Below, in pieces: positions 1 through 64,000 of a stretch of 64,000 nucleotides of DNA (its first letter is position 1; each line of letters begins with the position of its first letter). Source of the DNA: Candidatus Binatia bacterium (lineage in GTDB: Bacteria; Desulfobacterota; Binatia; UBA1149; CAITLU01); NCBI GenBank assembly GCA_036493895.1, contig DASXOZ010000048.1, positions 124,001 through 188,000 on the forward strand, read 5' to 3'. The notes below the pieces were generated by a model. The model was not told the origin of the DNA and did not search any database. It saw only the letters and a list, made by a program, of their open reading frames with translations. Made by a program: the position numbers and the translations under genes.

Positions 1-84
1 GACTGGAGTTCCCCCGCTTCGCCAGGCCCAGCTGAGGCCCGGCCAGGAGTTGCTCCGGCGCCGTACGTCTCGGAGGCACTCGAA

Positions 85-135
85 ATGACAAGCGTAACTG
101 CAAGCGAAGCCCGAAAGCGCCTCTATTCCCTGCTC
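85..135 (+). pseudogene. 5' fragment of a Phd/YefM-type antitoxin gene
   Basis: An ATG at 85 with a GGAGG Shine-Dalgarno a few bases upstream starts a peptide reading MTSVTASEARKRLYSLL. This is the classic N-terminus of Phd/YefM antitoxins, which bind DNA and neutralise a RelE/YoeB-type toxin. The similarity stops after about 17 residues. The frame then runs into arginine-rich sequence that is a shadow of the next gene fragment. No toxin gene follows. I read it as an antitoxin gene cut short by recombination, or as a chimeric join. The match is short but distinctive. Confidence 0.5.
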
Positions 136-142
136 GGTCCTG

Positions 143-1282
143 ATGCTCGCCTCGACCCTGTCGGCGTGGAAGTCGATCGACGAGCGATCCTGGGCGTGGG
201 CCGGGCTTTCGCTGGTGACCGGCGTGGCCGCCGTGCAGTTCAAGCTGCCCGCGGTCGCCGCCGCGGCGCTCCCGGTCGTGATGCTCGCGACCTGCCGTGA
301 CGGCTGGGCGAGCCGTGCCGCGTATGCAGCCGCCTGCGCGGCCGGACCCGTGATGAGCTACCGCGGGCTGATGATGAGCCCGCTCGGCACGAACCTGCGC
401 GTCAACAACGCCGACGTGCAGCGCACGCCTTCGTTCGATCTCGTGCGCGACAACCTTGCGACGCTTGCCGACTCGATCCTTTCGTACATGCCCGGCGGGC
501 TCTGGCTGCTGGCGATCGCGGGAGGAGTGCTGCTCGTGCGCGCGCGGCCGCGGACGGCGCTCGTGCTGCTGGCCGCAATCGGCATCTGGAGCTTGCCGTG
601 GATCCTGATCCGCCGCTTCACGCCGTCGCGGTGGTACACGCCGACGATTCCGTTCGTCTGTGTGCTCGCCGCGTTCGCGTTGATCGCGATCCCGACGCTG
701 CTGCGCGAGCGCAACGAAGAAGCGGGAGTCGCGGCGGCAACGGTCTCTGCCATGCTCGTTGCGTATTCGCTGTTCTGCGCAGGCTGGCTCGCGGTCGCAC
801 AATCGACGGCAACGCTGAGCAAGCAGGGGGTTTCGATCACCGGCGGGGACTACCTGCAGGAGCCCGAGACGTTTCCGCGGCAGGTCGAGCACAAATCCTG
901 GCAGACCGACCGGCCTGTCGAGACGATCAACTCCGCCGTCGGTGCGATCAACATGGCCAACGAGCTGGCGATCCTCGAAGAGACCGGCCTTTCGCCCGAT
1001 CCCGACGTCGTGGTGCTGTGTTTCTACCTCAACGACTTCCAGGCGAGCTTCGGCTTCAAGGTCGGACGACTTCCGTCGTGGTTGCACGGGAGCTCGCTCG
1101 CGTGGCTGGTCCTCCGGTCGCTCGACGTTGCGCACGTCGAGCTCGAGACGAGAAGCGGCCTGCACTCCTCGTCGGTCTCGTCGCTGCGCACCGAGCTCGA
1201 CGAGCAGCTCCATCCCGCGCCGGGCGATCCGCTGAAGGACCGCCGCGCGTTCTACGATGCCAGCGCCGCCGCCGGCGGCTGA
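143..1282 (+). pseudogene. Chimera of a glycosyltransferase-like membrane protein and an SGNH-hydrolase fragment
   Basis: This open frame of 379 codons looks like two unrelated pieces. Residues 1-235 hold five or six hydrophobic segments with RRFTPSRWYTP between them, like the multi-spanning part of PMT/ArnT-type glycosyltransferases. From about residue 265 the text changes to ANELAILEETGLSPDPDVVV and CFYLNDF, typical of the interior of SGNH/GDSL-type acyl hydrolases. The N-terminal catalytic loop of the transferase, the hydrolase's GDS nucleophile block and its C-terminal catalytic block are all absent, so neither half should be functional. The join is near 905-955. The ATG at 143 lacks a convincing ribosome site. 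It may be a real deletion fusion or a misassembly. Confidence 0.5.
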
Positions 1283-1419
1283 TTCACTGGCCGGATTTCG
1301 CTGCCGGAACTGAATCCCCGCCCTCGTGGGCCGTCCCTTTCGGGTACGGGCTGGTGAAGAAACCGGGATGCCACCGCCCAAAGTGCGTGGTACAGTCACC
1401 CGCTCGAGGAGGATCGTGG

Positions 1420-2148
1420 ATGTTCCGTTTCGCAGTATTACTGTCGATTGCCTGGCTGCTGCCGGCCCCCCACCTTGCGGTGGCGGCGCCGGACAAGTCG
1501 TGCGTGTTCACGGTTTCGATGACTTCGGGAACGGACGTCAACAACCTCGACTTCGTCGTCAATTACGCCAACTCGGACTCCATCATCGAAGGGACGACGA
1601 CGCGTCCGCTGTGCGTCAACGCGCTCAACGGTCGCGCCTTTGCTGCCTTCCACGACGACGAGGCGGGTCACCTGTCGGTCGCGACGATCCGCCTGACGCA
1701 TTTCTCGGCTCCGGTGGATCTCGCCGCATGTGAGATCCTGTATGACTCGAGTGCGCCGGACCCCGGCCTGTTCTCGGTGCAGGTGAGCAACGCGGGCCGC
1801 GACGGCGACGACAACAACGTCGATCCGACCCCGACCGTGGTGGTTACCCGGGTCGATTGTCCCGGCACGCTTCCGACCCCCACGACCACGACGACTACCG
1901 AAGAGCCGACCACCACCACGACGACGCTTCCGTCCAGCGGTGGCCGCTGCGGGTTCCCCAACAGCGGCGGCACCACCCCGACGGCAAGCGATGCGCTGTT
2001 CGCGCTGAAGGCCGCCGTGGGGGCTTCCAACTGCAACCTCTGCGTCTGCGACGTCAATTCGAGCGGGGCGGTGGGAGCCAGTGACGCCCTGGCCATTCTC
2101 AGGACCGCCGTGGGCATCGACACCGCACTCGACTGCCCGGCGTGCTGA
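1420..2148 (+). CDS. Secreted protein with Thr-rich linker and dockerin-like repeats
   Basis: The 242-residue product starts at an ATG preceded by GAGGAGG. It has a signal peptide (about residues 1-23, ending AVAA), then a beta-rich domain of about 120 residues that resembles a cohesin-like or generic extracellular fold. A linker of TTTTTT and EEP follows, then a Cys-containing tail. The tail carries two SDAL motifs (TASDALFALKAAVG and DVNSSGAVGASDALAILRT). The second has the DxNxxG calcium loop of type I dockerins. The same kind of motif ends the N-terminal part of the protein at 61382. I infer an exported calcium-binding surface protein. No partner is identifiable and the function is unknown. 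Confidence 0.75.
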   Translation: MFRFAVLLSIAWLLPAPHLAVAAPDKSCVFTVSMTSGTDVNNLDFVVNYANSDSIIEGTTTRPLCVNALNGRAFAAFHDDEAGHLSVATIRLTHFSAPVDLAACEILYDSSAPDPGLFSVQVSNAGRDGDDNNVDPTPTVVVTRVDCPGTLPTPTTTTTTEEPTTTTTTLPSSGGRCGFPNSGGTTPTASDALFALKAAVGASNCNLCVCDVNSSGAVGASDALAILRTAVGIDTALDCPAC

Positions 2149-2342
2149 ACTACCGTAAGTCCACGCAGTACCGACGTATCGCGATGTTGCGATGCCCGGC
2201 TCCGGCGGCCCGCGGGCTGGCCTGCCCGGGCCTCGCACGCGTATGCCGCCCCGGCTCCCGCTCTTCCGTGAAGCCGGCGATTTTCGTAAGAACGGCGTAA
2301 CCGGAGCCCCGGCCCGGCGTCTGACCTCGCGACTGCGCCCAT

Positions 2343-2404
2343 CCAGCCGGCTTCGGGATACCGAAGCCGCAACCCAGCCGGCTCCGGAATACCGAAGCCG
2401 CAAC
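2343..2404 (+). repeat. Tandem 31-bp repeat, each copy holding a hairpin, just upstream of bufA
   Basis: Two adjacent 31-bp units (2343-2373 and 2374-2404) differ at only two positions. Each contains an inverted repeat: CGGCTTCGG and CCGAAGCCG around a 4-base loop, perfect in the first copy and with one mismatch in the second. The second unit ends just before the AGAAGGAGA ribosome site of the bufferin precursor. It could be a double operator or a pair of hairpins in the leader RNA. Confidence 0.75.
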
Positions 2405-2418
2405 AGAAGGAGACGGAA

Positions 2419-2697
2419 ATGACGAAGAGGAACAGGACCCTGATGACGGCTGCTCTCGGAGGGCTGATGCTCGCGGCAACGATCTCGGCGGCTTCGGCCG
2501 ATGAGAAGAAGGCCGCGGATGCGCCGAAGGATGCCAAGACCGGGCAGTGCCACGGCGTGAACTCGTGCAAGGGAACCGGAGCGTGCAACACCGCCACCAA
2601 CAGCTGCGCCGGCAAGAACTCGTGCAAGGGCCAGGGCTGGGTCAAGTCGACCAAGGCCGACTGCGATGCCAAGGGCGGCAAGTTCACCGACAAGTAA
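2419..2697 (+). CDS. bufA: BufA2-like bufferin precursor (copper-buffering RiPP)
   Basis: A 92-residue protein with a strong AGAAGGAGA ribosome site, a Sec-type signal peptide (about residues 1-27, ending ASADE) and a Cys-rich core. The cysteines fall at residues 44, 50, 56, 63, 69 and 82, with the pattern CHGVNSC, then SCAGKNSCKGQGW. This is the layout of BufA2-type precursors of bufferins: periplasmic RiPPs whose core cysteines are converted by a DUF692 iron oxidase and which bind copper. The next two genes are exactly that enzyme and its DUF2063 partner, which makes the assignment firm by context. A DoxX-type BufD and a DUF2282 BufA1 are not present. The upstream tandem palindrome may control it. 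Confidence 0.85.
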   Translation: MTKRNRTLMTAALGGLMLAATISAASADEKKAADAPKDAKTGQCHGVNSCKGTGACNTATNSCAGKNSCKGQGWVKSTKADCDAKGGKFTDK

Positions 2698-2704
2698 GCC
2701 GAAC

Positions 2705-3595
2705 GTGATCCCGCCGTCAGGGAATCCGGTAGGCGTCGGTCTTCGCGCCGAGCACTATCCGCATCTCCTCGAGAGGCCTCGAACCACGGTCGCGTGGTTC
2801 GAGGCCATCTCGGAAAACTACATGGACACGGCCGGACGGCCGCTGTCGATTCTCGAAACAGTTCGCCTCGACCATCCGGTGGCGCTGCACGGCGTCTCGC
2901 TGTCGATCGGTTACAGGCCCGATCCATCGGACAGCGCGCGGCGCGACGCGCTGGCCGCGCTGCGCACGCGCTATCTCGAGCGCCTCGGCGCGCTGATCGA
3001 GAGGATCGAGCCGTTTCTCGTTTCCGATCACCTTTGCTGGACCGGAGTGCCGGGAGGAAACGTGCACGATCTGCTCCCCGTGCCGTTCACCTCCGAAGCC
3101 CTGGCGTGGATCGTCCAGCAGGTCGAGTTCGTGCAGGAAACCCTCGGCCGCCGCATCGTGCTCGAGAACGTCTCGAGCTATCTGACTTGGTCCGCGTCGA
3201 CGATGCGCGAGGAAGAGTTCCTTGCGGAAGTCTCGCGTCGCTCGGGTTGCGCTGTCCTGCTCGACGTCAACAACGTCTACGTGAGCGCCCGCAACCACGG
3301 TTTCGACGCGCGCAGTTACCTGGATGCGATCCCGGCCGCGAGCGTCGCGCAGATCCATCTCGCCGGCCACACCGACATGGGCACACACCTGTTCGACACG
3401 CACTCGGCGCCGGTGTGCGACGACGTCTGGGCGCTGTTCGAGCACACGATCGCGCGCATGCCCGGCGTTCCGGTGCTGATCGAATGGGACGCCGACATTC
3501 CTGCTTACGAAAGGCTGGAGGCCGAGGCGGCAACGGCCGATGCCGTCGCGCGCCGCGCTCGCGCAGGCGCGGCGGCAAAGGACGCAGCGGCATGA
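2705..3595 (+). CDS. bufB: BufB-type multinuclear non-heme iron oxidase (MNIO, DUF692)
   Basis: TIM-barrel enzyme of the DUF692/MNIO family, about 296 residues. Family metal-site blocks appear in order: GVGLRAEHY, WFEAISENYM, LHGVSLSIG, SDHLCW, VLENVSSYL, LLDVNNVYVSARNHG, IHLAGH, DTHSAPV and LIEWD. These supply the His, Asp and Glu ligands of the iron cluster. The family oxidises precursor cysteines to heterocycles, and here the substrate should be the adjacent BufA. I prefer the GTG at 2705, eight bases after the bufA stop. An in-frame ATG at 2666 would overlap bufA. The TGA stop lies inside ATGA, the first step of the triplicated junction leading to bufC. Confidence 0.88.
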   Translation: MIPPSGNPVGVGLRAEHYPHLLERPRTTVAWFEAISENYMDTAGRPLSILETVRLDHPVALHGVSLSIGYRPDPSDSARRDALAALRTRYLERLGALIERIEPFLVSDHLCWTGVPGGNVHDLLPVPFTSEALAWIVQQVEFVQETLGRRIVLENVSSYLTWSASTMREEEFLAEVSRRSGCAVLLDVNNVYVSARNHGFDARSYLDAIPAASVAQIHLAGHTDMGTHLFDTHSAPVCDDVWALFEHTIARMPGVPVLIEWDADIPAYERLEAEAATADAVARRARAGAAAKDAAA

Positions 3596-3658
3596 ACTCC
3601 GCGGCAAGGAATGCAGCGGCATGAACTCCGCGGCAAGGAATGTCCCGGCATGAGCGCG
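3572..3658 (+). repeat. Triplicated 29-bp bufB/bufC junction with ATGA ladder
   Basis: Three tandem 29-bp copies lie at 3572-3600, 3601-3629 and 3630-3658. Each carries GGCAA(A)GGA as a ribosome site and a CATGA overlap. The bufB stop is in copy 1. The ATG at 3592 opens a 10-codon frame that ends on the ATGA of copy 2, whose ATG at 3621 opens another 10-codon frame ending on the ATGA at 3650, which is the bufC start. Because 29 is not a multiple of three, each step is in a new frame. Confidence 0.85.
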
Positions 3659-4438
3659 CCGCACGCTCTGGCATCGGTCCAGTCGGCGCTGGCCTCGGCG
3701 CTGACGGCTCCGGAAACGTCGTGGGCCGAGGATCTGCTCGCCGGCGTCGTTCCCGGAGGCACCCTGGATGCTGCCGGTGCGCTCGCCGTATATCGCGACG
3801 GGTATTTCTGGAGGCTCACCGAGCAGCTCGGCGAGACGTACCAGACCATCTGGCGGGCCCTCGGTGACGAGGGTTTCCACGCACTGTGCCGCGCGTACAT
3901 CGCCGCGCACCGCTCGTCGTCGTACAACCTTTCCGACTACGGCCGGGATTTCGGCGATTTCCTCGAAGGAAGGCCGGAGACGGCCGACGCGTTGTTTCTT
4001 CCCGAGCTCGCGCGCCTCGAGCGCACGTTCCACGACGTGTTCCACTCGCCGGCCCACTGCGGAATGGATGCGGCGGCACTGGCCGCACTCGGCGATCTTT
4101 CAGGCGTGCGCTTCGAGCTCGGTCCCTCGGTGAGGCTGCTGGCGTCGAAGCGGGCGGTGCACGGGCTCTTCCTTCACCGCGAAGACGAGGAAGCGCCGGA
4201 CGTGGAGCTGGAGCGCCCCCAGTGGCTGCTGATGTTCAAGCAGGACACCGAAGTGCGGGTGCACGAGATCGATGCCGCCGGTCACGACGTGATCGCGGCG
4301 CTCGCGCGAGGCGAGGCGGTGGACGAGGCGCTCGGGGCTGCTGCGGCGCGCTTCGAATCGTTCGGCTCCGAAGAGGCAAGCGGCCTTTTCGAGACCATCG
4401 CCCTTTGCGGGATCGTAGCCCGCGTGCGGCGGTCGTAA
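3650..4438 (+). CDS. bufC: BufC-type DUF2063 partner of the MNIO enzyme
   Basis: A 262-residue protein with the DUF2063 N-terminal helical domain. It includes a hallmark stretch around YRDGYFWRLTEQLGETYQ and, further on, YNLSDYGRDFGDFL and FLPELARLERTFHDVF. The C-terminal half (LLMFKQDTEVRVHEID) is the usual small domain that cups the peptide substrate. In known bufferin and related MNIO systems this protein binds the precursor and delivers it to the DUF692 enzyme, and both are adjacent here. The ATG at 3650 is favoured because it starts the recognisable domain and follows AAGGA. An in-frame ATG at 3611 would add 13 repeat-derived residues. Confidence 0.85.
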   Translation: MSAPHALASVQSALASALTAPETSWAEDLLAGVVPGGTLDAAGALAVYRDGYFWRLTEQLGETYQTIWRALGDEGFHALCRAYIAAHRSSSYNLSDYGRDFGDFLEGRPETADALFLPELARLERTFHDVFHSPAHCGMDAAALAALGDLSGVRFELGPSVRLLASKRAVHGLFLHREDEEAPDVELERPQWLLMFKQDTEVRVHEIDAAGHDVIAALARGEAVDEALGAAAARFESFGSEEASGLFETIALCGIVARVRRS

Positions 4439-4497
4439 CGGGTCCGGCGCGGCGCGTTTTGGGCCCCGGATTGGAGCGAGGCGGCCGGGCTGCTACC

Positions 4498-5163
4498 GTG
4501 GCCGCCAGGTCGCGGCCGTTGATCCCTCTTCCCGAAAGAATCCGAATCTTCCCGCTGAGCGAGGTCGTGCTGTTCCCGGACACGCTGCTGCCGCTGCACA
4601 TCTTCGAGCCGCGCTACCGCCGGATGCTCGCCGACGCGCTCGACGGCGACCGCACGATCGGCATGGTGCTCGTCAAGGATCCCGACGCGACGCCGGCGCC
4701 GAGCGTCTACCCGGTCGGTTGCGCCGGCACGATCGTCGAGCACAAGCCGTTTGCCGACGGCCGTTCGCTCGTCGTCCTGCGCGGCACCGTCAAGTTCCGC
4801 ATTCGCCGTGAAATCGATTCGTCCGAGCCGTACCGCATCGTCGAGGCCCAGGCCCTGTACGAAGGTCCGCCGCCGATGGACAAGGTGCGAGGCTGGCGCG
4901 ACGAGCTGCACGAGTGCGTGCGCGAGCTCGTGCAGGCAGCGTCCGGCGAGCAGGACACCGTCGAGAAGCTGTTCGAGAAAGTCGATCTCCTCGCGATGAC
5001 GAACGCCCTTGCAGCCAGCCTTCCGCTGGACGTGCTCGAGAAGCAGAGCCTTCTCGAATGCCCGACCGTCGAGGACAGGGAACGTCGGCTGGCCGAGTTC
5101 CTGCGCTTCAAGACTGCCGAGGCAAGGCTCGGGATGGACGCATCTCGCGCGGTCGACTCCTAG
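4498..5163 (+). CDS. Lon N-terminal (LON substrate-binding) domain protein
   Basis: About 221 residues. The opening RIFPLSEVVLFPDTLLPLHI, then FEPRYRRMLADAL and the later GCAGTIVEH, are the PUA-like LON N-terminal domain found in Lon protease and in stand-alone proteins. A helical tail (DELHECVRELVQ to FLRFKTAEARLG) follows. There is no ATPase or protease domain, so it is probably an adaptor or substrate-recognition protein. I choose the GTG at 4498, with GGAGCGAG upstream; a TTG at 4519 is a possible alternative. The frame stays open far upstream, but that part is a shadow of bufC. The gene points the same way as the HAD gene 63 bases downstream. Confidence 0.75.
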   Translation: MAARSRPLIPLPERIRIFPLSEVVLFPDTLLPLHIFEPRYRRMLADALDGDRTIGMVLVKDPDATPAPSVYPVGCAGTIVEHKPFADGRSLVVLRGTVKFRIRREIDSSEPYRIVEAQALYEGPPPMDKVRGWRDELHECVRELVQAASGEQDTVEKLFEKVDLLAMTNALAASLPLDVLEKQSLLECPTVEDRERRLAEFLRFKTAEARLGMDASRAVDS

Positions 5164-5226
5164 GACGCGCGCTGCCATTGTGCCGGACCCCGTCCGGCTG
5201 GTTCCCGCTTCCACGAGGATTCTGCA

Positions 5227-5892
5227 TTGAAACTTCCCCGTCCCGCCCGAGGAGTGATCTTCGACCTCGACGGAGTGCTGCTGGACACCGAGCACTTCTA
5301 CACCGAAGTCACCGACGAGATCTGCCGGCAGTACGGCAAGCGCTTCGAGTGGTCCGTCAAGAAACACATGATCGGGCGCCCTTCGCTCGAGTCGGCTCGA
5401 TATCTCGTCGAGACCCTGTCGCTGCCGATCTCGCCGGAGGAGTACCTCGCGCGGCGCGCGGTGCGGCTGGACGAGCTGTTCCCGCTGTCGGATGAAGTTC
5501 CCGGCGCCGAGGCGCTGACGCGCGCGCTCGCATCGCGCGGCGTGCCGATCGCGGTGGCCACCAGCAGTGAAAAGCACCTGTTCGAGAGCAAGACGAGCCG
5601 GCATGGCGAGTGGTTCTCGCTGTTCGATGCCGTGGTCGTCGGCGACGATCCGCGCGTGAAAAAGGGCAAACCGGCGCCGGACGTATTCCTGGTCGCGGCC
5701 GCCGAGCTCGGAGTCGCGCCCGCCGATTGCGTGGTATTCGAGGATGCGCCGGCCGGCCTGGCGGCCGCGCACGCAGCCGGAATGCAGGTCGTGGCAATTC
5801 CCGACCGGGCGATGGACCGCGCCCCTTACAAAACCGCCGACCTGGTGATCAACGCCTACGCCAACATCACCCCGGAAGACCTCGGCCTTTAG
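5227..5892 (+). CDS. HAD-IA family phosphatase (beta-phosphoglucomutase-like)
   Basis: A 221-residue HAD hydrolase starting at TTG after a GAGG site. Motif I is IFDLDGVLLDTE with the nucleophile Asp13 and the acid/base Asp15. Motif II is VATSSEK, motif III the lysine of KKGKPAPDVF, and motif IV VVFEDAPAGLAAAHAAGM. The helical cap between them (EWSVKKHMIGRPSLESARYL) is of the C1 type seen in beta-phosphoglucomutase and pseudouridine-5'-phosphatase-like enzymes. The substrate cannot be read from the sequence. It should be a cytosolic phosphatase or phosphomutase acting on a small phosphorylated metabolite. A 21-bp repeat array follows the stop. Confidence 0.8.
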   Translation: MKLPRPARGVIFDLDGVLLDTEHFYTEVTDEICRQYGKRFEWSVKKHMIGRPSLESARYLVETLSLPISPEEYLARRAVRLDELFPLSDEVPGAEALTRALASRGVPIAVATSSEKHLFESKTSRHGEWFSLFDAVVVGDDPRVKKGKPAPDVFLVAAAELGVAPADCVVFEDAPAGLAAAHAAGMQVVAIPDRAMDRAPYKTADLVINAYANITPEDLGL

Positions 5893-5904
5893 TTCATTGT
5901 GTGT

Positions 5905-6025
5905 AATGGGGTCAGGCACCAGGCGAATGGGGTCAGGCACCAGCGGAATGGGGTCAGGCACCAGCGGAATGGGGTCAGGCACTGGCGAATGGGGTCAGGC
6001 ACCAGGCGAATGGGGTCAGGCACCA
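5905..6025. repeat. Six tandem copies of a 21-bp GGGGTCAGGCACC repeat
   Basis: Units of 20-21 bp, each beginning AATGGGGTCAGGCAC, repeat six times between the convergent HAD and OsmC genes. The same core appears once as an inverted pair at 40831-40864, also between convergent genes. The units abut without unique spacers, so it is not CRISPR. It looks like an expanded dispersed intergenic palindrome half. Confidence 0.85.
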
Positions 6026-6051
6026 ACCGCACCAACCGCAGGCACCAGCCG

Positions 6052-6459
6052 TTACGCCCACTCGAACCTCACCGGCACGTCGATCGCCGGAAGGATGCTG
6101 AGCCGCACCGGACAGGTGTGGGCCGCCTGCTCCAGCGCCTTTCGTGCTTCGTCGTCGAGGGCGCCCGGTGCGTGCACGTCGACCGAGAGGCTGCGTATGC
6201 GGCGGGGCCCCTCGCTCGTCATCTCCTTGGCGATCGTCATCGTCGTACCGTCGATGTTCCAGCCGTTGCGATCGGCGACGATGCCCATGATCGTCGCCAT
6301 GCAGGTGCCGAGCGCCGTGGCCACCAGATCGGTCGGCGAGAACGATTCGCCGCGACCGTGGTTGTCGACCGGCGCGTCGGTCGCGAGATCCCGTCCCGAC
6401 GGCCCGTGCACGGCGTGACAGCGAAGGCCCCCCTCGTACTGGATGTCGATGCGTACCAT
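6052..6459 (-). CDS. OsmC/Ohr-family protein
   Basis: A 135-residue protein with the OsmC fold. A short N-terminal strand region (VRIDIQYEGGLRCHAVHG) is followed by SPTDLVATALGTCMATIMG with the peroxidatic Cys, and by AAHTCPVRLSI with the second Cys. OsmC-like proteins reduce organic hydroperoxides using these two thiols. The ATG at 6459 lies two bases after the stop of the upstream racemase gene, so the two are probably co-transcribed. This fits protection from lipid peroxides next to acyl-CoA metabolism, though that link is inference. It could instead be a YhfA-like member of unknown substrate. Confidence 0.85.
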   Translation of the reverse strand: MVRIDIQYEGGLRCHAVHGPSGRDLATDAPVDNHGRGESFSPTDLVATALGTCMATIMGIVADRNGWNIDGTTMTIAKEMTSEGPRRIRSLSVDVHAPGALDDEARKALEQAAHTCPVRLSILPAIDVPVRFEWA

Positions 6460-6461
6460 GG

Positions 6462-7601
6462 CTATCCCACCGCGCCCGCGCCGCGCAGCTCGGCGATGCG
6501 CTCGGGTGTCATTCCCGCTTCTGCCAGTACGGCATCGGTATCGGTGCCGTTGATCGGTGCACTTGCAACGGCGCGTCCCGGCGTGCGCGACAGCCGCGGC
6601 GCCGGCGCCGGCATCGCGTGGCCACCGACTCCGTCGACGAACACCTGCCTTGCGGCGTTGGCCGGGTGCCTTGCCGCTTCGTCGAGCCCGAGCACCGGCG
6701 CGACGCAGGCGTCGGTGCCGTCGAAGATCACGCTCCACTGCTCGCGCGTCTTGTTCGCGAACGTCTTCGCGAACAGCTCGCGCATCTCGATCCACTTCGA
6801 ACGATCCATCTGGTGGGGAAGGCTGTCGCCGTCGAGGCCGAGGCCTTCGAGCAGCTTCGCGTAGAACTGGGGTTCGATCGCTCCGACCGCCATGTATTCG
6901 CCGTCGCCGGTCCGGTACGTGTCGTAAAAGGGCGCGCCGCTGTCGAGCATGTTCGTGCCGCGTTCCTTCGACCACAAGCCGGCACGAAAGAATCCGTAGA
7001 GGAAAGAGCTCAGGTGCGCGGCGCCGTCGACCATCGCGGCATCGACCACCTGGCCCTTGCCGGAGACGTTGCGTTCGAAAAGCGCGAGCACGATGCCGAG
7101 CGCGCACAGCATCCCGCCCCCCGCGAAATCGCCGAGCAGGTTGACCGGCGCGAGCGGCTTCTCCCCCTTGCGGCCGAGCAGGCTGAGCGCACCGGAAATC
7201 GCGATGTAGTCGATGTCGTGGCCGGCCATCGACGCGTACGGCCCGCTCTGCCCCCAGCCGGTCAGCCGCGCGTAGACCAGGCGCGGATTGCGCGCGAGCG
7301 CGACGTCGGGTCCGGCCCCCAGCTTCTCCATGACGCCGGGCCGGAACGGCTCGAGCAGCACGTCGGCGCCTTCGACCAGCGCCAGCAGGGCCTCCACTCC
7401 GCGCGGGTCCTTCATGTTGATCCCGATCGAGCGCTTGCCCCTGGCAAGGAAATCCCGCGTAGGGTCGGGACGCGAGCCCGAGGTGGGGCTGCGATCGACG
7501 CGGATCACGTCGGCGCCGAAATCGGCCAGGATCATGCCGGCATACGGCGCCGGGGCCAGGCCTGCCATTTCGATGACGCGGACGGAGGACAGTGGTCCCA
7601 T
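6462..7601 (-). CDS. CaiB/BaiF family protein, probable alpha-methylacyl-CoA racemase
   Basis: A 379-residue family III CoA-transferase-fold protein. It begins LSSVRVIEMAGLAPAPYAGM and continues with DFGADVIRVDR, the CoA-binding LTGWGQSGPYASMAGHDIDY (with the His/Asp pair used by racemases), SGAPFYDTYRTGDGEYMAVG and EPQFYAKLLEGLGL. The SGAPFYDTY and GHDIDY blocks favour alpha-methylacyl-CoA racemase, which interconverts (2R) and (2S) methyl-branched acyl-CoAs before beta-oxidation, over a true CoA-transferase. The ATG at 7601 has GAGG upstream. It forms a two-gene unit with osmC and is divergent from the large Cys-rich gene. Confidence 0.85.
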   Translation of the reverse strand: MGPLSSVRVIEMAGLAPAPYAGMILADFGADVIRVDRSPTSGSRPDPTRDFLARGKRSIGINMKDPRGVEALLALVEGADVLLEPFRPGVMEKLGAGPDVALARNPRLVYARLTGWGQSGPYASMAGHDIDYIAISGALSLLGRKGEKPLAPVNLLGDFAGGGMLCALGIVLALFERNVSGKGQVVDAAMVDGAAHLSSFLYGFFRAGLWSKERGTNMLDSGAPFYDTYRTGDGEYMAVGAIEPQFYAKLLEGLGLDGDSLPHQMDRSKWIEMRELFAKTFANKTREQWSVIFDGTDACVAPVLGLDEAARHPANAARQVFVDGVGGHAMPAPAPRLSRTPGRAVASAPINGTDTDAVLAEAGMTPERIAELRGAGAVG

Positions 7602-7922
7602 CGTATTGACCTCACTGGAGAAAAACGGAACGAGACGCGCGCGGTTCGCAGCGCCGGCAACGACTCCGGGGAGTTCGCCCCGTGGCGCCCTCGCCTCGAC
7701 GCCTCGTGTCAGCCGGCAAAGCCGCGTGCGTACGTTGCCGCGGGAGCGGTGTCAAAGCCCGGCAACGCAGGAGAGGCGCCCGCTGGACGGAGCAAAACCC
7801 TTGTATTCCCGCGGATATAGCGTTGACATAGCGCGGACTATACGGGCATAGTCCGACATCGCAGGGGGGCAAGGCGAGTCATGGTTTCACGCTCAATCGG
7901 ATACCGGCTGCGAAAGGTCGAT
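7602..7922. other. Divergent intergenic region
   Basis: These 321 bases separate the racemase and the large Cys-rich gene. No gene is visible. The right part holds a TTGACA promoter-like element and a perfect 7-bp palindrome, annotated separately. A possible alternative start of the next gene (ATG 7881) lies at its right end. Confidence 0.5.
7823..7854 (+). promoter_or_regulatory. Sigma70-like promoter overlapping an operator-like palindrome
   Basis: TTGACA at 7823-7828 is followed 18 bases later by CATAGT (7847-7852), a plausible -35/-10 pair for the large secreted protein. The perfect inverted repeat GGACTAT (7835-7841) and ATAGTCC (7848-7854), spaced by 6 bases, covers the spacer and the -10. 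This is a typical position for a repressor site. No cognate regulator is adjacent. Confidence 0.5.
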
Positions 7923-10900
7923 ATGAAAAAGCCACGCGCTCGACTTCTGGCCAAGCTTCTCGTCGCGACCTCGCTCGTACTGGCGGGGGTGCCCCTGGCG
8001 GCGAACGAGGCCGGCGCCCAGCAGGTGATCGGCCAGGACGTCCGCTGCCGAGAGAGCCTTTCGGCTGCGAACAACCGCTACGTGAACACGATCCTGTTCG
8101 CGCGGATCCGCTGCGTGAACCGCATCATCAAGGGCGAGATTCCCGCGACCACCGACTGCCTGCACGGCCAGTCCGACGCCCGTCTCGCAAGCAGCATTGC
8201 CAACGCGCAGGACAAGCTGAGCAACCTCGGCGCCGACTGTGCCGGCGTCAACCTGGCGCTGCTCGGATTTCCCGGCAACTGCACCGACTCCACGCCGGCA
8301 ACGCCGTTCGATACCCAGGACTACCAGAAGTGCGTCGTCGACCACACGGACGTCGTCGTCGCGAACCTGCTCGACTACTACTATCCGCCCAACGTCGATT
8401 TCGTCCGCGACGGCGAATCCAAGTGCCTGCGCGGCGCACCGATCGACGCCTCCGGCAGCTTCATCCGCGAGATCCGCGCGCGTTCGCGCTGCCTGATCGA
8501 CCAGGAATTGCGGTTCATTCCCGACAGCGTCAACTGCCGCGCCGACGTGCAGCCTTACGGGCCCGGCACCGGCGATGCGCGCTCCGACGCATCGATCAGC
8601 CGCTCCTACATCCGCCTGCTCGGCTCGATCCCGCCGGCGTGCGTCTACGTGCAGATCAACGACCTGGACTACCAGAGCAGCTGCATCGACTCGACGGGCG
8701 GCATCTTCACGATTTTCGACCTGAAGGACTGCTTCTTCGACGTCAACCGCAACGACGCGCTCGACACGCTCAACGTCGCGTTCCCGCAAGGCGCAGTCTG
8801 CGGCGACGGGCACAAGAACGGCGACGAGGAGTGCGACAACGGCCCCCAGAACTCCGACACGAACCCGGATGCGTGCCGCACGAACTGCAAGCTGCCGCAC
8901 TGCGGCGACAACGTGAAGGACACCGGCGAGGGCTGCGACGACGGCAACTCCGTCGACACCGACTGCTGCTCGAACGACTGCAAGCTCCCGGCCTGCGGCG
9001 ACGGAGTAAGGCAGTGCACCGAGCAGTGCGACCTCGGCAGCGCCAACAACTCCAATGCGCCGGATGCCCCGTGCCGGCCTGACTGCAAGGTCGAACGCTG
9101 CGGCGACGGCGTCACGGACAGCACCGAGGAGTGCGACGACGGCAATGTTGTCAACAACGACGGCTGCAACCAGTTCTGCGGAAAAGAGTTCTGCGGCGAC
9201 AGCATCCAGCAGACCAACGAGCAGTGCGACAACGGTTCGGAAAACAGCGACACTACTCCCGATGCCTGCCGTACGAACTGCCTGAACCCGCGCTGCGGCG
9301 ACGGAGTCACTGACTCGGGCGAAGAGTGCGACGACGCCAACACGGACGATGGCGACGGCTGCAAGTCCAACTGCAAAATCGGCGCCGTCTGTGGAAACGG
9401 CATCCTCGAGTCGAACCTCGGCGAGGAGTGCGACGGCACGCTCGGAAACTGCCCCGCACGCGAAGGCTGCACCGCTAAATCGTCATCTCATCCGTGCACC
9501 TGCCAGCTGGCCTGCCCGTCGGTCGGCGAGCTGACGCTCTACGCCGGCGTCGGTTTCACGTGTTCGACGAACGACGACTGCCCGGTCGGCACCTGCGCCG
9601 AGGGCCGCTGCCATACCGTGACGCGCCTGGACAGCGGCTGGAACGGCCTGGCGCACAACGCCGACATCAACGACAAGATCATCACGCGCGGTTTCCTCGA
9701 CTGCCCCAGCAACGGTCCGGTCTGCGGCCAGTGCAACGTCATCGGCGTCGATTCTTCGACGAACGCGTGCCGCTGCGACAACAATTCACGCACGATCTGC
9801 AACTCGCCGTTCGCCGCCAGCGACCCGGGGTGTCCGGCCTGCGTCGGCGGCCTCGTCGGCAACAGCTGCGCGGCCAATGCGGACTGCACGGCGGGGACCT
9901 GCGGCAATCGCTGCCAGAAGAACCCGCTCGAGACCTGCAATCAGAACACGGACTGCTCGCAGAACAACGACACCTGCCTGAAGACGTGCGAGAACAAGCA
10001 CACGTGCTCGAGCAACTCCGACTGCCTCGGCACCTGCACCGGGCACTCCGGTTGCGACTGCTACTTCGGCTCGCCGTTCCCGCTGTCGTCGGGCGGCACG
10101 CCGGCATGCGTGCTCAACCGCTTCGCGTCGAACGTCAGCGGTACCGCCAACGTGGACGAGGGCTCCGGTACGATCGTCGCACACCTGAAGACACGCGTGT
10201 TCCTCGGCCTCTCGACGACCGACCCCTGCCCGACCTGCGGCGGCAAGTGCTCGAACGACGCAACCAAGTTCTGCGACTTCGACACGGACTGCGTCTCCCC
10301 GGGCAAGTGCAACCTCGACCCCGTGCTGAACGACGGAGTACGCGGCGGCTTCTGCATCGGCGGCGACAACGACAAGCAGCCGTGCGATGCGACAGCCTTC
10401 AACTCGTCGTTCCCCGCGATTCCGGTTTCCGAGGGCGGCGGCAGCGGCCTCTACAGCCTCGACTGCTCGCCCCCCAGCGGCCTGAACGTTTCGGGCGACG
10501 GCCTGGCGATCAACCTCGTGCAGACGACCGGCACTTCTTCGCTGCCGGCGAACCTGCCTTGCGACGGCAAGTACCCGGCGGTCCCCGGCAACATCTGCCC
10601 GTGCCTGCAGTGCAGCAGCGATCAGAGTGTCTCGTGCACGAGCAACGACGACTGCACCGGACAGGTCGGCATCTGCAACGGCACCAAGACCACCCACCCG
10701 TCATTGTCGTGCACGAACAACACCGACTGCCTCAATTTCGATGCCAGCCCGTGCGTTACTCTGAGTCACCGCTGCAAGCTCGAGGCGACGGTCTCGTGCC
10801 AGAGCAACACCGATTGCGTCGGCAAGGATGTCAGCCCTTGCAATCCGGCCACCTGTTCGTCCGACGAAGGGCAGGGCTTCCCGAACCAGAACAACTGCTC

Positions 10901-11306
10901 GGACACAGTCTGCACCGATACCGGCGGCGGGCTCGGCGTCTGCGAGAACGGACCGAATTCGACGTACTGTGACCAGGTGCTCAAGTCGAACGGCAACGGC
11001 ATTCTCTCGTGCAGCACCAACGACGACTGCCTGCCGGCCGTCATCGGTGTCGATGCCGGCAACTGCACGCTGAGCCAGCTGGCGAACTGCTTCCTCGATC
11101 CGATCGTCGGCACCGGCCAGGCGAGCCCGAGCACTCCGATCGGCGCGTCGACGTTCTGCATCCCGCCGACGTCGAACTCGGGCATCAACCTGGCTGCAGG
11201 CCTGCCCGGACCGGGCCGCGTCGTGAACCAGGCCACAGCCAAGACGTTCTGCGCGAGCGACATCACCAAGCAGTACCAGCCCGGCGTGGGCGGCTGCCTC
11301 CAGTAA
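7923..11306 (+). CDS. Giant secreted Cys-rich repeat protein (DUF4215-type)
   Basis: About 1127 residues from the ATG at 7923 (GAAAGG upstream). An ATG at 7881 would give an unusually long signal-peptide N-region. A signal peptide (MKKPRARLLAKLLVATSLVL) leads to an approximately 270-residue Cys-containing domain. Then come seven DUF4215/Myxococcus-type units such as CGDGVTDSTEECDDGN (DNA about 8799-9430). After these, at least eight short units of the form C-x-x-N-x-D-C (for example CSTNDDC, CSSNSDC, CQSNTDC) alternate with longer beta-rich segments. The repeats are probably disulfide-stabilised calcium-binding modules of a surface or matrix protein. Function is unknown. A strong hairpin follows the stop. 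Confidence 0.8.
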   Translation: MKKPRARLLAKLLVATSLVLAGVPLAANEAGAQQVIGQDVRCRESLSAANNRYVNTILFARIRCVNRIIKGEIPATTDCLHGQSDARLASSIANAQDKLSNLGADCAGVNLALLGFPGNCTDSTPATPFDTQDYQKCVVDHTDVVVANLLDYYYPPNVDFVRDGESKCLRGAPIDASGSFIREIRARSRCLIDQELRFIPDSVNCRADVQPYGPGTGDARSDASISRSYIRLLGSIPPACVYVQINDLDYQSSCIDSTGGIFTIFDLKDCFFDVNRNDALDTLNVAFPQGAVCGDGHKNGDEECDNGPQNSDTNPDACRTNCKLPHCGDNVKDTGEGCDDGNSVDTDCCSNDCKLPACGDGVRQCTEQCDLGSANNSNAPDAPCRPDCKVERCGDGVTDSTEECDDGNVVNNDGCNQFCGKEFCGDSIQQTNEQCDNGSENSDTTPDACRTNCLNPRCGDGVTDSGEECDDANTDDGDGCKSNCKIGAVCGNGILESNLGEECDGTLGNCPAREGCTAKSSSHPCTCQLACPSVGELTLYAGVGFTCSTNDDCPVGTCAEGRCHTVTRLDSGWNGLAHNADINDKIITRGFLDCPSNGPVCGQCNVIGVDSSTNACRCDNNSRTICNSPFAASDPGCPACVGGLVGNSCAANADCTAGTCGNRCQKNPLETCNQNTDCSQNNDTCLKTCENKHTCSSNSDCLGTCTGHSGCDCYFGSPFPLSSGGTPACVLNRFASNVSGTANVDEGSGTIVAHLKTRVFLGLSTTDPCPTCGGKCSNDATKFCDFDTDCVSPGKCNLDPVLNDGVRGGFCIGGDNDKQPCDATAFNSSFPAIPVSEGGGSGLYSLDCSPPSGLNVSGDGLAINLVQTTGTSSLPANLPCDGKYPAVPGNICPCLQCSSDQSVSCTSNDDCTGQVGICNGTKTTHPSLSCTNNTDCLNFDASPCVTLSHRCKLEATVSCQSNTDCVGKDVSPCNPATCSSDEGQGFPNQNNCSDTVCTDTGGGLGVCENGPNSTYCDQVLKSNGNGILSCSTNDDCLPAVIGVDAGNCTLSQLANCFLDPIVGTGQASPSTPIGASTFCIPPTSNSGINLAAGLPGPGRVVNQATAKTFCASDITKQYQPGVGGCLQ

Positions 11307-11316
11307 AAAACGAGCG

Positions 11317-11349
11317 GACAGGTACGGATCGACGAGATCCGTACCTGTC
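11317..11349. terminator. Bidirectional terminator-like hairpin
   Basis: A perfect 14-bp stem (GACAGGTACGGATC and its complement) with a 5-base loop sits between two convergent genes. On the minus strand the stem is followed a few bases later by a TTTTTT run (complement of 11305-11310), so it best fits termination of the minus-strand gene. It can also fold in plus-strand RNA. Confidence 0.7.
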
Positions 11350-11407
11350 TGCCGCATTCGTCGCCGACCTGTTCCAGGTCGGCCAATTCTTCGCGTTTTT
11401 CCCGCCG

Positions 11408-12427
11408 TCAGCGGTAGTGCCGCTGGTATTCGTCGATGCCCCAGCCCTTCTCGCCGGTCTCCTCGAGCTCGTAATCGGCGAAATTCTCGAAAATCACCGT
11501 CTTCTGGGCCGCCCTGAGCGAGCGCACCGGCTCGAAAAGATCCGAGAAGCGCCGCGAGCGAAGATGCCGCACGGCTCCGTTCTCGTCGCGGAACGTGTAG
11601 CGGGTAGCCAGCGGCGTGCGCCCGTCGCTCTCCATCTCCAGCGTCTCGAAATCGACCTCGACGACTCCGACGTTGCCGGCCGCCGTCGACACGAAACCAT
11701 TGACGTTGAAAACATCCCCGCTGAACGACCGCGTCAGGTTGATCGTGCTCGACGGAAGCTGCACCGCGGCCCAGTTCCAGCCGTCGATGCGTCCTTCGTC
11801 TCGCCGTCCCCAGCTATGGTCGCGGTGGCCGAGACAGTCGATCGCGACCTCGCGTCCGTCGTCGTGAAGCGTGCAGGTGCCGCGCACCGTCATGCCCTGC
11901 TCGTAGCGCTTGAGCCGCAGATGCTCGATCGCCTGGCGGTTGGCTGCGATGCGGCGGCCCGAATAGCTGAACGGTGCGAAGCGCGCGCGGTAGTCGAGGT
12001 CGAGCGAATAGTCGGCCGTGCGTACGCGCACGCGATGCTGCTCGTGAGGAGCGACGATCTCGACCCGCAGCGTTGCGTCGTCCAGCACAGGCGCGAGCGC
12101 CGGGCTCGCGCCTTGGTCCCCAATCGCAATCTCGTTTCGGTGGTAGCGAATGCGGCCGCCCGCCATCAGGCAGACCGCGAAGACTGCCTTACCTTCGGTC
12201 CTGACGAACGACGTGTGGAAAAAACCCCAGACGCCGGCGCTTCGGTCGGCGAGGTTCCAGTACCAGTTCTCCTTCCACGTCGTATCGCATTCGGTCGGCC
12301 AGGCGTGGAATCCTTCGTCGGCGGCTTCGAGCGGACGCGGGGCACCGGATCCGGCGGTTCCGTCGGCGATTGCGTCGGCGGTTGCGTCGGCGGTTCCATC
12401 AGATGGATCGTCTTTGGCGGCGGGCAT
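11408..12427 (-). CDS. CrtC/AttH-like lipocalin-fold protein (DUF7064-like)
   Basis: A 339-residue cytosolic-looking protein. After a low-complexity start (DGTADATADAIADGTAG, encoded by 12-bp GACG(C/G)AACCGCC repeats) comes a beta-rich protein with ENWYWN, GFFHTSF, RYHRNEIAIGD, and the conserved block GHRDHSWGRRDEGRIDGWNW. The HRDHSWG motif is typical of the carotenoid hydratase (CrtC)/AttH superfamily and of a related domain often found in steroid- and lipid-degrading bacteria. It probably binds or hydrates a hydrophobic compound; the specific reaction cannot be read. The DUF7064 label is from memory and should be treated as tentative. It diverges from the PhnD-like gene with only 87 bases between. 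Confidence 0.55.
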   Translation of the reverse strand: MPAAKDDPSDGTADATADAIADGTAGSGAPRPLEAADEGFHAWPTECDTTWKENWYWNLADRSAGVWGFFHTSFVRTEGKAVFAVCLMAGGRIRYHRNEIAIGDQGASPALAPVLDDATLRVEIVAPHEQHRVRVRTADYSLDLDYRARFAPFSYSGRRIAANRQAIEHLRLKRYEQGMTVRGTCTLHDDGREVAIDCLGHRDHSWGRRDEGRIDGWNWAAVQLPSSTINLTRSFSGDVFNVNGFVSTAAGNVGVVEVDFETLEMESDGRTPLATRYTFRDENGAVRHLRSRRFSDLFEPVRSLRAAQKTVIFENFADYELEETGEKGWGIDEYQRHYR

Positions 12428-12514
12428 GAGACCTACTAGCCGGAGGCGATTCTCACTGCCAGACGGGGTCGGCGGCGCGACGCATCACGCCGGCCGCAGT
12501 GCTAGACTTCGCCC

Positions 12515-13537
12515 GTGCCTGCTCCTTCGCCTCGTCCCGGGGGCCGGCTCTGCGCTGGCTATGCGCGAGTTGCGTCGCCGACACGGGTCGCGGCCGCGCT
12601 CGTGGCGGTCCTTTTCATTGCGACCTCGGCGGCGACCGTCGCGGCACCCGTGGCTTTCGCAGACGACGAAGCCGCCGGGCAGGCCGCCGGGCCCCGCGAA
12701 GGCAGCCTCCTCTATTTCTTCAGCCCGGACTGGCGGCCTCCCGATCTCGGCAAGCTCGCGGCCGCCGTCGCAGACGTGTTCTCCAAAGGCTCGCTGCCGG
12801 TCTCGTTCCAGGCGTTCGTTCGATACGAGGATTTCGAGCGGCAAATGTCCGAAAAATCGCCGGTTTTCGTCATCGCTCCCTCGTGGATCAGCGGCGAGGA
12901 CGGCCATGGCCTCACGGCGGGCATGTCGGTGGTCGCCCACCCGCTGCGCCACGGCAAAAGCAGCTATCGCAAGGCCCTGATGGCCCGCCCCGGCATCGAT
13001 TCGATCGACGACCTCATGCGCGGCTCGATCGCGGCCACGCTCTTTTCGATGGGTCCCGGCACCGCGGACGCGGTGCTCGACGCCTTCCACCTGCCGGTGG
13101 ACTCAGCCAAGGTCGTGCCCGTGCCGAAGGATGTCGATGCCCTGCTCGCGCTCAGTTTCGGCCAGGTGGATGCCGCGCTGATCACGAGCGAGCAGTACGA
13201 CGAGCTCGCCAGGAGCAACCCCACCGAGGCCGCGCGGCTGGCGGTGCTGGCGTTCTCTCCCGAGATCCGCCTGCCCCCGGTGTTCGCGCGCGACGACGCG
13301 TCGCCCGAGCTGCTCGGTCGTTTCCGCGACCTGCTGCTCGGCCTTTCGCGTGACAGCGACGGCCAGTCGCTGCTCGCGATGCTCGGCTTCGACGGCTTCG
13401 TCGCCGATCCTCTGCCCGGCGCATGGCGCGACGCTCCGCCGCAGGGCAGCCATGCAACCGACATGCATCCGGCCGCGCCGCCTGCGCCGCGGTCCACGCC
13501 GCCCGTGCACGGTTCCTCGCACGCGCCGCACCACTGA
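12515..13537 (+). CDS. PhnD-like periplasmic substrate-binding protein with His-rich tail
   Basis: A 340-residue exported protein from a GTG start. The hydrophobic signal region ends near AVAFADD. The body resembles phosphate/phosphonate ABC binding proteins of the PhnD type: YFFSPDWRPPDLGKLA, FVRYEDFERQM, GIDSIDDLMRGSIAATLFS and LALSFGQVDAALITSEQYDEL. No transporter permease or ATPase is nearby. The next gene, 16 bases downstream, is a sensor kinase, so this is likely a ligand sensor for it. The C-terminus is unusual: a proline-rich tail with six to seven histidines (HATDMHP, VHGSSHAPHH) that could bind metal. The ligand is unknown. Confidence 0.75.
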   Translation: MPAPSPRPGGRLCAGYARVASPTRVAAALVAVLFIATSAATVAAPVAFADDEAAGQAAGPREGSLLYFFSPDWRPPDLGKLAAAVADVFSKGSLPVSFQAFVRYEDFERQMSEKSPVFVIAPSWISGEDGHGLTAGMSVVAHPLRHGKSSYRKALMARPGIDSIDDLMRGSIAATLFSMGPGTADAVLDAFHLPVDSAKVVPVPKDVDALLALSFGQVDAALITSEQYDELARSNPTEAARLAVLAFSPEIRLPPVFARDDASPELLGRFRDLLLGLSRDSDGQSLLAMLGFDGFVADPLPGAWRDAPPQGSHATDMHPAAPPAPRSTPPVHGSSHAPHH

Positions 13538-13553
13538 GAGCGCACGGAGAACG

Positions 13554-15278
13554 ATGGAAAGGACGAGCGCAGCAGCCGCCCCGACGCAGACCCAGCCCGG
13601 GATTTCCCGTGCCGTCGCGTGGCTGCGGCGCGGCTACGGGCTGCACCTGAAGCTCGCGTTCGCGGGCGCCGTCTCGCTGTTCCTGTGCATCGCCGTGCTC
13701 GCGGTGACGCTGATGCTGCGCCAGTCGGACGTGCTGTCGAACGAGATCGACAAGGCTTCGTTCGAGCTCCAGCGCAGCATGGTCGAGCGCGGGCGCCTGC
13801 TTGCCGACGGCATGAGCGCGAGCATGGAATCGGCGATTGCCGGCTACGATTTCGCGTTCCTCACCGACACGATCCGCACGATGCAGGAGAAGAACGAGAA
13901 CCTCGCGTACGCCTATCTCGTCAACGCGGCGCGCGTCGTCATCGTCCACACCGACTCGAGGCAGGTCGGAAGCCGCGCCACCGACGATCCGACCGGCAAG
14001 CCCCGCTACGTCAAGACCAGCGACGGACGCTCCGTCGTCGAGATCACGCATCCTCTCAACGTCGGCGGCCGCGAATGGGGCTGGCTCGTTCTCGGCTTCG
14101 ACCTCTCGCCGATCCAGCGCCGCGCCGACGCCGCGGTCGCGCGTGGCCGCCTCGTGCTCGCGCGCTCGACGACGCTGGCGATGCTGGTGGCAAGCCTGGT
14201 CGGCCTCGTGGGCCTCGGCGTGTCGGTGTGGACGAGCCGGCGCCTGCTGAGCCCCCTCACGCAGCTCGCCGAGGAGGCCGCCGTGATCGCCAGCGGAAAC
14301 CTCGACCAGGAAGTCGAGGGCGTCGCCAGCAGCGACGAGATCGGCATGCTCGCGAGGCAGTTCGAGGCGATGCGCCGCTCGGTGCGCGCCAGCGTCGGCG
14401 AGCTGACCATCGCCAAGCAGCGCGCCGAGGAAGCCACGGTCCAGGAAAAGAAGCTGCGCGCCGAGATCGAGGAACACTCGAGACTGCTCGAGTCGAAGGT
14501 CAGCGAGCGCACCGCCGAGCTGCAGGCCACGGCCGAGCGACTGACCGAGTACGACCGGCTCAAGTCGGAGTTCCTCGGCAACGTCTCCCACGAGCTGCGC
14601 ACGCCGATCGCCGCGATTTCGTCGGCGGCCAAGATCATCCAGCGCTACAGCGACCGTGACATCAGCAGCGCCAAGCGCTTCAGCAAGGTCATCATCGAGG
14701 AGAGCGAACGGCTGACGCGGCTGATCACCGACCTGCTCGACCTGTCCAGGATCGAGTCGGGAGGCGGCGAGTGGAAGCTGCTGCCGATCGAGAAACCGGT
14801 CGAGCTGCTCGAGCACGTGCTGACGACGTTTCGCCCGCTCTACCATGAAAGCGGCGTCGAGCTGGAGCTCGTGAGCGACGACGAGCTGCCGGTGATCTTC
14901 GGCGACCGCGACCGGCTGATCCAGGTGTTCGCCAACCTGTGCAGCAACTCGCTCAAGTTCACTCCGCGCTCGGGGCACGTGCGCATCGAAGCGAGGACGA
15001 CGCCGTACGGCGAAGCGACGGCGCTGCGCGTGACGGTCACCGACACGGGGCCGGGCATTCCGGAAGAGGAACGCGAGATCGTGTTCGAGCGGTTCCGGCA
15101 GGGAGCCAGCGGCGGCGCCAAGCCGCGCGGCACCGGGCTAGGCCTGGCGATCTGCCGCGAAGTGATGCGTTACCACGCGGGTGCGATCTGGGCCGAAACT
15201 CCCGACGAAGGCGGGACGCGCATGGTCGTCGTCGTCCCGTCGCTGGCCGCGCTCGGCGGCGACATCGCTGCGTCGTGA
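13554..15278 (+). CDS. Membrane sensor histidine kinase
   Basis: A 574-residue two-component sensor. TM1 spans about residues 33-55 and a periplasmic Cache-like domain about 60-200 (AYAYLVNAARVVIVHTDSRQ). TM2 is about 203-226, followed by HAMP (SRRLLSPLTQLAEEAA), a coiled coil, then HisKA with the phospho-acceptor His346 in FLGNVSHELRTPIAAIS. The HATPase has the N box NLCSNSLKF, G1 DTGPGIPEEE and G2 RGTGLGLAI. It autophosphorylates on His346. It is coupled to the PhnD-like gene just upstream, so that protein may present the signal to the periplasmic domain. No response regulator gene is in the neighbourhood, so its partner lies elsewhere. Confidence 0.88.
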   Translation: MERTSAAAAPTQTQPGISRAVAWLRRGYGLHLKLAFAGAVSLFLCIAVLAVTLMLRQSDVLSNEIDKASFELQRSMVERGRLLADGMSASMESAIAGYDFAFLTDTIRTMQEKNENLAYAYLVNAARVVIVHTDSRQVGSRATDDPTGKPRYVKTSDGRSVVEITHPLNVGGREWGWLVLGFDLSPIQRRADAAVARGRLVLARSTTLAMLVASLVGLVGLGVSVWTSRRLLSPLTQLAEEAAVIASGNLDQEVEGVASSDEIGMLARQFEAMRRSVRASVGELTIAKQRAEEATVQEKKLRAEIEEHSRLLESKVSERTAELQATAERLTEYDRLKSEFLGNVSHELRTPIAAISSAAKIIQRYSDRDISSAKRFSKVIIEESERLTRLITDLLDLSRIESGGGEWKLLPIEKPVELLEHVLTTFRPLYHESGVELELVSDDELPVIFGDRDRLIQVFANLCSNSLKFTPRSGHVRIEARTTPYGEATALRVTVTDTGPGIPEEEREIVFERFRQGASGGAKPRGTGLGLAICREVMRYHAGAIWAETPDEGGTRMVVVVPSLAALGGDIAAS

Positions 15279-15282
15279 GCGC

Positions 15283-15305
15283 GGCGCTACAAAATTTGTA
15301 GCGCC
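15283..15305. terminator. Terminator-like hairpin after the kinase gene
   Basis: Perfect 11-bp arms GGCGCTACAAA and TTTGTAGCGCC with one central base start five bases after the kinase stop. There is no long T-run, so termination strength is uncertain. It also marks the boundary to the lower-GC segment. Confidence 0.5.
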
Positions 15306-15579
15306 CGGACGAGCGGCAGAAATTTTGCGGGTGGTCTGCACCGTCTGACCTCAACAGGTATCCTCGGGTTGAAGAGGAACTCGATTTTTCTCAGCGGCAG
15401 ATAAGGGGCGACATCGGAATGGGAACACCGCTCCCAGTGGCCGCTCAGAACTCAAAATGTCCCAAGTTACCACCGGGAGTCGGTGCCCGTGACGGCCGAG
15501 ATCGCGCGGCTTCGTCTTTCTGCTTAGTGTTCAGTGAAGACCTCGCCGCAGGCGGCACCAGAGGAGCGGCGACTCAGTT
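15306..15579. other. Gene-free left part of the lower-GC island
   Basis: No convincing coding frame lies between the kinase hairpin and the 3' end of the secreted-protein gene at 15580. Base composition becomes visibly less GC-rich than in the flanking genes. Nothing else is recognised. Confidence 0.5.
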
Positions 15580-16086
15580 TCAGCGCTGTATCCCAACGTC
15601 GACGAGCGAGAGTCCGCCATTGGCCTCGCTTTCCCCTACCACAGTCAGGGTCTGGGAAGCTGTGAAAGCAAATCCACTTACTGCGCTCCATCCCAAGTCT
15701 ATCGGGCTCTCAGAGATACCCGCATCCGTAAGCGTAGACCTAAGATACCCGATCGAAGTCGAGTTCGAGTTTCGTGTCAGCCTTATATCTACGGCGTGGA
15801 CTGTACCGAAGCTAGCCTCATCGGAATCGACCTCAACAAGTAGGACGCCATTGAGGTACACGGCGATCGAACCCGGAACTTGGATAAAGTATTGGTAGTC
15901 TAGATGGATCAATATCGCGTTGTTGGCGCCAATGGCGCCGCCGGCCAGTGTCTGGGACCAAAGGGTAGTTGGAGTGTTTGCCGCACCGGTCGCGAGGCCG
16001 AGGGAAGAGGAATCATTGTAGATTCCGCCTGCAAAAGCGGGAGTTGAGAACAGGACGATCGCGAACCCAAGTATGAATGCTTTCAT
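15580..16086 (-). CDS. Small secreted protein of unknown function in a lower-GC island
   Basis: A 168-residue protein from an ATG at 16086 with GAAGGAG upstream. A clear signal peptide (MKAFILGFAIVLFSTPAFAG) is followed by a beta-rich, cysteine-free domain with YQYFIQVPGSIAVYLNGVLL and SLTVV-like strands. It could be a jelly-roll or lectin-like fold; this is inference from strand pattern only. Codon use is much less GC-biased than in all neighbours, which suggests recent acquisition. There is no obvious operon partner. I do not recognise the family. Confidence 0.65.
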   Translation of the reverse strand: MKAFILGFAIVLFSTPAFAGGIYNDSSSLGLATGAANTPTTLWSQTLAGGAIGANNAILIHLDYQYFIQVPGSIAVYLNGVLLVEVDSDEASFGTVHAVDIRLTRNSNSTSIGYLRSTLTDAGISESPIDLGWSAVSGFAFTASQTLTVVGESEANGGLSLVDVGIQR

Positions 16087-16734
16087 CTGAACTCCTTCAA
16101 GGCTCTATGCGGTAAATTTAGTAAGATGCTCCGGACCAGAGCCCGCAACTCAACTCGAGTCGAGCATGGTATTAGTCACAATCCGCTATTCGCGATTTTG
16201 AACTTGTCCATATGCTCGACCTCTTGTGACACTTGCGGGGCCAAGTTTTCCGGTCGCTTGCTCATCACGCACGCAGGCCACCACTAGCGTCAGCGCCAGC
16301 CAACCGTTCGGGGCAGTTCACTGTTCGCGTTCAGCGGACCACGAGCAAGTTTGGAAGGCAGAGTTGCTCGCGCGAGCGCCTCTTACCCTCGTATTCCGAC
16401 CTATGTCCACGGCCGTCCGCAAATCGTGTCGGATCGGCCGCAATTTTTGATCTAGAGTACATCATGGGCAGTAGTAACTTACACGATTGTTTGGACTTCC
16501 CCCGGTTTCGTGGACACCTAACCGCTATGGTTCGAGGCCTCTTGTTCGCTAACAATGGGGAGTCACCGTACGGTCAAGATACGAAATTGTCGCGCATTGA
16601 GAGGGGGTTGCTACGATCGAACGTCCTGCCTGCTCGATTTCTCTCCGGAGCGGCGAATGCGCCTGATGCAACGAGGATGCGTGCGGCCTGGTGAGCATGT
16701 CACTTGGCCATCCTTGAGTTGCTCAGGCTGTGGA
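16087..16734. other. Gene-poor right part of the lower-GC island
   Basis: Several short overlapping frames exist here, but none has a ribosome site, a recognisable protein or consistent codon use. The DNA is AT-richer than the surroundings and changes back to the host style near the 3' end of the acetyltransferase gene. It is most likely remnant acquired DNA. Confidence 0.5.
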
Positions 16735-17298
16735 TCAGATGCTCGTAGTAGCCAGGACCGGCGCTGATTCGTCGCGGTCGCGGACATAGACGATCTCGAC
16801 CACTGCGCTGCCCGGGCGGCGATCGCTGCGTCGCATGCGGCTCTGGACCGTGAAGCCGCTGCGCTCGAGGATCTTCAGCGACGCCTCGTTCGAAGAGCGA
16901 ACGGTCGCGCGAAGACAGTCCAGCGCGAGGTGCTCGTAGACCATGGCGCAGACCAGGCGCACCGCGTGGCCGGCAATGCCGCGGCCCCAGTAAGGCTGTC
17001 CGATCCAGTAGCCGATCTCGCCGATCCTCGGTGCCTTGGCCGTCACGACGTCGACGCTGATGCCGCCGACGGCAAGCCCTTCCACTTCGATCGCGAGCTG
17101 CAGCCCTCGCTCGTGACCGCCGATGCAGCGCGAGATCCACGTTCGTGCGACGGGTTCGGTGTAAGGACGCGGAAAGCGGCCTCGCAGGTTGCTCCAGATG
17201 TTGCGGTTGTCGGCCTGTACGGCCAGGGAAGACGCATCGTCGATGCGCCAACTGCGAAGCGTGAAGCCACTACCGGCGAGCTCGAGACCGTCCTGCAC
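16735..17298 (-). CDS. GNAT-family N-acetyltransferase (RimJ/RimL-like)
   Basis: A 187-residue acyltransferase. I choose the GTG at 17298 because GGAGGAG sits at ideal spacing upstream and the domain begins right after it (GFTLRSWRIDDASSLAVQAD). Family blocks are WISRCIGGHERGLQLAIE, GEIGYWIGQPYWGRGIAGHA (the acetyl-CoA pyrophosphate loop) and LRATVRSSNEASLKILERSG. The pattern matches the RimJ/RimL-like subgroup that acetylates protein N-termini or small amines. The substrate is unknown. The gene stands alone on the minus strand, next to the lower-GC island and divergent from the enoyl-CoA hydratase. Confidence 0.85.
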   Translation of the reverse strand: MQDGLELAGSGFTLRSWRIDDASSLAVQADNRNIWSNLRGRFPRPYTEPVARTWISRCIGGHERGLQLAIEVEGLAVGGISVDVVTAKAPRIGEIGYWIGQPYWGRGIAGHAVRLVCAMVYEHLALDCLRATVRSSNEASLKILERSGFTVQSRMRRSDRRPGSAVVEIVYVRDRDESAPVLATTSI

Positions 17299-17374
17299 CT
17301 TGCTCCTCCACCACCCGGCGCTCGTCCGGCGCGCCCCGCGACCGCCGAGTGTAGCAATCACGCCGCGGCCCATA

Positions 17375-17442
17375 AAGCCGGCGGTTGAATGAAGCCGGCG
17401 GAAAGCCGGCGGTCGAACGCGAAACCGGCCGAAAAGCCGGCG
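17375..17442. repeat. Clustered AAGCCGGCG repeats
   Basis: The 9-mer AAGCCGGCG occurs four times at 17375, 17392, 17403 and 17434 in the intergenic space before the enoyl-CoA hydratase gene, with variable spacing. GCCGGC is itself a palindrome. It may be a small expanded repeat or a leader element. No function can be assigned. Confidence 0.5.
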
Positions 17443-17551
17443 CCTGCCTGCCGCCGCCGGGAAGGCGCCGCTTGCGAAACCGTTCTTCGCTACCCATCAT
17501 GCGCGGCCCGCCGGCGGCGCCGGCAATCGACCACCAGCAAGGAACCCGCGC

Positions 17552-18382
17552 ATGTCCTACCAGCACATCACCTACGAAGTGTCCGACTCCATCGCGACCT
17601 GCACGCTGTCGCGGCCCGAGCAGCTCAACGCGTACACGCCGCGCATGGGAATCGAGCTTCGCGACGCGATGTACACCGCGGCCGCCGACGAGTCGGTGCG
17701 CGCGATCGTCCTGACAGGCGCCGGGCGCGGCTTCTGTGCCGGCGCCGACATGAAGCTGCTCGGCGCGTTCAGCGGCGCCGGCCGCATGACCGGGACCGGC
17801 GACCTTCCGAAGGTCACGCACGAGCCGCCGCCGGGTCCGACGCGCCCCGACTTCCAGACCGAGTACAGCTACCTGCTGTCGATCCCGAAACCGATCATCG
17901 CGGCGATCAACGGGCCCGCCGCCGGTGTAGGGTTCGTCTTCGCGCTCTTCTGCGACATCCGCCTGGCGGCTTCGTCGGCACGCATGGGCGCGATCTTCTC
18001 GCGGCGCGGCCTCATTGCCGAGTACGGAATCAGCTGGATCCTGCCGCGCCTGGTGGGGCTGGCCAACGCGAACGACATCCTGTTCTCGGGCCGCCTGGTC
18101 ACGGCGCACGAAGCCGAGCGCATGGGCCTGGTGAGCCGCGTAATCGACGACGCGGATTTTGCGAGCGAGGTGCGAAGCTACGCCCACGACCTCGTGCGTC
18201 GCTCCTCGCCTCGCTCGATCGGCGTGATGAAGCGCCAGGTCTACGAAGACCAGACCAATACGCTGGCGACTTCGGTCGAAGTCGCGCTGCGCGAGATGCA
18301 CGAGAGCCTTTCGTCGGAAGATTTCAAGGAAGGAGTCGCGCACTTCGTCGAGAAGAGGGAACCGAGGTTCTCCGGGCGCTGA
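17552..18382 (+). CDS. Enoyl-CoA hydratase/isomerase family protein
   Basis: A 276-residue crotonase-fold enzyme with AAGGA before its ATG. The first oxyanion-hole strand is LTGAGRGFCAGADMK and the second INGPAAGVGFVF. SRRGLIAEYGISWILPRLVG and GRLVTAHEAERMGLVSRV complete the CoA site. This subfamily typically hydrates 2-enoyl-CoA in beta-oxidation or side-chain degradation. The Glu pair of classical hydratases is not clearly both present, so an isomerase or dehydratase variant is possible. It is a single-gene unit ending nine bases from the convergent gluQ. Confidence 0.85.
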   Translation: MSYQHITYEVSDSIATCTLSRPEQLNAYTPRMGIELRDAMYTAAADESVRAIVLTGAGRGFCAGADMKLLGAFSGAGRMTGTGDLPKVTHEPPPGPTRPDFQTEYSYLLSIPKPIIAAINGPAAGVGFVFALFCDIRLAASSARMGAIFSRRGLIAEYGISWILPRLVGLANANDILFSGRLVTAHEAERMGLVSRVIDDADFASEVRSYAHDLVRRSSPRSIGVMKRQVYEDQTNTLATSVEVALREMHESLSSEDFKEGVAHFVEKREPRFSGR

Positions 18383-18391
18383 GGCCGCGCG

Positions 18392-19423
18392 CTAGCGAAG
18401 GTCGCGAACGCTCTGCGCGAATTCGCGGGGCAGCCGTGTCGGCTCGCGGCCGATGCGGCTCCACGAAAACATCGAAACCAGTTCCTTTGCGCTCAGCGCC
18501 GCCGGCCTGTCGATGAGTCCGAGCGACCACGCGAGCCAGCCGACGAGCTGGGCAGCGCGCACGCCGCTCGTGCGCAGGCTGCGAAGCGTCAAGGCTTCGT
18601 CCCGCTTCGAGAGTTTCTCGCCGTGCTCGTCGAGCACCATCGGAACGTGCGCGTGGGCGGGGCGCCGCGCGCCGAGGGCTTCCAGAAGCTGGATCTGGCG
18701 CGCCGTCGAGCCGAGCAGGTCGGCGCCGCGGACGACTTCGTCGATTCTCATCAGCCAGTCGTCGACGACGACGGCGAGCTGGTAGGCGTAGAGTCCGTCG
18801 CGGCGCTTGAGCACGAAATCGCCCGGCACCGCCTGCTCGATCTCTCCGTAGACACGATCGACGAAGCGCACCGGCGCGTCGTCGATGCGAAATCGCAGCG
18901 CAGCCTCGCTGCTTCGGCCCTGGCGGAACTGCGCGTACCAGTGGGCGGCAAGGTCGCGCGGCCGCGCGGAAGGCGGATACGCCGGCTCTTCGTCCTCTCC
19001 GTGCGGAGCCGACGAGATCGACGCCAGCTCCTTGCGCGACAGCGAGCACGGGAACAGGCGACCAGTGTCGCAAAGCACCTGCAGCGCGGCCTCGTACGCG
19101 TCGCTGCGCTCCGACTGAAGGTAGGGACCGTAAGGACCGCCGAGTTGAGGATCTTCGTCCCAGTCGAGCCCGAGCCACGTGAGGTCCTCGGCAGCCGCTT
19201 CGGCCGCACCGCCGACGACGCGCGGTGGATCGAGGTCCTCGACGCGCCAGACGAAACTGCCGCTGCGGGAACGCACCGATAGCCAGGCGACCAGCGCGGT
19301 GCGGGCGTTGCCGACGTGCAGCAAGCCGGAAGGCGAGGGGGCGTAGCGTCCGCGCGGCGGTCGCACGTCGCTCGCGCCACGAGAGGGAACGCCACCGTCC
19401 ACAGCGGCAGAGCTGTCGCTCAC
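18392..19423 (-). CDS. gluQ: Glutamyl-Q tRNA(Asp) synthetase
   Basis: A 343-residue truncated glutamyl-tRNA synthetase paralogue without an anticodon-binding domain. It carries the class I signatures RYAPSPSGLLHVGNARTALV (HIGH-like) and KLSKRDEALTL (KMSKS-like), plus WRVEDLDPPRV. GluQ charges queuosine in tRNA(Asp) with glutamate. The structural zinc site normally reads C-x-C...Y-x3-C. Here one of the first two Cys (PCSLSR) and the last Cys (YPPSA) are replaced, so zinc may be lost. The GTG start at 19423 lies 26 bases after the PAP2 phosphatase stop, so the two are likely co-transcribed. Confidence 0.85.
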   Translation of the reverse strand: MSDSSAAVDGGVPSRGASDVRPPRGRYAPSPSGLLHVGNARTALVAWLSVRSRSGSFVWRVEDLDPPRVVGGAAEAAAEDLTWLGLDWDEDPQLGGPYGPYLQSERSDAYEAALQVLCDTGRLFPCSLSRKELASISSAPHGEDEEPAYPPSARPRDLAAHWYAQFRQGRSSEAALRFRIDDAPVRFVDRVYGEIEQAVPGDFVLKRRDGLYAYQLAVVVDDWLMRIDEVVRGADLLGSTARQIQLLEALGARRPAHAHVPMVLDEHGEKLSKRDEALTLRSLRTSGVRAAQLVGWLAWSLGLIDRPAALSAKELVSMFSWSRIGREPTRLPREFAQSVRDLR

Positions 19424-19449
19424 GCCGTCATGCTAGCGCGGATCGGAAC

Positions 19450-19998
19450 TCAGCCGAACAGGGCGATGGTGACCAGGCCGCACGCGAACCCGAGCGCGAT
19501 GCCGCCGAGCACGTCCACCGGGTAATGTGCCCCGAGCCAGATCCGCGACGAGGCGATCGCCGCCGCCAGAGCCGTTTCCAGTCCGCCGAGCACCATGCTG
19601 CCCGAGACGGCGGCGGTCGCGACCGCGAAGGCCACGGCGCTGTGTCCCGACGGAAACGAGAACGGATCGGGCACCGGCTCGCGTGGCGCGAACCCCGGGA
19701 TCATCGAGCCGGGACGGCTGCGGCGGAAGATCCTCTTGGCGAGCTGGGAAGTGAGCGTTGCCAGCAGCGCGGCGACCGCCATCGTCTCGATCGTAACGAC
19801 CGGGATCTGCAGCAGCGCCAGCAGCACCAGCGCATGCACGATCCATCCCGGTGTGTCGCCGGCGCGGGTAAGGCCGCGCATGACGTGGAGGATGCCGCGC
19901 CTTTCGAAGCGCGACACGGCGGTGAGCGCCGCAGCGTCCCAGCGAAGGACCGTGTCGAGTCCTTTCCTCATCGTCATGGCGGCTGCCCTTGTTTCCAT
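19450..19998 (-). CDS. PAP2-family membrane phosphatase
   Basis: About 182 residues from the ATG at 19998 (GGAAG upstream). The frame stays open to 20082. It has four or five TM helices and the complete acid-phosphatase triad: C1 KRIFRRSRP, C2 SFPSGHS and C3 SRIWLGAHYPVDVLGG, with the catalytic His in C2 and C3. PAP2 enzymes of this size dephosphorylate lipid phosphates such as undecaprenyl pyrophosphate or phosphatidylglycerophosphate at the outer face of the inner membrane. Which lipid cannot be told. It probably shares a transcript with gluQ. Confidence 0.85.
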   Translation of the reverse strand: METRAAAMTMRKGLDTVLRWDAAALTAVSRFERRGILHVMRGLTRAGDTPGWIVHALVLLALLQIPVVTIETMAVAALLATLTSQLAKRIFRRSRPGSMIPGFAPREPVPDPFSFPSGHSAVAFAVATAAVSGSMVLGGLETALAAAIASSRIWLGAHYPVDVLGGIALGFACGLVTIALFG

Positions 19999-20302
19999 TG
20001 TGACCAGCTTCCGGCCGGGTGAACTCATGGCTTCGGCGCCCGAACACTCCGCCGTACGCAATCCTGGGCCGGGGAAGTTCACGTTGCGTCAGCATTGTGA
20101 GAGAAGTCGATGATGCGGCGCGCAGTTGCGCGGCGGCGCATTCGGCGATGCAGCAAGACGGTACGAAAGTGTACGGTCCGCACCCGCACTGACGCGCAGC
20201 GGGGTTGTCGCGCCGACATCGCGCCTCGTGTATTCGTGGTGAGGTTTCGCAGGCGCCGCCGGTGCCTCGCGCAGGAACCGATCAAACGTTGGAGGAAGCG
20301 GG
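19999..20302. other. Divergent intergenic region, PAP2 / ZapG-like
   Basis: About 304 bases with no supported gene. It must hold the promoters of both divergent genes. A GGAGG site sits eight bases before the ATG at 20303. No clear promoter consensus or palindrome stands out. Confidence 0.4.
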
Positions 20303-20800
20303 ATGGCGGATGCGGCTTCGTGGGTCTCGATCGGGAACTTCGTATTTCTGTTCGCAGGCGTCGGTCTCGGGGTCGGCGGCGGCTATCTCGGGTTTCCTGC
20401 CATCAAGGAAGCCAGGCGCCTTCGCGAGGAGCTCGAGCGAAACCGGCGCGAGCAACAAGAGTACCGCACCTCGGTGAACTCGCACTTTCGCAAGACCGCC
20501 GAGCTGGTGACCGAGATGACGCGCAGCTACGCGGCCGTCTATGACCACCTCTCGAGCGGCGCCCGCAATTTCTGCGACACCGCAGGTGCGGCCGAAGTAC
20601 CGTTCAGCCCGCTTCCGGGAACACTGGGCGCTCCGGTGATCGAGGCGGAGTCCGCGCGTGCCGCGGGCATCCATGCCGCGCCGGGTACTGATGCATGCAA
20701 TGCGCAGCCCGGCAGCAGCGACGACGCCGGACAGCCGGCGCCGGCTGCGACGTCCGAGGCGGCAGGCGAGCCGCCGCATCCTCTGGCGATGGCAAGCTGA
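20303..20800 (+). CDS. ZapG/YhcB-like (DUF1043) membrane-anchored coiled-coil protein
   Basis: A 165-residue protein with a GGAGG ribosome site. One N-terminal TM helix (NFVFLFAGVGLGVGGGYLG) is followed by a charged coiled coil (EARRLREELERNRREQQEY) and then HFRKTAELVTEMTRSYAAVY. That last segment closely follows the YhcB/ZapG pattern (HF-x-SAELL-x-x-M-x-x-DY-x-x-LY). ZapG links cell division and envelope growth in gammaproteobacteria. The C-terminal 60 residues are low-complexity Ala/Pro. Homology rests on one short block. The stop TGA abuts the convergent COQ4 stop (TCA) with no gap. Confidence 0.6.
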   Translation: MADAASWVSIGNFVFLFAGVGLGVGGGYLGFPAIKEARRLREELERNRREQQEYRTSVNSHFRKTAELVTEMTRSYAAVYDHLSSGARNFCDTAGAAEVPFSPLPGTLGAPVIEAESARAAGIHAAPGTDACNAQPGSSDDAGQPAPAATSEAAGEPPHPLAMAS

Positions 20801-21526
20801 TCAGTGCGCCGCCGCAGCAGCGGCGGAGAACAGGGTCCTGTATTCGCGAGGCTCGTCGATGCCGAGCTTCGTGCGCACTTCTCCGAGCGGAAGCACGAGC
20901 ATTCCCTCCCAGTCGGCAGCGACGAACGAGTTGGCGCGACGGCCGCGCCGCCAGGCCTGCCAGCTAAGACGTACCGCGTCGGTGTGACCCTCTCTCCAGC
21001 GCCGCAGTGCGGCCATCACGACGATGAAGCCGATCCCGGGATTGCGGGTCTGTGCGTACGAGAACGCCAGCAGCGCGCCTTCGCCGAACAGGTCCCTCTG
21101 ATAGCCGGTCACGACGTGCCACAAATCGTGCGTGTCGCGAAGCCGGTTGCTGAGAACGCGGGCCCGGTCGTCGAGGAATACGGCGCCGTCTTCCGCGTCG
21201 TTGCTCGCCTCGACGAGACCCTCGGCGCTGATGTTCTCGGTGTCGAGGAAGCGCGCGTACTCGCGACCGAGAGTCCCGGCCGGCAGCGCGCGCAGGCGCT
21301 CGCGGTCCTGCAGCAAGGGCAGGAGATTGCGCCTCTCGTTGAGCACCACGGATCCCGTGGGGTCGCGAAGGACGCGCTGGTAGAGACGCTCGAAGCTCTT
21401 GCCCGACAGCGCGCGAATGATCTGGAAGACGAGCGCCGTCTCATCGGGATGGGCCAGCAGGCGGCGGACCGCACGCAGGGCGACAAGAGGCTGGACCGGA
21501 CGGGAAACGACGCCGCGCTGGCTCAT
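20801..21526 (-). CDS. COQ4-family protein
   Basis: A 241-residue protein of the Coq4 family. It has the metal-binding signature HDLWHVVTGYQRDLFGEGAL (HDxxH...E) after RDT and a helical N-terminal half (LVFQIIRALSGKSFERLYQR). Eukaryotic COQ4 takes part in ring modification of coenzyme Q; bacterial homologues also occur beside secondary and alicyclic metabolism genes. A TTGACA promoter and a TACATAG-N5-CTATGTA operator lie upstream, matching those before the monooxygenase at 22418. COQ4 is thus likely co-regulated with that enzyme by the TetR protein between them. Its substrate here need not be a quinone. Confidence 0.85.
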   Translation of the reverse strand: MSQRGVVSRPVQPLVALRAVRRLLAHPDETALVFQIIRALSGKSFERLYQRVLRDPTGSVVLNERRNLLPLLQDRERLRALPAGTLGREYARFLDTENISAEGLVEASNDAEDGAVFLDDRARVLSNRLRDTHDLWHVVTGYQRDLFGEGALLAFSYAQTRNPGIGFIVVMAALRRWREGHTDAVRLSWQAWRRGRRANSFVAADWEGMLVLPLGEVRTKLGIDEPREYRTLFSAAAAAAH

Positions 21527-21569
21527 CGGACGACCTCCAACCGGACGGCATCGAAGTCGTCCCGTGGCG

Positions 21570-21613
21570 TATACATAGTGCCGCTATGTATAGACGTGCC
21601 CGCCTTCTGTCAA
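21570..21613 (-). promoter_or_regulatory. COQ4 promoter with TetR-type operator
   Basis: On the minus strand TTGACA (21613-21608) is followed after 17 bases by TACATA (21590-21585). A perfect 9-bp-arm palindrome, TATACATAG-N5-CTATGTATA (21570-21592), covers the -10. Spacing and half-sites match those at 22301-22342, so both are probably bound by the TetR protein encoded between them. Confidence 0.75.
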
Positions 21614-21614
21614 T

Positions 21615-22262
21615 CTATTCCCGACGCGTGCGCTTGCGCGCTGTGGCCGCGCCCACAGGCTGCTCGCGATTTCGCAGGTGCGGCGTGAGCAGGTAGCGCA
21701 TCGCATCGACGAGGGAATCGACCAGCGTCTCGACTTCGCGGCGGGATCCGCCGCGCGCTGCCGCGAAGCCGGCCTCGCTCATCGCGCCAAGCAGGAGAAG
21801 GGCGAGCGGGTGAAGCGGCCTCTTCTCGATGACGCCCTCGGCGACGAGCAGCTCGAGACCCTCCATCAGGGTGGTGGCGCCGACGCGCCTTCCCATCGCG
21901 CGCCACTCGGCCTCGCCGAGCACCACCGGCCCCTCGAACATCACGATGCGGTGGAAGTCACGGCGGCGCGCGAACTCGAGCCAGGCGCGAAAACCGGAAA
22001 GGAACGTCTCGAGGCCCCCGGTTTCGCCGGCGACCTCGCGTACGTGAGCATCCATCTCGCTCTCGAGTGCTTCGCAGACGCTGCGGAAAAGCGCGGTCTT
22101 GCCGTCGAAATGGTGAAACAGCGCACCGGCGGTGACGCCGGCGGCCTCGGCGATCTCGCCGGTAGTCGTCGCGGCGTAGCCCTGGTCGGCAAACAGCTTG
22201 CGCGCGGCGCGCAAAATGTCGCTTCGAGTGCGGGCGGCGTCGGCGGCGCTTCGGCGGGGCAT
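21615..22262 (-). CDS. TetR-family transcriptional regulator
   Basis: A 215-residue regulator. The helix-turn-helix is in the N-terminal ILRAARKLFADQGYAATTTG, EIAEAAGVTAGALFHHFDGK and ALFRSV. The ligand-binding half is helical with RIVMFEGPVVLGEAEWRAMG. I start it at the ATG 22262 (MPRRSAADAARTRS); a TTG at 22283 would add seven residues. The gene lies between the COQ4 gene and the divergent Baeyer-Villiger monooxygenase. Matching palindromes overlap the -10 of both promoters, which points to direct repression of both. The inducer is presumably a substrate of the pathway. Confidence 0.88.
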   Translation of the reverse strand: MPRRSAADAARTRSDILRAARKLFADQGYAATTTGEIAEAAGVTAGALFHHFDGKTALFRSVCEALESEMDAHVREVAGETGGLETFLSGFRAWLEFARRRDFHRIVMFEGPVVLGEAEWRAMGRRVGATTLMEGLELLVAEGVIEKRPLHPLALLLLGAMSEAGFAAARGGSRREVETLVDSLVDAMRYLLTPHLRNREQPVGAATARKRTRRE

Positions 22263-22300
22263 CGGCAAGGCCAGTTCCCGCAAACGGAGGCCATGGGCCG

Positions 22301-22342
22301 TTGACAGGTCCGTTGCGGGAGTATACGTAGTCTCGCTATGTA
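22301..22342 (+). promoter_or_regulatory. Monooxygenase promoter with TetR-type operator
   Basis: TTGACA (22301-22306), 17 bases, then TACGTA (22324-22329) form a promoter. The near-palindrome TACGTAG-N5-CTATGTA (22324-22342) has one mismatch and overlaps the -10. It has the same architecture as the COQ4 promoter, and also lies close to the tetR start, so it could give autoregulation. Confidence 0.75.
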
Positions 22343-22417
22343 AACCGGACGGCGCGCTTGCGCAAGCGTCCGTCCTGCGCGCGCGGAGCCCGGCAGCCCG
22401 CGACGCCCGAGGTGCCG

Positions 22418-23941
22418 ATGCAACCGATGCCCCGCTCGTTCGCGCCAGCAGAGCACGTCGATGTCCTCATCGTCGGTGCCGGCCTGTCCGGCATCGGCGC
22501 AGCGTGGCACCTGCAACAGCGTTGTCCGGGCACCAGCTACGCGATCTTCGAGGCGCGCGAGGCGATCGGAGGCACCTGGGACCTGTTCCGCTATCCCGGC
22601 ATCCGGTCCGACAGCGACATGTACACCCTCGGCTACGCGTTCAAGCCGTGGGAGAACGCCAAGGCCATCGCCGACGGTCCTTCGATTCTCGAGTACGTGC
22701 GCGAGACCGCCGTAGAGAACGGCATCGACCGCAAGATCCGTTTTCGCCATCGCGTCACGCGCGCCGAATGGTCGAGCGCCGCTGCGCAGTGGACGGTGCA
22801 TGCCGAACGCGACGGAAAGCCGGTGCGCATCACGTGCTCGTTCCTGCTGATGTGCTCGGGCTATTACCGCTACTCGGCCGGCTACACGCCCGACTTTCCC
22901 GGTGTGGAATCTTTCGGAGGCCGCATCGTGCATCCCCAGCACTGGCCTGAGGACCTCGACTACAGCGGCAAGCGCGTCGTCGTGATCGGCAGCGGCGCTA
23001 CTGCCGTGACGCTGGTGCCGGCGATGGCGAAGGACGCGGCGCACGTGACGATGTTGCAGCGCTCGCCCACCTACGTCGTCTCGCGGCCGGGCCACGACCG
23101 CCTCGCCAACTGGCTGCGCAAGCACGTGTCGTCGAAGACCGCCTACGCGATCACGCGCTGGAAGAACGTGCTGTTGCAGCTCTTCTTCTTCAACCTCGCG
23201 CGCAAGCGGCCGCAAAAGGTCAAGGAAGGGCTCATCGCGCGGGTGCGCGAAGCGCTGGGGCCCGACTACGACGTCGAGACGCACTTCACGCCGCGCTACA
23301 ACCCGTGGGACCAGCGCCTGTGCCTGGTTCCCGACGACGACCTGTTCGACGCGATCCGGAGCGGCGCCGCCTCGGTCGCCACCGATCGCATCGCGACGTT
23401 CACTGCGACCGGCCTTCGCCTGGAGAGCGGTCGCGAGCTGCAGGCGGACATCGTCGTCACCGCGACGGGCCTCGTGCTCGAGCTTCTCGGCGGCATGACG
23501 GTGGCAGTCGACGGCAAGGACGTCGATTTCAGCAAGACGCTTTCGTACAAGGGAATGATGTACAGCGACGTGCCGAACATGGCGTCGACCTTCGGCTACA
23601 CCAACGCGTCGTGGACGCTCAAGTGCGACCTGACCTGCGAGTATGTCTGCCGCCTGCTCGGCCACATGCGACGCTTCGGATACGCGTCGGCCACGCCCCG
23701 CGTCGACGATCCGGACCAGGAGACGGCGCCGTGGCTCGACTTCACGTCGGGCTACGTGGTGCGCGCGATGGAAAAGTTCCCGAAGCAGGGCAAGCGCGCG
23801 CCGTGGCGCCTGCACCAGAACTATGCCCGCGACCTTGCGATGATCCGCTACGGCCGCCTCGAAGACGGCGTGCTCGAGCTGGCTCCTGCGCCGGGACGCG
23901 GCGCCCAGAGCGTGGCCGAACCGGCATCGCGGGCGGCCTGA
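22418..23941 (+). CDS. Flavin monooxygenase, Baeyer-Villiger type
   Basis: A 507-residue FAD/NADPH enzyme with GAGG six bases before its ATG. The FAD Rossmann motif is VLIVGAGLSGIGAAWHLQ. The Baeyer-Villiger fingerprint FxGxxxHxxxWP appears as FGGRIVHPQHWP. The NADPH Rossmann motif is VVVIGSGATAVTL, and YPGIRSDSDMYTLGY is the usual flavin-side block. Length and motifs resemble EthA-type ketone monooxygenases, which insert oxygen next to a carbonyl or oxidise sulfur and nitrogen. The substrate is unknown. It is divergent from tetR and controlled by an operator shared in sequence with that of COQ4. Confidence 0.88.
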   Translation: MQPMPRSFAPAEHVDVLIVGAGLSGIGAAWHLQQRCPGTSYAIFEAREAIGGTWDLFRYPGIRSDSDMYTLGYAFKPWENAKAIADGPSILEYVRETAVENGIDRKIRFRHRVTRAEWSSAAAQWTVHAERDGKPVRITCSFLLMCSGYYRYSAGYTPDFPGVESFGGRIVHPQHWPEDLDYSGKRVVVIGSGATAVTLVPAMAKDAAHVTMLQRSPTYVVSRPGHDRLANWLRKHVSSKTAYAITRWKNVLLQLFFFNLARKRPQKVKEGLIARVREALGPDYDVETHFTPRYNPWDQRLCLVPDDDLFDAIRSGAASVATDRIATFTATGLRLESGRELQADIVVTATGLVLELLGGMTVAVDGKDVDFSKTLSYKGMMYSDVPNMASTFGYTNASWTLKCDLTCEYVCRLLGHMRRFGYASATPRVDDPDQETAPWLDFTSGYVVRAMEKFPKQGKRAPWRLHQNYARDLAMIRYGRLEDGVLELAPAPGRGAQSVAEPASRAA

Positions 23942-23980
23942 GCCGCGAAAGCTGCTTCGCAAGGCCGCCGCTGCTAAGAG

Positions 23981-25324
23981 ATGCGGCGCATGGCCGCGCC
24001 GTCCCTCGCATCGGTCTCGTTTCGCCGTTCCCCGCTGTTGCGGATCACCGTCGTGGCGGCGGTGCTCGCCCTCGCGACGCTCGGTGCCGGCTGCCGCCAG
24101 AAATGGGACATCACGGCGCGGCCGGCGGAGGACAAGGCACTGGAGGCGGAGTTCTTCGCCGGCCTCGATTCCGAGATCGTGCCGGACATACCCGAACCGG
24201 CCAGCCTGAGGCCCTGCTGCATCTTCGCCAACGACGTCGGCGTCCAGGTCGGTTCGTACACGGTTCCCGGCTACGAGGTGCGAAGCGTCATCGGCGTCGA
24301 CGAGCTCGGCACCCACCACTACAACCACGGCGCTGTCGCTCTGCAGCCGCGAGGAGGCGACGGAATCGTCGCTGACGAAAAGTCCGGGATCCTCTACACG
24401 TGCCGCGGCGGCTTCATCGACATTGCGCACGTGCGCGACAACGCCGACCGCACGCTGTTCCTGGTTTCGCGCATCGCACGCCTGGCCACCTCCGGCGGCG
24501 AGATCCATCTCTCGGACGAAGGCGGCGAGCGCCACATTCTCCTGCGACCGCTCGATCCGGCGCTCGTCGAGAAGTTCGGACTTCGCGAGGTGGGCGCGGC
24601 GCTTGCGGAATGGCTCGACTACCAGCTCTCGGTCTGGCACGAGATCGCGACGTGGTACGGCTGGTCGGCCACCGGCTTTTCGGAGCGTCCGTCGGCGTTC
24701 TCACCCGAAGACCTGTACTCGAACCTGCTCGGCGTGAGGATTGCCGGCATCGCGATCCGGCGCCAGTCGGCGGCGAGCGAGATCGATTACGACCGGTCGG
24801 TCACTTCGCTTCTGCACGACGCGATCGACAAGCTCGGCGCGCTGCCGAAGGATGCCAGCCGCCGTGCGTTCGAGTACGTCGACGGGATCTGGTGGGACTC
24901 CACCAAGCGTGTTCCCGACAACCTGCTGGTGCGGCACCGAAACCTCGACCTCGGTCCTTTCCTGCGCCCGTGGAAGCTGATCGACGCCCAGAGCTCGGAC
25001 GTGCTGCGGCGCGACGCGAAGGAGTTCGACGTCGCGTGCCACGGCGACTGGAGCCCGCTGCCGCTCTCGGTCGCCAATCGCATCGGCGGCGCCGCGTTTC
25101 GCGACATGGCAACGCTGGAGATCAAGCCCGCCAAGGTCGTGACCGACAACGGGATCCCGCTCGAATCGGGCAGCGACCTCGTGACTCCGGAAGACTTCCA
25201 GTCGATCGTCGACGCGATCGCGAAGGCTGCGGACGAAGAACTTGGACCCGGCGTCGCGAAACCGGCAGCGCGGCCCGGGGAGAGCAGCCGTTACGGGCAG
25301 AAGCCCGACCAGGGCCGGGGCTGA
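23981..25324 (+). CDS. DUF4056 lipoprotein
   Basis: About 447 residues, possibly starting at the ATG 23990 instead. A signal sequence ends in a lipobox (TLGAGC), so it is a membrane-anchored lipoprotein. The body has RPCCIFANDVGVQVG, VDELGTHHYNHG, YTCRGGFIDIAHVRDNAD, WHEIATWYGW and FSPEDLYSNLLGVRIAG. These conserved His- and Trp-rich blocks correspond, as I recall the family, to DUF4056, whose function is not established. The invariant HHYNH and HEIATW could form a metal site (inference). A VIT-like membrane gene starts one base after its stop, so the two are translationally linked. Confidence 0.65.
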   Translation: MRRMAAPSLASVSFRRSPLLRITVVAAVLALATLGAGCRQKWDITARPAEDKALEAEFFAGLDSEIVPDIPEPASLRPCCIFANDVGVQVGSYTVPGYEVRSVIGVDELGTHHYNHGAVALQPRGGDGIVADEKSGILYTCRGGFIDIAHVRDNADRTLFLVSRIARLATSGGEIHLSDEGGERHILLRPLDPALVEKFGLREVGAALAEWLDYQLSVWHEIATWYGWSATGFSERPSAFSPEDLYSNLLGVRIAGIAIRRQSAASEIDYDRSVTSLLHDAIDKLGALPKDASRRAFEYVDGIWWDSTKRVPDNLLVRHRNLDLGPFLRPWKLIDAQSSDVLRRDAKEFDVACHGDWSPLPLSVANRIGGAAFRDMATLEIKPAKVVTDNGIPLESGSDLVTPEDFQSIVDAIAKAADEELGPGVAKPAARPGESSRYGQKPDQGRG

Positions 25325-25325
25325 A

Positions 25326-25979
25326 GTGTTCGCGTTCATCCGCCGTCACCTCGATCCGTCGGTCCGTCTCGGTGAAATCCTGTTCGCGCTGATCATGGCC
25401 CTCGGGTTCACGGCCTCGGTGCGCCTCGGCCTGGGTGAAGCCGATCACCGCGAGTTGTTCGTCGGGATCCTCGGCTGCAACGTGGCGTGGGCCATCATCG
25501 ATGCCGCCCTCTACGTCATGACCGAGCTGTTCGAGCGCGGGCGTGCGGCGCGCCTGGTCCGCGACGTGCATGCCGCTCGCTCGCAAGACGCGGCGCTTGC
25601 CCTGGTTTCGACCGAGATGGACGAACGAATGCCGTTCGTCGCCGGGGATCCGGGCCGAGACGACCTCGCCCGCCGCATCCTGGCGATCGTCCAGCAGGCG
25701 AGCCCTGTCGACGTGCGCATCCGCCGCTCCGACCTTCTGAGCGCCGGCGCCGTGGCACTCGTGATCGTCGTGGCGACTCTTCCCGTCGTTGCGCCGTTTC
25801 TGGTGTTCGCCAGCGCGAACATCGCGGTTCGCGTCTCGAACGGAGTCAGCGTCAGCATGCTGTTCCTGCTCGGCGTGGCCTGGGGGAGAAGCGTCGGCAG
25901 AAACCCGCTGCGAATCGGCGCCCTTCTGGCCGGCGCCGGCATCGTGCTCGTGCTGATTGCCGTGGCTCTGGGCGGTTGA
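25326..25979 (+). CDS. VIT1/CCC1-like integral membrane protein
   Basis: A 217-residue protein whose GTG start follows the upstream TGA by one base. About five TM helices are visible: LGEILFALIMALGFTASVRL and LFVGILGCNVAWAIIDAALY, then after a hydrophilic loop of about 80 residues LLSAGAVALVIVVATLPVV, VSMLFLLGVAWGRSVG and IGALLAGAGIVLVL. The layout and the first two helices resemble VIT/CCC1 iron-manganese carriers. The long soluble loop and the absence of a clear metal-binding helix pair make the transport role uncertain. It should act in the inner membrane together with the lipoprotein. Confidence 0.55.
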   Translation: MFAFIRRHLDPSVRLGEILFALIMALGFTASVRLGLGEADHRELFVGILGCNVAWAIIDAALYVMTELFERGRAARLVRDVHAARSQDAALALVSTEMDERMPFVAGDPGRDDLARRILAIVQQASPVDVRIRRSDLLSAGAVALVIVVATLPVVAPFLVFASANIAVRVSNGVSVSMLFLLGVAWGRSVGRNPLRIGALLAGAGIVLVLIAVALGG

Positions 25980-26111
25980 TGCGCCGCGTTCGGCTTCGCC
26001 GCTCGTTCCGACAGGCAGTCTCTGTAGCGGTTCCTTCCCCTCGCGGTGCGTGTCACTGTCGATCGTGTCGTGCGACCGCTGCGGTCGCCCTGTCATCGGA
26101 GGCAACCGGAA

Positions 26112-27017
26112 ATGAAGCCTGCAGAGCTGATCAAGAGGGCCCGCACTTTCGCGAAACCATTCCGGATCACCGACGGCGACGGCTTCCGCTTAAAGGACGT
26201 CGATCCCGGCGATACCCTCGACCTGACGTCCGAGGACAAGCCGCGGGCGAAAGAAGCGCTCGAGATGGGAATCTCGGTGCTCGCCGAGTTGCAGGACAGG
26301 CTCTACGCCCAGGACCGCTGGGCCGTGCTGCTGATTTTCCAGGCCATGGACGCCGCAGGCAAGGACGGCGCGATCAAGCACGTGATGTCGGGCGTCAATC
26401 CCCAGGGCTGCCAGGTCTATTCGTTCAAGGCTCCCAGCCCCGAAGAGCTCGACCACGACTACCTGTGGCGCTGCGTGCGCTATGTTCCCGAGCGCGGCCG
26501 CATCGGGATCTTCAATCGCAGCTACTACGAGGAAACCCTCGTCGTGAGGGTGCATCCCGAGCTTCTGGCCGGGCAGAAGATTCCGGCCGAGCTGGTGACG
26601 AAATCGATCTGGAAGGATCGCTTCCACGACATCCGCAGCTACGAGAGCTACCTTGCGCGCAATGGCGTCGCGGTCTGCAAGTTCTTCCTTCACGTCTCGA
26701 AGGACGAGCAGAAGAAACGGTTCCTCGAGCGACTGACGAATCCCGAGAAGAACTGGAAATTCTCGGCGAACGACGCGAAGGAACGTTCGTACTGGAAGCA
26801 GTACATGGAAGCTTACGAGGACATGATCCGCGGCACGGCTTCCAAGGACGCGCCGTGGTACGTCGTGCCGGCCGACAACAAGTGGTTCTCCCGCGTGGTC
26901 GTCGCCGCGGCGGTCATCGAGACGCTCGACCGCCTCGACCTCGAGTATCCGAAAGTCAGCGACGAGAAGCGCGCGGGACTTGCCGAAGCGGAAAAGACCC
27001 TGCGCGCCGAGAAGTGA
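26112..27017 (+). CDS. ppk2: Polyphosphate kinase 2 family protein (PPK2)
   Basis: A 301-residue soluble kinase with GGAGG upstream. The Walker A motif is LLIFQAMDAAGKDGAIKH (about residues 73-90), followed by NPQGCQVYSFKAPSPEELDH. Walker B and the lid are GIFNRSYYEE and WKDRFHDIRSYESYL. PPK2 enzymes transfer phosphate between polyphosphate and nucleotides. The DAAGKDG-plus-NPQG combination fits class III, which can phosphorylate both AMP and ADP, although the class call is from memory. It is a single gene on its transcript, 124 bases before the RND operon, and links polyphosphate stores to the nucleotide pool. Confidence 0.88.
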   Translation: MKPAELIKRARTFAKPFRITDGDGFRLKDVDPGDTLDLTSEDKPRAKEALEMGISVLAELQDRLYAQDRWAVLLIFQAMDAAGKDGAIKHVMSGVNPQGCQVYSFKAPSPEELDHDYLWRCVRYVPERGRIGIFNRSYYEETLVVRVHPELLAGQKIPAELVTKSIWKDRFHDIRSYESYLARNGVAVCKFFLHVSKDEQKKRFLERLTNPEKNWKFSANDAKERSYWKQYMEAYEDMIRGTASKDAPWYVVPADNKWFSRVVVAAAVIETLDRLDLEYPKVSDEKRAGLAEAEKTLRAEK

Positions 27018-27140
27018 CGGTGCTGCACGAACGCCGGCCGGCGCGGTGATCGAGGGCGCAGCAGCGCTTTGACTGCGGCGAGTGGGAAGGGAACACTTCG
27101 CCTGCTTTCTAACGCTGCGCACCGGGCACTGGGGGATCGC

Positions 27141-28370
27141 GTGACAAATGGCTATCTGATCTTCCCCGCTCGCATTCTCACGCTGGTCCTTGCTGCCGCC
27201 GTCGCGGCGGGTTGCAGCAAGAGCGAAGCGCCGCCTCCTGCGCCGCCTGCCGTCCAGGTCGCGACCGTCCTGCAGCGTGACGTTCCGATCATGGTCGAGG
27301 GCATCGGCCAGACTCTCGGGTCGAGCGAAGTCGAGATCCGCGCCCGCACCGAAGGATTCCTCGAAACCATCGAGTTCAAGGAAGGCGCTCTCGTCAAGAA
27401 GGGAGACCTTCTCTACACGATCGACCCGAGGAACCTGCAGGCCGCGTTCGCCCAGGCGCAGGGGCAGCTCGCCAAGGCCAAGGCCGATCACGCGCGCACC
27501 ACGCAGGACGTCGCGCGCTACAAGCCGCTCGTCGCGATCAACGCGATCCCGCGCCAGCAGTACGACACCGCCGTTGCGCAGGAGATCGCCGCGCAGGCTC
27601 TCGTCGACGCCGCCCAGGCCTCGGTGGACAACGCGACCGCCAATCTCGAGTACACGAAGATCTATGCGCCGATCGACGGGCTGATCGGCAAGACGGAAGT
27701 GAAGGTCGGAACGCTGGTCGGCCGCGGCCAGAACACGCTGCTCACGCAAGTGGCCGCCGTCGATCCCATTCACGTGCGATTTTCGATCAGCGAGCAGGAC
27801 TACCTGAAATACTCGCGGGCAAGGGCCGAAAAACCCGAACGCGCGCAGCAGTACCGATTCGAGCTCGTGCTCGCCGACGGCAGTGTGCTTCCCCAACGCG
27901 GAGACCTCGTGTTCACCAACAACGCCGTCGATGCCACGACGGGAACGCTGCTCGTGGAAGTGACGTTTCCCAATCCCGACCGGCTCGTGTTGCCCGGGCA
28001 GTACGGGCGAGTGCGCGTCGCAGTCGATACGCGAAAAGATGCGATCCTGGTCCCGCAGCGCGCGGTGAAGGAGCTGCAGGCGACTTACAGCGTCGCGGTG
28101 GTCGGCGCGGACGACAAGGTGCAGATGCGCACCGTCAAGCCCGGCGCCCGCATCGGCTCGCTGTGGATCATCGAATCCGGACTTGCGGCCGGCGACAAGA
28201 TCGTCGTCGAAGGGCTGCAGAAGGTTCGCGACGGGATGACGGTCAAGCCGGCGGTGGTGGCAATCGCCGACGATGCCGCCGCTGCTGCGCCGGCATCCGC
28301 CCCCCCTCCTGGCGCCCGCCCGGCGGCCGCTGCGCCGGCTGCTGCCGCTTCGGGATCCGCCAAGGAATAG
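27141..28370 (+). CDS. RND efflux periplasmic adaptor (membrane fusion protein)
   Basis: About 409 residues from the GTG at 27141 (GGGGG upstream). A lipobox (AAVAAGCSKSE) anchors it to the inner membrane. The first lipoyl half (VEIRARTEGFLETIEFKEGA), a long alpha-hairpin (AQAQGQLAKAKADHARTTQD), the second lipoyl half (ANLEYTKIYAPIDGLIG) and a beta-barrel (FTNNAVDATTGTLLVEVTFP) are in normal order, as in AcrA/MexA. The C-terminus is a low-complexity Ala/Pro tail. It joins the pump gene four bases downstream to the outer-membrane factor. The exported substrates are unknown. Confidence 0.92.
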   Translation: MTNGYLIFPARILTLVLAAAVAAGCSKSEAPPPAPPAVQVATVLQRDVPIMVEGIGQTLGSSEVEIRARTEGFLETIEFKEGALVKKGDLLYTIDPRNLQAAFAQAQGQLAKAKADHARTTQDVARYKPLVAINAIPRQQYDTAVAQEIAAQALVDAAQASVDNATANLEYTKIYAPIDGLIGKTEVKVGTLVGRGQNTLLTQVAAVDPIHVRFSISEQDYLKYSRARAEKPERAQQYRFELVLADGSVLPQRGDLVFTNNAVDATTGTLLVEVTFPNPDRLVLPGQYGRVRVAVDTRKDAILVPQRAVKELQATYSVAVVGADDKVQMRTVKPGARIGSLWIIESGLAAGDKIVVEGLQKVRDGMTVKPAVVAIADDAAAAAPASAPPPGARPAAAAPAAAASGSAKE

Positions 28371-28373
28371 CCC

Positions 28374-31300
28374 GTGGCGCATTTCTTCATCCGCCGCCCG
28401 ATCGTCGCCATCGTCATCGCGATCCTCGCGGTGCTGATCGGCTTCGCTGCGCTGTCCAAGTTGCCGATCGAACAGTATCCGGCACTGGCGCCGCCGACCG
28501 TGCGCGTGGAGACCACGTACCAGGGCGCATCGGCCGAAGTGGTCGAGCAGTCGGTGGCGACGCCGATCGAGCAGCAGCTCAACGGCGTCGACAACATGAT
28601 CTACATGAAGTCGCTCAACACGAGCGACGGCCGCATGCTGCTCGACGTCAGCTTCCAGGTCGGAATGAACCTGGACACCGCCAACGTGCTGACGCAGAAC
28701 CGCGTCTCGCAGGCCACCTCGCGTCTTCCGCAGGAGGTCAACCAGCAGGGAGTCACCGTCAAGAAGCTCAATCCGAGCATCCTGCTGGTGTTGTCACTGT
28801 ATTCGCCGAAGGGCACCTACGACTCTCTGTTCCTCAACAACTACGCGACGATCAACGTGCGCGACGCGTTGCTGCGCGTGCCCGGCGTGGCCCAGGTCGA
28901 CCTCTACGGCGGCGCCGAGTACGGCATGCGCGTCTGGATCCGCCCGGACAAGCTCGCCAAGCTCGGGCTCACTCCCGCCGACGTCATCAGCGCGATCAAG
29001 GAGCAGAACATCCAGGCGCCGGCCGGCCAGATCGGCGCGCCGCCGTCGCCGCCGGGCCAGGAGTTCACGTACACCGTAGCCGCGCCGCGCAAGCTCGCCA
29101 CTCCCGAGGAGTTCGCGAACATCCAGCTCAGGACCTCCGATACCGGCGCGGTCGTCCGCATCGGCGACGTCGGCCGGGTCGACCTCGGAGGCGAGAACTA
29201 CAAGTCCTTCGCGCGCCTGGACGGCAAGCCGGCCGGCGTGCTGGCCGTCTATCTCCTGCCGGGCGCCAACCAGCTCGAGGCTGCCGAAGGCATCTACCAC
29301 CTCGTCGAGGAGCTTTCGCACTCCTTCCCGGAGGATGTGGCGTACAAGATCACGTACGACACGACGCCTGCCGTCGAGGCTTCGATCGAAGGCATCCTGC
29401 ACACCTTGCTCGAAGCGGTCGTGCTCGTGATCCTGGTCGTCTTCGTCTTCCTGCAGAACTGGCGCGCGACGTTGATTCCGCTGTTGACGGTGCCCGTGTC
29501 GCTGATGGGCACGTTCATCTTCTTCCCGATGCTCGGGTTCACGGTCAACACGCTGTCGATGTTCGGGCTGGTGCTCGCCATCGGCATCGTCGTCGACGAT
29601 GCGATCGTCGTCGTCGAAGCGGTCATGCACCACATCGAGCACGGCATGGCGCCGCGCGAAGCGACGATGAAGGCGATGGACGAGGTCTCCGGCGCGGTCA
29701 TCGGCATCGCGCTCGTGCTCTCCGCGGTGTTCGTCCCGGTCGCGTTCGTCGGCGGGCTGACCGGCCGCCTGTACCAGCAGTTCGCGCTGACGATCGCGAT
29801 CTCGGTGTTGCTGTCGGCGTTCAGCGCGCTGTCGCTGTCACCGGCCCTGTGCGTGATGCTGCTGAAGCCCTCGCCGCCCGGCGGGAGCAAGGGTCTGCTC
29901 GGGCGCTTCTTCGGCGGGTTCAACCGCGGCTTCGAACGCACGACGACGGGCTACGTGTCGCTGGCGAGCATCTTCACGAGGCGCACGGTGCTTGCCCTGG
30001 CAGCCATCGCGGGGGTAGCCGTCTGCGGCGGCCTGCTCGGCAAGTCGCTTCCGGCCGGATTCGTCCCCGACGAGGACCAGGGCATCTTCCTGATCAACGT
30101 GCAGCTCCCCAACGCCTCGTCGCTGGAGCGCACCGACAGGGTGGTCTCGAAGATCGAGGGCATCCTCGCGAAGACCGAGGGAATCGACAGCTGCAATGCC
30201 ATCGGTGGCCTCGGCATGCTGACGAACTCGTTCAACTCGAACTACGCCAGCTTCTTCTGCCGGCTCAAGCCCTGGGACGAGCGCAAGAGCGAGGACCTGC
30301 AGCTCAAGGGCATCGCACGCAAGCTCCAACAGGAGCTGGCCGCGATCCCGGAAGCGGTTGCGTTCCCGTTCGCGCCGCCGACGATCTCCGGTTTCGGCGC
30401 TGCCGGAGGCTTCAACATCCTGTTGCAGGACCGCAGCGGCACCTTGACAGTCGCCGATCTCGGGCAGTACACCCGCGAGTTCATCGAAGCGGGTCGAAAG
30501 CGTCCCGAGCTCGCGAACCTTTTCACGTCCTTCGATCCGACGGTGCCTCAGCTCGGTGTCGAGCTGGACCGCGAGAAGGCGCGCAAGCTCGGCGTGCCGG
30601 TCAACGAGGTATTCTCGGCGCTGGCGACCATCCTCGGCGGCTCGTACGTCAACGACTTCAACCGCTTCGGGCGCCTGTACCGCGTCTACGTGCAGGCCGA
30701 GCCCGAGTTCCGCCAGAAGGCCGAGGACATCGGTTCCTTCTACGTGCGCAGCACGACGACCAAGGAAATGATCCCGCTGTCCACGCTGCTCACGATCACG
30801 CCGGTGGCCGGCACGGAGATCACCAACCGCTTCAACCTGTTCCGCTCGGTGGAGATCAGCGGCGTTCCCGCTGCGGGCTATTCGTCGGGCCAGGCGATGG
30901 CCGCGCTCGAGTCGGTCGCAGCCGAAGTGCTGCCCCGGGAGATGGGCTACGCGTACTCGAACATGTCCTACCAGGAGAAGACGGCGCCGTCGTCGACGCC
31001 GACCTTCGTGATGGCCGTCGTCTTCGTGTTCCTGCTGCTCGCCGCGATGTACGAAAGCTGGTCGCTGCCGTTCGCCGTCCTTCTCGGAACGCCCGGCGTC
31101 GTGCTCGGCGCGATGCTCGGGGCGTGGCTGCGCGGCCTCGACAACAACGTCTACGTGCAGATCGGCCTGGTCACGCTGATCGGCCTGGCGGCGAAGAACT
31201 CGATCCTGATCGTCGAGTTCGCCAAGGCTCGCTACGAAGGCGGCGAGGACGTCGTCACGGCCGCGACCGAAGCTTCGCGGCTGCGCCTTCGGCCGATCCT

Positions 31301-31568
31301 GATGACGGCCTTCGCGTTCATCATGGGCTGCGTTCCGCTGGCGATCGCGAGCGGATCGGGTGCGGCCTCGCGCCAGGTGATGGGAACGGCGGTGGTCGCC
31401 GGAATGTCGGTGGCGACGCTGGTCGGCGTCCTGCTGACGCCCGCGTTTTTCGTGCTGATCGAAGGGCGAAGCGGTGCGAAGAAACATGCTGCCGCATCGG
31501 CCGCCGCTGACGCAGCGCTGCCCACCCATGCTGCGACCTCCGCACCATCGCCGGGTGCCCACCAATGA
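28374..31568 (+). CDS. RND multidrug efflux permease (HAE1/AcrB-like)
   Basis: A full-length 1064-residue trimeric proton antiporter. TM1 is followed by the periplasmic porter domain (PTVRVETTYQGASAEVVEQS). TM4 holds the proton-relay aspartates in AIGIVVDDAIVVVEAV. TM8-12 (FAVLLGTPGVVLGAMLG) and the second loop are intact, ending ASRQVMGTAVVAGM. The family motif GAAIEQYPALAPP-like block is present as LPIEQYPALAPP. It exports hydrophobic compounds from the periplasm using the proton gradient, with the adaptor upstream and the TolC-like protein downstream. The GTG start is four bases from the adaptor gene. The stop overlaps the next start as ATGA. Confidence 0.93.
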   Translation: MAHFFIRRPIVAIVIAILAVLIGFAALSKLPIEQYPALAPPTVRVETTYQGASAEVVEQSVATPIEQQLNGVDNMIYMKSLNTSDGRMLLDVSFQVGMNLDTANVLTQNRVSQATSRLPQEVNQQGVTVKKLNPSILLVLSLYSPKGTYDSLFLNNYATINVRDALLRVPGVAQVDLYGGAEYGMRVWIRPDKLAKLGLTPADVISAIKEQNIQAPAGQIGAPPSPPGQEFTYTVAAPRKLATPEEFANIQLRTSDTGAVVRIGDVGRVDLGGENYKSFARLDGKPAGVLAVYLLPGANQLEAAEGIYHLVEELSHSFPEDVAYKITYDTTPAVEASIEGILHTLLEAVVLVILVVFVFLQNWRATLIPLLTVPVSLMGTFIFFPMLGFTVNTLSMFGLVLAIGIVVDDAIVVVEAVMHHIEHGMAPREATMKAMDEVSGAVIGIALVLSAVFVPVAFVGGLTGRLYQQFALTIAISVLLSAFSALSLSPALCVMLLKPSPPGGSKGLLGRFFGGFNRGFERTTTGYVSLASIFTRRTVLALAAIAGVAVCGGLLGKSLPAGFVPDEDQGIFLINVQLPNASSLERTDRVVSKIEGILAKTEGIDSCNAIGGLGMLTNSFNSNYASFFCRLKPWDERKSEDLQLKGIARKLQQELAAIPEAVAFPFAPPTISGFGAAGGFNILLQDRSGTLTVADLGQYTREFIEAGRKRPELANLFTSFDPTVPQLGVELDREKARKLGVPVNEVFSALATILGGSYVNDFNRFGRLYRVYVQAEPEFRQKAEDIGSFYVRSTTTKEMIPLSTLLTITPVAGTEITNRFNLFRSVEISGVPAAGYSSGQAMAALESVAAEVLPREMGYAYSNMSYQEKTAPSSTPTFVMAVVFVFLLLAAMYESWSLPFAVLLGTPGVVLGAMLGAWLRGLDNNVYVQIGLVTLIGLAAKNSILIVEFAKARYEGGEDVVTAATEASRLRLRPILMTAFAFIMGCVPLAIASGSGAASRQVMGTAVVAGMSVATLVGVLLTPAFFVLIEGRSGAKKHAAASAAADAALPTHAATSAPSPGAHQ

Positions 31569-33103
31569 TCGCAGCGCGCTCGATGCGCGTCGCCGCGGGC
31601 GTGGCGCTGCTGGCCGCGATGGCGTCCGGCTGCACTCTCGGTCCCGATTACAAACGGCCGCAGCTGGAGGTTCCGCAGGCATGGCGCGACGCGCCGGTGC
31701 CAGACGCGGAAACGATCGCCAATACGCCGTGGTGGGATCTGTTCCGCGATCCTGCGCTCGACGAGTTGATCCGCATTGCGCTTGCCGGGAACCAGGACCT
31801 TCGCATCGCCGCCGAGCGCGTGATTGAGCAGCAGGCGCGCGTCGGAGTGGTGCGCTCGGCGCTGTTTCCGCAGCTGGACCTCGGCGTGAACGCCAGCAGC
31901 TTCGAAGCCAGTCGAAAAGCGTTTCCACACCTGAGCGAGCCTGCCGACCGGCACGCCGAGTTGTACGAGATCGCCGGCGACCTCACGTGGGAGCTCGACG
32001 TGTTCGGCCGCATCCGGCGCGCAACCGAAGCCGAACGCGCCATTCTCGTGGCCACCGACGAAGGCCGGCGCGCGGTGACGATCTCGCTGGTCGCATCGGT
32101 GGCGCGCACCTACACCGAGCTTCGTGACCTCGATCTTCGGCTGGAGATCTCGCGGCGCACGCTGGACTCGCGCGCGAAGTCGGTCGACCTGACGCGCTCG
32201 CTTTTCCGGGGAGGCGTGGCCTCCGAGATGGATTTCCGCCAGGCCGAAGCCGAGTATCGCCGCGTCGAAGCCACGGTGAAACAGTTCGAGCAGCTGGTGC
32301 GCCAGAAGGAAAACGAGATTTCGGCGTTGATCGGCCGGATTCCCGGCGACATTGCCCGCGGCGGGAGCATCGCCGATGCGCCGATGTCGATGGCGGTCCC
32401 CGCGGGACTCCCGAGCGAGCTCATCGACCGCCGTCCCGATGTTCGTGCGGCCGAAGAGCAGCTTCACGCATCGACCGCCGACGTCGGCGCGGCAAAGGCG
32501 CTGCTGTTCCCGCGCTTTGCACTGACCGCCGACATCGGCACGTCCAGCACGGAGCTGAACTCGCTGTTCAGTGGCTCCGCGCAGGCATGGTCGGTGGCGG
32601 CGGGAGTGCTGCAGCCGATTTTCAATGCCGGCCGCAACCGGCGCCGAGTGGAGATCGCCGAGTCGCAGATGCGCCAGTCGCTGTACGGCTACGAGCAGTC
32701 GATGCTCGAGGCATTCCGCGAAGTCGAGGACGCGCTGATCGGCTATCAGAAGACGGGCGAGCAGCGCCTTGCGCAGCACCAGCGCGTGCAGGCCGAGAGA
32801 AGCGTCGTCGATCTTGCTACCGCGCGCTACGAGGGCGGTGTCGCCGACTATCTCGAAGTGCTCGATGCCCAGCGGTCGCTGTTTTCGGCCGAGCTCGACG
32901 AAGTCGACGCGATCGGCGAGCAGATGGTTTCCTTGATCCAGCTCTACAAGGCGCTCGGCGGCGGCTGGCCGGCCGGCGAGGAGCCGGCGAACGCTGCGGC
33001 GACGTCGCCGGCGACTGCGCACGCTCACTCTGCGCCACCGCACGCTTCTTCACCGGCCGTCCCCGCCCTGGCCCCTGCCGCCGCCGTACCGGCTTCGAGC
33101 TGA
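31565..33103 (+). CDS. TolC-like outer-membrane factor lipoprotein (NodT/OprM family)
   Basis: A 512-residue outer-membrane channel overlapping the pump stop by ATGA. The lipobox MASGCTLGPDYKRP is typical of OprM/NodT proteins. The two OEP repeats are visible (DLRIAAERVIEQQARVG and DLATARYEGGVADYLEVLDA), with the signature PSELIDRRPDVRAAEEQLHA between them. It completes the tripartite pump. The low-complexity Ala/Pro/His C-terminal tail is longer than usual. Confidence 0.92.
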   Translation: MIAARSMRVAAGVALLAAMASGCTLGPDYKRPQLEVPQAWRDAPVPDAETIANTPWWDLFRDPALDELIRIALAGNQDLRIAAERVIEQQARVGVVRSALFPQLDLGVNASSFEASRKAFPHLSEPADRHAELYEIAGDLTWELDVFGRIRRATEAERAILVATDEGRRAVTISLVASVARTYTELRDLDLRLEISRRTLDSRAKSVDLTRSLFRGGVASEMDFRQAEAEYRRVEATVKQFEQLVRQKENEISALIGRIPGDIARGGSIADAPMSMAVPAGLPSELIDRRPDVRAAEEQLHASTADVGAAKALLFPRFALTADIGTSSTELNSLFSGSAQAWSVAAGVLQPIFNAGRNRRRVEIAESQMRQSLYGYEQSMLEAFREVEDALIGYQKTGEQRLAQHQRVQAERSVVDLATARYEGGVADYLEVLDAQRSLFSAELDEVDAIGEQMVSLIQLYKALGGGWPAGEEPANAAATSPATAHAHSAPPHASSPAVPALAPAAAVPASS

Positions 33104-33137
33104 GCGGAGTCGAACTCCCCGGAGAAAGGAAAGACAC

Positions 33138-34133
33138 ATGCCAATCCACACTCGCCTGCTTCGAATTCTCGCTCTCGCCGTCGTTCTCGTCGGCCGGGCG
33201 ATGCCTGCTCTCGCGCTGCCGCCCGCGGCGGAAGTGATGACGGCTCTCAATCTCTCGGCGGACGACCAGAAGCAGGTGCTTGCCGGACAGTACGTCTCTC
33301 ACGATGCGAAAACGCTGAACGACCGGGACCTGTCGGTCTCGATCGCGTTCCTCGTCAAGGCATCCCCCGATTCCCTGGCCAAGCAGGTGGCTTCCGGCGA
33401 CCTGATCAAGGTCGACTCGCAGGTGAAGAAGACGGGCATTTTCTCCGACGCAGGCTCGATCGCCGACCTTGCCGGCCTCACGATCGACGCCGCAGCGGCC
33501 AAGACCTTGGCTGGCGCCAGCGCGGGCAGCTCGCTCAACCTTGCCACGCCCGAGATCGCCGCGCTGTCCCAGCTGAAGGCGGGCGAGGTCGCCAGCGTGC
33601 AGGCCCAGCTGCAGAGGATGCTGCTGGCGCGCTACCAGGCCTACCGCACGTCGGGACTGGCGGGCATCGCTCCGTACGACCGCGGCGGCTCCAGGAGCGA
33701 TCCCGGCGCCGACCTTAAAACCGCGGCCGAAGCGACGGCAGGGTTGAAGAAGTATCTGCCGTCGTTCTACAACTTGGTGACGCGATATCCGCAGGCGACG
33801 TCGCCCGGTGTCCAGCAGACGATGCGCTGGATCAAGTACGATATCGACGGCACCGAAACGTACGTGCTCTCGCACGCGATGGTCGTCGCCGACGGCGATG
33901 CGCGCGCGGTCGTCAACCGTCAGTACTACGTGAGCACGGGGTACAACGCCGGTCAGGCAGTTGCGGGATTTCTGCCGGTGGCCGAGGGCACGGTGGTCTT
34001 GTACAACAACCACACTTTCACTGACCAGGTCGCAGGATTCGGCGGATCCGCCAAGCGCGGTATCGGGCGGCGCATGATGGAGAGCAAGCTGCGCGCCATC
34101 TTCGACAAGCAGAAGAAGAAGGTCGAGCACTGA
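33138..34133 (+). CDS. Exported protein of unknown function in the RND operon
   Basis: A 331-residue protein with GGAGAAAGGA upstream and a signal peptide ending PALALP. The N-terminal half is helical (LNLSADDQKQVLAGQYVSHD, then a GLAGIAPYDRGG loop). The C-terminal half has conserved-looking aromatic blocks: LPSFYNLVTRYP, YVLSHAMVVADG, RAVVNRQYYVSTGYNAGQ and VVLYNNHTFTDQVAGFG. It ends with a basic tail (KQKKKVEH). I do not recognise the family. Position 34 bases after the outer-membrane factor and five bases before a HAD phosphatase implies periplasmic work related to the pump or envelope. Confidence 0.7.
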   Translation: MPIHTRLLRILALAVVLVGRAMPALALPPAAEVMTALNLSADDQKQVLAGQYVSHDAKTLNDRDLSVSIAFLVKASPDSLAKQVASGDLIKVDSQVKKTGIFSDAGSIADLAGLTIDAAAAKTLAGASAGSSLNLATPEIAALSQLKAGEVASVQAQLQRMLLARYQAYRTSGLAGIAPYDRGGSRSDPGADLKTAAEATAGLKKYLPSFYNLVTRYPQATSPGVQQTMRWIKYDIDGTETYVLSHAMVVADGDARAVVNRQYYVSTGYNAGQAVAGFLPVAEGTVVLYNNHTFTDQVAGFGGSAKRGIGRRMMESKLRAIFDKQKKKVEH

Positions 34134-34138
34134 GCCTC

Positions 34139-35197
34139 GTGACGCCCATCAGGCCGACTGCGCATCGCTCGCCGTCGCGTTCCATCGCCTCGCTGCCGAT
34201 GCTTCGCCGAGCGGCCGTTGCTGCAGTGTTCGTGGCGACCTGCTTCGGCGCCTCGCGCGGAGCAGCGGACGACCAGATGCCGTCGTGGAAGGACGGCGCG
34301 GCGAAAAAGGCCATCGTCTCCCTGGTCTCGCGGGTGACGACACCGGGTCCGGATTTGCTGCCGCCGCCTGCACGCATCGCGGTATTCGACAACGACGGGA
34401 CGCTGTGGGCCGAGCAGCCCATGTACTTCCAGCTGATGTTCTCGATCGAAAGGATCAAGGCACTGGCGCCGGCTCACCCCGAGTGGAAGCAGCAGGAGCC
34501 GTTCGCGTCCCTGCTCCGCGGCGACGTTGCCGCGGCCTTCGCATCGACCCCGGACCCCGAGCTGAAAATCGCGATGGCGAGCCAGGCGGGGCTGACGATC
34601 CCGGAATTCGAACAAAGCGTCCGCGAGTGGTTCGCGAGCGCCCGTCATCCGACGACCGGCCGGCTGCTTTCGGAGATGGTCTACCAGCCGATGCTCGAGG
34701 TGCTGCGTTACCTCAGGGCGAACGGGTTTCGCACTTACATCGTCTCCGGCGGCGGCATCGAGTTCATGCGCGTGTTTGCCGAGCAGCTTTACGGCATCCC
34801 TCCCGAGCAGGTGGTCGGAAGCACGAACCGCCTGCAGTTCGAGATGCGCGGCGGCAAGCCGGCGATCGTCAACGCAGGCGAGATTGCGTTCACCGACGAC
34901 AAGGGAGGCAAGCCCGTGGGCATCTATCTTGCGATCGGCCGCCACCCGATCCTCGCCTTCGGCAATTCCGACGGCGACCTCGCGATGCTGCAGTACACCT
35001 GCGACGGCGCGGCGCCCGAGCTTTGCGTCTACATCCATCACACCGACGCCGCGCGCGAATGGGCGTACGACCGCACGTCGAAGATCGGCCGCCTCGACAA
35101 GGGGCTGGACGAAGCGAAGACTCGCCGCTGGACCGTCGTGGACATGAAGTCCGACTGGAAGACGGTATTCGGGCCGCGGCACGACAAAGCGGACTAG
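34139..35197 (+). CDS. Exported HAD-superfamily phosphatase
   Basis: About 352 residues from a GTG at 34139. An ATG at 34199 would place the signal peptide (MLRRAAVAAVFVATCFGASR) more normally. The HAD core is complete: motif I IAVFDNDGTLW, motif II YIVSGGGIEFM, motif III lysine in TDDKGGKPVG and motif IV LAFGNSDGDLAML. The cap is SerB-like. A HAD phosphatase with a secretion signal is uncommon and should act in the periplasm, perhaps on a phosphorylated substrate related to the upstream genes. The stop is formed by a TAGCAGGCTGCGG element also seen at 58558. Confidence 0.85.
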   Translation: MTPIRPTAHRSPSRSIASLPMLRRAAVAAVFVATCFGASRGAADDQMPSWKDGAAKKAIVSLVSRVTTPGPDLLPPPARIAVFDNDGTLWAEQPMYFQLMFSIERIKALAPAHPEWKQQEPFASLLRGDVAAAFASTPDPELKIAMASQAGLTIPEFEQSVREWFASARHPTTGRLLSEMVYQPMLEVLRYLRANGFRTYIVSGGGIEFMRVFAEQLYGIPPEQVVGSTNRLQFEMRGGKPAIVNAGEIAFTDDKGGKPVGIYLAIGRHPILAFGNSDGDLAMLQYTCDGAAPELCVYIHHTDAAREWAYDRTSKIGRLDKGLDEAKTRRWTVVDMKSDWKTVFGPRHDKAD

Positions 35198-35207
35198 CAG
35201 GCTGCGG
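35195..35207. repeat. TAGCAGGCTGCGG element at a stop codon
   Basis: The 13-mer overlaps and supplies the TAG stop of the HAD phosphatase gene, between convergent genes. The same 13-mer supplies the stop at 58558-58570, and its last 12 bases begin a long hairpin at 43373. Confidence 0.6.
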
Positions 35208-35209
35208 TG

Positions 35210-36982
35210 TCAGTGCGCTGCCGGCGGAACTGCCGGCTCGGTCGCAGCGGCTGCCGGGCCCGCCACCGGCGCGCCCAGCGGCTGATAACCGCTGCTGCTG
35301 ACCATCAGGTCCACACGCGTCCTGACGAACAGCGACACCCGTTGTCCCGAGTCCTTCGCTGCCGCTTGTTCGGCGGCCTGGATTTCCTGCGGTGTCAGCG
35401 CTTTCGGCGCCGACGCTTCGGCGCGCACGGTCCACCCTTCGTCGCGAACGATGGCGTCGACCGCGGACACGAACACGTCCGGAAGCTGCTGGAGGCTGGT
35501 CCGCACCGACTCCTCGATGCGCTCCTGGGTCTTCTCGTCTTCGCGGTCGAGGTCGCCGAAGTGCGCTTCTCCGAAGAGAATGCGGCCCTTGGTGGTCGTG
35601 TCGCTGGACTCCGTCGTGCGCGCGACCACTCGGACATCGGGTCGATCGAGTCTTTGCTGCAGCCTCTCCTCGAACTGCTGCACCGTCGCCGGCGACGGAT
35701 CACGCGGGGTCTCGATCGAGAAGACCAGCACCGGCCCGGTCGCGAGCGACAGCAGCTCGACGTCCTTCAGCGAGATGTCCGGCCGGGCCGAAACCGCTTC
35801 GCGTGCAATCTGCTCCGCTTCCTGTAGCAGCAGAGTCTCGGCAGACATCGTCGGCTGGTTCTCCGTCGACGCCAGGCCGACGAATGGACTCAAGTCCCTG
35901 GAGCCCGCGGCGATGACGTCGCTGGTAACCCCGCAGCGAAGAAACAACCGCACCGGCGTCCCCAGTGCCGTGGACAGCTTGTCCTGCATCGCGGCAACGT
36001 GGTCCGGGCTCAGCACGCGCGGCGTTCGCACCGTCGTCAGCACGTCGAGTCGCCCGTCCCGGCGAACCGTGTCGATGCCGACGAGCGCCGTTCCCGGCTC
36101 GTGCGCCAGCTCCGTGCTCATCACGCCGTTGACCGTGCGGGTGGTGCGAAGATCGCGCACCATCGCCAGCAGATACCCGGTCAACAGGAACGTGACCGCG
36201 GCCAGCCCGATCGCTGCCGGAAGGAAGCGGCGTGCCAGGCCTCGCACCGAGCCGATTTCCTCGCGCGTGACGAACCCGGCGACGAGGAACAGCGCCGCGG
36301 CTACCGCCATGATCGCGAGCACGTTGGCCAGGAAAAGGATCGTCGCTCCCCACGCGGCGTCGTAGGCTCCGTAGGCCAGGCACAATCCGATCGCAGCGAT
36401 CGGCGGATTGAGCGCGGTAGCGATCGCGACGCCGGGCAGCGCGGGGCTGACGCGCTCGTCGATCATCGCAAGGCCGCCGGCGAACCCGGCCAGCGCTGCC
36501 ACCGCCAGGTCGATCAGCGTCGGCTTGGTCTGCGCCAGCAGCGTGGCCGACGGCTCGAACGCGAACGGAAGCAGTCCGAGCACGAAGCACAGCGCGACGC
36601 CGAGAAGCGCTCCTCCGAATTCGGCAAGGAGGGCGTTGCGCAGCAACCGCAGATCGCTGCGCATGAGCCCGAGCGAGACGCCGAAGATCGGAGTCATCAG
36701 CGGCGCGACGACGTTCGCTCCGATCAAGGTCGCATCGCTGTTGATCATCAGCGCGAAGCCGGCGATCAACTCCGAAAGGCCGAGCAGCACGTAATAAATC
36801 GGCGTCGGAAGCGATCCTTCCTGAGTCTCGACCAGTACCTCCTTGCGTCTCTCGACCGAGACGGACGTCAGATTGCGGAGCGCGTGATAGACGGCGGCGA
36901 GCCAGGAGTGGTCGCGTGCGTGTGCGCGATCGCCGCCCGAAGGACGGGAGGCACCGGAATTCTCGGAAAGCTGTTCGGTCAA
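35210..36982 (-). CDS. DUF389-family membrane protein
   Basis: A 590-residue protein from a TTG at 36982 with GGGGA upstream. The N-terminal 240 residues hold six or seven TM helices, including GLSELIAGFALMINSDATLI, IGANVVAPLMTPIFGVSLGL and VAIATALNPPIAAIGLCLA. The NSD and PLMTP blocks are the DUF389 hallmark. A C-terminal soluble half with repeated BON-like beta-alpha segments follows (GSRDLSP, RRPDVRVV, DEKTQERIEESVRTSLQQLP). The function of DUF389 is unknown; a transport or envelope-stress role is only a guess. It is convergent with the HAD gene and ends in a Pro/Ala tail. Confidence 0.8.
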   Translation of the reverse strand: MTEQLSENSGASRPSGGDRAHARDHSWLAAVYHALRNLTSVSVERRKEVLVETQEGSLPTPIYYVLLGLSELIAGFALMINSDATLIGANVVAPLMTPIFGVSLGLMRSDLRLLRNALLAEFGGALLGVALCFVLGLLPFAFEPSATLLAQTKPTLIDLAVAALAGFAGGLAMIDERVSPALPGVAIATALNPPIAAIGLCLAYGAYDAAWGATILFLANVLAIMAVAAALFLVAGFVTREEIGSVRGLARRFLPAAIGLAAVTFLLTGYLLAMVRDLRTTRTVNGVMSTELAHEPGTALVGIDTVRRDGRLDVLTTVRTPRVLSPDHVAAMQDKLSTALGTPVRLFLRCGVTSDVIAAGSRDLSPFVGLASTENQPTMSAETLLLQEAEQIAREAVSARPDISLKDVELLSLATGPVLVFSIETPRDPSPATVQQFEERLQQRLDRPDVRVVARTTESSDTTTKGRILFGEAHFGDLDREDEKTQERIEESVRTSLQQLPDVFVSAVDAIVRDEGWTVRAEASAPKALTPQEIQAAEQAAAKDSGQRVSLFVRTRVDLMVSSSGYQPLGAPVAGPAAAATEPAVPPAAH

Positions 36983-37023
36983 GGATTCCCCGGTGGATGA
37001 CGCTCACGCCTTTGCGACGCGCG

Positions 37024-37680
<657 letters not shown>

Positions 37681-38257
37681 GGCGCGGGGCAGTCGAAACA
37701 AAGGGGAGCGTGACCTCCGGGAGAACCGGCTATTCCACGAACGTCCCCGCAAGGTCAATTCTCGCCCGCCTGCAACATGCCGCCTGCCCGCACCGCGGCG
37801 TTTGGCGCGCTCCCGCGCGCGAATTCCCCCGCGCCGGAACGCGGGCTTCTCTGCCGGATTCGGGAAAATCCCTCCCGCCGGTGGGAATTGCGCCGCGCCG
37901 ACCGCACGGATTGACGCCAGTTTCCCGCCCACGGTCGGTTGGACCCGTTCTTGCTGTGGAAGCCCTGCAGGCCGCTGCGCATGCTGCCGTAAAAGCCCGG
38001 GATCGAGTATGGGTTTTCACGGCGCTGGCACGTCGTCGTCGCGAGAGATCGCAGCGACGGGCGCAGCGGCGTCGGGCAAATTGCGAATCGTCGTGGCGCC
38101 TCGGGCGCCGAAGCGGGAGTTCGGGGATGAGAATTCTCAGCGACAGTGATCTTCGTTGCCGCCTGCGTGCTTGTCGCGAAACGGGCGAAAGCGCGTTGAC
38201 ACTGCGCGCCGGCTGCCTATCCACTCGTTCGGGTTGCAGCGCGATGGAGACACGTTC
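37681..38257. other. Divergent intergenic region
   Basis: 577 bases with no supported gene between the SH3b lipoprotein and a small secreted protein. It contains GC-rich stretches with weak imperfect inverted repeats (near 37861-37892) that resemble the hairpin at 43373 only loosely. Promoters for both genes must be here but are not clear. Confidence 0.4.
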
Positions 38258-38773
38258 GTGAGCAATGGTTTCGCCGTGACGGTCGCGCGCATCGCGCTTG
38301 CCGCCGCGCTCGTGCTCGGCGCCGGCGGTGCCCGGCGCGCCGAGGCGGGATCGTACGATCCGGTCCTCGTCATCGGGCAGGCGATCTCGACGGGACAGGC
38401 GCGGCCGACGCTGCTGTCGCTGGTCGGGGCGTGGAGCTTCGACGACATTCTCCAGGTCGACTTTCCTCTCAACGTCGTCGTGAGCCAGGGCGAAGTGTTC
38501 GTGCGTTACTCCGTCGGTTCCGCGTCCGGCATCTCCGGATCTTTCGCAGGACTCTCCGACGGTTTGACGGTGCAGGAAGTGCCGAACCTCGAGGCTTCGG
38601 GCAGCGCCGATTCCTCCTCGTCGCTCGTCAAGCTCACGGCGCACCAGATGACGCTGGCGCTTCCGCCGATCTTCTTGCCCGGACCGGTCACCGTCGTGAT
38701 GTACGCGAAGCTGCAGCGCGAGGGGATCCTGTTCAGCAACCGGACCCAATCGACTCCCGACGGTGGTTCCTGA
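38258..38773 (+). CDS. Small secreted protein, function unknown
   Basis: A 171-residue protein from a GTG with GGAG upstream. A signal peptide (VARIALAAALVLGAGG) ends near ARRAEAG. The mature part is beta-rich with SLVGAWSFDDILQVDFPLNV, VFVRYSVGSASGISGSFAGL and PPIFLPGPVTVVMYAKL. No family is recognised. It ends in TGATG, overlapping the start of the next secreted protein by one base, so the two are produced together, perhaps as components of the same surface structure. Confidence 0.65.
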   Translation: MSNGFAVTVARIALAAALVLGAGGARRAEAGSYDPVLVIGQAISTGQARPTLLSLVGAWSFDDILQVDFPLNVVVSQGEVFVRYSVGSASGISGSFAGLSDGLTVQEVPNLEASGSADSSSSLVKLTAHQMTLALPPIFLPGPVTVVMYAKLQREGILFSNRTQSTPDGGS

Positions 38774-40815
38774 TGACTTCGCTGCGCACCGGAATGACGC
38801 GTGGATTGCGGACGGGTTTCGGCGCCGTCGCCGCTGCGGCTGTCCTGCTCGTCCTCGCGCCGTGCAATGCATCGGCATTGCAGGTTTTCGCGGGCGATCC
38901 CGTCGATCCGTCGACCAGCCTTGCCTATCCGGTCATGCCCGGTCTTCCGCTGCTGCTGCCGGGGCCGGACAAGACGTTCGGCACCGGCGATGACGTGGTC
39001 GACAAATCGATCACCGGCGACGTCGACATCGTCGTGCGTGCGGGGATCATCGCGCCGGGGACGCTGCCTCCGCCGGGCGGAGCGTCGGTGCTGACCACCG
39101 TCGCCGGCGGCGGCGATACGGGTCAGGGAGCCGAAGTTCCGTTCACGGTCATCCTGAGCGACGGCAGCGGCACTTACGGAAACGCGATCACCAACACCGA
39201 GCTCGACGCGCGGCCGGTGGCCGTCTACGCATTCGCCGATCTCGACGGCGACGGGTTCATCGGGCCGACGCTCGCCGACCACGCCGCCGAAGGACACATC
39301 GAAGAGCAGGAGACGACGGCGTTCGCGGGACGCCAGGTAGGCGTGTTCTCGCAGTCGCGACTGCAGGCCTCGATCGGGCTGGAGCTCGCGGCGCCTGCCA
39401 GCGTCGGCGGACTCGGTGTCGTGCTGGTTGCCGGCGCGTACACCGGCAACAACAACGCCGTGCTCGACAGCGACGGGACGCTGATCCTCACGCACTGGCC
39501 GTTCCTGCCTCCGCTGGATCCGAACAAGGTGCTCGACCTTACCAACCCGCATCCGCCGGATCCGAACTTCCCGAGCCAGCTCGAGTTCGACATCGGCGAG
39601 CAGTACCTGCCCCCGCCGGATGACGCGGCGCTGGGCAATGCCTTCAAGATCGCGCTCGACGGCAGCGACCCGACCACCGATCACGTGGTCGTCGACAGCG
39701 GTCCGGCAGTCTCTGCGGCTTTCTTCGTCGCCGCCGCCAATGCGACGTTCGGCGCCCGACACTCGACGATCGCACGCGTCGCGCCGGCGCCGTCGGGCCC
39801 CGGCCGCCAGGTCGTCATTGCTCCCGAGCGCGTCGTGCTGGCCGATGTCTCTTCGCAGCGCACGCTTCGTCTTCTTCCGGTCGACCGTTTCGGCAACGTC
39901 GCCGACCTCGCATCGTCGATGCCGGTCACGCTTCGCGCGAGCGGCGAGCTCGCGATCGTCTCGCCGGACACCAACTCCGACCCGATGACAGAAAGCCTGT
40001 CGCTCACGGATGCGCACGGCATGGACGTGACCATCGGCGCGACCGGCAACGATGGAGGCCGCATCGACGTGGTCGTCGGCGGAGTGGTCGTGGCTTCGCT
40101 GCCATTCGTCGCCGGAGCGGCGGCCGACACCGACGGTGACGGCGTGCCGGACGACGGCAGCGCAAGCGGCCTCGGTAGCGACAAGCCGTGTGACGGCGCC
40201 GGCAGCGGCTGCGACGACAACTGCCCGAACATGACGAATCCGAGCCAGCTCGACAGCGACCACAACGGCATTGGTGATTGCTGCGACGGAGTGTGTCTCG
40301 TGCATCCCGAGCTGACGGGCTGCGCGGAGTGCGCACCGGCGGTACCGCCGCCGGTCGGGTCGATCTCATCGGTCAAGCTGCGGATGCGTCGCGGCAACAG
40401 TGGGCGCCCGGATTCGCTGGCGCTCAAGGTCGCGTTCTCGCTGCTCGACGCAGCTTCCGAAGTTCCCGATTCCCTCACTGCGTCGCTTGCGCTGACCCAG
40501 GCCGGTCACGGCGGGTTCCATGCCGACGTCTCGTCGATCGCGCGCGATCCGGTGCACGATCCGGCGTTCTACGAACTGCAGGACCCCGCGGGCAGCCAGG
40601 GCGGCGTCACGCTGGTGCAGATTCGCCAGCGCACGGGCATCACGTTCCGCGGCGTCATCCGCGCGGGCGGCGCGGGCCTGGCGGACGTCGCCGGCGGCAG
40701 CGCGCATCTGGCAATGTCGATCGGGGGCGAAGCTCCTTTCGACAACGATGACGTGCTCGCAGTGGACCTCGCCTGCACCGCGAGCGCCATGGCCGTGCGC
40801 TGCTCGATGCCCTGA
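38773..40815 (+). CDS. Secreted protein with thrombospondin type 3 calcium repeat
   Basis: A 680-residue exported protein coupled by TGATG overlap to the preceding gene. A signal peptide ends at ASALQ. About 450 residues of beta-rich sequence contain one internal calcium loop (FADLDGDGFIGPT). A thrombospondin type 3-like stretch, AADTDGDGVPDDGS ... DDNCPNMTNPSQLDSDHNG, follows, then a 150-residue C-terminal beta domain (KLRMRRGNSGRPDSLALKV). The DTDGDGxxD and DNCP motifs bind calcium. It is likely a surface or matrix protein. Nothing shows enzymatic activity. Confidence 0.75.
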   Translation: MTSLRTGMTRGLRTGFGAVAAAAVLLVLAPCNASALQVFAGDPVDPSTSLAYPVMPGLPLLLPGPDKTFGTGDDVVDKSITGDVDIVVRAGIIAPGTLPPPGGASVLTTVAGGGDTGQGAEVPFTVILSDGSGTYGNAITNTELDARPVAVYAFADLDGDGFIGPTLADHAAEGHIEEQETTAFAGRQVGVFSQSRLQASIGLELAAPASVGGLGVVLVAGAYTGNNNAVLDSDGTLILTHWPFLPPLDPNKVLDLTNPHPPDPNFPSQLEFDIGEQYLPPPDDAALGNAFKIALDGSDPTTDHVVVDSGPAVSAAFFVAAANATFGARHSTIARVAPAPSGPGRQVVIAPERVVLADVSSQRTLRLLPVDRFGNVADLASSMPVTLRASGELAIVSPDTNSDPMTESLSLTDAHGMDVTIGATGNDGGRIDVVVGGVVVASLPFVAGAAADTDGDGVPDDGSASGLGSDKPCDGAGSGCDDNCPNMTNPSQLDSDHNGIGDCCDGVCLVHPELTGCAECAPAVPPPVGSISSVKLRMRRGNSGRPDSLALKVAFSLLDAASEVPDSLTASLALTQAGHGGFHADVSSIARDPVHDPAFYELQDPAGSQGGVTLVQIRQRTGITFRGVIRAGGAGLADVAGGSAHLAMSIGGEAPFDNDDVLAVDLACTASAMAVRCSMP

Positions 40816-40830
40816 TCGATTTGTCGATTT

Positions 40831-40864
40831 GGGGTCAGGCACTATTCCTCTGGTGCCTGACCCC
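40831..40864. terminator. GGGGTCAGGCAC hairpin between convergent genes
   Basis: GGGGTCAGGCAC (40831-40842) and its exact complement (40853-40864) form a 12-bp stem with a 10-base loop between two convergent genes. The arm is the same core repeated six times at 5905-6025. It can terminate in both directions, though no T-run is present. Confidence 0.7.
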
Positions 40865-40884
40865 ATTACACATCGGAATGCGCG

Positions 40885-41301
40885 TCAGTGCGTCGATTCG
40901 GTGTGGGTCGTGGTCTCGCGGTGCATCATCGGCGTCGCGGGCACGGCTACCGGCGGACCGGTCTCGATCACCTTGCGGACGATCATCTGGCCGCCTTCGC
41001 CCGGCGCGTACTCGATCGTCACCGGCGCGTTGCGCACGGTTTCGTACGAGACGGCATTGCCGTTGCTGTCGACGAAAGTCGTTTCCTTCGTGTACTTGTA
41101 CGTCACCGGTGCCGGCGCGCTTTCGGACTTGAGGATGATCGTCGAGGCGTTCGGATCGATCTCGGATACGACGCCGGAGTAAGTCGTCGTCTTGGTCGTC
41201 GTCGTCACGGTCTCGTCGGCGAAGCCCTTCGGTGTCTGTTGCACGAGAAAACCGACGGCGATGCCTGCGAGCACGACGGAAGCCAGTTTCACGGTCTTCA
41301 T
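40885..41301 (-). CDS. Small periplasmic protein, function unknown
   Basis: A 138-residue protein from the ATG at 41301 with GAAGGAG upstream. An N-terminal hydrophobic segment (VKLASVVLAGIAVGFLV) is a signal or anchor. After a Thr-rich stretch (ETVTTTTKTTT) comes a small beta domain: YSGVVSEIDPNASTIILKS, YTKETTFVDSNGNAVSYETV and VTIEYAPGEGGQMIVRKVI. This pattern of short strands around a D-P-N turn resembles small OB-like or DUF-type periplasmic domains that bind nothing known. The tail has TTTHTESTH. It stands alone. No family is assigned with confidence. Confidence 0.65.
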   Translation of the reverse strand: MKTVKLASVVLAGIAVGFLVQQTPKGFADETVTTTTKTTTYSGVVSEIDPNASTIILKSESAPAPVTYKYTKETTFVDSNGNAVSYETVRNAPVTIEYAPGEGGQMIVRKVIETGPPVAVPATPMMHRETTTHTESTH

Positions 41302-41452
41302 AACGGTCTCCTTCGCGAGCGTCTGAGTCGCTCGGCGCAGCAAAAAGGCTCGCAGACATCGGCTCTCGTGCCTACGAGCTTCTGGCGCGATGGGGATGGA
41401 TTATCGACGATGGCTGTGGATTTCCCCGTACGAGGATCCCGCGAACGGGGAT

Positions 41453-43111
41453 TCAGCGATTGCCGGGTACCTTCGCGGGCACAGACGAGTCGGAGTCGAG
41501 CCACCCGTACGACGTGAGGAAGGACCGCAGGCGACTGTCGTCCACCGAAAGCGGAGGAATCCAGTCCCCGACGAGCTCGCGATCCCACCAGCGCCCGGAA
41601 TCCGGCGGCGCAAAGCGGTAGATGTACAGGCGCGCGCGCACGAATCGCGGCGGTGCATCCGGGAAGGGATTGCCGTCCATGAGCGACAGCGCCGGCGCGT
41701 CGTTGTGAAGCAGCTTCCACACGAGCCGCAGCGTCCACGGGTAGCGCTCGGGTCGCGACATCGCTGCGAACCACATCTGCCAGTCCAGGCGGTAGTGGTA
41801 CGGCGAGATCAGGCAGGGGCGGCGAGCGGGGTCGCACGGAGCGCACGGAAACTGGTACTCGCGCCACGTCGCGTGCTCGTCGGCGACTGCATCGCTGGTG
41901 CCTTCGAATACGATCTCGCGCCGCTCCCGCCCGATGCTGCCGAATGCGCCATACGTGTTCACGAGGTCGTACGCCTCGAACGACGTGTTCATGACCTGCG
42001 AGCCCGAAAGCAGGTTCGCGACGACCGGGATCGACAGCAGCGAGATCGTGACCAGCAGCACGGCCAGCAGGATCGCGCGAAGATCGATGCTCCAGCGCCG
42101 GGACGCCGCATGCTGCGCCGCGGCCTGCTCGGCGGCCGTGGCTGCGCGCGCAAGGCGCGCCGGCAGGATCCCCGCAAGGAACGCGTCGTCGAAACACGCC
42201 AGTGCCGGCACGATCGTCAGCCAGTTGAGGAACGACAAGTTGCCGCTGCTGATCAGGACCACCTGGAACGCGACGAAGAACATCCCGGCGATCCGCGTCG
42301 TGCGTCGCCCCGTCAGCATCAGCCACGGCATGCCGACTTCGGTTGCGTGATTGAGCGCCACGCCGGCCATCGAGAACCAGTGCGGCGCGAAATGAAGAGT
42401 GCGCGACAGCGGATTCGGGTTGGGCTGCGTTTCGTAGTGATACTCGAGACACGTGAGATCACGCCAGCACGAATCGCCGCGCAGCTTGATCAGCCCGGCT
42501 CCGAGCATGATGCGGAAGATCAGCCAGCGCATCAGGCCGATCACGACCGGAGGCGGACGCCTGGCGGGAAACGGACGGATCGACGACACCGGCGCGAGGA
42601 AGATCGCAAGGAAACCGGTCTCCAGCAGCTGGATTTCCCAGCCATAGCCGTACCAGTCCTGGCCGACGTGCACGAAGGACATGTACAGCGCCCACAGCAG
42701 GGCCATCACGACGGCGTTGGTGACGCCGAGAAGCACGAGCAGCGAAAGAAATGCGCCGCACCACGCTGTCGCCATGAGCACGACGTCGGAGCTGCCGAGC
42801 CAGAACACGCTCGGCAGCCGCCAGAACGCGGCCGATTCCGAGCCGAGATGCGCGACGACGCGCGACGTGAAGTCTGCAATCGGCAGCAGCCCGCGCGAGC
42901 CGAGGAGCGGCATGCCCTGGCGCAGGAAGATCACGAACGCCGTCAGGTAGACGAGGCCGAGCAGCCTGAGCATCAGGAAACGCGAGAGGTGGTAGCTGCG
43001 CGTGCCGTCACCGGCTACCGGATCGAGGCCGGCGGCATGCCTCCACCACGGAGACCAGGAGCCGGGTTCACGGCGCGGCGTAGCCGCTGCTGCCGAGGGC
43101 GCTGCCGTCAT
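41453..43111 (-). CDS. Lipase maturation factor family membrane protein
   Basis: A 552-residue polytopic protein from the ATG at 43111. Ten or so TM helices are visible, with the family blocks QDWYGYGWEIQLLETGFLAI, RWLIFRIMLGAGLIKLRGD, WRDLTCLEYHYETQPNPNPL and GNLSFLNWLTIVPAL. A soluble C-terminal part has SPYHYRLDWQMWFAAM and WKLLHNDAPALSLMD. These are hallmarks of LMF1/LMF2, which in animals folds secreted lipases. The bacterial role is unknown but probably concerns folding or processing of exported lipases or esterases. The frame is open further upstream, but that part has no start signal and contains the 43373 hairpin. Confidence 0.88.
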   Translation of the reverse strand: MTAAPSAAAATPRREPGSWSPWWRHAAGLDPVAGDGTRSYHLSRFLMLRLLGLVYLTAFVIFLRQGMPLLGSRGLLPIADFTSRVVAHLGSESAAFWRLPSVFWLGSSDVVLMATAWCGAFLSLLVLLGVTNAVVMALLWALYMSFVHVGQDWYGYGWEIQLLETGFLAIFLAPVSSIRPFPARRPPPVVIGLMRWLIFRIMLGAGLIKLRGDSCWRDLTCLEYHYETQPNPNPLSRTLHFAPHWFSMAGVALNHATEVGMPWLMLTGRRTTRIAGMFFVAFQVVLISSGNLSFLNWLTIVPALACFDDAFLAGILPARLARAATAAEQAAAQHAASRRWSIDLRAILLAVLLVTISLLSIPVVANLLSGSQVMNTSFEAYDLVNTYGAFGSIGRERREIVFEGTSDAVADEHATWREYQFPCAPCDPARRPCLISPYHYRLDWQMWFAAMSRPERYPWTLRLVWKLLHNDAPALSLMDGNPFPDAPPRFVRARLYIYRFAPPDSGRWWDRELVGDWIPPLSVDDSRLRSFLTSYGWLDSDSSVPAKVPGNR

Positions 43112-43308
43112 CGCTGCGTCGAGTCTGGCACAGGTGCGAAAGGCAGTCAGAAGCGCGTCTGGACGAGCGGTCCATTTGAGCGTTTCGGCGATTTTCCGGT
43201 TTCTGGGAGGACGCCGCCGCACCGTCTCCGTTCCTGCGAATTTCGACGCGTTTTTGCAGGGGATTCCGAGGGCACGGTGTTTGCAACCCCCCGGATGCAG
43301 GTAATGCG

Positions 43309-44631
43309 ATGCGAGACCGGCATCCGACCGAGGCGCGCACGGCTGCAGGCGAGTCCTGCGAAAAGCGCGCGAGCAGGCTGCGGAAAACCCCTTCCCGGCG
43401 GTACGGGGTTTTTCCGCAACCTGCTGGAACGCTCGCTGCGGGCCTGCTGTTTCTCGCAAGCATGCTCGTCGCGCGTCCGGTAGCGGGCTCCTCGCTGGTG
43501 GTCCCGGCATCGGGTGCGCCCGACGTTGCATGCGCCGGTTCGACGGTCGCTGAACCGCTTTCGCCGCTCGAAGCCCAATTCGCCAATCCCGCCGGCCTCG
43601 CCGGCTTCGGCGAGACTGCCGCCGGAAGCGGGCTCGGCCTCGCGTACGGGCGCGGCGTCGTCTCTGCGCAGACCGGCGCGGGACAATACCACGCCGACAA
43701 CTCCGTCATCGTTCCGTTCCTCGACGGGTTCGCCGTCCTGCCGTGGGGACGATGGACCTTCGGCGTCAGCGTGATGGGAACGTCGGGAGCGCGCTTCGAC
43801 TACGGCCCGCGCCCGGCGGTCGGCATCGACAAGGGTTTTTTCTCCGAGTCGTCGATCTTCGCAGTGCCGATCGGCGCCGCGTACCGGCTGAGCGACACGC
43901 TGTGGCTGGGCGCAGAGATCAGCCCCCTTTACGGATCGACGCATCTTCGCTTCGACGAAACGGTAGCCGAGGCGCCGGCCGCGCCGACGTACTTCCGCTA
44001 CACGGTTTCCGGTCTCGGTGTCCAGGGCATGGTGGGGATTACGTGGAGACCGGTCGAGTCCTGGTCGTTCGGACTCAGCGTCAAGCCGCCGGGCCGCATC
44101 TGGACGGACGGCAACACGGAGTTCCAGGGCGAAAAACAGAACGTCGACCTCGACCTCGAATGGCCGATGGCCGTTTCCGTCGGCGTCAAGGACCGCATCA
44201 CGCCGCGCTGGGCGCTCACTTACGGCGCCAGCTTCGTGCAGACCAGCGTGCTGGCAACGTCCTACATGCGTTACGAGAAGACGCCGTCTGCAAACTCGCC
44301 GTTCCTTCCGGACGCGCGTGACGAATGGCACCACGCGCTCGGCATCGACTATGCGTGGTCCGATGCCGTCAAGGTGTTCGGCGGCTTGTCGTGGGCGAAT
44401 GGAATCGTCGGAAACCGCGGTGTCACACCGCTCAGCTACGATTCCCAGAACGACGTGCGCCTGTCGATCGGCGCGCGCCGCAAGACCGAGCGGTGGGTGA
44501 TCGACGGCTCTTTTGCGTACATCTTTGCCGAGTCGCACCACGTGACGGCCGACCAGGCGCTGATGATGCCGGGAGGCTACAACTCCAAACCGGCCTACCT
44601 GCTGTCGATCCTGCTGACGCGTAAATTCTGA
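43309..44631 (+). CDS. FadL/OmpP1-type outer-membrane porin
   Basis: About 440 residues. The mature part shows FadL features: an N-terminal hatch region (LEAQFANPAGLAGFGE) after the signal peptide (LAAGLLFLASMLVARPVAG), strands such as WTFGVSVMGTSGARFDYGP and WLGAEISPLYGSTHLRFDE, and a C-terminal AYLLSILLTRKF ending in Phe. FadL channels carry long-chain fatty acids or hydrocarbons across the outer membrane, in keeping with the acyl-CoA genes nearby. The start is uncertain: the ATG at 43309 puts 40 unusual residues, partly encoded by a long hairpin (43373-43424), before the signal peptide, and no good start lies closer. Confidence 0.75.
   Translation: MRDRHPTEARTAAGESCEKRASRLRKTPSRRYGVFPQPAGTLAAGLLFLASMLVARPVAGSSLVVPASGAPDVACAGSTVAEPLSPLEAQFANPAGLAGFGETAAGSGLGLAYGRGVVSAQTGAGQYHADNSVIVPFLDGFAVLPWGRWTFGVSVMGTSGARFDYGPRPAVGIDKGFFSESSIFAVPIGAAYRLSDTLWLGAEISPLYGSTHLRFDETVAEAPAAPTYFRYTVSGLGVQGMVGITWRPVESWSFGLSVKPPGRIWTDGNTEFQGEKQNVDLDLEWPMAVSVGVKDRITPRWALTYGASFVQTSVLATSYMRYEKTPSANSPFLPDARDEWHHALGIDYAWSDAVKVFGGLSWANGIVGNRGVTPLSYDSQNDVRLSIGARRKTERWVIDGSFAYIFAESHHVTADQALMMPGGYNSKPAYLLSILLTRKF
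43373..43424. repeat. Long REP-like hairpin at the FadL 5' end
   Basis: GCAGGCTGCGGAAAACCCC (43373-43391) pairs with 43405-43424 across a 13-base loop, with one bulge and one mismatch. Its first arm contains the AGGCTGCGG of the elements at 35195 and 58558. It lies in the apparent N-terminal coding region or leader of the porin. Confidence 0.7.
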
Positions 44632-44696
44632 AGGCGCGTGCATTGCGCGCGGCAGCGAGCGGCGAGAATTGCGCACGGCGTCGCATGCCTGTGCGG

Positions 44697-45701
44697 CTAT
44701 TTCGGCGGCAGCAGGACCGCGCTTCCGCGAATGCCGTCGCCTTTGAGCATCTGCAGGGCTTCGTTGGCCTGCTCCAGAGGGAACGTCACCGTCGAAGCGT
44801 GAATGCCTGCTGCTGCGGCTTCGCGAAACAGCCCTTCCCCGTCGGCGCGCGTGTTCGCTTCGACCGAACGAAGGATCTTCTCGTGAAACACGCACTCCTC
44901 GTAGGGGAGCGGCGGAATCGGCGTCATGTAGATTCCCGCCAGCGCGCAGGTGCCGCCTTTCTTGAGCGCTTTCAGCGCTGCCGGGACGATGTCGCCGGAC
45001 GGCGCGAACACGATCGCGCTATCGACGTGGTGCGGCGGCGCTTCGACGGCCTCGCCGACCCACTCGGCGCCGAGACTTCGCGCAAGCTCGCGGTGCCCGG
45101 CGCCGCGGGTCGCCACCAGCACGCGCTGGCCGCGGCGACGCGCGATCTGCAGCACGATGTGGGCCGAGGATCCGAAACCGCACAGCAGCAGGCTTCCGCC
45201 GCTTGGCACCGACGCGAGGGTCAGCGCGCGGTAGCCGATGATTCCCGCGCACAGCAGCGGCGCGGCCTCGACGTCGCCGATGGCATCGGGAATGGCGTAC
45301 GCAAACGTTTCGGGAACCACGGCCAGCTCGGCATATCCGCCGTCGTCGTGGTACCCGGTATAGCGCGAGGCCGCACAAAGGTTCTCGCGCCCGCTGCGGC
45401 AGAATTCGCAGGCCCCGCAGGTGTGACGCAGCCATGCGATGCCGACGCGGTCCCCGACGTGGAAGCGGCTGCAGCCTTCTCCGATCGTCTCGACTGTTCC
45501 GACCACCTGGTGCCCGGGAACGAGCGGGAGCTTCTGCGGAGCCAACTCCGCTTCGATGACGTGCAAGTCGGTGCGGCAGACGCCGCAGGCGCTGACGCGT
45601 ACGAGGATCTCTCCCGCGCGCGGCTGCGGCGACGCAATCTCGACGAGCCGGAGCGGGCGCGCCGAGAGGTCGGCATTCGTCTCGAGCTGCATCGCGAGCA
45701 T
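44697..45701 (-). CDS. Zinc-dependent alcohol dehydrogenase (MDR family)
   Basis: A 334-residue medium-chain dehydrogenase from the ATG at 45701 (GGGAAG upstream); a second ATG at 45692 is also possible. Catalytic zinc ligands are in ACGVCRTDLHV and PLVPGHQVVG. The structural zinc site is TCGACEFCRSGRENLC. The nucleotide fold reads LLLCGFGSSAHIVLQIA, departing from the usual GxGxxG, as in the adh_fam_2 subgroup I recall. It oxidises alcohols or reduces aldehydes with NAD(P). The C-terminus is complete (GSAVLLPPK). It follows a membrane-protein gene across a triplicated 27-bp junction. Confidence 0.88.
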   Translation of the reverse strand: MLAMQLETNADLSARPLRLVEIASPQPRAGEILVRVSACGVCRTDLHVIEAELAPQKLPLVPGHQVVGTVETIGEGCSRFHVGDRVGIAWLRHTCGACEFCRSGRENLCAASRYTGYHDDGGYAELAVVPETFAYAIPDAIGDVEAAPLLCAGIIGYRALTLASVPSGGSLLLCGFGSSAHIVLQIARRRGQRVLVATRGAGHRELARSLGAEWVGEAVEAPPHHVDSAIVFAPSGDIVPAALKALKKGGTCALAGIYMTPIPPLPYEECVFHEKILRSVEANTRADGEGLFREAAAAGIHASTVTFPLEQANEALQMLKGDGIRGSAVLLPPK

Positions 45702-45782
45702 TTTCACTTCCCTTTCGCCGTCCCGCCTGTTCATTTCCCAGTTGCTGGCGCGCCGGTTCACTTCCCAGTCGCCGGCGCTCCG
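45702..45782 (-). repeat. Triplicated 27-bp gene junction
   Basis: Three tandem 27-bp units (45756-45782, 45729-45755, 45702-45728 in minus-strand order) each carry GGGAA(G/A)TGAA. The TGA in the first is the stop of the upstream membrane-protein gene. The GGGAAG in the last is the ribosome site of the dehydrogenase. It is the second triplicated junction in this window after 3572-3658. Confidence 0.85.
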
Positions 45783-46171
45783 GCCTGTCCGGCGCGACGC
45801 GACGACGCGACGATGGCGGCGTAGATCCACGCGTACGATGCGGAAGCCACATACGGAATGGAAATCGTCGCCCAGATGCGCGGGGTGCCGGCGAGCCAGT
45901 GCGCGGCGAGCAGGATCGCGAGCACGAGAAGGCTGCAGGCCGCCGGCGGCACGATGTAAGCCGCGATTCCCTGCATGCGCTGCGACATCCATTCGAGCGA
46001 GCGCTTGAGCGTGAACGTGAACAGCGCCGACGCGCAGGCCTGAACCGCTGCGGCCTTCATCGCAGCCGCAGTCCCGGCTGCGTGGTTCGTGAAGAACGCC
46101 CACGATCCCATGATGACGACGGCAGATCCGACGTGGACCGGTGTCTTGCGGGCGATCTCGCTGACGGTCAT
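45758..46171 (-). CDS. Small integral membrane protein, unknown function
   Basis: About 137 residues from the ATG at 46171 with GGAG eight bases upstream. Four hydrophobic segments are seen: VHVGSAVVIMGSWAFFTN, AAAVQACASALFTFTLK, AYIVPPAACSLLVLAILLA and IWATISIPYVASASYAWIYA, with small charged loops. I do not recognise the family. Its TGA stop lies inside the triplicated 27-bp junction leading to the alcohol dehydrogenase, so the two are on one transcript. It is divergent from the YHYH gene. Confidence 0.6.
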   Translation of the reverse strand: MTVSEIARKTPVHVGSAVVIMGSWAFFTNHAAGTAAAMKAAAVQACASALFTFTLKRSLEWMSQRMQGIAAYIVPPAACSLLVLAILLAAHWLAGTPRIWATISIPYVASASYAWIYAAIVASSRRAGQAGAPATGK

Positions 46172-46405
46172 CGGCGCACTCCATGCCGACCATGCCATGA
46201 ATCGGCGTGCGAGTTCACACGTGGCCAGGAAGGGCTGCGCGGCCGAGACGCGCGCGCGCAGGAGCGGGCAGCGCCGGACCCGCGCATTCCCGGGTGGCCG
46301 CCGAGACGTACGCGTGGTTTCCGCGCGTACCCTTGACGTGCGGACGCCGCTCCTCTAGGCAACCGGTCCGGGTGCGCCGGAGCGCGCGTCCGCGGGAGAG
46401 TTGCC

Positions 46406-47752
46406 ATGACGTCTACTACTCTGGTTCTTCAGGTCGTCGTGACCGCGATCCTCTCGATCGCATCGTTGGCGGCTGCTTCGCCGACACCTGCCGAAAAGTG
46501 CGTGGCATCCAAGGCCAAGGCCGCGGGCGCAGCGGTGTCGGCACGGTCGAAATGCGAGCAGAAAGCCATTTCAGGCGCGACGACCACCAGCCAGGACTGC
46601 GTCGACGGCGCCGACGCGAAGCTCTCCAGTGCCTACACGAAGGCGGACAACGCCGGCGGCTGCACGACGACGGGCGACGAAGGATCGACGCAGACGGCGG
46701 TAGATGCGTGCATCTCGAACTTCGACTCGGCGATCAGTGGAGATGCCAAATGTGCGGCGGCCAAGATGAAAGCGGTCGGGAAGAAGGCGTACGCGAAAGC
46801 GAAATGCTGGCAGAAGGGCCTGACGTCGGGATCCAATGCGGATTCCGGATGCCTCGCGACCGCCGAGACGAAATTTCACGATGCCGTCACTTCTGCCGAC
46901 GCCGCCGGCACCTGCACCGACACCGAGGCCAATCTCGAGGCCCTCGTCGACAGCTGCATCCCGACGATCATCCCCGACGCCGCTCCGCCTACCTGCACGC
47001 TTGACGACAACACGACGCTGACCGCGGATGTCAATCCTGCCGGCTGCGCGGTGCGCGACCGCGACACCAGCGCCTGCCAGTCTGCGCGCCAGAGCCAGGG
47101 GCTTGACGGTTACTGGCTCAAGTTCTCGTGCCGGGTTTCGCTGACGCTGTCCGCAGGAGTCGTGACGGCGCACACGGACGGGCAGCCGGACTACGTCAGC
47201 AACTATTTCGCGACGTCGGATCCGTGCCACGAGACGTACACGGGCGCGATCCAGAACCCGAACCTGATCGCCGCGCAGAGCTTCACGGTCGGATTTCCGG
47301 TTACGCCCAGCGGCTCTGCCACGTCGATGCAGATGCACGCCGTCGTCGGGCTGGCGCTCAACGGCGTGCCGATCTTCGGCAACTTTGCGGCACCGGGCGA
47401 CGACATTTTCCAGGAGGCGCAGACGTTCGACCGCTGCGGTGCCCATCCGCAGATGAGCGGCATCTACCATTACCACTGCGAGCCGTACGCGATCTCGTAC
47501 GACGACTCGAACTTCATCGGCGTGATGCGTGACGGGTATCCGGTGTACGGGCGCCGCGACCCGGACAACTCGCTGCCGACGCTGGACGCGCAGGGAGGTC
47601 ACACCGGCGTCACGGTCGACAGCCCGTCGACGCCCGTCTACCACTACCACGTCAACGAGCAGGTCGATCCTGCGAATTCCTCCGACCATCAGTGGTTCCT
47701 GACGACGGGAACCTGGCATGCATCACCGGGCACATGCACCGGAGGATGCTGA
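46406..47752 (+). CDS. Exported YHYH-domain protein with Cys-rich N-terminal region
   Basis: A 448-residue protein with GGGAGAG upstream and a signal peptide ending LAAAS. Residues 30-190 are Ala/Lys/Cys-rich helical repeats (CVASKAKAAG, CWQKGLTSGSNADSGC), a style common in secreted proteins of these lineages. The C-terminal 240 residues are the YHYH domain: GIYHYHCEPYAISY and VYHYHVNEQVDP, with VVGLALNGVPIFGNF and GVMRDGYPVYGRRDP. YHYH proteins are exported and probably metal-binding; their role is undefined. It is followed after 9 bases by a dienelactone hydrolase gene, which suggests a common transcript. Confidence 0.8.
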   Translation: MTSTTLVLQVVVTAILSIASLAAASPTPAEKCVASKAKAAGAAVSARSKCEQKAISGATTTSQDCVDGADAKLSSAYTKADNAGGCTTTGDEGSTQTAVDACISNFDSAISGDAKCAAAKMKAVGKKAYAKAKCWQKGLTSGSNADSGCLATAETKFHDAVTSADAAGTCTDTEANLEALVDSCIPTIIPDAAPPTCTLDDNTTLTADVNPAGCAVRDRDTSACQSARQSQGLDGYWLKFSCRVSLTLSAGVVTAHTDGQPDYVSNYFATSDPCHETYTGAIQNPNLIAAQSFTVGFPVTPSGSATSMQMHAVVGLALNGVPIFGNFAAPGDDIFQEAQTFDRCGAHPQMSGIYHYHCEPYAISYDDSNFIGVMRDGYPVYGRRDPDNSLPTLDAQGGHTGVTVDSPSTPVYHYHVNEQVDPANSSDHQWFLTTGTWHASPGTCTGGC

Positions 47753-47761
47753 GGATCACGC

Positions 47762-48490
47762 ATGGCAGACATTCGAACCTCGAACGCCGACTACCCGGAC
47801 GACGGACAGACATTCGAAGGATTCGTCGCGTGGGACGCAGCCGCCGGCAGGAAATCCCCGGCGGTGATGATCGCATCCGACTGGACCGGGCTCCTCGAGC
47901 CGACGCGAAATCGCGCCGAGCAGATGGCGGCGCGCGGCTACGTCGGATTCGGGCTCGACGTCTACGGCAAGGGGAAGCGCGGCCAGCAGGGAGCCGACAA
48001 TTCGGCGCTCATCAATCCTCTGCTCGCTGACCGTGCGCGGCTTCGCCGCCGCCTGCTGGCTGGAGTGGCTGCATGCGCTGCCCATCCGGCAGTGGACGCG
48101 CAGCGCCTGGCCGTGATCGGTTTCTGCTTCGGAGGACTGTGTGCGCTCGACCTTGCAAGGGCCAACGCACCGGGTCTGATCGGCGCCGTCAGCTTTCACG
48201 GCATTTATGCCCCGCCGGGTCTCGGCCAGCAGGAGCCGATTCGCGCCAAGGTGCTCGTCTGCCATGGCTGGGACGATCCGTTCACACCCGTCCCTGCGAC
48301 GGTGGGCCTGGCGGCGGAGCTCACCGAAGCCCGCGCCGACTGGCAGCTCCATGCCTACGGGCGCACCGTTCACGCATTCACGACGGCGGGAGCGAACAAC
48401 CCGGCAATGGGCGCGGTCTACGACGCGAACGCCGACCGGCGCTCGTTTGCCGCGCTCGAATACTTCCTCGACGAAATCTTCCGGGCCTGA
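47762..48490 (+). CDS. Dienelactone hydrolase family protein
   Basis: A 242-residue alpha/beta hydrolase. The nucleophile elbow is VIGFCFGGLCALDLA, with Cys instead of Ser, as in carboxymethylenebutenolidase. The catalytic Asp is in CHGWDDPFTP and the His in GRTVHAFTT. No signal peptide is present, so it is cytosolic. Dienelactone hydrolases open lactones in aromatic degradation, but many homologues act on other esters; a lactone from one of the Baeyer-Villiger monooxygenases would be a reasonable substrate (inference). It lies just downstream of the exported YHYH gene. Confidence 0.85.
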   Translation: MADIRTSNADYPDDGQTFEGFVAWDAAAGRKSPAVMIASDWTGLLEPTRNRAEQMAARGYVGFGLDVYGKGKRGQQGADNSALINPLLADRARLRRRLLAGVAACAAHPAVDAQRLAVIGFCFGGLCALDLARANAPGLIGAVSFHGIYAPPGLGQQEPIRAKVLVCHGWDDPFTPVPATVGLAAELTEARADWQLHAYGRTVHAFTTAGANNPAMGAVYDANADRRSFAALEYFLDEIFRA

Positions 48491-48616
48491 ACGGCGCCGG
48501 ACAGGATGGGCGCCTCCGATGGCCCCTTGCCGCAAGGACAGCGCAGGGAGTAGGCTGAATGCCGCGCGTGTGCCAGGCAATCGGTGCAGCGCTCATGCCC
48601 GGGGAGGGGACCAGCC

Positions 48617-50005
48617 TTGATCAGACGGAACTTCGTTTTTGTCGCGTTCGCAGTGCTGTTCTCGATGACCGCCGTGGCGGCGCCGGCTTCCCCACCAGAT
48701 CACGTCGTCATCGCGATCATGGAGAACCATTCGTACTCCTCGATCATCGGATCTTCGGACGCGCCGTACATCAATTCGCTGGTAGCCGGATCGGCGGTGA
48801 TGACTTCTTCGCACGCGATCACGCATCCGAGCGAGCCGAACTACCTGTGGCTGTTCTCCGGCTCGAACCAGGGCGTCACCAGCGATACCTGTTCCGTCGG
48901 GCCGTTCGCGACCGACAACCTCGGCAGCCTGCTCATTGGCGCGAGCTTCACGTTCACGGGCTACTCGGAGGATCTGCCGTCGGCAGGAAACACGATGTGC
49001 ACTTCGGGTGAGTATGCCCGCAAGCACAATCCGTGGTCCTTCTTCTCGAACCTGGCCCCGACGACGAATCAGCCGTTCAGCGCGTTCCCCGCCGATTTCA
49101 CGACGCTTCCCACCGTGTCGTTCGTCGTGCCGAACCTCATCGACGACATGCACGACGGCACGATCGCCGAAGGCGATGCCTGGCTGCAGACGAACGTCGA
49201 TCCGTACGTGCAGTGGGCGAAGACCCACAACAGCCTGTTCGTGCTCACGTGGGACGAGGACGACGGAAGCCAGAGCAACCAGATCCTGACGCTGTTCGCC
49301 GGAGAGCCGGTGACGCCGGGCTCCTACGCGCAGAGCATCAATCACCTGAGCGTGCTCAGAACGATCGAAGACCTGTACGGCCTGGACTACGCCGGCTCGA
49401 GCGGCAGCGCGACGCCGATTCCCGGGATATTCACCGATTGCGGCAACGGCACGGTCGAAGGACCCGAAGAGTGCGACAGCAGCACGGTCGGCTGCAATCC
49501 CGGGCAGGCCTGCCAGAGCTGTCTCTGCGTCGAGCCGCAGATCTGCTCGAGCGGCAAGACGTTGTTCAACTCGTCGATCTCGCTTGCGGCCAACCCCTTC
49601 GCATTCCACCTCGCAGCCCGCGCGAACCTTCCGGCGCCGCTTTCGGGAGTCGATCCGCCGACTCTCGGCCTGCGCGTGCGCATCGACAGCCCCGACGGCA
49701 ACGGTTTCGATGTCACGCTGCCCGGCGGCGCCGCGTGGACCACGAAGGGTACGCGCTGGACCTACAGCGATCCGGACGGGAACGTCGGCGGCATCACGAA
49801 AGCCATCGTCACGGACGAGTCGGCAAAGACGGACGGCCAGGTCAAGGTTGTCATCAAGGGCAAGGGCGGATCCATCGTCATCCCCGCATTGAGCGAGCTG
49901 CGCGCTACGGTCGTGTTCGGCTCGGGCAACAACTGCGCAGTCGTCGACGCCGGCAGCGCAACGATTTCGTGCAGCGGAGACACGAGCAAGACACACTGCC
50001 GCTGA
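48617..50005 (+). CDS. Secreted phosphoesterase with Cys-rich unit and a lineage C-terminal module
   Basis: About 462 residues from a TTG preceded by GGGAGGGGA; the signal peptide (FVFVAFAVLFSMTAVAA) then starts directly. The catalytic domain resembles acid-phosphatase/phospholipase C-type phosphoesterases: HVVIAIMENHSYSSIIG, THPSEPNYLWLFSG, VPNLIDDMHDG and FVLTWDEDDG supply metal-binding and nucleophile residues. A single CGNGTVEGPEECD unit and Cys cluster follow. The last 130 residues form a beta module with WTYSDPDGNVGGITKA and VKVVIKGKGGSIVIP that recurs in the M36 protease at 52004. It probably releases phosphate outside the cell. Confidence 0.82.
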   Translation: MIRRNFVFVAFAVLFSMTAVAAPASPPDHVVIAIMENHSYSSIIGSSDAPYINSLVAGSAVMTSSHAITHPSEPNYLWLFSGSNQGVTSDTCSVGPFATDNLGSLLIGASFTFTGYSEDLPSAGNTMCTSGEYARKHNPWSFFSNLAPTTNQPFSAFPADFTTLPTVSFVVPNLIDDMHDGTIAEGDAWLQTNVDPYVQWAKTHNSLFVLTWDEDDGSQSNQILTLFAGEPVTPGSYAQSINHLSVLRTIEDLYGLDYAGSSGSATPIPGIFTDCGNGTVEGPEECDSSTVGCNPGQACQSCLCVEPQICSSGKTLFNSSISLAANPFAFHLAARANLPAPLSGVDPPTLGLRVRIDSPDGNGFDVTLPGGAAWTTKGTRWTYSDPDGNVGGITKAIVTDESAKTDGQVKVVIKGKGGSIVIPALSELRATVVFGSGNNCAVVDAGSATISCSGDTSKTHCR

Positions 50006-50012
50006 CGCGCGT

Positions 50013-51761
50013 TCAGTTCGCGGGAAAGACGCGGCGCCCGCCGACCCAGGTCTCGACGACGTGAAGGTTGTCGAGGTCGACGTCCGGAGCCAGCGGGGAC
50101 CGGTCGAGGATCACGAGATCGGCCAGCTTGCCGGCTTCGAGGGAGCCGACGCGGTTTTCGAGGAACATCTCGTGCGCAGCATTGATGGTCAGGGCGCGCA
50201 GTGCGCTTGCGACGCCGATCCTCTGCTCCGGTCCCAGCACCGCTCCTGAAGCCGTACGCCGCGTGACCGCGGCGGCGAGCATCCTCAGCGGCTCCATCGG
50301 CACCACCGGCGTGTCGGCGTGCAGCGTGAACGGCAGTCCGCGCGCTTCGGCGCTTTTCAACGGACTGATCCGTGCGGCACGCTCCGGGCCGAGAAAGCGG
50401 TCGCGATGCCGGTCGCCCCAGTACCAGGTGTGAAGCTCGAAGAAGCTCGGAATCACGCCGAGCGCCTTCATGCGGTCGAGCTGGTCCTCGCGGGCCATCT
50501 GCGCGTGCACGATGACGTGCCGCGCATCGTCGCGCGGAAATGCTTTCTGCGCAGCTTCGATGGCATCGAGGATGTCGTCGATCTCCGCATCGCCGTTGCC
50601 ATGGATCGCGACCTGCCCGCCGGCGGCGTGGATGTGCGCGACCAGCTCGAACAGCCGTTCGCGCGGGATGCGCGGGAATCCGCGCAGCGACGCGTCCTTC
50701 GCATCGCTCGACGGAACGGACGGCGCCGACGACGGCGCCTGGGCTGCACCGGATGTGGCCGGCCCGCGAAAATACGGCTCGCTGAGGTACGCCGTGTACG
50801 CCTGGATCGATCCGTCGGCGATGAATTTCGCGGCGCCGATGCGAACCCAGTCCGGATCGGTGGTGCCGGGGCGCCACGTCTTGTCCGCGATCGCCAATGC
50901 CGTGTCGCCTTCGGGCCAGATCACCAATCGAAGGGGCAGCAGGCCGGCGCGCGACAGCAGGATGAGGCCGCTTACCTGGTCTTTCGTCGCAGCGCCGTCC
51001 TGGGCGGTGGTGACGCCGGCAGCAAGATAAGTGGCGGCGGCGCGGCGCGTGGCAAGCACGGCATCGAGAGTCGACGGGACCATCGTCGCCGTGAGCAGGG
51101 GCCGCATCGCTTCTTCTTCGAGCAGGCCGGTCAGGTGCCCGTGCTCGTCGCGCACGAGATGTCCCCCTTGCGGATCCGGCGACGCATCGCCCAGGCCGAG
51201 CGCCGCCAACCCCGCGGAGTTGACGACCGCGACGTGCATCGAGATGTGAAACACCGCCACGGGCTCATCGCGCGACACGCGATCGAGATCGTCGCGCGTC
51301 GGATGCCGCAAGTCGGTGAGCGCGGTGTCGTCGTAGCCCCAGCCGACGATCCACGGACCGCGGCGGCTGCTCGCGCTGCCGCGCGCCATCGTTTGCACGA
51401 GCTCGTCGATGGTCGTGACGTTTGCGAGCGGCGGGCTTCCGACGTGCACGAGCGTGTCGAAAAGGCCGCAGGCGGGGAAGTGGCTGTGCGCATCGACGAA
51501 GCCGGGCAGCAGGGCACGGCCGTGGAGATCGACGACCGTTGCGTCGTGCTCGCGGGCCCAGGCCTGCAGATCGCTGCGCGAGCCGGTCGCCGCGATGGTC
51601 CCGTGATCGATCGCGATCGCCTCGACGACGCGATCTGCTGAATCCATCGTCAGGATGGGACCTCCGACGAAGAGAACCGGCGGGGCAGGACGCGCGCGAA
51701 GCGCCAGGACTGCGGCCGCTGCGGCAGCGAGCACCGCGGCGGCGGCGACCGATCGTCTCAT
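50013..51761 (-). CDS. Amidohydrolase family protein (YtcJ-like)
   Basis: A 582-residue amidohydrolase-3 type enzyme from the ATG at 51761. An N-terminal hydrophobic stretch of Ala (VAAAAVLAAAAAAVLALR) suggests export or anchoring. Metal-site motifs are LPGFVDAHSHFPACG, GQVAIHGNGDAEIDD, HVIVHAQMA and FTLHADTPVVP. The C-terminal EAGKLADLVILDRSP is the returning small domain. YtcJ-like enzymes hydrolyse amides of unknown substrates. A low-complexity insert (AAQAPSSAPSVPSSDAK) occurs mid-protein. It is convergent with the phosphoesterase, eight bases apart. Confidence 0.85.
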   Translation of the reverse strand: MRRSVAAAAVLAAAAAAVLALRARPAPPVLFVGGPILTMDSADRVVEAIAIDHGTIAATGSRSDLQAWAREHDATVVDLHGRALLPGFVDAHSHFPACGLFDTLVHVGSPPLANVTTIDELVQTMARGSASSRRGPWIVGWGYDDTALTDLRHPTRDDLDRVSRDEPVAVFHISMHVAVVNSAGLAALGLGDASPDPQGGHLVRDEHGHLTGLLEEEAMRPLLTATMVPSTLDAVLATRRAAATYLAAGVTTAQDGAATKDQVSGLILLSRAGLLPLRLVIWPEGDTALAIADKTWRPGTTDPDWVRIGAAKFIADGSIQAYTAYLSEPYFRGPATSGAAQAPSSAPSVPSSDAKDASLRGFPRIPRERLFELVAHIHAAGGQVAIHGNGDAEIDDILDAIEAAQKAFPRDDARHVIVHAQMAREDQLDRMKALGVIPSFFELHTWYWGDRHRDRFLGPERAARISPLKSAEARGLPFTLHADTPVVPMEPLRMLAAAVTRRTASGAVLGPEQRIGVASALRALTINAAHEMFLENRVGSLEAGKLADLVILDRSPLAPDVDLDNLHVVETWVGGRRVFPAN

Positions 51762-52003
51762 TGCGGCAGCATGCTCATCGGTCTTCGCAGAGACCAGCGG
51801 CGCGCGGCAACCGCGGTCGTCGAATGGAGAAAGCGACGCAACGGTGCTTGAATCGGTGCTGCATTTCGCGCGATTCTTGCCGGGGTTGCCAGGCCTGTCA
51901 GCTGAACGGGAAGGAACGTACCAGTGGCCGTATGTTCCGGCCCTGCAATGACGTCGCGGCCAGCGCCTCAGACCATGGAACGATGATGCCGAGGGGGACC
52001 AGC

Positions 52004-55000
52004 ATGCAACGACGAGTCGCCGGTGGCGGCAAGGACCGGATTCGAGGCACGCCTTTGGCGTGGCTTGCGCCCCGGTGCCTGGTCGTGTGCGTGTCTTGCC
52101 TGCTGCCGGTCGCCGCCGGCGCGGCCGCTCCTTCGTTCGACGCGAGAAACGCTGCGGCACCGCACGCTGCTCGCCAGCTGTCTGCGTCGCAGCAGGACCT
52201 GATCCGGCCGGGCAGCCGGGTGAGCTTCGACGACCGGTTCGGCATCCCGGATTTCGTCTGGACCTCGGCATCCCCGCCTGCCGAAAGTGCCGCTCGCCGA
52301 GCGAGGGCACGCAGTCCCGAACGCGAAGCACGAAGCCACCTGCGCAAGCTTGCTTCGCTCTACGGCCTCGATGAGGCCGACGTGCTCGCGGCCCGCGTAA
52401 GCCAGGTTCACGATACCGGCGACGGCGGAGTGATCGTCAAATTCCGCGAACAGGTCGACGGTGTCGACGTGTTCCAGGAAGAAGCTTCGGTGCTGATGGA
52501 TCGCAACCTCGAGCGCGTTGCCGTCTCGGGTTTCCTCGGCGGAACAAGGTCCCATGCGCCGAGCAGTATCGCTTCGGGCTTCGCGCTTTCGGCCGCCGAC
52601 GCGATCGCCATCGCGATTGCCGACCGCACCGGTGACTCGTCGGTAACGGCGTCCGATCTGGTCGCCCAGCCGGGAACAGGCGGTTCGTATTTGCCGTATT
52701 CCGTCCCTCCCGGGTCGCGCCTTGCTGCCGTCCTGCCGCATCCGGCGCGGGCAAAACCGGTCTATTTCCACGTCGACGACAGCTACCGGCCTGCGTGGTA
52801 CGTCGAAGTTTCCGCCGACGTTCGCGGTTCCAACGGCCAGGTCGACAACGCGACGGTGGCGACCGTCGTCGCTGCCGACGACGGCGAGCTGCTGCTGCGC
52901 ACGAGCCTTTCCCGCAGCGATTCGTTCTCGTACCGCGCCTGGGCGGACACGAGTGGAGAGCACGGCCCGCTCGACGGCCCGTACACCGACGGCACTCCGC
53001 ATCCGACCGGCACGCCGTTCACGTATACGCCGTCGTTCACGGCGCCGTCGCTGGTATCGCTGGCCCACGGCCCGATCTCGACGAACGACGCGTGGCTGGC
53101 GCCCGGATCGACCGTCACCAAGGGCAACAACGTCGATGCCTACACCGATGCATCGGCGCCCGACGGGTTTTCCGCAGGCGACTTTCGCGCCGACGTAACG
53201 TCGCCCGGCAGCTTCGACTACACGTACGACACAGCGCAGGACCCCGAGGCGACGAGCAACCAGACCAGCGCCGCGATCGTCGAGGCGTTCTACGTCGCGA
53301 ACTTCGAGCACGACCTGTACTACGACCGCGGCTTCGACGAAGCGGCAGGCAACGGGCAGCAGGACAACTTCGGCCGCGGAGGGCTCGGGGGAGATCCGAT
53401 GCTCGTCGAGGCGCAGGATTACTCCGGCCGCGACAACGCCGACATGAACACGCCCGGCGACGGCTTTTCGCCGCGCATGCAGCTCTACCTGTGGGACGGG
53501 CCGAGGACCGACAGCGTCGCCGTCGATTCCCAGCCGTCCCCCCACGTGCTGCCGTCGTCGCTGAGCCCGCTCGGCAGTGCCGACTTCGGGGACAACAACA
53601 CCAGCGTCACTGCCGACGTCGTGCTCGTCGACGACGGAGTCTCGTCGAACAGCGACGGCTGCGACACGCCGTTTGCCAACGCCGAAAGCGTCGCCGGCAA
53701 GATCGCGCTGATCGACCGCGGGCTCTGCCTGTTCATCGACAAGGTACAGAACGCGCTCGCTGCCGGAGCTGTCGGCGTGTTGATCGCGAACAACACCGGC
53801 GGAGGCACCGTGTCCGGCATGTCGGGGCCGTGCAACGGGCCGTGCTCGATCCCGGTGCTGATGATCACGCAGAACCAGGGCGCGCAGACGAAGCAGGCGC
53901 TCGCAGCCGGCACGGTTGGTGTGACGATGTCGCTCCAGTCGGGCGTCGATCGCGACGGAGCGCTCGACAACCAGATCGTCGCCCACGAATGGGCGCACTT
54001 CCTGTCGGGGCGCCTGGTCGGCGACGGTTCGGGGCTTTCGAGCAACCAGTCGGGAGGTCTCGGCGAAGGCTGGTCCGACTTCAACGCGATGCTGATGACG
54101 GTTCGCGACGGCGACAACTGGGCCGGCGCCTATCCGATGAGCGCATACGCGAGCGCCGGCCTCGTCGGCGACTCGGCCTATTTCGGGCTCAGACGCTTCC
54201 CGTATTCGACGGACCTGACGAAGAACCCGCTGACGTTCCACGACATCCAGGACGGAGTCGCGATCAGCGGCGCTCCTTGCAGTTTCGACTGCGACGGCGC
54301 CAACAATTCGGAAGTCCACGATACCGGCGAAGTGTGGACGACGATGCTGTGGGAATGCTACGCCGCGCTTCTCGGAGACACGCTCGGCGCGACGCCGAGG
54401 CTCACGTTCGACGAGGCGCGAACGCGGATGCTCGGCTACCTCGTCGCATCGCTGAAGATGACTCCGCTCAACCCCACGTTCACCGAAGCCCGCGACGCCG
54501 TGCTCGCCTCTGCCGATGCCAGCGACCTCGCGGACGAAGAGTTGTTCTGCAACGCTTTCGCCAAGCGCGGCATCGGGCAGGGCGCCGTTTCGCCGGCGCG
54601 GTTCTCGTCGACGAACGACGGCGTCGTCGAAAGCTTTACCTGCGTCCCGCCCGCCGTCTGTCCTTCGAGCCCTCGCGGCGACTGCCAGATCTCTCCTCGC
54701 GGCCAGGTCAAAATGCAGGGCAGCACCCTGGATCCTTCGCGCCAGTCGTTCTCGTGGAAATGGACCAACGGCAGCACCGATCTTTCCGATTTCGGCGCCG
54801 CCGCCACCGGCGGAACGAACTATCGTCTCTGCGTCTACGACGATGACTCGCTCGTGATGAACGTCGCGCTTCCCGGCGGCGGAAGCTGCAACGGCAGGCC
54901 GTGCTGGAGCTCCGGCTCGAGCGGGCTGCGCTACAAATTCTCCGGCGGCAATCCCGGCGGCCTGACGCAGGTGACGATGAAACCCGGCAGCGGCAGGGCC

Positions 55001-55186
55001 CAGGTGCAGGTCAAGGGAAAGGGCGAGGGGCTGGCGCTTCCGTTCCCGATTTCGGACACGAGCGCAGTCGCGGTGCAGCTCGTCGAGGATGCCAACTCGG
55101 GTGGAAACTGCTGGTCGACGCAGTTTGCGAGCCCGGCCGTCACGCTCGACCCCACGACGCTAAAATACCAGGACAAGATCCCGTAG
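52004..55186 (+). CDS. M36-type (fungalysin) metalloprotease with PA domain and C-terminal module
   Basis: About 1060 residues from the ATG at 52004 (GAGGGGG upstream). The signal region ends near AAGAAAP. A propeptide-like part has VIVKFREQVDGVDVFQEEAS. The protease domain includes NQTSAAIVEAFYVANFEHDL, a PA insert (KIALIDRGLCLFIDKVQNAL), the zinc site HEWAH (residues 661-665) and the third ligand Glu688 in GEGWSDF, correctly spaced. After about residue 880 comes a module with QVQVKGKGEGLALP and GGNCW that also ends the phosphoesterase at 48617. It should degrade extracellular proteins. It is an unusually long member because of the added module. Confidence 0.88.
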   Translation: MQRRVAGGGKDRIRGTPLAWLAPRCLVVCVSCLLPVAAGAAAPSFDARNAAAPHAARQLSASQQDLIRPGSRVSFDDRFGIPDFVWTSASPPAESAARRARARSPEREARSHLRKLASLYGLDEADVLAARVSQVHDTGDGGVIVKFREQVDGVDVFQEEASVLMDRNLERVAVSGFLGGTRSHAPSSIASGFALSAADAIAIAIADRTGDSSVTASDLVAQPGTGGSYLPYSVPPGSRLAAVLPHPARAKPVYFHVDDSYRPAWYVEVSADVRGSNGQVDNATVATVVAADDGELLLRTSLSRSDSFSYRAWADTSGEHGPLDGPYTDGTPHPTGTPFTYTPSFTAPSLVSLAHGPISTNDAWLAPGSTVTKGNNVDAYTDASAPDGFSAGDFRADVTSPGSFDYTYDTAQDPEATSNQTSAAIVEAFYVANFEHDLYYDRGFDEAAGNGQQDNFGRGGLGGDPMLVEAQDYSGRDNADMNTPGDGFSPRMQLYLWDGPRTDSVAVDSQPSPHVLPSSLSPLGSADFGDNNTSVTADVVLVDDGVSSNSDGCDTPFANAESVAGKIALIDRGLCLFIDKVQNALAAGAVGVLIANNTGGGTVSGMSGPCNGPCSIPVLMITQNQGAQTKQALAAGTVGVTMSLQSGVDRDGALDNQIVAHEWAHFLSGRLVGDGSGLSSNQSGGLGEGWSDFNAMLMTVRDGDNWAGAYPMSAYASAGLVGDSAYFGLRRFPYSTDLTKNPLTFHDIQDGVAISGAPCSFDCDGANNSEVHDTGEVWTTMLWECYAALLGDTLGATPRLTFDEARTRMLGYLVASLKMTPLNPTFTEARDAVLASADASDLADEELFCNAFAKRGIGQGAVSPARFSSTNDGVVESFTCVPPAVCPSSPRGDCQISPRGQVKMQGSTLDPSRQSFSWKWTNGSTDLSDFGAAATGGTNYRLCVYDDDSLVMNVALPGGGSCNGRPCWSSGSSGLRYKFSGGNPGGLTQVTMKPGSGRAQVQVKGKGEGLALPFPISDTSAVAVQLVEDANSGGNCWSTQFASPAVTLDPTTLKYQDKIP

Positions 55187-55209
55187 AATGGCACCGGCGG
55201 ACGACGCGG

Positions 55210-56451
55210 GTGCGACGTTTCTTTCTCGTCCTTCTGCTGGTCGCGAACCTCGTGCTCGGCGTCGCGCGCTGGGTGCAGGCTCCCCGTCTCAATGGTGAGG
55301 ACCTGTGGGACCTTCGCTGCCTGGTGACGGAAACCGACCGCTGCCGCGTTACGCCGCAATCCACCGAAGATCTCGCCGCCGCGTGCCCGAATCTTCCGCC
55401 GTTCCTGCCGCTGGCTTTTCCGCTGGCACGATCCCTCGCACGCGTTCCGTGGCCGGTCATCGACATCGCGTGGTATGCGGGAGTGGGACTGCTGCTGCTG
55501 CTGGCGTTCTCGCGCGAGGCGACGCTTTGGGCACGAGACCGGCGCGTGACGCCGGCCGGCAGCGAGCTCCACGGATTCGCGCTCGTCGCAGCCTCCCTCG
55601 TGATGTTCAAGGGAACCTCTCTCGGATATTTCGCCGGACAACCGTCGGTGGCTTGCGGCCTTCTGCTGTACGCGTTCGCCGCGATGGATCCCGATCTTGC
55701 ACTCAGCGATCCGGCCGCGCCGGAGCCTTCAGAAAGACGCATTGCTGAGTACGCGGTCGCGGTCCTCTGCCTCGCGCTCGGCGCGATCAAGCCGAACGCG
55801 GCGCCAGCGTTTTTCGTTTTTCTGCTGCTGCGCCGTCGCTGGGCGATGCTGGCAACGGCATGCGCAATGGTGGTCGCTCTCAATCTTCCGGCGAGCCTCG
55901 AGTGGCCGGGGCCGGCCAGCGCCGTTGGACTCCTGCTTCGTGCGCCCGCGCAGATCGGGTCCTGGGAGAATAACCTTGCGAGCCACCTCGGCGGCAGCGG
56001 TCGCGTCGATCTCGAGCCTCTGCTCGCGACGCTCGGGCTGACCCCGCTTGCGGGCGAGATCGCTCTTCTCGCCATTGCTGCGGGCGGACTCGTGTTCCTC
56101 TGGCGCGCGGCAGGTCGAGTGTCGGCGCGCCGCCTCCTCGTTGCGACGACAGCGCTGTTTCTCGCGCTGATCTACCACCGCGACTACGATGTCATTCTCC
56201 TGCTCCTGCTGGTGCTGCCCCTGCTTCGCGAAGACGAGCGTCGCGGCGGCTGGATTCCGCTGCTGATCGCAGTCCCGCTGGTGCTGCCGCTGCAGGCTCT
56301 CCACGAGCTGGGTTCTCGTGCACTGCCTTCGCTGGATGCCGTGTGGAACCTCGTCGGCTGCTCGACGCCGCTGGCCCTCGTCGCGCTTACCGTCTGGGTG
56401 CTCGGCAAGGAGCCGCCTGCCGTAGCATCGAAGCCGCCCGCGGCGCACTGA
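55210..56451 (+). CDS. GT87/DUF2029-like membrane glycosyltransferase
   Basis: About 413 residues from a GTG at 55210 without a strong ribosome site; it follows the protease gene by 23 bases. There are around ten TM helices (FFLVLLLVANLVLGVARW, VIDIAWYAGVGLLLLLAFS, AVAVLCLALGAIKPNAAPAF). The KPNAAP block and the PPFLPLAFPLA loop resemble the GT87 (DUF2029) alpha-mannosyltransferases that use lipid-linked donors. The aspartate expected near the first loop is GEDLWDLRC. It probably acts in the inner membrane on a polyprenyl-phosphate sugar. The family call rests on layout and a few blocks only. Confidence 0.6.
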   Translation: MRRFFLVLLLVANLVLGVARWVQAPRLNGEDLWDLRCLVTETDRCRVTPQSTEDLAAACPNLPPFLPLAFPLARSLARVPWPVIDIAWYAGVGLLLLLAFSREATLWARDRRVTPAGSELHGFALVAASLVMFKGTSLGYFAGQPSVACGLLLYAFAAMDPDLALSDPAAPEPSERRIAEYAVAVLCLALGAIKPNAAPAFFVFLLLRRRWAMLATACAMVVALNLPASLEWPGPASAVGLLLRAPAQIGSWENNLASHLGGSGRVDLEPLLATLGLTPLAGEIALLAIAAGGLVFLWRAAGRVSARRLLVATTALFLALIYHRDYDVILLLLLVLPLLREDERRGGWIPLLIAVPLVLPLQALHELGSRALPSLDAVWNLVGCSTPLALVALTVWVLGKEPPAVASKPPAAH

Positions 56452-56562
56452 TCCTGCATCACGCAGCTTGCCGCGCGAGCCGATCCGGGACAGGTACCGT
56501 CGCATGCTCGAGCCGCCTTCTCACCGGCTGACGGTCGCCCCGGGCGCACCGCGGCGTGCGTC

Positions 56563-58560
56563 GTGAGAAGGCTGCTCTCCGCGCTGTTCGCGGTCTTCGC
56601 ATTGCTCGTCGTGGCTACCGTTGCCGCGCCGTTGCTGGTCCCGCTCGAGACCTGGAAAGCGCAGATCGTCCAGAGGACGAAGGCTGCCACCGGCCGCGAT
56701 CTTCGCATCGACGGCGCAATCCGGCTCGCGTTCCTGCCGCGCCTTCGACTGGAGCTGGACAAAGTCGGACTTTCCGGCGCACCGGGAGCCCGCAACGGGG
56801 AGTTGCTGCGCCTGGACCGGCTCCAACTGGTGATCGGCGTCCTGCCGCTGCTGTCGGGGAGGCTCGATGTCGAGAGCATCGAACTCGAACGTCCGCTGAT
56901 CTCTCTCGAAATCGACGACAAGGGCCGCACCAACTGGGATCTCTCCACTGCAGGGCACGCGACGACTGACTCGGCAGGAGCCAGCGAGGACACCGACTGG
57001 CTGAGCAGCTTCGACGTTGCGCGCCTGAAGATCGACGATGGTGCGGTATCCTGCACCGATCGCAGGGACGGCAGTTCGTGGCAGGCGACGGGCGTTGACC
57101 TTGCGCTGTCGCTCAAGTCGTTCGACGCTCCGCTGGACGTCGACGGAAGCGTCGTATGGCAGGCGAAGAAAATCAGCGTGGACGCCGCGGTTGCGAGCCC
57201 CCGCAACCTTTTCGACGGCGGCCGCAGCGGCGTGCGCGCTCGAATCAAGGGAGAGCCCCTCGACTTTCGATTCGACGGCGACGTGGTCAGCGGCCAGGGG
57301 ATGAAGGCGATGCAGGCCTCCGGCAGCATCGATCTTGGCGCAGCGTCGCTACGGGACGCGGCGGCCTGGCTCGGGTACCCGATGCACAACGACTCGCATG
57401 CATTCGGCCCGCTGCGCATTCGCGGCACCCTCGACGAACGCGGTAGCATCGTCGAGCTCGCCGACGCGCACATCGATCTCGATGCGCTTTCCGCGTCCGG
57501 CTCCGTTCGCATCGACGTCGGCGGCACGCGGCCCAGATTCGAAGGAAAGCTCGACGCCCGCCCGCTCGACCTCAATCCGTATCTTCCGGCCGAAGCCGTC
57601 ATGGCCAACGACTCGCCGGACGCTTCGACCGGCTGGAGCGACGCGCCGCTGGACTTTTCGGCGCTGGGGGCGGTGGACGCCGATCTCGACCTGCTTTTCG
57701 GCGACCTGCGACTGCGCAAGACGCATATCGACGACGGCAGCGGCCGGGTCCACTGGAAGGACGCAAGGCTGACCGCTTCGCTCGCGAACCTTGCTCTTTA
57801 CGGCGGCGGCGGAAGCGGCACCGTAATTCTCGACGGCGTCCGCCCGTCGCAGCCCAGTATGGACGTGGCGCTGGATCTGAAGGAAGTGCAGTCGGCGCCG
57901 CTGCTGTCGGACATTGCCGCATTCGATGCGATCTCTGGGACCGGATCGGTCGCGCTGCATGTGTCGACCCGCGGGGCGTCGCAGCGCGAGATGATCCAGT
58001 CGCTGGCCGGCAGCGGCGAACTGCACCTGCGCGACGGTGCGATCCGCGGGATCAACATGGCTGGGGTGGTGCGTCGCACGACCGATGCGCTGACCGGCCA
58101 CAGGGACCGTGACAGCACGGCGTTCTCGCGTCTGGACGGCACGGTGCAGTCGGTGCGCGGAGTGATCCGCAACGACGACATGCTGCTCGACTCCCCGCAG
58201 GTGAAGATCGCCGGCTCGGGAAGCATCGACCTGCCGCGTCACGCAATCGACTATCGCATTTCGCCGAAATGGGTGGCGCCGCTGGTCGGCGAGATCGGCT
58301 TCGGATCTCCGGGTCTTGCGGTGCCGGTTTTCATTCGAGGACCTTTCGACGACGTGCGCTTCGAGCCGGACCTCGCGGGCCTGATCACCGAGGGGCCCAG
58401 GGCGCTGATCCGGGGCGCAAGGGATCTCACGCAGATTCCCGGTGCACTGATCGGCCTCGGCAGGCAGGAACAGGATTCCGACGCGACCACGCAGGAAGAC
58501 GATTCGCACAAGTCGCACGGGAAGATCGGCAAGACACTGAAAGGTCTGTTCGGGCGTTAG
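56563..58560 (+). CDS. AsmA-family envelope protein
   Basis: A 665-residue protein from a GTG. It has an N-terminal TM helix (LLSALFAVFALLVVATVAAP) and typical AsmA blocks: GRDLRIDGAIRLAFLPRLRL, LSGRLDVESIELERPLISL, DDKGRTNWDLS, and near the end GSGSIDLPRHAIDYRISPKW and VPVFIRGPFDDVRFEPDLAG. AsmA proteins form a long beta groove that may carry phospholipids between inner and outer membrane. The C-terminal tail is charged (DATTQEDDSHKSHGK). The final TAG is part of a TAGCAGGCTGCGG element. Confidence 0.9.
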   Translation: MRRLLSALFAVFALLVVATVAAPLLVPLETWKAQIVQRTKAATGRDLRIDGAIRLAFLPRLRLELDKVGLSGAPGARNGELLRLDRLQLVIGVLPLLSGRLDVESIELERPLISLEIDDKGRTNWDLSTAGHATTDSAGASEDTDWLSSFDVARLKIDDGAVSCTDRRDGSSWQATGVDLALSLKSFDAPLDVDGSVVWQAKKISVDAAVASPRNLFDGGRSGVRARIKGEPLDFRFDGDVVSGQGMKAMQASGSIDLGAASLRDAAAWLGYPMHNDSHAFGPLRIRGTLDERGSIVELADAHIDLDALSASGSVRIDVGGTRPRFEGKLDARPLDLNPYLPAEAVMANDSPDASTGWSDAPLDFSALGAVDADLDLLFGDLRLRKTHIDDGSGRVHWKDARLTASLANLALYGGGGSGTVILDGVRPSQPSMDVALDLKEVQSAPLLSDIAAFDAISGTGSVALHVSTRGASQREMIQSLAGSGELHLRDGAIRGINMAGVVRRTTDALTGHRDRDSTAFSRLDGTVQSVRGVIRNDDMLLDSPQVKIAGSGSIDLPRHAIDYRISPKWVAPLVGEIGFGSPGLAVPVFIRGPFDDVRFEPDLAGLITEGPRALIRGARDLTQIPGALIGLGRQEQDSDATTQEDDSHKSHGKIGKTLKGLFGR

Positions 58561-58570
58561 CAGGCTGCGG
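58558..58570. repeat. TAGCAGGCTGCGG element at a stop codon
   Basis: The same 13-mer as at 35195-35207, again supplying the TAG stop of a plus-strand gene (AsmA) that converges with a minus-strand gene. Confidence 0.6.
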
Positions 58571-58590
58571 AGATGCCCCGAACCGGCGTG

Positions 58591-60432
58591 CTATCGCCCG
58601 CGCGTGCGCAATCCCTTCATCGTCCCGTCCGACCGCCAGCTCTCCAGGATCGAGATGAACTCCGGCGACCCCGTTCCTCCGCCGTAGAATCCGTTCTGCA
58701 CCGCACGCTCGGACAGCTTGCCCTCGTTGTTGTAGTAGCCCGGAGTGCAGTTCTCGAAGAACTCGGCCGCCGCGCCGGCTTTTTCCACGCAGCGCGACAC
58801 CCAGTCCTCGACGCCGTCCTCGGTGGCTTCGACGAGCGTGAAGTCCTCGTCGAGCGCGCGCCGGATGATCCACGTCAGGTGCCTGGCCTGTTCGTTGAGC
58901 ATGTGCGGGAAGCTGGCCGTGAAGCCGGCCTGCGAGTTGCTCATGAGGAAGCAGTTCGGAAAGCCGTCGATGTGCATGCCGTGCAGCGTGCGCACGCCCG
59001 GCGCCCACCACTGGGTCAAGTCCCGGCGATCGCGGCCGTAGATGTGCATGCCCGCACGGCGGCAGTAGTCGGTGCCGACTTCGAAGCCCGTGGCAAAAAT
59101 CAGGCAGTCCAGCTCGTACTCGCGACCGCCGGCGACGATGCCGTGCCTGGTGATCCTCTCGACACCCTTGCCGGCGGTGTCGACCAGCGTGACGTTGTCG
59201 CGATTGAAGGTCTCCAGGTACTCGTTGTGGAAGCAGGGACGCTTGCAGAACTGGCGGTACCAGGGCTTGAGCGCCGCGGCCGTGGCCGGATCCGCGACGG
59301 TCGCGTCCACTCTCGCGCGAATCGACTCCATCTTCTCGAAGTCCGCGATCTCGACGGCCTTCTCGATCGCTTCGGGGCTGAAGTCCGGCGATTCCGTGTT
59401 CATCAGGCCGAGAAGCAGGTTCTTGATGATGTCGGTCCAGCCGTCGTGCACGAGGTCTTCGGCCTGCGGCACGCCCGAGACGAGGTTGTTGAAGTTGTCC
59501 ATCCGGTGCTGGTGCCAGCCCGCCGGGAGCGACGCGGTCCACGAGGGATCGGTGGGCGGATTGTTCTTGAAATCGATCGACGACGGCGTGCGCTGGAACA
59601 CGTAGAGATGCTCGGCCCACTGGCCGACGTGGGGAACGATCTGCACAGAGGTCGCGCCGGTGCCGATGATTCCGACTTTCTTGCCGCGAAGGCCGACGAG
59701 GCCGCCTTCGCTGTCTCCGCCGGTGTAGGAGTAGTCCCAGCGGCTGGCATGGAACGAATGTCCTTCGAACGTGTCGATGCCGGCAATTCCCGGCAGCTTC
59801 GGCCGGTTCAGGGGACCGGTGGCGAGCACGACGAATCGCGCACGCATGCGGTCACCGTGGTTCGTCGAAAGAATCCAGCGCGACGAATCCTCGTCCCACG
59901 AGAGCTCCTCGACGCGGGTCTGGAAACACGCGTTTCGGTAGAGGTCGAACTTGCGTCCGATGGCCTGCGAATGCTCGAGGATCTCCTTGCCGTACGAGTA
60001 CTTCTCTTTCGGGACGTAGCCGAGCTCCTCGAGCAGCGGCAGGTAGGTGTACGACTCGATGTCGCACGCGATGCCGGGATAGCGGTTCCAGTACCAGGTG
60101 CCGCCGAAGTCGCCGGCGGGATCGATCATGCGGATGTCCTTTACGCCGGCCTGGCGAAGCCGCGCGCCGGCGAGCAGGCCGCCGAATCCGCCGCCGACCA
60201 CCGCGACGTCGACTTCATCGGTCAGCGGCTCGCGACGAAAGCCGGGAGCGACGTAAGGGTCGTCGAGGTAGTGCGAGAACCGGCCGGCTACTTCGATGTA
60301 CTGCTCGTTGCCGTCGGCGCGAAGACGCTTGAGGCGCTCCTCGCGGTACTTGCGCCGCAGCGATTCGCCGTCGAAGGCATGGGCGGCTGCGTTGGAAGAT
60401 GCCGCCTGCGGACCGTTATCGGATTCGCTCAT
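58591..60432 (-). CDS. Baeyer-Villiger monooxygenase
   Basis: A 613-residue type I monooxygenase from the ATG at 60432 with GAGGGG upstream. The FAD motif is VDVAVVGGGFGGLLAGARLR, and the flavin block GGTWYWNRYPGIACDIESYT is the classic BVMO sequence. The fingerprint FxGxxxHxxxWD is FEGHSFHASRWD. The NADPH motif is VGIIGTGATSVQI. An N-terminal extension of about 80 residues makes it like the cyclododecanone/steroid ketone group rather than EthA. It converts ketones to esters or lactones. A methyltransferase gene lies upstream on the same strand. Confidence 0.92.
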   Translation of the reverse strand: MSESDNGPQAASSNAAAHAFDGESLRRKYREERLKRLRADGNEQYIEVAGRFSHYLDDPYVAPGFRREPLTDEVDVAVVGGGFGGLLAGARLRQAGVKDIRMIDPAGDFGGTWYWNRYPGIACDIESYTYLPLLEELGYVPKEKYSYGKEILEHSQAIGRKFDLYRNACFQTRVEELSWDEDSSRWILSTNHGDRMRARFVVLATGPLNRPKLPGIAGIDTFEGHSFHASRWDYSYTGGDSEGGLVGLRGKKVGIIGTGATSVQIVPHVGQWAEHLYVFQRTPSSIDFKNNPPTDPSWTASLPAGWHQHRMDNFNNLVSGVPQAEDLVHDGWTDIIKNLLLGLMNTESPDFSPEAIEKAVEIADFEKMESIRARVDATVADPATAAALKPWYRQFCKRPCFHNEYLETFNRDNVTLVDTAGKGVERITRHGIVAGGREYELDCLIFATGFEVGTDYCRRAGMHIYGRDRRDLTQWWAPGVRTLHGMHIDGFPNCFLMSNSQAGFTASFPHMLNEQARHLTWIIRRALDEDFTLVEATEDGVEDWVSRCVEKAGAAAEFFENCTPGYYNNEGKLSERAVQNGFYGGGTGSPEFISILESWRSDGTMKGLRTRGR

Positions 60433-60541
60433 CCTGTTTTCCCCTCTGGTCTCCTCGATGGGCGCAGACCGTTTCAAAAGAGCGCGCGCGAGTCCAGCGG
60501 GCCTTTGCGGGGCCGGCCGATGGGCTGCGGAGTCGCTGTTC

Positions 60542-61174
60542 TCAGGATTTGCGCGCGACCGTGAGCACCGGCGGCAGCAGCACTCCGCCGATGGGTCGCC
60601 AGATGCGGGTCTGGGTAGCGACGCTCAGCCCGGCGCTCTCGAGCATCTCGCGCATCTTCGAACGCGACGGCCAGACGAGCGGCTGGCCGATCAGCCGCGA
60701 CAGCGCTCCGGCGGTGTCCGCGATCAGCGCGAAATCGGGATGGACGAGCGCGACGAGCAGGCGGCCGCCGGGCGCGAGCACGCGGCAGCACTCGCGAAGC
60801 GCGCGCGGCTGGTCGGGAAACCAGTGGAAAGCTTCGGTGCTGACGATCGTATCGAAGCTCTCGTCTGCAAAAGGAAGGCACCCCGCATTCGTGCGCACCC
60901 ACTCGATGTCCGGTCGACTCTGCGATGCGACGTCGAGCATTCCCTGGGAAAAATCCGCACCGGTGACCGACGGCACCGCGCGCTCGCGCCGGATCCGCGT
61001 CGTGAGCAGCCCGGTACCGCAACCGAGGTCGAGAAGGCGCGCCGGCGGCTCGAGATCGATTTCGGCCAGTACCGCATCGTGGACGGGGCGGTACATGAAA
61101 CGCTGGATCGCCGCCTCGTCGTAGAACCGCGACCAGACGTCGAAGAGTCCGCTGCCGGGCATCGAGTCGCTCAC
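60542..61174 (-). CDS. Class I SAM-dependent methyltransferase
   Basis: About 210 residues from a GTG at 61174; an ATG at 61162 is the alternative, and neither has a good ribosome site. The AdoMet motif I is ARLLDLGCGTGLLTTRIRRE, motif II VTGADFSQGMLDVA and motif III LPFADESFDTIVSTEAFHWF, as in Methyltransf_11 proteins. The acceptor cannot be deduced; lipids or quinones are common. It is 109 bases upstream of the Baeyer-Villiger monooxygenase on the same strand and may share its transcript. Confidence 0.85.
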   Translation of the reverse strand: MSDSMPGSGLFDVWSRFYDEAAIQRFMYRPVHDAVLAEIDLEPPARLLDLGCGTGLLTTRIRRERAVPSVTGADFSQGMLDVASQSRPDIEWVRTNAGCLPFADESFDTIVSTEAFHWFPDQPRALRECCRVLAPGGRLLVALVHPDFALIADTAGALSRLIGQPLVWPSRSKMREMLESAGLSVATQTRIWRPIGGVLLPPVLTVARKS

Positions 61175-61381
61175 GGCGGCGACGCAATCACGTTTCGGCC
61201 GTGGCGACAAAGCAACGTCGCGGCCGCCGCACGCACCGCGCGACAGCAAGCGGTGATGCAGTCTCGGCGACCTGTTTTTTCACTCGTGTCGCCGGCGACC
61301 CCTTGATCGGCGGGCGAACCATGGGATAGCCTTGGCCGCGACCTCTTTTTTCGGGGCCGGACGTTCTAGCGGGAGGGAACC

Positions 61382-62371
61382 ATGCAACGCGGACTGCAGG
61401 CGGGGATCGCCCTGGCGATCCTGATGACGGCGAACTCGGCATTTGCGACGCTTGCCGCGGTATGCGGCGACGTCAACGAAACCGGCACGATCACGTCCAG
61501 CGATGCGCTGCTCGTGCTCAAGAAAGGCGTCGGGCAGAACGTCAGCCTGAGCTGCGCAGGGTACGACGAAGAGGTTGCCGCATGCCAGAGCAACCTTACG
61601 ACGTGCAACGAAGACCTGTCGGCCACCAACGCGGACCTCTCCTCGTGCAACGAAAACCTTTCGGCCGCCAACGCGGCCCTCTCCTCGTGCAACGAAGACC
61701 TTTCGGCCGCCAACGCGGACCTCTCCTCGACGAACGCAGACCTGCAAACCTGCCTCAGTCATCCCGTGTGCGGCAATGGCCTCGTCGAGTCGGGCGAGGA
61801 ATGTGACGTGCAGAACCTCAACGGACACACCTGTGCCTCGCTCGGATTCGCCGGCGGAACGTTGGCGTGCTCGACGGGCTGCGCCATCGACGAGAGCGGT
61901 TGCTATGAGACCCGCTTCGATACCAGCGGGGTCACGACCATCGACCACCAGAGCGGGCTCGAATGGGAACAGAAGGACGGGAGCGACGGCTCGGTCAATG
62001 CCGTCGATCCTCACGACGTCGACAACAAGTACACGTGGACCGCTTCGGACACGCCCCCCAGCGGCACGGCGTTCACCGACTTCCTCGCTGCGCTCAACGG
62101 CGCCTCGACCGGCAGCTGTTACGCCGGCCACTGCGACTGGCGTCTTCCGACGCCGGACGAGTTCGCGACGATCCTGCTCTCGGATTGCCCCGATGGCCCC
62201 TGCGTCGTCGATAGCGCGCTGCTTCCGATGCGCGACGGCTTCTATTGGACCGCCGCAACCGACAGCGTCGAGCACACGGGGGCGATCGATGCCGACCTCT
62301 CGAGCGGATTCGTCGGGCTCGGAAGCGACAAGACGAGCAACTTCTTCGTAAGGGCCGTCCGCTCGCGCTGA
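61382..62371 (+). CDS. Secreted dockerin-like, coiled-repeat, DUF1566 protein
   Basis: A 329-residue protein with GGGAGGGA upstream. A signal peptide ends at ANSAFA. Then come a dockerin-like unit (CGDVNETGTITSSDALLVLK), three near-identical 14-residue units such as NLSAANAALSSCNE that form a Cys-containing coiled stalk, one CGNGLVESGEECD unit, and a C-terminal DUF1566 domain (HCDWRLPTPDEFATIL, FYWTAATDS, FFVRAVRSR). DUF1566 resembles the C-type-lectin-like part of surface proteins. The protein looks like a stalked surface adhesin or receptor. The SDAL motif also ends the protein at 1420. Confidence 0.78.
   Translation: MQRGLQAGIALAILMTANSAFATLAAVCGDVNETGTITSSDALLVLKKGVGQNVSLSCAGYDEEVAACQSNLTTCNEDLSATNADLSSCNENLSAANAALSSCNEDLSAANADLSSTNADLQTCLSHPVCGNGLVESGEECDVQNLNGHTCASLGFAGGTLACSTGCAIDESGCYETRFDTSGVTTIDHQSGLEWEQKDGSDGSVNAVDPHDVDNKYTWTASDTPPSGTAFTDFLAALNGASTGSCYAGHCDWRLPTPDEFATILLSDCPDGPCVVDSALLPMRDGFYWTAATDSVEHTGAIDADLSSGFVGLGSDKTSNFFVRAVRSR
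61612..61745 (+). repeat. 42-bp coding repeats
   Basis: About three near-identical 42-bp units encode the 14-residue NLSAANAALSSCNE-type repeat of the DUF1566 protein. High DNA identity suggests recent expansion and possible length variation. Confidence 0.75.
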
Positions 62372-62712
62372 CACCCGTCGGTCCGGCCGAAAGGGTTGCC
62401 GAGCGATTCTGCCGAACGGTTCGGCGACCAGGCCGCGGCAGCCGCGCTCGAGCGGCGCGGGAGCCGAGCGGCCGCGCGCAACGCCCTGGCGGCGCCGCGC
62501 TCTCATCGACGCGTTTTTTCCCTTCGCGCTGCAGCGGTGCTCCGCCCGGAGGGCGAGAAGACGGCGTAACCGCGCGCAGCCAGACTCCGCACGGGTTCGA
62601 CCCTCGCACGAAGCGACGAAATACCCGCAGTCGAGCCATTGCGCCGGCATTCGCGCGTCCCACCTTCACGTCCAAGCGTGGACAAGGAAAGGAGAGGAGG
62701 CGAGGGATCGCG
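62372..62712. other. Intergenic region
   Basis: 341 bases between two secreted-protein genes. The frame of the next gene stays open upstream but has no start signal until the ATG at 62713, which has a strong GGAAAGGAGAGGAGG leader. GC-rich; no gene, terminator or RNA could be supported. Confidence 0.5.
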
Positions 62713-63921
62713 ATGTCCAGTTTCCTGCAAAGTCGCCCGTTCGGGTTCGGGCACAAGAACGTGGACGACTCGGGCGAGGAATTCTCGCGGCACGCCTGGG
62801 TTCGTTCCGATGCGATGTTGCTGGGGCTCGTCGCGGTTGCGCTCATCTCTTCGATCACTGCCGTCTCGCAATGGGTAGAGACGCGTGCGCAGCCGCGTCC
62901 GTCGCGGCAGAGCCCCGCCACCACCGACATGGATGTCGGCACCCCTGCGCTCGAGGTCGGACCGTTCAACCCTGCGGCAAGACGAAGTGCTGCCGAGGAG
63001 GCTCGCGCAGCGGCCCAGGCGGAGCGTTTTCGCGCGGCGAAGAACGACGTGATGACGTACGTGCCCCAGGCGCACGAGGCGGCGCAGCAGAATGAAATTG
63101 CCGCCGACTTGGCTTTTACCAAAGCCGATTACGAGTCGGCCAGCCGTCTTTACGCGCTGGCACGTGCGGGCTACGCGGACGCTTCCGACCGCGCTGTCAC
63201 TGCGCAGGCGGCAGCCGAGAAAACCACGGTGGATTCGCAGGTTGCTGCGGACGCTCGATCCGCACGCTCGGGCGGCAACTCGCGCCAGCAGGCCGCGTTG
63301 CCTGCCGGTTCTTCGTCGCAAATGGCCTCGGACGCCTCCGTGCAAGACCCGGGCTCGCGCGTATCGGGCCGATCACCGATGAACGACGCAGCGGTTGCAG
63401 GCGCTGCCGCCGCACCCGCCGTTGCTGCGCCGTCGATCATCGATGTTCCTCATGACAGCGAAGTTGCAGGAGCGCTGCGGGCAGAAGCGGAAGTTGCCTG
63501 GCCCGGCGGCCAGGTAGCGATGCTGCACGCCGAGCAGGTGCCGCAGGCCGCGGAAGCGCCGCGCGGCGCATCGCGTTCCGGCAATTCCTGGGCCATCGTC
63601 TATGCCCAGACCGCAGGCGGCCGCGCCGGCGGAGGCTGGGGAGCGTGCTGGCGCCACGACGCAGACTCCGCGCGGGCCTGCGCGAAATCGAGTTGCCAGG
63701 ACAACAGCGCGTCGGACCAGCCGTGCGTCGAGATCGCTGCCGGCAAGCCCGGAGAGGACTGCTTCGTCGCTCACGCGCGCGGCTTCGGAGTGTCGGCGGC
63801 CGCGTGTCGCGCGCAGTCGGGCGAAGCCGAGCAGGTCGCGCTGCAGCAGTGCCGGGAGGTGCTTGCGTCCCGCTTCGGCGCCGAATCCGGCTGTCGCATC
63901 TCGTGGTCTTCGGTGCGTTGA
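62713..63921 (+). CDS. Membrane-anchored protein with DUF4189-like C-terminal domain
   Basis: A 402-residue protein from the ATG at 62713. A single TM helix (AMLLGLVAVALISSITAV) follows a 34-residue cytoplasmic start. A long Ala/Glu-rich coiled part (SAAEEARAAAQAERFRAAKN and YESASRLYALARAGYADASD) leads to low-complexity sequence. The last 105 residues contain SWAIVYAQTAGGRAGGGWGA, ARACAKSSCQD and ALQQCREVLASRFGAESGC. That Cys-paired repeat resembles DUF4189, found in secreted and membrane proteins of unknown function. It is probably anchored in the inner membrane with the domain in the periplasm. Confidence 0.65.
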   Translation: MSSFLQSRPFGFGHKNVDDSGEEFSRHAWVRSDAMLLGLVAVALISSITAVSQWVETRAQPRPSRQSPATTDMDVGTPALEVGPFNPAARRSAAEEARAAAQAERFRAAKNDVMTYVPQAHEAAQQNEIAADLAFTKADYESASRLYALARAGYADASDRAVTAQAAAEKTTVDSQVAADARSARSGGNSRQQAALPAGSSSQMASDASVQDPGSRVSGRSPMNDAAVAGAAAAPAVAAPSIIDVPHDSEVAGALRAEAEVAWPGGQVAMLHAEQVPQAAEAPRGASRSGNSWAIVYAQTAGGRAGGGWGACWRHDADSARACAKSSCQDNSASDQPCVEIAAGKPGEDCFVAHARGFGVSAAACRAQSGEAEQVALQQCREVLASRFGAESGCRISWSSVR

Positions 63922-63933
63922 GGCCGTGCGGTC

Positions 63934-64000
63934 TCAGCGCGAGGTGGCGGATCTCAGCATCGCGATCGAAGTGTAGACGACCACCGCCACGACCAGCCAC
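63934..64000 (-). CDS. 3' end of a membrane-protein gene (partial)
   Basis: In one minus-strand frame the last bases encode WLVVAVVVYTSIAMLRSATS, then Arg and TGA (stop at 63934-63936). A hydrophobic helix with a basic tail is typical of the C-terminus of an integral membrane protein. The rest lies beyond the window, so the family is unknown. It is convergent with the preceding gene. Confidence 0.45.
   Translation of the reverse strand, partial: WLVVAVVVYTSIAMLRSATSR

Follow-up and report, generated by a model that had tools for sequence, protein, structure and literature searches.

We identified a tandem array of three imperfect 29-bp units (positions 3572–3658, plus strand) that runs from the 3' end of bufB into the 5' end of bufC in a 64,000-nucleotide window from a Candidatus Binatia bacterium, the window being the whole stretch of DNA analyzed and the frame of reference for all positions given here. 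The array is real, its repetition is far above chance, and it is an uncommon kind of duplication. Our best explanation, which we consider rather probable as a whole, is that a junction with one unit underwent two duplications, that ribosomes could now reach bufC both by a relay over two minigenes and by starting there directly, and that the insertion was tolerated. The array is likely to be an old, nearly neutral and self-repairing duplication; we infer its two-step history, the use of the relay and the near-neutrality.

The window opens with a bufferin cluster in which NCBIfam and Pfam models place bufA2, bufB and bufC in that order. bufA2 (2419–2697, plus strand) encodes a bufferin-type metallophore precursor of 92 amino acids (NF050166, 78.4 bits; cut-off 60), bufB (2705–3595, plus strand) an MNIO bufferin maturase (NF050167, 338.3 bits; cut-off 310; PF05114 also above its cut-off), and bufC (3650–4438, plus strand) a DUF2063 partner protein of the MNIO enzyme, 262 amino acids long (PF09836, 73.3 bits; cut-off 27.2). 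Against the HvfC model NF050145, BufC scored 51.9 bits, under the cut-off of 142. The bufB stop is the TGA at 3593–3595, and its start is uncertain, being either GTG 2705 or ATG 2666. Precursor, MNIO maturase and DUF2063 partner thus stand in the order of a bufABC cluster, and both gene order and families are like those of known bufferin clusters in the available text of PMC12452194. bufB and bufC also share one reading frame with a single TGA between them (3593–3650), so that UGA readthrough would fuse the two; this shared frame is probably a coincidence. Immediately upstream of the bufA2 Shine-Dalgarno (SD) sequence, a 31-bp direct repeat occurs twice (2343–2404). Each copy has an inverted repeat around GGCTTCGG/CCGAAGCC, with one mismatch in the second copy; the RNA fold of this repeat has a z of −2.7, and a search of the rest of the genome gave one weaker match (E 0.006).

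The first-pass annotation had described a 29-bp unit with a ribosome site and a stop/start overlap, present three times between bufB and bufC, and this description is exact to the base. Unit 1 (3572–3600, plus strand) contains the SD-like run AAAGGA and the ATGA at 3592, which joins the bufB stop to the start of minigene 1. Unit 2 (3601–3629, plus strand) contains AAGGA and the ATGA at 3621, where minigene 1 stops and minigene 2 starts, and unit 3 (3630–3658, plus strand) contains AAGGA and the ATGA at 3650, where minigene 2 stops and bufC starts. Reading of the ORFs bears out the two 10-codon minigenes of that annotation, each of which stops on the next ATGA: minigene 1 (MNSAARNAAA; 3592–3624, plus strand) ends at TGA 3622–3624 and minigene 2 (MNSAARNVPA; 3621–3653, plus strand) at TGA 3651–3653, while ATG 3650 opens the 262 codons of bufC. 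Each of the three positions 3592, 3621 and 3650 therefore pairs a 4-nt ATGA overlap with an SD-like run, the arrangement of a termination-reinitiation junction. The predicted SD duplex energies for units 1 to 3 are −5.5, −5.2 and −5.2 kcal/mol at spacings of 8, 9 and 9, calculated with an assumed anti-SD sequence; a 16S gene was not found in this assembly. GCGCG is found before unit 1 and after the last ATGA, and the internal copies have ACTCC instead. Tandem Repeats Finder (TRF) reports a period of 29, 2.8 copies, 88% matches and a score of 122 for 3572–3653. Units 1 and 2 differ at 3 positions, units 2 and 3 at 6, and units 1 and 3 at 9.

Compared with itself at a lag of 29, the array agrees at 49 of 58 positions, whereas the best 58-nt stretch at any lag from 20 to 40 in 60 Markov-1 simulated windows reached at most 36 matches. 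Strict chains of three ATGA overlaps, each with an SD-like tetramer, occur once in the window and are absent from 633,476 strand-bases of other loci and from 200 Markov windows. Loose chains, for which any NTGA start was accepted and no SD was required, are common by chance (two in the window, compared with an average of 6.2 across 30 Markov windows), so it is the repeat and not mere chaining that is remarkable; we set aside the plain tally of NTGA chains as a measure, since chance yields more of them than the window holds. An assembly or sequencing artefact, to which a draft genome of 81 contigs might be prone, is highly improbable because the units differ from one another (at 3, 6 and 9 positions), and the array is merely 87 bp within a 195-kb contig.

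Relatives of this locus have single-unit junctions. In a genome of the same family (G005) the junction reads GTGAGCGCG, with GTGA followed by GCGCG, and in one of the same class (L028) it reads ATGAGCGCC; neither has a repeat. Unit 1 joined to the sequence following unit 3 resembles the G005 junction. Of the 98 genomes searched, one belongs to the same genus; its BufC is 59% identical, it also lacks the repeat, and its nearest bufC start, 7 nt downstream of the bufB stop, does not overlap that stop. No same-species genome was found among these 98 genomes or in a scan of genome contigs, which may omit near records and which returned one relative. As relatives have a single GTGA/ATGA-GCG overlap, the ancestor probably had one unit, with bufC starting at what is now 3650. 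The pattern of differences between units would fit two successive duplications from this one-unit ancestor, the later of which copied an internal unit that had already changed.

We extended the comparison to 123 bufB loci, made up of 13 of 22 matches (those over the cut-off) and 110 among the matches listed in a second search; 119 of them, our own included, were usable in that the bufB stop fell inside the available stretch. The nearest start overlaps the bufB stop in 88 of the 119 (31 as NTGA, 57 deeper), a count that is too high because the start was picked mechanically as the one nearest to a 4-nt overlap. For the rest, a start lies within about 20 nt in 21 loci (where our own locus was placed through ATG 3611) and farther away in five, and none was found in five. 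Only our own locus has a tandem repeat at this junction (score 58; next best 13), which sets it apart from all 118 other usable bufB loci. Among 31 BufC loci, our own included and drawn from genomes partly shared with the bufB set, lag identity is 0.88 in our own and at best 0.62 in the others, the upstream ORF having been taken mechanically and not always being bufB.

The ancestral junction would have joined bufB and bufC through one SD and one ATGA overlap. Two 29-bp tandem duplications, apart in time, would then have added 58 bp, so that bufC, whose start once overlapped the bufB stop by 4 nt, would now begin 54 nt beyond it. In E. coli, according to the available part of PMC10666635, reinitiation falls by 40–80% when the start lies at +14 nt and is nearly abolished at +38 nt, so that a 54-nt gap should uncouple bufC from bufB. 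Reinitiation across a 73-nt gap is the subject of a report cited within the same source (PMC10666635); on that footing the minigenes would not be needed. With 29 equal to 2 modulo 3 and the relevant frame free of stops, every added unit would turn into a minigene of 10 codons, opening at one ATGA and closing at the following one. Coupling in E. coli needs no more than the final 15 nt of the upstream gene (PMC10666635, available text), a length that both minigenes exceed. Ribosomes leaving bufB could thus be carried across the insertion by short relays, with a 4-nt overlap at each step, and others could initiate on bufC without the relay, either from the SD of bufC itself or, with lower efficiency, from ATG 3611. 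The minigenes would plausibly mend the very coupling that the duplication broke; the duplication would bring its own bridge, and would hence be tolerated. Among five E. coli gene pairs, loss of the SD reduced reinitiation by 60–90% in three and was without effect in one, and in another the SD was essential (PMC6728339, in the part available).

The first-pass annotation went further and held that ribosomes would have to terminate and reinitiate three times to reach bufC, which may tune the BufB:BufC ratio, and that the copy number could vary; both the tuning and the variation are possible. If a fraction r of ribosomes passed each junction, bufC would receive about r cubed and the number of units would set its level. 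The anatomy makes a relay plausible: the chain is intact with an SD-like run at every step despite 9 differences between units 1 and 3, direct coupling across 54 nt is expected to fail on the E. coli distances in the available text of PMC10666635, and the number of 77-bp senX3-regX3 repeats is two in some BCG strains and three in others (PMC9392950, as far as its available text goes). In simulations with an SD definition slightly broader than that of the strict-chain count, the staircase survived 3, 6 and 9 random substitutions in 57, 31 and 16% of cases, respectively; that it has survived in an array whose first and last units differ at 9 positions is a weak, non-significant hint of constraint rather than neutrality. 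The obligation itself is not established, because ATG 3611 skips the two minigenes and ribosomes could be recruited de novo by the third SD. Moreover, the repeat is absent from every other junction examined (30 and 118 usable, in overlapping sets), and so the staircase is not a conserved control. We therefore consider a compulsory three-step staircase that tunes the ratio unlikely.

ATG 3611, which the first-pass annotation overlooked, lies 15 nt beyond the bufB stop and in frame with bufC (275 codons), and the path between them is open; a start there would add a 13-residue extension, MQRHELRGKECPG (3611–3649, plus strand). After the duplication, bufC could have been restarted at this codon by one reinitiation, which would give BufC the N-terminal extension and leave the minigenes irrelevant. 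At +14 nt, 20–60% of reinitiation is retained in E. coli, according to the available text of PMC10666635. Against such a restart, the SD-like run directly abuts ATG 3611 (spacing 0), leaving this codon ill placed for direct initiation, and the first conserved Leu would be preceded by 19 residues from 3611 as opposed to 6 from 3650. In an alignment in which the bufC starts of the relatives were chosen by the analyst, 3 to 9 residues precede this Leu in four of five relatives and 27 in the fifth (L005). A restart at ATG 3611 is thus a possibility that we find doubtful, and 3650 is the most likely start of bufC. Another ATG missed earlier, at 3640, is out of frame and opens 75 codons; the common frame of bufB and bufC had likewise gone unremarked in the first-pass annotation.

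Nothing obvious hides the starts in the array, as the junction RNA is not unusually structured (z +1.5). RNA structure masking the starts was rejected, with 190 of 200 shuffled sequences folding equally well or better. A scan for one promoter type detected no internal promoter in 2200–4600; it likewise finds none ahead of bufA2, and so leaves room for a separate bufC transcript.

The preferred reading, a duplication that bridges itself, carries a simple arithmetic. When an ATGA junction is duplicated with a length of 2 modulo 3, the resulting minigenes stop on the next ATGA; with a length of 1 modulo 3 they stop two units on; and with a length divisible by 3 the downstream protein is lengthened, in each case barring other stops. 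The window contains a second array, on the minus strand (45783–45703), in which a 27-bp unit is present three times (differences between copies of 5, 8 and 7), flanked by a 146-codon ORF that has no Pfam match and an alcohol dehydrogenase gene. The stop of the 146-codon ORF overlaps the first GTGA of this array, and each copy has GGGAA directly against its NTGA. Since the unit length is divisible by 3, the starts at 45761, 45734 and 45707 are all in frame with the dehydrogenase, giving potential N-terminal extensions instead of minigenes. The distances from the ends of the predicted SD duplexes to these starts are 15, 0 and 6 nt, the third duplex alone being well placed. The dehydrogenase itself is likely to start at 45701, judging from its relatives, which have an ATG at the aligned place in five of seven cases; of the other two, one starts at a distance of two codons and the other was misread owing to an incomplete sequence. 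No repeat of the 27-bp type was seen by eye upstream of the gene in the six of seven relatives that could be viewed.

A TRF survey of the window and a further 400 kb of the genome yielded 75 arrays. A mechanical junction test for periods of 15–90 returned four rows representing three loci (bufBC twice), all within the window; with no case in the additional 400 kb, nothing suggests that this genome duplicates junctions as a rule, and the occurrence of two junction arrays in one window may be a coincidence. The degenerate 28-bp repeat at 17366–17442 was dropped as a junction array, as its sequence and ORF list suggest that it separates an ORF on the minus strand from a gene on the plus strand. 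Other repeats in the window include a 42-bp tandem repeat (61602–61744; 3.4 copies, 89% matches) and a 21-bp tandem repeat, AATGGGGTCAGGCACC..., of about 5.8 copies (5905–6025). The genome contains 131 copies of a 16-mer from the latter (71 forward, 60 reverse; none for a backwards control), and among the matches listed these are often spaced 21 bp apart or in facing pairs; this repeat belongs to a large dispersed family.

If the relay works, the array illustrates a way for operons to withstand insertions where neighbouring genes are translationally coupled, and the 2 modulo 3 length rule is simple enough to be applied across genomes. The array is also a natural construct for serial reinitiation over 10-codon ORFs, in a setting where BufC is the partner of the BufB enzyme. 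More broadly, duplication of a stop/start overlap might be a self-repairing route of insertion, of which the 29-bp and 27-bp arrays would represent one of each kind, and the number of units might act as a slippage-driven stoichiometry dial outside mycobacteria; we think it improbable that this wider proposal holds in full. The self-bridging consequence is plausible, and the regulatory reading is speculation.

The ORF of the 77-bp senX3-regX3 repeat itself stops on the next ATGA. This mycobacterial interspersed repetitive unit (MIRU) is the closest known case, being a tandem repeat whose length, like that of the bufBC unit, is 2 modulo 3, and both share a small ORF that stops on a 4-nt overlap with the next gene. 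MIRUs are described in the available portion of PMC12548453 as short repeats at gene starts with a small ORF coupled to the next gene at −4 spacing, and as apparently mobile and interspersed; at the MIRU-VNTR locus senX3-regX3, the tandem 77-bp repeats number two or three depending on the BCG strain (PMC9392950, available text). The bufBC unit, by contrast, is 29 bp long and looks like a duplicate of the junction at which it sits. It has no second strong copy genome-wide (36 other matches, E 0.018 or worse, the best of 21 nt), on which ground a genome-wide element was rejected; the array is not interspersed and is therefore not a MIRU. Among the search results listed from the open-access literature, titles and abstract openings yielded no tandemly duplicated ATGA junction outside MIRUs, which is a weak negative. 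In the axe-txe system, a mini-ORF acts in cis on translation of the next gene in a frame- and distance-dependent manner, and differs from the bufBC minigenes in having two codons, a possible role in mRNA protection and no tandem repeat, as far as the available text describes it (PMC8708949). Ordinary ATGA termination-reinitiation coupling, as presented in the available parts of PMC6728339 and PMC10666635, has the same 4-nt overlaps and the same placement of the SD in the upstream frame as the bufBC array, which differs in setting three serial overlaps and two 10-codon ORFs in the place of one overlap between genes.
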